Source of the DNA: Bifidobacteriaceae bacterium
GTDB taxonomy: Bacteria > Actinomycetota > Actinomycetes > Actinomycetales > WQXJ01
Assembly: GCA_031272565.1 (NCBI GenBank)
Contig: JAISTN010000103.1
Span: 1 to 16,799, forward strand
Length of the DNA: 16,799 bases
Reading direction: 5' to 3'
In this document: positions 1 through 16,799 of the stretch, piece by piece
How positions within the stretch are numbered: position 1 is the stretch's first letter
Layout of the letters: every line of letters begins with the position of its first letter
Translations under genes and position numbers: made by a program
Notes under the pieces: model-generated
Database searches by the model: none
Told to the model about the DNA's origin: nothing
Seen by the model: only the letters and a program-made list of their open reading frames with translations

Positions 1-221
1 GCTTCCTCCGCACGGCCGTGGTGGTACCCCACGACCGCATCCACGCCTTGGGTGTCTACCAAGGCCCGTGGATGCGCCGGTTGGGCTTGGCCAACGTCAA
101 GGCCTATTCGACTCCCGGGCCGGTCAGCGCCCGCGTGGTCCACCTGGCCGCCGATGACGCCGCCCGCCTGGCCTACGGCGCCGGGCTTCAGGCCCGCTTA
201 GCCAGGGCAGAGACCGCCTAG
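1..221 (+). CDS. Bacterial PH-domain (YdbS/YdbT-like) membrane protein, C-terminal fragment
   Basis: The reading frame is open from base 3 to a TAG at 219-221, so only about the last 72 residues are present; the 5' part lies outside the window and no start should be assigned here. The fragment reads VVVPHDRIHALGVYQGPWMR followed by a short basic stretch, LGLANVKAY and, near the end, ADDAARLAYGAGLQ. The 'VPxxRIxxLxVxQGPxxRxLGLAxV' pattern is characteristic of the bacterial PH-like domain (DUF304, bPH_2) of small membrane-anchored proteins such as YdbS/YdbT. Their biochemical role is poorly defined. The gene converges on the serine hydrolase gene, with 53 nt between the two stops. Family assignment rests on this pattern only. 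Confidence 0.6.
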   Translation, partial: FLRTAVVVPHDRIHALGVYQGPWMRRLGLANVKAYSTPGPVSARVVHLAADDAARLAYGAGLQARLARAETA

Positions 222-241
222 CCGGCACCGAGCCTCCGGGC

Positions 242-263
242 CCCGCCCACCCAACCAGGCGGG
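242..263. terminator. Possible shared terminator hairpin between convergent genes
   Basis: Arms CCCGCC (242-247) and GGCGGG (258-263) enclose a 10-nt loop between the two convergent stop codons at 221 and 275. There is no T tract on either strand. Such T-less hairpins are common in high-GC actinobacteria, but a 6-bp stem is weak evidence. Confidence 0.3.
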
Positions 264-274
264 CGACATCGGGC

Positions 275-1816
275 CTACCAGGCCACCCGCATTCTGGGGC
301 TGGTGACCACCAGGTCATCCTTCGGCACCGCCGCCAGCGGCGCGATCAGCAGCGTCTGGACGGCCGGTTGGCCTTGCGGCGACAGCTTGATTTCGCAGCG
401 CAGCTTGCCCCGCTCGGCCGGCAACGTCCACACCAGGTGGGCCTCAGACGTGACCTCGGATTCCAGAATCTGTGGGGCGGCATCGGCGGCCACCGGCCCA
501 ACCTTGGCCAGCGCCTCCGCCAAGTCCGCCCGCCGCCGTTCCAACGACAGGTCCATGACCACATTCATGGTCAGCGGCACGGCTTCGAACGGATCGCCGC
601 CCCCGGCCAGGGCCGCCGTGATGGCGAGCGCCGCCGCCCGCGCCTCCGGCCACGGCACCAAGGTCCGGCCGGCCGCGTCAGCGTCGGCCAGCACCAACCG
701 CAGCAGCCGGTCACTCAGCACCCTGGAAGGCGCGTAGCGGCCGTTGGCTAAGACGATCACGCCCAGGCCGGAATCAAGGTGCCAACGCATCGACGTGCCA
801 TACCCCGGGTAGCCACCTGGATGCTCCGCGTTGACCCCAAACACCGGATCCCAGTTGATGAACAGCCCGTAGCCGTAGCCGCCAAGCTCGTTCGATTCCT
901 GGACCGTCAGCCGCCCGCGCGCCGAACCGCTCCGCAACACCGGCGGAATGTCGATGTGGGCCGTCTGCATCATGCGCCGTGAGGCCCGGCTGAGTGGCCC
1001 GGCATCCAAGCCATCACGGGCGGGGAAACCATCCGCCAGCCACTGCACCCACACGGCCAGGTCGTCCACACAACTCAGCACCCCGCCAATCGACGAATAG
1101 GCACCGGGCCCGGTGAAGTCCTGCGGCTCCCAGGTCGCCTTGTACTTGAAGTAGCCGGTGGTCAGCCGCTCGGCCGGCACCGTGGTGTAGTCATAGGTGG
1201 TGTTCTCCAGCCCCAGGGGGGCCATGAAGGTCTCACGCACAAACTCGGTGAAGGGCCGGTCGGTCACCCGGCTGACGATGGCGCCCAGCAGGGCGTAGCC
1301 GGTGTTGCAGTATTCGTAGGCCAGGCCGGGGGCGGCCACCGCCCGCAGGCCCTGGGCAACCTCGGCCTGGAAGGCCTCCGCCGGCAAGGATTCTTGCCGG
1401 TCCGCCCACGGATCATCCGTGGCCAGGCCGGAACACATCGACAGCAGGTGGGCCACTGTCACCGGCGGTGAATCCTGTGTGTACGGCCGGATCTGGCCAA
1501 ACTCCGGCACATAGGTGGAAACGGGGCTGTCCAGCCGCAGCGCGCCGCGTTCGGCCAGCAGCAGCACGGCCGCCGCCGTAAAGCTCTTGGACATTGAGGC
1601 AATCCGGAAAACCGACCCGGTGGTTGGCTCCGGGCCGTCCAACACGGCTTGGCCCACCCCGCCGCCGGCCACCAGGCCGCCGCGGGTCACAATCCCGTAG
1701 GCCACCCCGGGCGCACGGCCTTCCGTGACCATGGCCCCGGCAATGCGCCGCACTTCTGCCAGTAGTTCCTCGCCTGGCGTCCACTGCGTCACCAAAGCCG
1801 TCTTGTCGTTCGCCAT
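275..1816 (-). CDS. Serine hydrolase, class C beta-lactamase / peptidase S12 family
   Basis: A 513-residue serine hydrolase of the AmpC/D-aminopeptidase/esterase fold. The three active-site motifs are in order: S74-M-S-K77 (nucleophile and general base), Y169-C-N171, and H332-P-G in the place of KTG. HxG is usual in the class C-like esterase/peptidase branch. There is no signal peptide, so it probably acts in the cytoplasm. Residues from about 370 form an extra C-terminal part of some 140 residues that I do not recognise; plain S12 domains are nearer 350-400 residues. The ATG at 1816 is chosen over an in-frame start at 1879 because a purine-rich AAGGGAGAAGG lies just upstream. It follows the solute-binding protein gene by 132 nt on the same strand, which suggests that it hydrolyses an imported peptide, amide or ester. 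Substrate unknown; true beta-lactamase activity is not implied. Confidence 0.85.
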   Translation of the reverse strand: MANDKTALVTQWTPGEELLAEVRRIAGAMVTEGRAPGVAYGIVTRGGLVAGGGVGQAVLDGPEPTTGSVFRIASMSKSFTAAAVLLLAERGALRLDSPVSTYVPEFGQIRPYTQDSPPVTVAHLLSMCSGLATDDPWADRQESLPAEAFQAEVAQGLRAVAAPGLAYEYCNTGYALLGAIVSRVTDRPFTEFVRETFMAPLGLENTTYDYTTVPAERLTTGYFKYKATWEPQDFTGPGAYSSIGGVLSCVDDLAVWVQWLADGFPARDGLDAGPLSRASRRMMQTAHIDIPPVLRSGSARGRLTVQESNELGGYGYGLFINWDPVFGVNAEHPGGYPGYGTSMRWHLDSGLGVIVLANGRYAPSRVLSDRLLRLVLADADAAGRTLVPWPEARAAALAITAALAGGGDPFEAVPLTMNVVMDLSLERRRADLAEALAKVGPVAADAAPQILESEVTSEAHLVWTLPAERGKLRCEIKLSPQGQPAVQTLLIAPLAAVPKDDLVVTSPRMRVAW

Positions 1817-1874
1817 CGTCCTTCTCCCTTCGTTTCCACAGCCTTCCACGGTGCGCCTGGCCACCGGCTGGCGA

Positions 1875-1932
1875 CGCACGGAGGGAGCCGACCCTCTGAT
1901 TTCGGCACATGGCCTCCGGCCCCCTCCGTGCG
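1875..1932 (-). terminator. Intercistronic stem-loop after the binding-protein gene
   Basis: A perfect 11-bp inverted repeat (CGCACGGAGGG at 1875-1885, CCCTCCGTGCG at 1922-1932) flanks a 36-nt loop. The loop contains a smaller repeat, GCCGA (1887-1891) with TCGGC (1902-1906). It lies between the stop of the binding-protein gene (1949) and the start of the hydrolase gene (1816). No T tract follows. It may partly terminate transcription or protect the 3' end of the binding-protein mRNA, a common arrangement for binding-protein genes that need more product than their neighbours. Confidence 0.5.
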
Positions 1933-1948
1933 CCCGCTTGTGCGCGGC

Positions 1949-3592
1949 CTATTGCTCCAGCCAGGCCTCGGTCAGCATGTAGTTGCCGGTGGGCAGCACG
2001 CTGAAGTTGTGCAGCTTGGTGGTGTAGCTGTAGACGGCCGGCGAATAGAACAACGTCGACACGGGCTGGTCGTCGTTGAAGATCGTCTGGATCTGGTCAT
2101 ACAGCGCCTTGCGTTGCGCCTGGTCGTTGATGGTCGCGGCCTCATCGGCCAGGGCCACCAACTCGTCCGAGTGGTACCAGGAATACATGGCGTTGTAACC
2201 ACCATCCACGTCACCAATGAACCGGATCATCTGGTCTGGGTCGATGATGTCGGTGGTGCAATACAGGATCACCATGTCGTAGTTCTTGGATGCCAGTACG
2301 TCATAGAGGGCGCCTCCGTCAACCTGGTCGATCTGCAGCTCAATCCCGATGGCGGCGAAGTTTTCTTGCAGCACCTGGGCCACCGTCATCTCGTTGGGGG
2401 CGCCGGATTCGACAATCACGCTGAGCGTGCCGCCATCGGCCATGGAGGACTGGGCCAACTCCTCCTTGGCCTTCTCCACGTCATAGGTGATGGCGTCCAG
2501 TTCGGCGTAGTGCCCCCACAGGGCCGGGTTGATGTAGGCCGTGCCGGGCGTGCCATAGCCGTACAGGACGGCATCGTTCAGGGCCTCGCGGTCGATGGCG
2601 TAACCCAACGCCCGGCGCAGGTGGACGTCATCGGTCGGTGACCGGGTGACGTTGTAGGCCAGGAAGTCGGTCCGGGAAGAGTTGAACGCGGTGGCGGTCA
2701 GGTCAGACGAACTGGCCAGCCCGTCCAGGCTGGAATAGGCCGGGAACTCGTTGATGTGGGCGTCGCCGGACTGCAACTGCAGGGCCCGGTTGTTTTCCTC
2801 CGGCACGGTGCGGAAGGTGACCGAATCCAGGTAGGGCAGGCCTTCGCGCCAGTAATTGGGGTTCCGGACCAGCTTCAGCTCGTTGCCCTTGTCCCAGGAT
2901 TCGAACATGAACGGGCCGGTGCCGATGGGATGATCACCAAACTCCTCGGCCGTCTTGCCGCCGTAATCCTTGGGGATCACACCGTTGGAGAAAATGGCCG
3001 CATCCGAAGGCAGCGGCGACCAGGGCTGGGCGGTGGTGATGACCACCGTCAGGTCATCCGGTGCCTCCACCGACACGATGGCGTCGTTGACAAAGCCGAA
3101 GGGTGTCTCCGGGTCAGAGGCCGTCTCGATTGAGAACTTGGCGTCCGCCGCCGTCACCGGGGTGCCGTCGTGGAAGGTCAAGCCTTCACGCAGGTGGAAG
3201 GTCCACACCGTGGCATCATCGTTCGACTCGTAGCTTTCCGCCAGCAGCGGCTCCAACGACTTGCCGTCCGCCGATGGCGCCAGCAGCGGTTCGTAGATCA
3301 ACTCGTCGATCCAGATGTCACGGTTGAGGGGCGAACCGGTGGGCAACAGCGTGGTGGCGTCGCCTTCCCGCACCATCACCAGGTCGCCACCGTATTGGCC
3401 CTCGCCGGCCGCGGTCTCGCCGCCGGTTTCGCCCCCGTCTCCGCCGGTCTCGGTGGGGCCGGCCGCGGTGGTCTCCCCGGTGGTGGTGGACTCAGCATCA
3501 GTCTTGTCGTCGCTGCCGCCGCAGCCGGTCAGTAGTAGGGCCAGGGCGGTGGCGGCCGCTCCCAGGGTGGTGATGTGCCGGGTCTTGCGCAT
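1949..3592 (-). CDS. ABC transporter solute-binding lipoprotein, family 5 (peptide/nickel type)
   Basis: A 547-residue extracytoplasmic binding protein (SBP_bac_5, DppA/OppA-like) that would deliver substrate to the permease pair encoded just upstream. The N-terminus has a basic start (MRKTRH), a hydrophobic segment and a lipobox LLTG-C24, so it should be lipid-anchored. Residues about 25-67 are a Thr/Gly/Glu-rich flexible linker. The family signature lies at about 129-154: VWTFHLREGLTFHDGTPVTA followed by ADAKFS. Length is normal for the family. The ATG at 3592 has AAAGGA about 7 nt upstream, overlapping the stop of the preceding ATPase gene 14 nt away, so it belongs to the same transcript. 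Cargo cannot be read from the sequence; an oligopeptide or amide is likeliest because of the serine hydrolase that follows. Confidence 0.9.
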   Translation of the reverse strand: MRKTRHITTLGAAATALALLLTGCGGSDDKTDAESTTTGETTAAGPTETGGDGGETGGETAAGEGQYGGDLVMVREGDATTLLPTGSPLNRDIWIDELIYEPLLAPSADGKSLEPLLAESYESNDDATVWTFHLREGLTFHDGTPVTAADAKFSIETASDPETPFGFVNDAIVSVEAPDDLTVVITTAQPWSPLPSDAAIFSNGVIPKDYGGKTAEEFGDHPIGTGPFMFESWDKGNELKLVRNPNYWREGLPYLDSVTFRTVPEENNRALQLQSGDAHINEFPAYSSLDGLASSSDLTATAFNSSRTDFLAYNVTRSPTDDVHLRRALGYAIDREALNDAVLYGYGTPGTAYINPALWGHYAELDAITYDVEKAKEELAQSSMADGGTLSVIVESGAPNEMTVAQVLQENFAAIGIELQIDQVDGGALYDVLASKNYDMVILYCTTDIIDPDQMIRFIGDVDGGYNAMYSWYHSDELVALADEAATINDQAQRKALYDQIQTIFNDDQPVSTLFYSPAVYSYTTKLHNFSVLPTGNYMLTEAWLEQ

Positions 3593-3606
3593 GGTGTTTC
3601 CTTTCT

Positions 3607-4620
3607 TCAGCCGGTCGAATACCTGGCTGGGTTGGGTTCGGCCAGCGACAGGGATTCGGTGGCCACTAGGTGATCGGGGGAGGCGCCCACCCGCAGCAGG
3701 TGCCAGGGGGCGTCATCGGGGTGGTCTTGCGGCAACAGCGGCCGGTAGCGGTCACCCACCGAGTCGGTGATGACGGTGACCGGCGGCGGCAGCGGGTTGA
3801 TCCGGCCGTCCATCCGTGGCACGGCCGAAAGCAAGGCTTGGGTGTACGGATGCAGGGGCGTGGCGAACAAGGCCTGGGTGGGAGCCTGTTCAACGATGCG
3901 GCCCAGGTAGATCACGGCCACCCGCTGGCACAAGGTCCGCACCACCGCCAGGTCGTGGGCAATGAACAACACCGTCAGGTTCAGGTCGCGGCTCAGGTCC
4001 GCGATCAGGTTGATGATGCCCGCCTGGACCGACACATCCAGGGCGGCCACGGCCTCGTCCGCGATCAGCAGGCGGGGTTCCAGGGCCAGGGCGCGGGCGA
4101 TGGCGACCCGTTGGCGTTGCCCACCGGACATGGCCCCAGGTTTGGCGTTCAGCGACGTGGTGGGCAGTTGCACCATGTCCATCAGTTCGGCACAGCGGGC
4201 CGCCACCCGGTCCTTGGGCACCACCTTGTGGACCCGCAGCAGTTCGCTCAGTAGCTGCTGGGCGGTCAATTGGGGGTTGAGCGACGCCCACGGATCCTGG
4301 AACACCATCTGGATGCCCCGGCGCTGTGCGGTGGTGCGGCGCCTGCCCATCACTTGGCCCTCGAAGGTCACCACGCCTTCGTTGGCTTCCTGCAGGCCTA
4401 TCACCACCCGGGCCAGGGTCGACTTGCCGGAACCGGATTCACCCACCAGGCCCAGGATTTGCCCCCGCTCCACCTGCAGCGAAACCGACTTCAGGGCCTT
4501 CATGTGGCTGGTGCCGCGAGCGGTGCGGACCGGGAACTCCACGGTCACGTCTTGGACATCCAGGATGGTGGGTGGCTCTACCGGCAGGCCGCCGATTCCG
4601 CCCGGGCGGGGAGTGCTCAT
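3607..4620 (-). CDS. Oligopeptide-type ABC transporter ATPase (DppF/OppF-like)
   Basis: A 337-residue cytoplasmic ATPase that, with the partner ATPase encoded upstream, would power uptake. Visible motifs: Walker A G60-ESGSGK-S67, Q-loop Q108 in MVFQDP, signature MSGGQRQRVAIA from about 164, Walker B ending D188-E189, D-loop AALD, and switch H222. The DEAVAALD form is seen in the DppF/OppF branch. Residues 257-269 (HPYTQALLSAVPR) begin the oligopeptide-specific C-terminal extension, but the cysteine cluster present in the partner ATPase is absent. The in-frame upstream start at 4785 lies inside the preceding gene; the ATG at 4620 overlaps that gene's TGA by four bases (ATGA), implying translational coupling. 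Confidence 0.92.
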   Translation of the reverse strand: MSTPRPGGIGGLPVEPPTILDVQDVTVEFPVRTARGTSHMKALKSVSLQVERGQILGLVGESGSGKSTLARVVIGLQEANEGVVTFEGQVMGRRRTTAQRRGIQMVFQDPWASLNPQLTAQQLLSELLRVHKVVPKDRVAARCAELMDMVQLPTTSLNAKPGAMSGGQRQRVAIARALALEPRLLIADEAVAALDVSVQAGIINLIADLSRDLNLTVLFIAHDLAVVRTLCQRVAVIYLGRIVEQAPTQALFATPLHPYTQALLSAVPRMDGRINPLPPPVTVITDSVGDRYRPLLPQDHPDDAPWHLLRVGASPDHLVATESLSLAEPNPARYSTG

Positions 4621-5636
4621 ACCGTCACCCCCTGGTCCGCTGGGTTGGGCACCCCGGGCGCCCCAAGCGTTCCGGGCACCAACGGGTGGTGGCAGGCGAG
4701 GCCGCCGCGCAGCGGTCCCGTAAAGGCCGGCATCGACTCGCTGCAGTCCGGCTGGGCCAACCCGCAGCGAGGCGCGAATGGACACCCGCTGGGCCGGTCC
4801 GCCAAGCCGGGCGCGGTGCCGGGAATGGCCGCCAGGCGCTGGGTCGGCCCGTCAATGCTGGGTGTGGAGGCCAGCAGGGCTTGGGTGTAGGGGTGGCGGG
4901 GACGGGTGAAAACGTCCTCGATTGGCCCGGTTTCCATGATCCGGCCGCCATAGAGCACCGCCGCGTCCCGGCACAGGCTGGCCACTACCGGTAAGTCATG
5001 GGTCACGTACAGCAGCGCCGCCCCTAGCTGGTCGCGCAGTTCGGCAAACAAGGCCATCACCTGTGCCTGGACGGTCACATCCAGGGCGGTGGTCGGTTCG
5101 TCGCACAGGATCAGGCGCGGCTTGGCGGCGATGGCGCTGGCAATCATGACCCGTTGGCGCATGCCGCCGGACAGTTCGAACGGGTAGGAATCGACCCGGT
5201 TGGCCGGGTCGGTGATGCCGACCCGGTCCATCAACTCGACGGCCAGTTGACGGGCCTGCCGCTGGTTCAGGTTCTCGTGGCGGCGCACCGCGTCTGTGAT
5301 CTGTTCGCCGACCTTCATGATCGGGTTGAGCGCCACGGCCGGTTCCTGGAAGACCATGGTGATGCCGCTGCCCCGCACGGACGCCATCGTGCGCGGATTG
5401 GCCACCAGGTCGGTGCCGTCAAAGGTGATGGAGCCAGCCTCGACCCGGCCGTTGGAAGGCAACAGGCCGATAATCGCCCGCAGGGTCATCGACTTGCCGG
5501 AACCGGATTCACCCACCAGGCCCACCGAGCCGGCGGCCGGCACGTCAAAGGTGACGCCGTCCAGCACCACCAGCCAGCGCCCCTTGACGTTGACCGACAC
5601 GGTCAGGCCTTCCACCTGCAGCAACGGGGCGCTCAT
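4617..5636 (-). CDS. Oligopeptide-type ABC transporter ATPase (DppD/OppD-like)
   Basis: A 339-residue ATPase, the first of the two nucleotide-binding subunits. Motifs: Walker A G42-ESGSGK-S49, Q97 in MVFQEP, signature LSGGMRQR at 155-162, Walker B LILCDE with D179 and E180, TTALD, and H213 in YVTHDL. The C-terminal oligo_HPY region starts at RHPYTQALLASTP (247-259) and carries cysteines C285, C291, C298 and C315. A four-cysteine pattern is conserved in DppD/OppD-type subunits and has been linked to an iron-sulfur cluster in some of them; whether that holds here is inference. The ATG at 5636 overlaps the permease stop by four bases (ATGA). Residues after about 320 are Pro/Gly-rich and look disordered. 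Confidence 0.92.
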   Translation of the reverse strand: MSAPLLQVEGLTVSVNVKGRWLVVLDGVTFDVPAAGSVGLVGESGSGKSMTLRAIIGLLPSNGRVEAGSITFDGTDLVANPRTMASVRGSGITMVFQEPAVALNPIMKVGEQITDAVRRHENLNQRQARQLAVELMDRVGITDPANRVDSYPFELSGGMRQRVMIASAIAAKPRLILCDEPTTALDVTVQAQVMALFAELRDQLGAALLYVTHDLPVVASLCRDAAVLYGGRIMETGPIEDVFTRPRHPYTQALLASTPSIDGPTQRLAAIPGTAPGLADRPSGCPFAPRCGLAQPDCSESMPAFTGPLRGGLACHHPLVPGTLGAPGVPNPADQGVTV

Positions 5637-6565
5637 CGTTTGGCCCTCAGTTTGACCGCCAACCCGTCACCGATCAGTGACAGGGCGAAGGAGAACACGA
5701 CCGTCCCGATGGCCGGTACAAGAATCAGGTGGTACGGGCCAATCAGCATGAACTGCTCGCTGTCGCTCAGCATCACACCCCAGTCCACCGTGGGCGGGAC
5801 AATGCCCAGGCCCAGCCAACTCAACGTGATGATGACGTTGATGTTGAGGACTATGTCGGTCATGGCGAACACGACCGCCTGGCTGATCACGTTGGGCAGA
5901 ATGTGCCGGCCTATGATCCGCGGTGCCCGGAAACCGGCCGTGACGCAGGCGTCCACAAACTCGCGTTGCCGCAACACCAGGGTTTCGCCGCGCACAATGC
6001 GGGCATAGGCCACCCAGGAAACGATCGAAATGGCCACAAAGATGCTGGTCACGCCCTGCCCAAGGGCAAACACCAGGGCGATCACCAGGACCAGGAACGG
6101 GAAGGCGGTCACAATGTCCGCCAGCCGCATGATCACCATGTCGAACCAGCCGCCAAAGTAGCCACACATGGCGCCCAGAATGCTGCCCAGCGTGAACGGG
6201 ATCAGGACCGCCACCAACGTCACAGCCAGGTCGGTGCGGGCGCCATACAGGAACCGGGTCAGTTCGTCACGGCCCAGGTGGTCGGTACCCAGCCAGTGGG
6301 CGGCGCTGGGGCCCTGCAGCTTGTTGGTGATGGTCTGGGTTTCCGGGCTGTAGGGCGTCAGCCAAGGGGCGGCGGCCGCCAGCAGGACAATGACGGCCAA
6401 GATGGCCAGCCCAACCCACAGTTGCAGGTTGCGCTGACGCAACCAGCGCGGCGCCCAAGGCAGGAAGCTGAGCCGGCGTTGGATGCGCGCGTCCACCAGG
6501 GCGCCCGGTTCTTTGTCCCTGGCCGGGCCGGGTGCTTTGGTGCCGGTGGGTGAAGGGGCGCTCAT
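5633..6565 (-). CDS. Oligopeptide-type ABC transporter permease (DppC/OppC-like)
   Basis: A 310-residue inner-membrane permease of the BPD_transp_1 family. The first 40 or so residues are a Pro-rich and then basic cytoplasmic N-terminus, followed by a membrane segment at about 48-67. The family motif HWLGTDHLGRDELTR begins at residue 90. The EAA loop that docks on the ATPases is about 193-224 (GETLVLRQREFVDACVTAGF and following), and further hydrophobic segments cover about 112-190 and 227-295. The longer open frame to 6766 lies inside the other permease gene. The ATG at 6565 overlaps that gene's TGA by four bases and is the likely start. Confidence 0.92.
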   Translation of the reverse strand: MSAPSPTGTKAPGPARDKEPGALVDARIQRRLSFLPWAPRWLRQRNLQLWVGLAILAVIVLLAAAAPWLTPYSPETQTITNKLQGPSAAHWLGTDHLGRDELTRFLYGARTDLAVTLVAVLIPFTLGSILGAMCGYFGGWFDMVIMRLADIVTAFPFLVLVIALVFALGQGVTSIFVAISIVSWVAYARIVRGETLVLRQREFVDACVTAGFRAPRIIGRHILPNVISQAVVFAMTDIVLNINVIITLSWLGLGIVPPTVDWGVMLSDSEQFMLIGPYHLILVPAIGTVVFSFALSLIGDGLAVKLRAKR

Positions 6566-7503
6566 CTTAGCCTCACCCTCGGGTCGACCAGCGAATAAGC
6601 GATGTCGGTCAGCAGGAACACCAGCATCACCACGCCGGCGAAGACCAAGGCACACACCTGCACCACCGGGAAGTCTCGCCCCAGGACACCATCCAACAAG
6701 GTGATGCCCAGGCCCTGGGACAGGCCGAAGACTTTTTCCACCGCCACGGTGCCGCCGCACAGCCAACCGATGTTGATGCCCAGCACGGAGATGGCCCCCA
6801 CCAGCGAGTTGCGCAGCGCGTACTTGCCCACCACCACTCGGCGGCTCAAACCCTTCGAGGTGGCATAGGCGACGTATTCGCTGTCCAGCGCCTCCACCAT
6901 GGCCGAGCGCACGGCTTTGGCCAGCGGCGGCACAATCGTCAAACCAATGGTCAGGGCGGGCAGTATCAGCGAATGGATGTGGCCGCTAGCTGTCTTGCCG
7001 AAGCCGCCCACCGGGAACAGCCCGGCCTTGACGGACAACAGGATGATCAGCAGGTAGCCGATCACAAAGACCGGCATGCCCAGGCAGACGGCGTTGATCA
7101 CGCGGGCCAGCCAGTCGGTTTCCTTGTCCTTCCGCATGGCCGCCACGATGCCCAGCGGCACCGCCAAGATGACGGCGAAGACCGCGGCCAGGCCAATCAG
7201 CGACAGGGTCTGCGGGATGCGGGGCGCCAGCAGGGTCTTGATGGGCGTGTTCTGGAACTTCAGCGACTCGCCGAAGTCGAGAGTCACCACCGACCGCAGG
7301 AAGTCGAAGTACTGGTTCACCAGCGGCTTGTCCAGGCCCCATTTGTGGCGTAGGGCCGCCAGGGCCTCGGGGCCGGACTTGGGCCCCAGGTAGGCCAAGG
7401 CTGGGTCGCCGGGCGTGATGTGCATCAGCAGGAACACCAGCGTGACCGCGCCAAAGGCCACTGGCACCATCAACAGGCACCGGCGGACAAGATACCTGGC
7501 CAA
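6562..7503 (-). CDS. Oligopeptide-type ABC transporter permease (DppB/OppB-like)
   Basis: A 313-residue inner-membrane permease and the first gene of the transporter operon. The N-terminus (MARYLVRRCLLMVPVAFGAV) leads into the first membrane helix and then MHITPGDPA, a hallmark of the DppB branch. A short extracytoplasmic domain occupies about 35-95, and the BPD_transp_1 helices follow. The EAA loop is about 204-220 (EALDSEYVAYATSKGLS). The start is a TTG at 7503 with GGGAG five bases upstream; no ATG fits better. The C-terminal DPRVRLR is typical of the family. It heads a six-gene minus-strand array ending with the serine hydrolase. No convincing sigma-70-type promoter was found directly upstream. 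Confidence 0.92.
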   Translation of the reverse strand: MARYLVRRCLLMVPVAFGAVTLVFLLMHITPGDPALAYLGPKSGPEALAALRHKWGLDKPLVNQYFDFLRSVVTLDFGESLKFQNTPIKTLLAPRIPQTLSLIGLAAVFAVILAVPLGIVAAMRKDKETDWLARVINAVCLGMPVFVIGYLLIILLSVKAGLFPVGGFGKTASGHIHSLILPALTIGLTIVPPLAKAVRSAMVEALDSEYVAYATSKGLSRRVVVGKYALRNSLVGAISVLGINIGWLCGGTVAVEKVFGLSQGLGITLLDGVLGRDFPVVQVCALVFAGVVMLVFLLTDIAYSLVDPRVRLR

Positions 7504-7544
7504 AGGGGCTCCCAGCAGGCTTAGAGCGAGTCAACACTGGGAGA

Positions 7545-7557
7545 CTAGGGACCCTAG
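7545..7557. promoter_or_regulatory. Palindrome upstream of the transporter operon, candidate operator
   Basis: CTAGGG-A-CCCTAG is a perfect 6+1+6 inverted repeat 42-54 bases upstream of the TTG start of the first permease gene, where an operator or promoter would be expected. No known regulator is recognised. Confidence 0.35.
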
Positions 7558-7585
7558 GTTCCTGGGACGATTTCGCACCTGTTGC

Positions 7586-7618
7586 GGCCCTGTAACCACC
7601 ACTTCACCTTCCAGGGCC
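7586..7618. repeat. Inverted repeat in the divergent intergenic region
   Basis: GGCCCTG (7586-7592) pairs with CAGGGCC (7612-7618) across a 19-nt loop. It lies in the leader or promoter region of the leftward transporter operon. The rightward copy is followed by CCGTTTT, but no plus-strand gene precedes it, so a terminator role is unlikely. Confidence 0.35.
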
Positions 7619-7778
7619 CCGTTTTGACCCCGTTTGCGCAGGTGGCGGGCCGGAAACAAGCCTGCACCGCAATGGAAACTTCTGGTTACGGGGCTCCCGC
7701 CGGGCCAGTTGCGGCGTCACGCCCGCCCAACCGCCCCACCTGCGCCTTTACCCCAAAGTCCGGCTCCGAAGCCAGTGC

Positions 7779-7801
7779 CCGCTGCCGCCCCCCGGCAGCG
7801 G
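7779..7801. repeat. GC-rich perfect hairpin with C5 loop
   Basis: A 9-bp perfect stem (7779-7787 with 7793-7801, core GCTGCCG/CGGCAGC) closes a CCCCC loop. There is no T tract and no gene nearby for it to terminate. Function unknown. The rest of 7620-7978 shows no coding potential and no other recognisable feature except the box at 7825-7838. Confidence 0.5.
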
Positions 7802-7824
7802 CTGGCCGCTCACCAGCGCCACCG

Positions 7825-7838
7825 GTGATATGGATCAC
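7825..7838. promoter_or_regulatory. CRP/GlxR-like half-consensus box
   Basis: GTGA-TATGGA-TCAC, inside the longer perfect repeat GGTGAT-ATGG-ATCACC (7824-7839), keeps the GTGA-N6-TCAC core of the CRP/GlxR consensus TGTGA-N6-TCACA and differs only in the outermost bases. It lies about 140 nt before the alpha/beta hydrolase start and about 320 nt before the transporter operon start. Confidence 0.4.
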
Positions 7839-7978
7839 CTCTTGCCTGGGCCGGGGCGGATTTGTTCCTCATGGCCAATACGCCAACCGCCGCAGCGGGG
7901 CTACCCTGAAGACACCCAGCCAACGATCAAACGGCCCACCCCAGGACCGGATCGACTCCAACCGAAGGGCCCAACAAC

Positions 7979-8902
7979 GTGACCGAGTTCAGCCCGGTCT
8001 TCGCCGAACGGGCGAAGACCACCAAGAAGCCCCTGCGCAAGCGCCTGACCCGGGCCGCCGGCTGGGCCGGCTTTGTCGGTGGCGGGCTGGTGACGCCCCG
8101 CTTGGCCGCCAAGACGGCGGCCAAGCTGTGGTGCAAGCTGCCCCAGAACGCCGGTCGGCGCAAAGACAACCGGCCGCAACCGGGCGAAATCGTGCATCAG
8201 GATGTCGGTCTGCTCAGTCCGCTGGCTGTCGAAACCTGGGGCGATCCGGCGGGCCGCCTGGTTTACCTGGTGCACGGCTGGGGCGGCTGGCGCGGCCAGG
8301 TCGCCTCGTTTGTGACACCGCTGGTGGCGGACGGTTTCCGGGTGATCGCCTTCGACTGCCTGTCCCACGGCGATTCCGGCCCCGGGGAACACGGCAAGGC
8401 TTACTCCTCTGGCGGCGAGATGATCACTTCGCTGGAAGCGGTGGTGGCCCACTACGGCCAGCCGTTTGGGATCATCGCCCACTCGCTGGGGTGTGCCAAT
8501 GTCTGCCGGGCCATCCTGGACGGCAAGCTGACCGTGGAGCGGTTGACTTTGGTGTCGCCCAGCCCGGACATGCGCCTGGTGGCGGCCAATTTCGCCAAGT
8601 CGCTCGGTTTTGGCAAGCGAGCCACCCGTATGCTGACGGAAGAGATGGAACAGTGGGCCCACCGCCGGATGGGCGATTTCGACATCGCCGACATGGGCCG
8701 GACGGGCCGGTTGCCCGGTGACGCCCTGCTGATCCACGACGCGGTTGACAAGGAGTCCCCGTACGCCGTGTCACTGGGCATCAATGCAGCCTGGGCCGGC
8801 ACCAAGCTGATGACTACCGAAGGCTTGGGTCATCACCGCATCCTGATCGATCCGGAAGTGGTCGCGGCGGCCGTGGCCAACCTGTCGCTGTCCACATGGT
8901 GA
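7979..8902 (+). CDS. Alpha/beta-fold hydrolase
   Basis: A 307-residue soluble alpha/beta hydrolase. The core begins near residue 84 with the oxyanion motif VYLVHGWGG (HG at 99-100), followed by FDCLSHGDSG (125-134). The nucleophile elbow is AHSLG with S169, so the first Gly of GxSxG is Ala, a common variant. The acid is probably D254 or D257 in LIHDAVDKESP and the base H285 or H286 in GLGHHRIL. The first 80 residues are basic and Ala-rich and are not part of the catalytic core. The GTG at 7979 has GAAGGG nine bases upstream. It is a lone plus-strand gene between two non-coding regions, divergent from the transporter operon. A weak -10-like TACCCT is at 7902-7907. Substrate unknown; esterase or lipase-like activity is the reasonable guess. 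Confidence 0.85.
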   Translation: MTEFSPVFAERAKTTKKPLRKRLTRAAGWAGFVGGGLVTPRLAAKTAAKLWCKLPQNAGRRKDNRPQPGEIVHQDVGLLSPLAVETWGDPAGRLVYLVHGWGGWRGQVASFVTPLVADGFRVIAFDCLSHGDSGPGEHGKAYSSGGEMITSLEAVVAHYGQPFGIIAHSLGCANVCRAILDGKLTVERLTLVSPSPDMRLVAANFAKSLGFGKRATRMLTEEMEQWAHRRMGDFDIADMGRTGRLPGDALLIHDAVDKESPYAVSLGINAAWAGTKLMTTEGLGHHRILIDPEVVAAAVANLSLSTW

Positions 8903-8968
8903 GCCACGTCACTTTTTCGCTCCCATCCGGGTCCTTGGGCAACACGCCGCGCCGACCTGGGCCTTTAG

Positions 8969-9130
8969 TCATCCACAGGCCGCCAACTGCGAAACTTCTC
9001 CTCAAGAAAGACGTTTTCGCAGGTCAGAGGCTTGCGATGGCTTATCCCCAGGGTTTGTCCACAGGCGGCCCCAACTTTTCCACATGTTGCCTTGCGCCTG
9101 TCCCACACCTGTGTAAAGACCTGTGGATAA
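8969..9130. other. DnaA-box cluster, candidate replication-origin or DnaA-binding locus
   Basis: Five 9-mers match TTATCCACA with at most one mismatch within 162 bp of non-coding DNA. They are TCATCCACA (8969-8977), TTATCCCCA (9042-9050), TTGTCCACA (9055-9063), TTTTCCACA (9076-9084) and, on the minus strand, a perfect TTATCCACA (9122-9130). Three are packed into 43 bp. TTGTCCACA is a form preferred by DnaA of high-GC actinobacteria. Full actinobacterial origins usually hold more boxes and lie beside dnaA/dnaN, neither of which is in the window, and no clear AT-rich unwinding element is seen. A titration or reactivation locus is therefore as possible as an origin. Confidence 0.6.
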
Positions 9131-9136
9131 CTCAAT

Positions 9137-9164
9137 TTGCGCTCTGGGCGGACAGGCTTATACT
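9137..9164 (+). promoter_or_regulatory. Possible weak rightward promoter
   Basis: TTGCGC (9137-9142), a 16-nt spacer and TATACT (9159-9164). The -10 is good (5/6), the -35 poor (3/6). No convincing reading frame follows on the plus strand. The TATA core is shared with the better leftward promoter. Confidence 0.25.
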
Positions 9165-9173
9165 GGTCCGCCC
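9146..9173. repeat. Palindrome surrounding the TATA core
   Basis: Perfect 8-bp arms GGGCGGAC (9146-9153) and GTCCGCCC (9166-9173) enclose a 12-nt centre that contains the shared -10 elements. It could be an operator for a dimeric repressor, or a hairpin at the 5' end of the leftward transcript, whose start is predicted near 9150. Confidence 0.55.
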
Positions 9174-9185
9174 ATGTGATCCCAA
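9157..9185 (-). promoter_or_regulatory. Leftward sigma-70-type promoter reading into the DnaA-box cluster
   Basis: On the minus strand, -35 TTGGGA (9180-9185), a 17-nt spacer and -10 TATAAG (9157-9162) match the vegetative consensus at 4/6 and 5/6. Transcription from near 9150 would cross all five DnaA boxes and then run antisense to the end of the alpha/beta hydrolase gene. No gene on that strand is served until the transporter operon 1.6 kb away. Confidence 0.5.
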
Positions 9186-9190
9186 TCACA
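9175..9190. promoter_or_regulatory. Perfect CRP/GlxR-family binding site
   Basis: TGTGA-TCCCAA-TCACA matches the CRP/GlxR consensus TGTGA-N6-TCACA exactly, with no mismatch in either half. Read on the minus strand its six-base centre is TTGGGA, the -35 of the leftward promoter, so a bound regulator would be expected to block RNA polymerase there. GlxR is the CRP-type regulator of corynebacteria; which homologue exists here is unknown. Confidence 0.6.
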
Positions 9191-9441
9191 CGCCCCAGGG
9201 GGTGCCCGCCAAACCCGCCACCAACCCCCGCGGAGAGACTTCCAGCAGTCCACCAGCCCCCAGGCATCCAAGCCAAGCCATCACCTGATGTCCGATGTCG
9301 CCCAGCCCGGCCGCACCTGACACAAGACGCCCGGGGCCGCCGACAAACCGGCCAAACCCGTCCAGCCACCATCGACGGCCACCGGTTAAACACGAAGGGC
9401 CCACCACCCAGCCGGGCAGCGGACCCATTGTCGCTGTACTC
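9191..9441. other. Non-coding stretch with no recognised feature
   Basis: About 250 nt of strongly C-rich plus-strand sequence with many CCA/CCC runs. Reading frames crossing it have no sensible composition, start or ribosome site. I see no RNA gene, terminator or operator in it. An untranslated or structured RNA cannot be excluded. Confidence 0.4.
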
Positions 9442-9458
9442 CCAAGGGTTCCCCTTGG
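9442..9458 (-). terminator. Compact hairpin downstream of tRNA-Leu and its repeats
   Basis: CCAAGGG (9442-9448) and CCCTTGG (9452-9458) form a perfect 7-bp stem with a 3-nt loop. Read leftward it follows tRNA-Leu and both repeat copies, so it could end the tRNA transcript as a T-less terminator. No T tract is present on either strand. Confidence 0.35.
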
Positions 9459-9597
9459 TCAACCACTTCCTTGGCCTCGGCAGTGCGAGCAAGCTCCCAC
9501 TGCGCTCAGCCTGCGTCGTTGTGTTCCCGGTGGTCAACCACTTCCTTGGCCTCGGCAGTGCGAGCAAGCTCCCACTGCGCTCAGCCTGCGTCGTTGT
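9448..9597. repeat. Tandem 75-bp repeat, two copies, abutting tRNA-Leu
   Basis: Copy 1 (9448-9522) and copy 2 (9523-9597) are directly adjacent and differ only at 9454/9529 and 9455/9530. The strictly identical block is 68 bp (9456-9523 and 9531-9598). Each copy holds a near-perfect hairpin, GCAGTG-C-GAGC-AA-GCTC-C-CACTGC, and the right copy also GTGG-TCAA-CCAC. Copy 2 ends on the discriminator base of tRNA-Leu, so the unit sits immediately after the mature tRNA 3' end. It may be a dispersed repeat family of this genome or a duplicated tRNA trailer. Confidence 0.85.
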
Positions 9598-9680
9598 GCG
9601 CGAGGGGGGAGTTGAACCCCCATGCCCTTGCGGGCACACGGACCTGAACCGTGCGCGTCTGCCTATTCCGCCACTCGCGC
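9597..9680 (-). tRNA. tRNA-Leu (anticodon CAG)
   Basis: An 84-nt type II tRNA read leftward. The acceptor arms GCGCGAG and CTCGCGC pair perfectly, with discriminator A. The D-arm follows TGGCGGAATAGGCAGACGCG. The anticodon arm is CACGG-TTCAGGT-CCGTG, giving anticodon CAG. A long variable arm (GCCCGCAAGGGC) and a T-arm with GGGGGTTCAACTCCCCC complete it. Leucine is supported by the class II arm and the A discriminator. The 3' CCA is not encoded (CAA follows). A tRNA-Leu beside fhaA in opposite orientation matches the conserved actinobacterial arrangement, which supports both assignments. Confidence 0.95.
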
Positions 9681-9690
9681 GCGAACATTG

Positions 9691-9721
9691 AGGCTAGCAC
9701 GCCACAGGCCCCGAATCACAA
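9691..9721 (-). promoter_or_regulatory. Possible tRNA-Leu promoter
   Basis: On the minus strand, TTGTGA (9716-9721) and TAGCCT (9691-9696) are separated by 19 nt. The -10 is preceded by TGC (extended -10 form) and lies 10 nt before the mature tRNA 5' end, a suitable position. Two TGATTGG copies lie just upstream (about 9723-9738). The long spacer keeps confidence low. Confidence 0.3.
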
Positions 9722-9773
9722 CCCAATCAGGCCAATCACGCTCTAAGCTGAGGTGTGAACGGCGCCAAGTCGT

Positions 9774-9779
9774 TACGAT
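9774..9779 (+). promoter_or_regulatory. Possible -10 element of the fhaA operon promoter
   Basis: TACGAT fits TANNNT and lies 33 nt before the fhaA start, but no good -35 is found 16-18 nt upstream (AGGTGT region). The 132-nt gap shared with tRNA-Leu must contain the promoter for fhaA unless transcription enters from further left. Confidence 0.3.
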
Positions 9780-9812
9780 GGGGCAGGGCCGTTGCTGTGA
9801 GGAGGAAGGTTG

Positions 9813-10532
9813 ATGGCATTCCTCGATCGTTTTGAGAGAGGCGTAGAGCGTGCGGTCAACGGCGCCTTCGCCAAAGCGTCTCGTAGTGAGGTGAAACCTG
9901 TGGAACTGGCTTCCGCGCTCCGGCGCGAACTCGACGACAAGGCTGCCGTGCTGGCGCGCGGCCGCGCCGTGGTACCCAACGAGTTCGTCATCGAACTGTC
10001 CCCGGACGACTTCGACCGGATCCTTGACTGGGGAGCCGAGGCCATGGGCGAAGAGCTGCAAGAAGGCGTGGCCCAACACGCCGCCTCGCAACGCTATGCC
10101 TTTGTGGGCCCGGTGTCGGTGACCTTTGAGGAAGACCCGGACTTGGACGTGGGCGTCTTCCACGTCCGTTCAGCGACGGTCCGGGGTGCCGTGGCGCCAG
10201 CCGCTTCCTCCACACCCTCATCCCGCCACCCCATTGTCGACATCGACGGCCAGCGTTACCTGCTGACCGGCCCGGTGACGGTGATCGGGCGGGGTTCGGA
10301 CGCGGACATCATCGTGGAAGACACCGGGGTGTCACGCCGCCACGTGGAAATCCGCCTGACCCCCGATGGCCCGGTGGCCACGGACCTGGGTTCCACCAAC
10401 GGCACCTTCGTGGAAGGGCACCGCATCACGAACGCGCTGCTCGTGGACGGCAACACCATCACGGTGGGCCGGACCCAAGTGATCTTCTGGACAGGCGAAT
10501 CAGGAGACATCGGCACTGACCAGGACGGCTAG
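9813..10532 (+). CDS. fhaA: FhaA: DUF3662 and FHA domain protein
   Basis: A 239-residue cytoplasmic phosphothreonine-binding protein. Residues about 1-120 are the FhaA-type DUF3662 domain (MAFLDRFERGVERAVNGAFA; KPVELASALRREL; VPNEFVIELS). A short Ala/Ser-rich linker follows, then a C-terminal FHA domain from about 140, with G159-R160, S174-RR-H177 and N196-G197, the phosphopeptide-contacting positions. In mycobacteria FhaA binds phosphorylated partners in cell-wall synthesis, including the pseudokinase MviN/MurJ. This protein is shorter than mycobacterial FhaA, mainly because the linker is short. The start is the ATG at 9813 with AGGAGG seven bases upstream, preferred over a TTG at 9810. It is the first gene of a six-gene coupled operon; fhaB begins 6 nt after its stop. 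Confidence 0.95.
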   Translation: MAFLDRFERGVERAVNGAFAKASRSEVKPVELASALRRELDDKAAVLARGRAVVPNEFVIELSPDDFDRILDWGAEAMGEELQEGVAQHAASQRYAFVGPVSVTFEEDPDLDVGVFHVRSATVRGAVAPAASSTPSSRHPIVDIDGQRYLLTGPVTVIGRGSDADIIVEDTGVSRRHVEIRLTPDGPVATDLGSTNGTFVEGHRITNALLVDGNTITVGRTQVIFWTGESGDIGTDQDG

Positions 10533-10538
10533 GCCGGC

Positions 10539-11171
10539 ATGGGCGGTGAACTGACCGTTTCTCTCCTCAGGCTCGGCTATCTGCTGATCCTGTGGCTGTT
10601 TGTGCTCTTCGCCCTGCTGGTGCTGCGCCGGGATGTCTACGGCACCACGATTGTGCGCCGGCAAGCCAAACGCGCCAAGGGCGGGCGGGGCAAACGCGGC
10701 GACGCCCAGGCGGCCCGCGCGCTAGGCCGGGTCCAGGCCCCCCAGGAGTTGATGGCCGCCGCCACCCCGCCGCCACCCGGCTACGGCGGCCAGCCAGGCT
10801 ACGGCGGCCAAGCGGGCTACGGGCCCCAGCCGGGGGGACCGCCGCTGCCGCCGGTCAGGATTTCAGCCCAGCATCCGGACGCCCCCACCCGGGCGGTGGT
10901 GACCAACGGGCCGCTGCGCGGCACCACCCTGCCGCTGGGCACGAGCGGGATCGTGATTGGGCGTTCAGCCCTGGCCAACCTGGTACTAGATGACGAGTTC
11001 GCCTCCGGCCGCCACGCCCAGATCGTGCCGCAGGGCGGCGAATGGGTGCTAGAAGACCTGGGTTCCACCAACGGCACCTACCTGGGGCGGGAGAAAATCA
11101 CCGGGCCAACCCTGCTCAAGGCCGGCCAGACCATTCGGATCGGTAACACGACCGTGGAGGTGCTGCGGTAA
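10539..11171 (+). CDS. fhaB: FhaB: membrane-anchored FHA domain protein
   Basis: A 210-residue protein with one N-terminal membrane helix (about 10-29) followed by RRDVYG, as in FhaB/FipA of mycobacteria. A basic segment (36-53) and a flexible Pro/Gly/Tyr-rich linker with three GYG repeats (81-95) precede the C-terminal cytoplasmic FHA domain (about 117-210). The FHA residues are G141-R142, S156-GR-H159 and N178-G179. FhaB/FipA reads phosphothreonines made by the PknA/PknB kinases and is implicated in division and cell-wall assembly. The ribosome site before the ATG is weak, and coupling to fhaA across 6 nt is likely. The TAA shares one base with the next start (TAATG). Confidence 0.93.
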   Translation: MGGELTVSLLRLGYLLILWLFVLFALLVLRRDVYGTTIVRRQAKRAKGGRGKRGDAQAARALGRVQAPQELMAAATPPPPGYGGQPGYGGQAGYGPQPGGPPLPPVRISAQHPDAPTRAVVTNGPLRGTTLPLGTSGIVIGRSALANLVLDDEFASGRHAQIVPQGGEWVLEDLGSTNGTYLGREKITGPTLLKAGQTIRIGNTTVEVLR

Positions 11172-12724
11172 TGACTGTCGCCTTCCGCTACGCGGTCCGC
11201 TCCGACATCGGGCTGACTCGCGCCAACAACCAGGACTCGGCCTACGCCGGGCCCCACTTGTTGGTGGTGGCGGATGGCATGGGCGGGCACGCCGGCGGCG
11301 ACATCGCCTCATCGGTGGCGATTGCCCACCTGGCACCGCTGGACGATGAAACGCCAACGGCCGATGACGCGGCTTTGGCCCTGGACACGGCGGTGGAGGA
11401 GGCCCACGAGGAACTCTTGGACCGGGTGGCGGAAGAACCAGACCTGGCGGGCTTGGGCACCACCGTGACTGCCCTGTTGCGGACGGGCGACCGGTTGGTG
11501 CTGGGGCACATCGGTGATTCGCGGGCCTACCTGCTGCGGGACGAGGTCATGGAGCAGGTCACCACCGACCACACCTTTGTCCAGTTCTTGGTGGACAGCG
11601 GCAAGCTGGCACCAGACCAGGCGGAACGCCATCCCCAACGTTCGCTGCTGCTGCGGGTGTTGGGCGATGTCGATTTGGCAGGCGGGTTGGACATCTCGGT
11701 CCGTAAAGCGGAGGCAGGCGACCGCTGGCTGCTGTGTTCGGATGGCCTGTCCGGGGTGGTTTCGGCCTCGACCCTGGAGGCGACGCTGAAGGAGCATGAG
11801 GCCCCGGGCCCGTGCGCCGACGCCCTAATCGACTTGGCTCTGCGGGGCGGCGGCCCGGACAACGTCACCTGTGTGGTGGCGGACGTGGTGGAGTTGGATG
11901 ACTTGCCCGATGGCGAAGCGCCGGGCACGGCGGTCCAGGTGGCCGGGGCGGCCGCCAAGGACCGCAACAAGCCAACCAGGGGCGGGGCGGGCGCCGCCGC
12001 CAAGGCGGCCTCGCTGGCGCCCCGGACCAGCCAGACGGACCTGACCGAGGCCCCAGAGGGCCGCAAGCGGTTCAAGGTCCTGCGGACCATCTTGTGGATC
12101 CTAGTGATCTTGGGCGTCTTGGGGGCGGCCGGGTTTGGCGTCCGCATGTTCTACCAGTGGACCCAAACCCGCTACTACGTGGCGGCCGATGGCGCCGTGG
12201 TGGCCGTCTATCAGGGCATCCCGCAACAGATTGGCCCGTGGGGCCTGTCGCACGTGGCGCAAACCCTTGACGGCATCCCGATGGATTCCTTGACTGAAGT
12301 GTGGCAGGACCGGATCGAACGGACGGTCCAGGTGGACAGCCTTGAGGACGGCATTGAGCTGGCCGAACGCGCCCACGCCGAATCGGTGGCGGAAAAGGCC
12401 GGCACCACACCGGCCGGCAGCCCCAGCGCCACGCCCAGCCCTTCGGCTGACACCAGCCGGTCGGCTTCGCCCAGGCCCACACCAAGTGCCAGCCGTTCCG
12501 CCCCGCCCAGCCCCAGCTCCAGCCCCAGCGTCACGCCCTCGGCCTCGCGGACCGCCACCCCTAGTTCCACACCAAGCGCCTCTTCCAGCACCCGGCCCAC
12601 CACCAGCCCGTCAACGACATCTAGCCGGTCCGCCGGGGCCATCATTTCCTCCGTCCGGTCAGCCACGCCACAGGAGGGCCCAACGGCCTCGCCGTCCATC
12701 GATCGCCCACAGCCGGAGGATTGA
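11171..12724 (+). CDS. pstP: PstP: membrane PP2C-type Ser/Thr protein phosphatase
   Basis: A 517-residue phosphatase that reverses phosphorylation by the PknA/PknB kinases. The catalytic domain (about 1-240) has RSDIGLTRANNQDS (10-23), ADGMGGH with metal ligand D35, GTTVTAL, HIGDSRAY with D116, CSDGLSG with D191, and GGGPDN with D230. A basic, Ala-rich linker leads to one membrane helix at about 304-328. The extracytoplasmic part has a small globular segment (about 334-410) and then a Ser/Thr/Pro-rich tail (about 412-485). Total length is close to M. tuberculosis PstP, but the repetitive tail is striking and may be glycosylated (inference). It overlaps the rodA start by one base (TGATG). Confidence 0.96.
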   Translation: MTVAFRYAVRSDIGLTRANNQDSAYAGPHLLVVADGMGGHAGGDIASSVAIAHLAPLDDETPTADDAALALDTAVEEAHEELLDRVAEEPDLAGLGTTVTALLRTGDRLVLGHIGDSRAYLLRDEVMEQVTTDHTFVQFLVDSGKLAPDQAERHPQRSLLLRVLGDVDLAGGLDISVRKAEAGDRWLLCSDGLSGVVSASTLEATLKEHEAPGPCADALIDLALRGGGPDNVTCVVADVVELDDLPDGEAPGTAVQVAGAAAKDRNKPTRGGAGAAAKAASLAPRTSQTDLTEAPEGRKRFKVLRTILWILVILGVLGAAGFGVRMFYQWTQTRYYVAADGAVVAVYQGIPQQIGPWGLSHVAQTLDGIPMDSLTEVWQDRIERTVQVDSLEDGIELAERAHAESVAEKAGTTPAGSPSATPSPSADTSRSASPRPTPSASRSAPPSPSSSPSVTPSASRTATPSSTPSASSSTRPTTSPSTTSSRSAGAIISSVRSATPQEGPTASPSIDRPQPED

Positions 12725-14172
12725 TGGCCACCGTCCTGCCTGCCACCCCCCGGCGCGGACGCTGGGCGGAGTTGTTCCTGCTCTTGATCGCGTTGGTGCT
12801 GGCGTTCATGGCCTACGCCCAGGTCGCGTTGGCCGCCACCGGCTCGCTGCCGGCTGATATGACTGCCTATTGCGGCGGTTTCACGGGCCTGGTGGTGGCG
12901 GCCCACATCGTGTTGCGCTGGCGGGCCCCCTACGCCGATCCGGTCATCTTGCCGATGGCGGTGGTGCTGAACGGCATGGGCCTGGCCATGATCTACCGGC
13001 TGTCGCTGCGCTATGAGGCGACCGGTTCCGGCAACGCCTCGATTGCCAGCCGCCAGTTGATCTGGACCATCGTGGGCGTGGTGGGAGCGGTCGTAACGGT
13101 GGTGCTGGTGCGGGACCACCGGACGCTGCGGCGCTACACCTACACCTGCATGATCTTGGGTTTACTGGGCCTGGTGGCACCCTTGGTGCCCAAGCTGGGC
13201 ACGGCCGCCTACGGCGCCCGCATCTGGATCCACTTTGGCCCGCTGCACTTTCAGCCGGCCGAGCTGTCCAAGATCCTGCTGACCATCTTCTTTGCCGGCT
13301 ACCTGGTGGCCAACCGCGACGCCATGGCCCTGGCCGGCCCCCGCGTCCTAGGCCTGCAACTGCCGCGTTTCCGTGACCTGGGGCCCATCGCGCTGGCCTG
13401 GCTGGTCAGCCTGGGCGTGTTGGTGTTCGAACGTGACCTGGGGACTTCGCTGCTGTTCTTCGGCCTGTTCGTGGTTATGCTCTATGTGGCCACCGACCGG
13501 CCCAGTTGGATTGTGATAGGCCTGCTGGCGTTTGCTGGCGGGGTGGCCGCCGCCTACAAGCTCTTCAGTCATGTCCAGGCCCGGTTCCAGATTTGGCTGG
13601 ACCCCTTTAACCCTGAGGTGCTGGGCCGCAACCCGGGCGGTTCGGGGCAGTTGGTCCAGGGCCTGTACGGGCTGGGCAACGGCGGCCTGTTCGGCACCGG
13701 CTGGGGCCGGGGCCGGCCGGATTTGACCCCGTTGGCGTTCTCCGACTTCATCGTCACCTCGCTGGGTGAGGAACTGGGCTTGACCGGCCTGCTGGCGGTG
13801 CTGGTCTGCTACCTGATCCTGGCCGAACGGGGCTTGCGGACGGCCATCGGCATCCGGGACGGCTTCGGCAAGCTGCTGGCCACCGGCCTGGCCTTTGCCC
13901 TCGCCTTCCAGGTCTTTGTGGTGGTGGGCGGGGTCACCCGCATCATTCCGCTGACCGGCCTGACCACACCGTTCTTGGCTTACGGCGGGTCGTCGCTACT
14001 GTCCAACTGGATCATCGTGGCCCTGCTACTGAGGGTGTCCGATGGCGCCCGCCGGCCACCCCCGGCGACATCGGAAATCGACTTGACGCCCATCATCGCC
14101 TCCGAACAGGAGCGGCGGGCGGCGGCCAAGGTGGCGGACGGGGAAGCCACCCAGGTGGTGAGGCTGTCATGA
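12724..14172 (+). CDS. rodA: SEDS peptidoglycan glycosyltransferase (RodA/FtsW family)
   Basis: A 482-residue multi-span membrane protein that polymerises lipid II glycan strands together with the transpeptidase encoded next. About ten hydrophobic segments are visible between residues 15 and 437. Family motifs: FQPAELSK (176-183), FERDLGTSLLFFG (235-247), the long extracytoplasmic loop with RFQIWLDPFNPE, in which D293 matches the essential Asp of SEDS enzymes, then QGLYGLGNGGLFGTGWG (312-328), and PFLAYGGSSLLSNW (416-429). The cytoplasmic tail (about 438-482) is charged and includes DLTPI. The ATG at 12724 has GGAGG four bases upstream; the TTG three bases earlier is too close to it. Position before pbpA identifies it as the RodA of this actinobacterial cluster rather than the division FtsW. 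The stop overlaps pbpA by ATGA. Confidence 0.94.
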   Translation: MATVLPATPRRGRWAELFLLLIALVLAFMAYAQVALAATGSLPADMTAYCGGFTGLVVAAHIVLRWRAPYADPVILPMAVVLNGMGLAMIYRLSLRYEATGSGNASIASRQLIWTIVGVVGAVVTVVLVRDHRTLRRYTYTCMILGLLGLVAPLVPKLGTAAYGARIWIHFGPLHFQPAELSKILLTIFFAGYLVANRDAMALAGPRVLGLQLPRFRDLGPIALAWLVSLGVLVFERDLGTSLLFFGLFVVMLYVATDRPSWIVIGLLAFAGGVAAAYKLFSHVQARFQIWLDPFNPEVLGRNPGGSGQLVQGLYGLGNGGLFGTGWGRGRPDLTPLAFSDFIVTSLGEELGLTGLLAVLVCYLILAERGLRTAIGIRDGFGKLLATGLAFALAFQVFVVVGGVTRIIPLTGLTTPFLAYGGSSLLSNWIIVALLLRVSDGARRPPPATSEIDLTPIIASEQERRAAAKVADGEATQVVRLS

Positions 14173-15626
14173 ACGCCCAGATCCGCCGCATGACCGTGCT
14201 GGTTGTCTTGATGTTCCTGGCGCTGCTGGCCGGGGTCACCTGGATCCAGTACGCCAAGGCCGCCGAACTGAAGGCCCGGCCGGACAACACCCGCAGCTAC
14301 TACCAGTCGTTTGACCATGACCGCGGGCCCATCATTGTGGCCAGCGGCCAGGTCATCGCTTCTTCGACCGAGGTCGATGACGACTATGGCTACCAGCGCC
14401 AATACGCCAACGGCCCGCTCTATGCGCCGGTTACCGGCTACTTCACGGTGCTGCCTTCTTCGACCGGCATCGAGTGGGCGGAAAACCAGGTCCTGGAAGG
14501 CACGGCCGATTCGTTGTTCTGGAGCCGCATCCAGGACCTGGTGACCGGCAAGGAGCCGATGGGCGGCGCGGTCGAACTGACCATCGACCCGGTTGCCCAG
14601 CAGGCCGCTTGGGATGCGTTGGGGGACCAGAAGGGCTCGGTCGTGGTGCTGGACGCCAAGACCGGCGAAATCCTGGTGCTGGTATCCAAGCCGTCGTACG
14701 ACCCGAACCTGTTGGCGGCCCACTCCCGGGACGACATTCTGAGTGCCTACGAACAGATGGAACAGGACCCGGACAACCCCCTGTACAACCGGGCCATTGC
14801 CGGCAACCTGTACTTCCCTGGCTCCACCTTCAAGCTGATCACGGCCGCGGCAGCCTTGGAGTCCGGCAACTACACGGCCGATTCTGAACTGGAGGCGCCG
14901 GCCGAACTGGACCTGCCTAACTCCGACCACAAACTGACCAACTTCGGTGATTCGAGTTGTTCCTCGACTGGCACCATGACCATGGCCCAGGCCCTGACCG
15001 TGTCCTGCAACACGGCCTTTGGCCAGTTGGGCATGGACTTGGGGCAGGACGCGCTGAACGCCCAGGCGGAGAAGTTCGGCTTCGGCCAAGACCTGGCCGT
15101 GCCCTTGACCGTGACGCCGTCCCAGTTCCCGCAGGGCATGTCGATTGCCAACACGGCCATGGCCGCCATCGGCCAATACGAAGTCAAGGTGACACCGCTG
15201 CAAATGGCGATGGTGGCGTCCGCGATTGTCAACGACGGCCGGCTGATGGAGCCACACCTGGTGCGGACCGAACGGGACGCCAACCTGTCGGTCATCGCCA
15301 CCACCTCCGCCAACGAGCTGGGCCGGCCCATCAGCGCCGAGACGGCCAGCACGCTGCACGACATGATGGTGGCGGTGGCGGTCAATGGCACCGCCCAGCG
15401 GGCCGCCGTCGACGGGGTAACGGTGGGTGCCAAGACCGGCACCGCCCAGAAGGATGCCGATCACGCGCCGGACGTCTGGACGGTAGGCTTCGCCGAATCG
15501 GGTGGCCGCTCCCTGGCCATCGCGGTGGTGGTGGAAGATGGCGGTTCGGCCGGGGCCGGCGGCACCGGCGGCACCGTGGCGGCTCCGATTGTCAGCACCG
15601 TGTTGAAGGCGGTGTTGAACCGATGA
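14169..15626 (+). CDS. pbpA: PbpA: class B penicillin-binding protein (transpeptidase)
   Basis: A 485-residue membrane-anchored transpeptidase that cross-links peptidoglycan and partners with the SEDS protein encoded just upstream. An N-terminal helix at about 8-26 anchors it; residues about 30-150 are the non-catalytic pedestal, shorter than in division PBP3-type enzymes. The transpeptidase domain has S219-TF-K222 (active serine in PGSTFK), S279-C-N281, and K422-T-G424. These three motifs and the length match mycobacterial PbpA. Residues 459-468 form a Gly-rich stretch near the C-terminus. Start and stop both lie in ATGA overlaps with the neighbouring genes, so the three genes should be translationally coupled. 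Confidence 0.96.
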   Translation: MNAQIRRMTVLVVLMFLALLAGVTWIQYAKAAELKARPDNTRSYYQSFDHDRGPIIVASGQVIASSTEVDDDYGYQRQYANGPLYAPVTGYFTVLPSSTGIEWAENQVLEGTADSLFWSRIQDLVTGKEPMGGAVELTIDPVAQQAAWDALGDQKGSVVVLDAKTGEILVLVSKPSYDPNLLAAHSRDDILSAYEQMEQDPDNPLYNRAIAGNLYFPGSTFKLITAAAALESGNYTADSELEAPAELDLPNSDHKLTNFGDSSCSSTGTMTMAQALTVSCNTAFGQLGMDLGQDALNAQAEKFGFGQDLAVPLTVTPSQFPQGMSIANTAMAAIGQYEVKVTPLQMAMVASAIVNDGRLMEPHLVRTERDANLSVIATTSANELGRPISAETASTLHDMMVAVAVNGTAQRAAVDGVTVGAKTGTAQKDADHAPDVWTVGFAESGGRSLAIAVVVEDGGSAGAGGTGGTVAAPIVSTVLKAVLNR

Positions 15627-16799
15627 GAGCAGACCCAGGCTTGCTGCTGGCCGATGGCCGCTACCAGTTGATCACCCGCATCGCCGTCGGTGGCATGGGC
15701 GAGGTCTGGCGGGCCCATGACCTGTGGACCGACGGCCCGGTGGCCATCAAGGTGCTGCGGCCGGAATACACCGGTGACCCGACCTCGCTGCAGCGGCTGC
15801 GGATCGAGGCCCACAACGCTTCCATGCTGGTCCACCCCAACATCGCGGCGGTTCATGACTACCGCGAACAGGAGGGCACCGGCTACCTGGTGATGGAGTA
15901 TGTCGACGGGCAGTCGATGGCGGACGTGCTGGCCTCCCATTCGACGATTGCGCCGCTGCGGCTGCTGCCCATTTTGATTCAGGCCTCGCTCGGCTTGCAT
16001 GCGGCCCACACGGCCGGTGTGGTGCACCGTGATGTCAAGCCTGGCAACATCCTGTTGGGGCCTTCCGACCAGGTCAAACTGACCGACTTTGGGATTTCGA
16101 TTGCCCAGGGCCAGATGAGCCTGACGGACACCGGCAAGGTGATGGGCACAGCCCAGTACTTGGCACCCGAACAGGCCTTGGGCAACCCGGCCACGCCGCT
16201 GGGTGATCTGTACGCCTTGGGCATCATCGCCTACGAGTCGCTGGTGGGCGAGCGCCCGTTCACCGGCGTCAATCATGTGGCCATCGCCTTGTCCCAGGTG
16301 CGCGACGCCCCGCCGCCACTGCCCAGTTCGGTGGAGCCGTCCCTGGCCGAACTGGTGATGCGGCTGCTGAGCAAGGATCCGGCCGAACGGCCGCAAACCG
16401 GCGCCGACCTGGCCGCCGAGCTGTCTGGCGTGCTGGACATTCACCGCCAACTGGCCGGCCGCTTGCTGGCGGCCCGGCGCGGATCCGACCTGGGCGGGCC
16501 GCTGTTGCGCACCGAGGCTTCGGCCGGCCGTACCGAGACACATGACCAGCCACCAACGTTCACCCCGGTGGCGCGCGACCCGGTGCCGCCCACCGAGGTG
16601 GCGGATTTGGTGATCGAGCCGATCAGCGCCATCGACCTGGCTCCAGAGTTGCTGCCGCAGCCAACTTCCGGGCCCATCGTCCAGGTCCCGGTGCCCGATG
16701 TCGACCAGCCGGCACCGGCCCAGGCACCGGCCCCGGCACCGGTGGCCTTGGCGGCGCCGTCCGGCGAGGTCGATCTGCCGGTCATCGTGTCGCCGCCGG
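15623..16799 (+). CDS. pknA: PknA-type Ser/Thr protein kinase, C-terminus outside the window
   Basis: The frame opens at the ATG 15623, overlapping the pbpA stop (ATGA), and stays open for 392 codons to the window end. The kinase domain is about residues 14-270. Motifs: the glycine loop IAVGGMGEVW, where Ala replaces the first Gly as in mycobacterial PknA (IATGGMGQVW); K43 in VAIKV; H135-RDVKPGN with catalytic D137; D155-F-G157; the activation segment with T168/T170 and GTAQYLAPEQ; and D195 in GDLYALG. From about 300 the sequence becomes a Pro/Ala/Val-rich juxtamembrane linker, and the expected membrane helix is not reached. PknA phosphorylates division and cell-wall proteins and is opposed by PstP in the same operon. 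pknB would be expected next. Identification as PknA rather than PknB rests on position and on the glycine loop. Confidence 0.92.
   Translation, partial: MRADPGLLLADGRYQLITRIAVGGMGEVWRAHDLWTDGPVAIKVLRPEYTGDPTSLQRLRIEAHNASMLVHPNIAAVHDYREQEGTGYLVMEYVDGQSMADVLASHSTIAPLRLLPILIQASLGLHAAHTAGVVHRDVKPGNILLGPSDQVKLTDFGISIAQGQMSLTDTGKVMGTAQYLAPEQALGNPATPLGDLYALGIIAYESLVGERPFTGVNHVAIALSQVRDAPPPLPSSVEPSLAELVMRLLSKDPAERPQTGADLAAELSGVLDIHRQLAGRLLAARRGSDLGGPLLRTEASAGRTETHDQPPTFTPVARDPVPPTEVADLVIEPISAIDLAPELLPQPTSGPIVQVPVPDVDQPAPAQAPAPAPVALAAPSGEVDLPVIVSPP

Follow-up and report, generated by a model that had tools for sequence, protein, structure and literature searches.

A conserved element of DnaA boxes and a partner motif near the probable oriC of an actinomycete family, and its resemblance to clusters upstream of dnaB

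Clusters of DnaA boxes away from oriC form a known kind of locus. Those of S. coelicolor were reportedly named H69 and D78 by Smulczyk-Krawczyszyn et al. in 2006, and the oriC-proximal clusters of B. subtilis are said to have been treated by Okumura et al. in 2012. In E. coli, the datA locus lies far from oriC. To our knowledge, how actinomycetes stop DnaA from re-firing is poorly known, and we know of no obvious set of datA, IHF and Fis in these bacteria.

The box clusters near oriC of S. coelicolor and B. subtilis are described, in the passages devoted to them, as repressing untimely initiation and are likened there to datA (PMC5742627, PMC4585315). Another account denies the B. subtilis clusters any significant part in initiation, the effect becoming strong only once all six were lost, and reports the binding of IHF and Fis to DARS2 (PMC5295017). 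Its verdict on the Bacillus clusters is a caution against over-reading any single cluster.

Anatomy of the DnaA-box cluster

The window, meaning the whole stretch of 16,799 bases analysed here, is contig C246 of genome G000, a 2.275-Mb assembly in 436 contigs with a completeness of 69.5%. The closest FhaA proteins among named records were 86-97% identical (together with one short fragment) and came from bins labelled Bifidobacteriaceae and one labelled Micrococcales; judging from the isolate codes, the source of these records is presumably the termite gut. The family sample consists mostly of metagenome bins. The cluster lies in a non-coding gap with a hydrolase gene on its left and a tRNA-Leu on its right, both pointing inward; gene names without a family match were assigned by eye. 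The features of the gap and its borders are the following.

7979..8902, + strand: alpha/beta hydrolase gene, 3' end facing the element
8969..9133, no strand: whole conserved element of about 165 bp, from the 12-way alignment and a profile search (match of profile R1, 8963-9136)
8969..8977, + strand: DnaA box 1, TCATCCACA (TTATCCACA in most relatives), between-genus identity 0.88
9018..9026, + strand: partner motif CGCAGGTCA, not a box, within the conserved block 9014-9027, between-genus identity 0.69
9042..9050, + strand: DnaA box 2, TTATCCCCA, position not kept in relatives, its 18-bp block 0.34 identical
9055..9063, + strand: DnaA box 3, TTGTCCACA, 37 bp from the partner motif, between-genus identity 0.79
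9076..9084, + strand: DnaA box 4, TTTTCCACA, 21 bp past box 3, between-genus identity 0.82
9110..9118, - strand: weak inverted DnaA box 5, CCTGTGnAAA, at most one mismatch to the box in several relatives and three mismatches here
9122..9130, - strand: DnaA box 6, TTATCCACA, perfect and inverted, between-genus identity of 9120-9132 being 0.76
9137..9164, + strand: promoter-like TTGCGC-N16-TATACT adjoining the element
9596..9680, - strand: tRNA-Leu(CAG), reading toward the element
9813..10532, + strand: fhaA, the synteny anchor used to locate the equivalent place in relatives

The five DnaA 9-mers that the sequence-only reading of this DNA had placed within 8969-9130, one perfect and four with a single mismatch, were all confirmed, and they are the only words within one mismatch of TTATCCACA in the window. 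Since TTGTCCACA is given as the strong box for S. coelicolor and M. tuberculosis in Table 1 of PMC4285127, two of the boxes are perfect by one or the other standard. The weak inverted box at 9110-9118 and the conserved non-box motif at 9018-9026 had been missed in that reading. The box offsets were nearly fixed, at 0, 63-73, 86 and 107 on one strand and at about 141 and 153 on the other. The gap had also been called GC-rich, which it is not by local standards, as 8903-9300 contains 60% GC and the element 55%, both below the 67% of the whole window.

The clustering is far above what genome density and a Markov model predict, in agreement with the earlier judgement that it is very unlikely by chance. 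At the genome density of 106 words in 2,275,137 bp, five such 9-mers within 162 bp would be expected at 1.4e-8 places per genome, and none of 2000 first-order Markov samples of the gap contained even three boxes in 162 bp; a chance cluster was rejected on these two grounds. Shuffling of the whole window gave five words with at most one mismatch, anywhere in it, in 2 of 200 cases. Genome-wide, the one-mismatch word was no commoner than its reversed control (106 vs 133), so that it is the clustering that matters; exact TTRTCCACA occurred 26 times vs 13 for its reversed control. An RNA element was also rejected, the conserved parts being DnaA boxes on both strands and Rfam at gathering score finding no family in the window, tRNA included.

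The partner motif fits neither of the two known sites tried. MtrA sites are described as G-T-n-A-C repeats in the relevant passage of PMC6265350; a C follows GGTCA in 2 of the 12 copies (G015 and G011, by eye), no spaced repeat of the MtrA type was seen by eye at the motif in the alignment, and MtrA was rejected as the partner. IHF was rejected as well, with no match to its consensus (as printed in PMC10950094) at up to two mismatches in 8950-9150, and 5 such matches in the window for 8.4 expected. In the dnaA-dnaN gap of G000, no word within one mismatch of the partner motif was found, and across whole oriC loci the motif was hardly denser than background (0.71 vs 0.62 per kb, reversed control 0.43).

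Other sequences were noticed to the right of the element. A palindrome, TGTGATCCCAATCACA, lies just beside it at 9175-9190 and is only partly kept in G001; by its letters we take it to be CRP/GlxR-like. On the 3' side of tRNA-Leu, 67 bp are directly duplicated (9457-9523 and 9532-9598), accompanied by a GCAGTG...CACTGC hairpin seen by eye; the duplication is absent in G001.

Conservation in the family and distance from oriC

We scanned 19 fhaA contigs of 18 family genomes for box clusters. Nine genomes carried a cluster with nearly equal box spacing 0.7 to 11.5 kb upstream of fhaA, on the side which is origin-distal in G009. The alignment of these nine copies was turned into a sequence-only profile, R1, whose E-values are rough owing to a shortened calibration. 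R1 gave one strong full-length match in 12 of the 18 family genomes (E <= 6.8e-17), including held-out copies in G007 (7.0e-21), G010 (7.0e-18) and G017 (6.8e-17). The search with R1 returned no strong copy in the other six (G002, G003, G005, G006, G008 and G014), among which are all three members of genus g3 and only three genomes less than 80% complete. The nine training copies had been picked by box density, the partner motif not being used, so that box conservation in them is partly selected, and the motif and the three held-out copies form the cleaner evidence. Across many contigs of G013, R1 had 142 matches at E <= 10, those listed mostly covering positions 13-110, and these look like a dispersed repeat of that genome.

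In the 12-way alignment, the identity between genera was 0.76-0.88 for five of the six boxes and 0.69 for the partner motif, compared with 0.28-0.38 for the spacers and 0.34 for the box-2 stretch. The parts that stood out were boxes 1, 3 and 4, the block TTTnCGCAGGTCA and the two inverted boxes that close the element on the right. When G000 was compared with G001 by eye, the element was the best-kept part of the gap besides the tRNA, and most of the rest had diverged even within the genus.

The dnaA gene of G000 is found on contig C116 in what is by eye the usual order, rsmG-jag-yidC-yidD-rnpA-dnaA-dnaN, and between dnaA and dnaN there are five words that match TTATCCACA or TTGTCCACA with at most one mismatch. 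A single 131-kb contig of G009 carries dnaA (41.0-42.4 kb), a crgA-side cluster (57.9), fhaA (70.6-71.3), a further cluster (74.0) and the element (82.7), which makes three clusters on one contig besides oriC. The element is thus about 40 kb from the dnaA-dnaN gap on this contig, the one measured, dnaA being on a separate contig in G000. With dnaA, fhaA and the element in line, this contig bears out the proposal of a second DnaA-box site outside oriC, across the fhaA block from dnaA, and on this distance the element is near oriC in the sense used for the Streptomyces and Bacillus clusters.

GC skew, computed in 4-kb steps, is weak in these genomes. In G007 its sign changed at dnaA itself, in G011 no more than 4 kb from that gene and in G009 over a broad stretch at about 44-56 kb; no clear turn at dnaA was seen in G001. 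On the element-bearing contigs of G001, G009 and G011 there was no lasting skew switch at the element: the skew was near zero on both sides in G001 and positive on both sides in G009 and in G011, where a short, slightly negative dip over the fhaA block ends near the element. The origin most likely lies at dnaA, and the element appears distinct from a functioning oriC elsewhere, the skew being the weak part of this sequence evidence. The sequence-only reading had named a normal oriC combined with unconserved boxes as an outcome that would count against its proposal. Only half of this was observed: the box-rich dnaA-dnaN gap is indeed present, and conserved copies of the element occur in 12 of 18 family genomes.

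Further clusters were encountered downstream of crgA. In the 500 bp that follow this gene (best 30 of 146 loci), 52 boxes were counted vs 7 in reversed controls, a density of 3.47 per kb vs 0.36 in the rest of the same loci, and at least two boxes were present in 15 of the 30 order loci. Judging by these counts, such genomes commonly have several DnaA-box clusters, a trait also reported for B. subtilis. One such cluster lies at about 600-735 of L012 (G000:C268), between crgA and a rhomboid gene, both named by eye, and a string around GGGGATAACTACA was noticed by eye in several crgA-downstream clusters. Elsewhere, L011 (G000:C189) contains at 2973-3009, in a gap between ORFs, an isolated inverted pair of perfect TTATCCACA 19 bp apart, and three f35 bins (L249, L250, L259) have a DnaA-box cluster between convergent genes near 1501-1665, one of these neighbours in L250 resembling a sliding clamp by eye.

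DnaA boxes and the partner motif upstream of dnaB

Outside the family, R1 found matches in 156 of 198 order genomes, mostly weak ones; a full-length match, in G100, sits upstream of dnaB. The surroundings of six R1 loci outside the family comprised dnaB in four cases and oriC in one (G083), L136 being assigned to neither. At class level, 18 loci were examined among those fetched, and 14 were beside dnaB and 4 were not. As evidence for the link with the motif we kept solely the counts that were backed by a control and limited to dnaB upstream regions.

For the order, 30 dnaB loci were taken by protein similarity (best 30 of 97 dnaB genomes), with 600-bp upstream stretches. They contained 108 boxes vs 7 in reversed controls, and exact CGCAGGTCA 7 times vs 0; a box was present in 25 of the 30, and none in four f7 genomes and G084. 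The class set was drawn from the best 30 of 60 genomes, of which 28 were used (the other two being already in the order set) and 4 dropped for having less than 300 bp upstream. Its 24 loci gave 62 boxes vs 5 in reversed controls and 9 exact motifs vs 0. Clusters with CGCAGGTCA upstream of dnaB were seen class-wide (L218-L247, L267-L293, G000:C206).

In the element itself, the distance from the motif to the box is 37 bp in 8 of the 12 copies. A box on the same strand 37-38 bp after the motif was found in 11 of 54 dnaB loci, belonging to 6 of 30 families, where the mean 2-bp bin holds 0.28 families; this bin ties with 81-82 as the commonest, at 6 families each. Within the order set, the +37 spacing was confined to three f6 loci among the 30. 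Among the 8 class-set loci at +37/38, G447 was the chosen centre and had been found by R1 and three more are of its genus. G158 and G145, among the loci compared for spacing, were picked by R1, and a set of 14 dnaB loci was chosen via R1, for which reason the +37 spacing of these 14 is not independent. The 37-38 spacing was absent from 43 of the 54 dnaB loci, and none of the 16 dnaB loci in the family to which the window belongs showed it. These 16 carry the exact motif in 6 cases, on the opposite strand, and at least two boxes of their own in 13, a count made without control. Several large-genome bins have further dnaB-upstream boxes at +82, +103 and, inverted, +117, outside the R1 grid.

The window element therefore resembles a kindred element, seen upstream of dnaB in parts of the class, but stands on its own. 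The likeness may stem from copying or from separate assembly.

Candidate roles and known counterparts

Binding of DnaA to the element is very likely. We lean slightly to the reading that the element is a stand-alone chromosomal DnaA control site near oriC and not at it, and, with about the same slight preference, that its main effect would be negative control of initiation. DnaA would bind the boxes cooperatively, helped by a putative protein on CGCAGGTCA, to give a compact complex whose shape the partner protein would set. Because the site would be copied soon after initiation, its doubling could withdraw DnaA or help to inactivate it, and re-initiation would be restrained.

Transcription control is an unlikely alternative, in which DnaA would act as an operator or road-block for the promoter-like site at 9137-9164 or for read-through from the hydrolase and tRNA-Leu genes. 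Promoter-like hexamers do adjoin box 6, G001 has a similar string, and both genes face the element here; for E. coli, a passage of PMC10950094 moreover reports that transcription of a tRNA operon reads through into datA. Across the 12 aligned copies, however, the promoter-like site is not conserved, and tRNA-Leu is within 1.5 kb of only 4 of the 12 copies, which makes the read-through into datA at most a local parallel. On the left, 10 of the 12 copies adjoin the 3' end of a gene for a hydrolase (5) or an epimerase (5), the other two being at contig ends; in G004, G009 and G012 this gene was missed by the gene filter and taken from a separate neighbour inspection. The right neighbour varies among the 12 copies and no conserved gene starts at the element. 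With the same left 3' end and a varying right gene, the element is not the promoter of a conserved gene, and this role was rejected for the family, though the promoter-like site shared with G001 may still be one. The element is a piece of DNA that stands free, at the corresponding place in relatives.

A DARS-like reactivation site is a little less probable still. An ordered complex with the partner protein would then promote the release of ADP, yield ATP-DnaA and stimulate initiation. Nearly fixed boxes, opposed boxes and a partner site would suit such a function, as would the presence of several such clusters per genome. Against it, a site about 40 kb from oriC (in G009) would be doubled early, which we infer to be of little use to a reactivator, and the Streptomyces and Bacillus clusters are reported, in the passages that deal with them, as repressing (PMC5742627, PMC4585315).

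It is improbable that the element is a displaced or inert copy of the class-wide DnaA/partner element upstream of dnaB, kept mainly through DnaA binding and having no effect on initiation. Such a copy would share the 37-38 bp spacing with some dnaB loci, as the element does, and would be consistent with the dnaB location of the full-length match in G100. It would hardly retain boxes and motif between genera while the spacers diverge, and the own-family dnaB loci already have boxes of their own (at least two in 13 of 16) and the exact motif (6 of 16).

That the origin moved from dnaA to the element, as the sequence-only reading had entertained, is scarcely credible. It was rejected mainly because of the five boxes between dnaA and dnaN, GC skew being the weaker ground: the skew turns at dnaA itself in G007 and no more than 4 kb away in G011, makes no turn at the element in G001 and G009, and in G011 has positive values on either side of the element once the fhaA block is passed. 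In favour of a moved origin, the ABC operon (left) and the fhaA block (right) run away from the element in the window, G001 shows no clear turn at dnaA, and in G011 slightly negative skew gives way to positive skew near the element.

Returning to the control site near oriC, we tentatively put forward a wider proposal, which as a whole we consider less probable than not by a clear step. Actinomycetes might carry a dedicated DnaA control element made of boxes and a putative partner-protein site at fixed spacings, with its class-wide seat upstream of dnaB, the gene of the replicative helicase. The second, free-standing copy near oriC in the termite-gut family would then be its own counterpart of datA/DARS, and the partner might be what actinobacteria use in DnaA regulation in place of IHF/Fis, a counterpart so far missing. 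A compact element with a precise motif, common to a free-standing site and to dnaB upstream regions across the class, could serve as bait for the partner protein and offers a site that could be deleted or given in extra copies in laboratory streptomycetes or corynebacteria.

What seems to be new is the composite architecture, which is conserved, and its tie to dnaB. A search of the open-licence PMC literature, a scope that leaves subscription papers outside and falls short of proof of novelty, found no description of the element or of the motif upstream of dnaB. Like the element, the clusters of S. coelicolor comprise several DnaA boxes in a short stretch outside but close to oriC of an actinomycete; compared by description only, a partner motif and a fixed spacing are features of the element that do not figure in the passages describing those clusters. 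B. subtilis has several clusters around oriC, according to the accounts of them, as G009 has three besides its oriC, and differs in that the partner motif with its kept spacing is a feature of the element here. The E. coli loci DARS1 and DARS2 are DnaA-binding loci outside oriC, which is also predicted for the element. datA of E. coli combines boxes with a site for a second protein and is intergenic, downstream of a tRNA operon, as stated in a passage of PMC10950094; here too a tRNA-Leu faces the element, whereas datA has an IHF site between its boxes and 8950-9150 is without an IHF consensus. The dnaB-upstream clusters of Actinomycetes have the partner motif in common with the element and, at 11 of 54 loci, also the box 37-38 bp after it, some of them having in addition boxes at +82, +103 and +117 (inverted) that the window element lacks.
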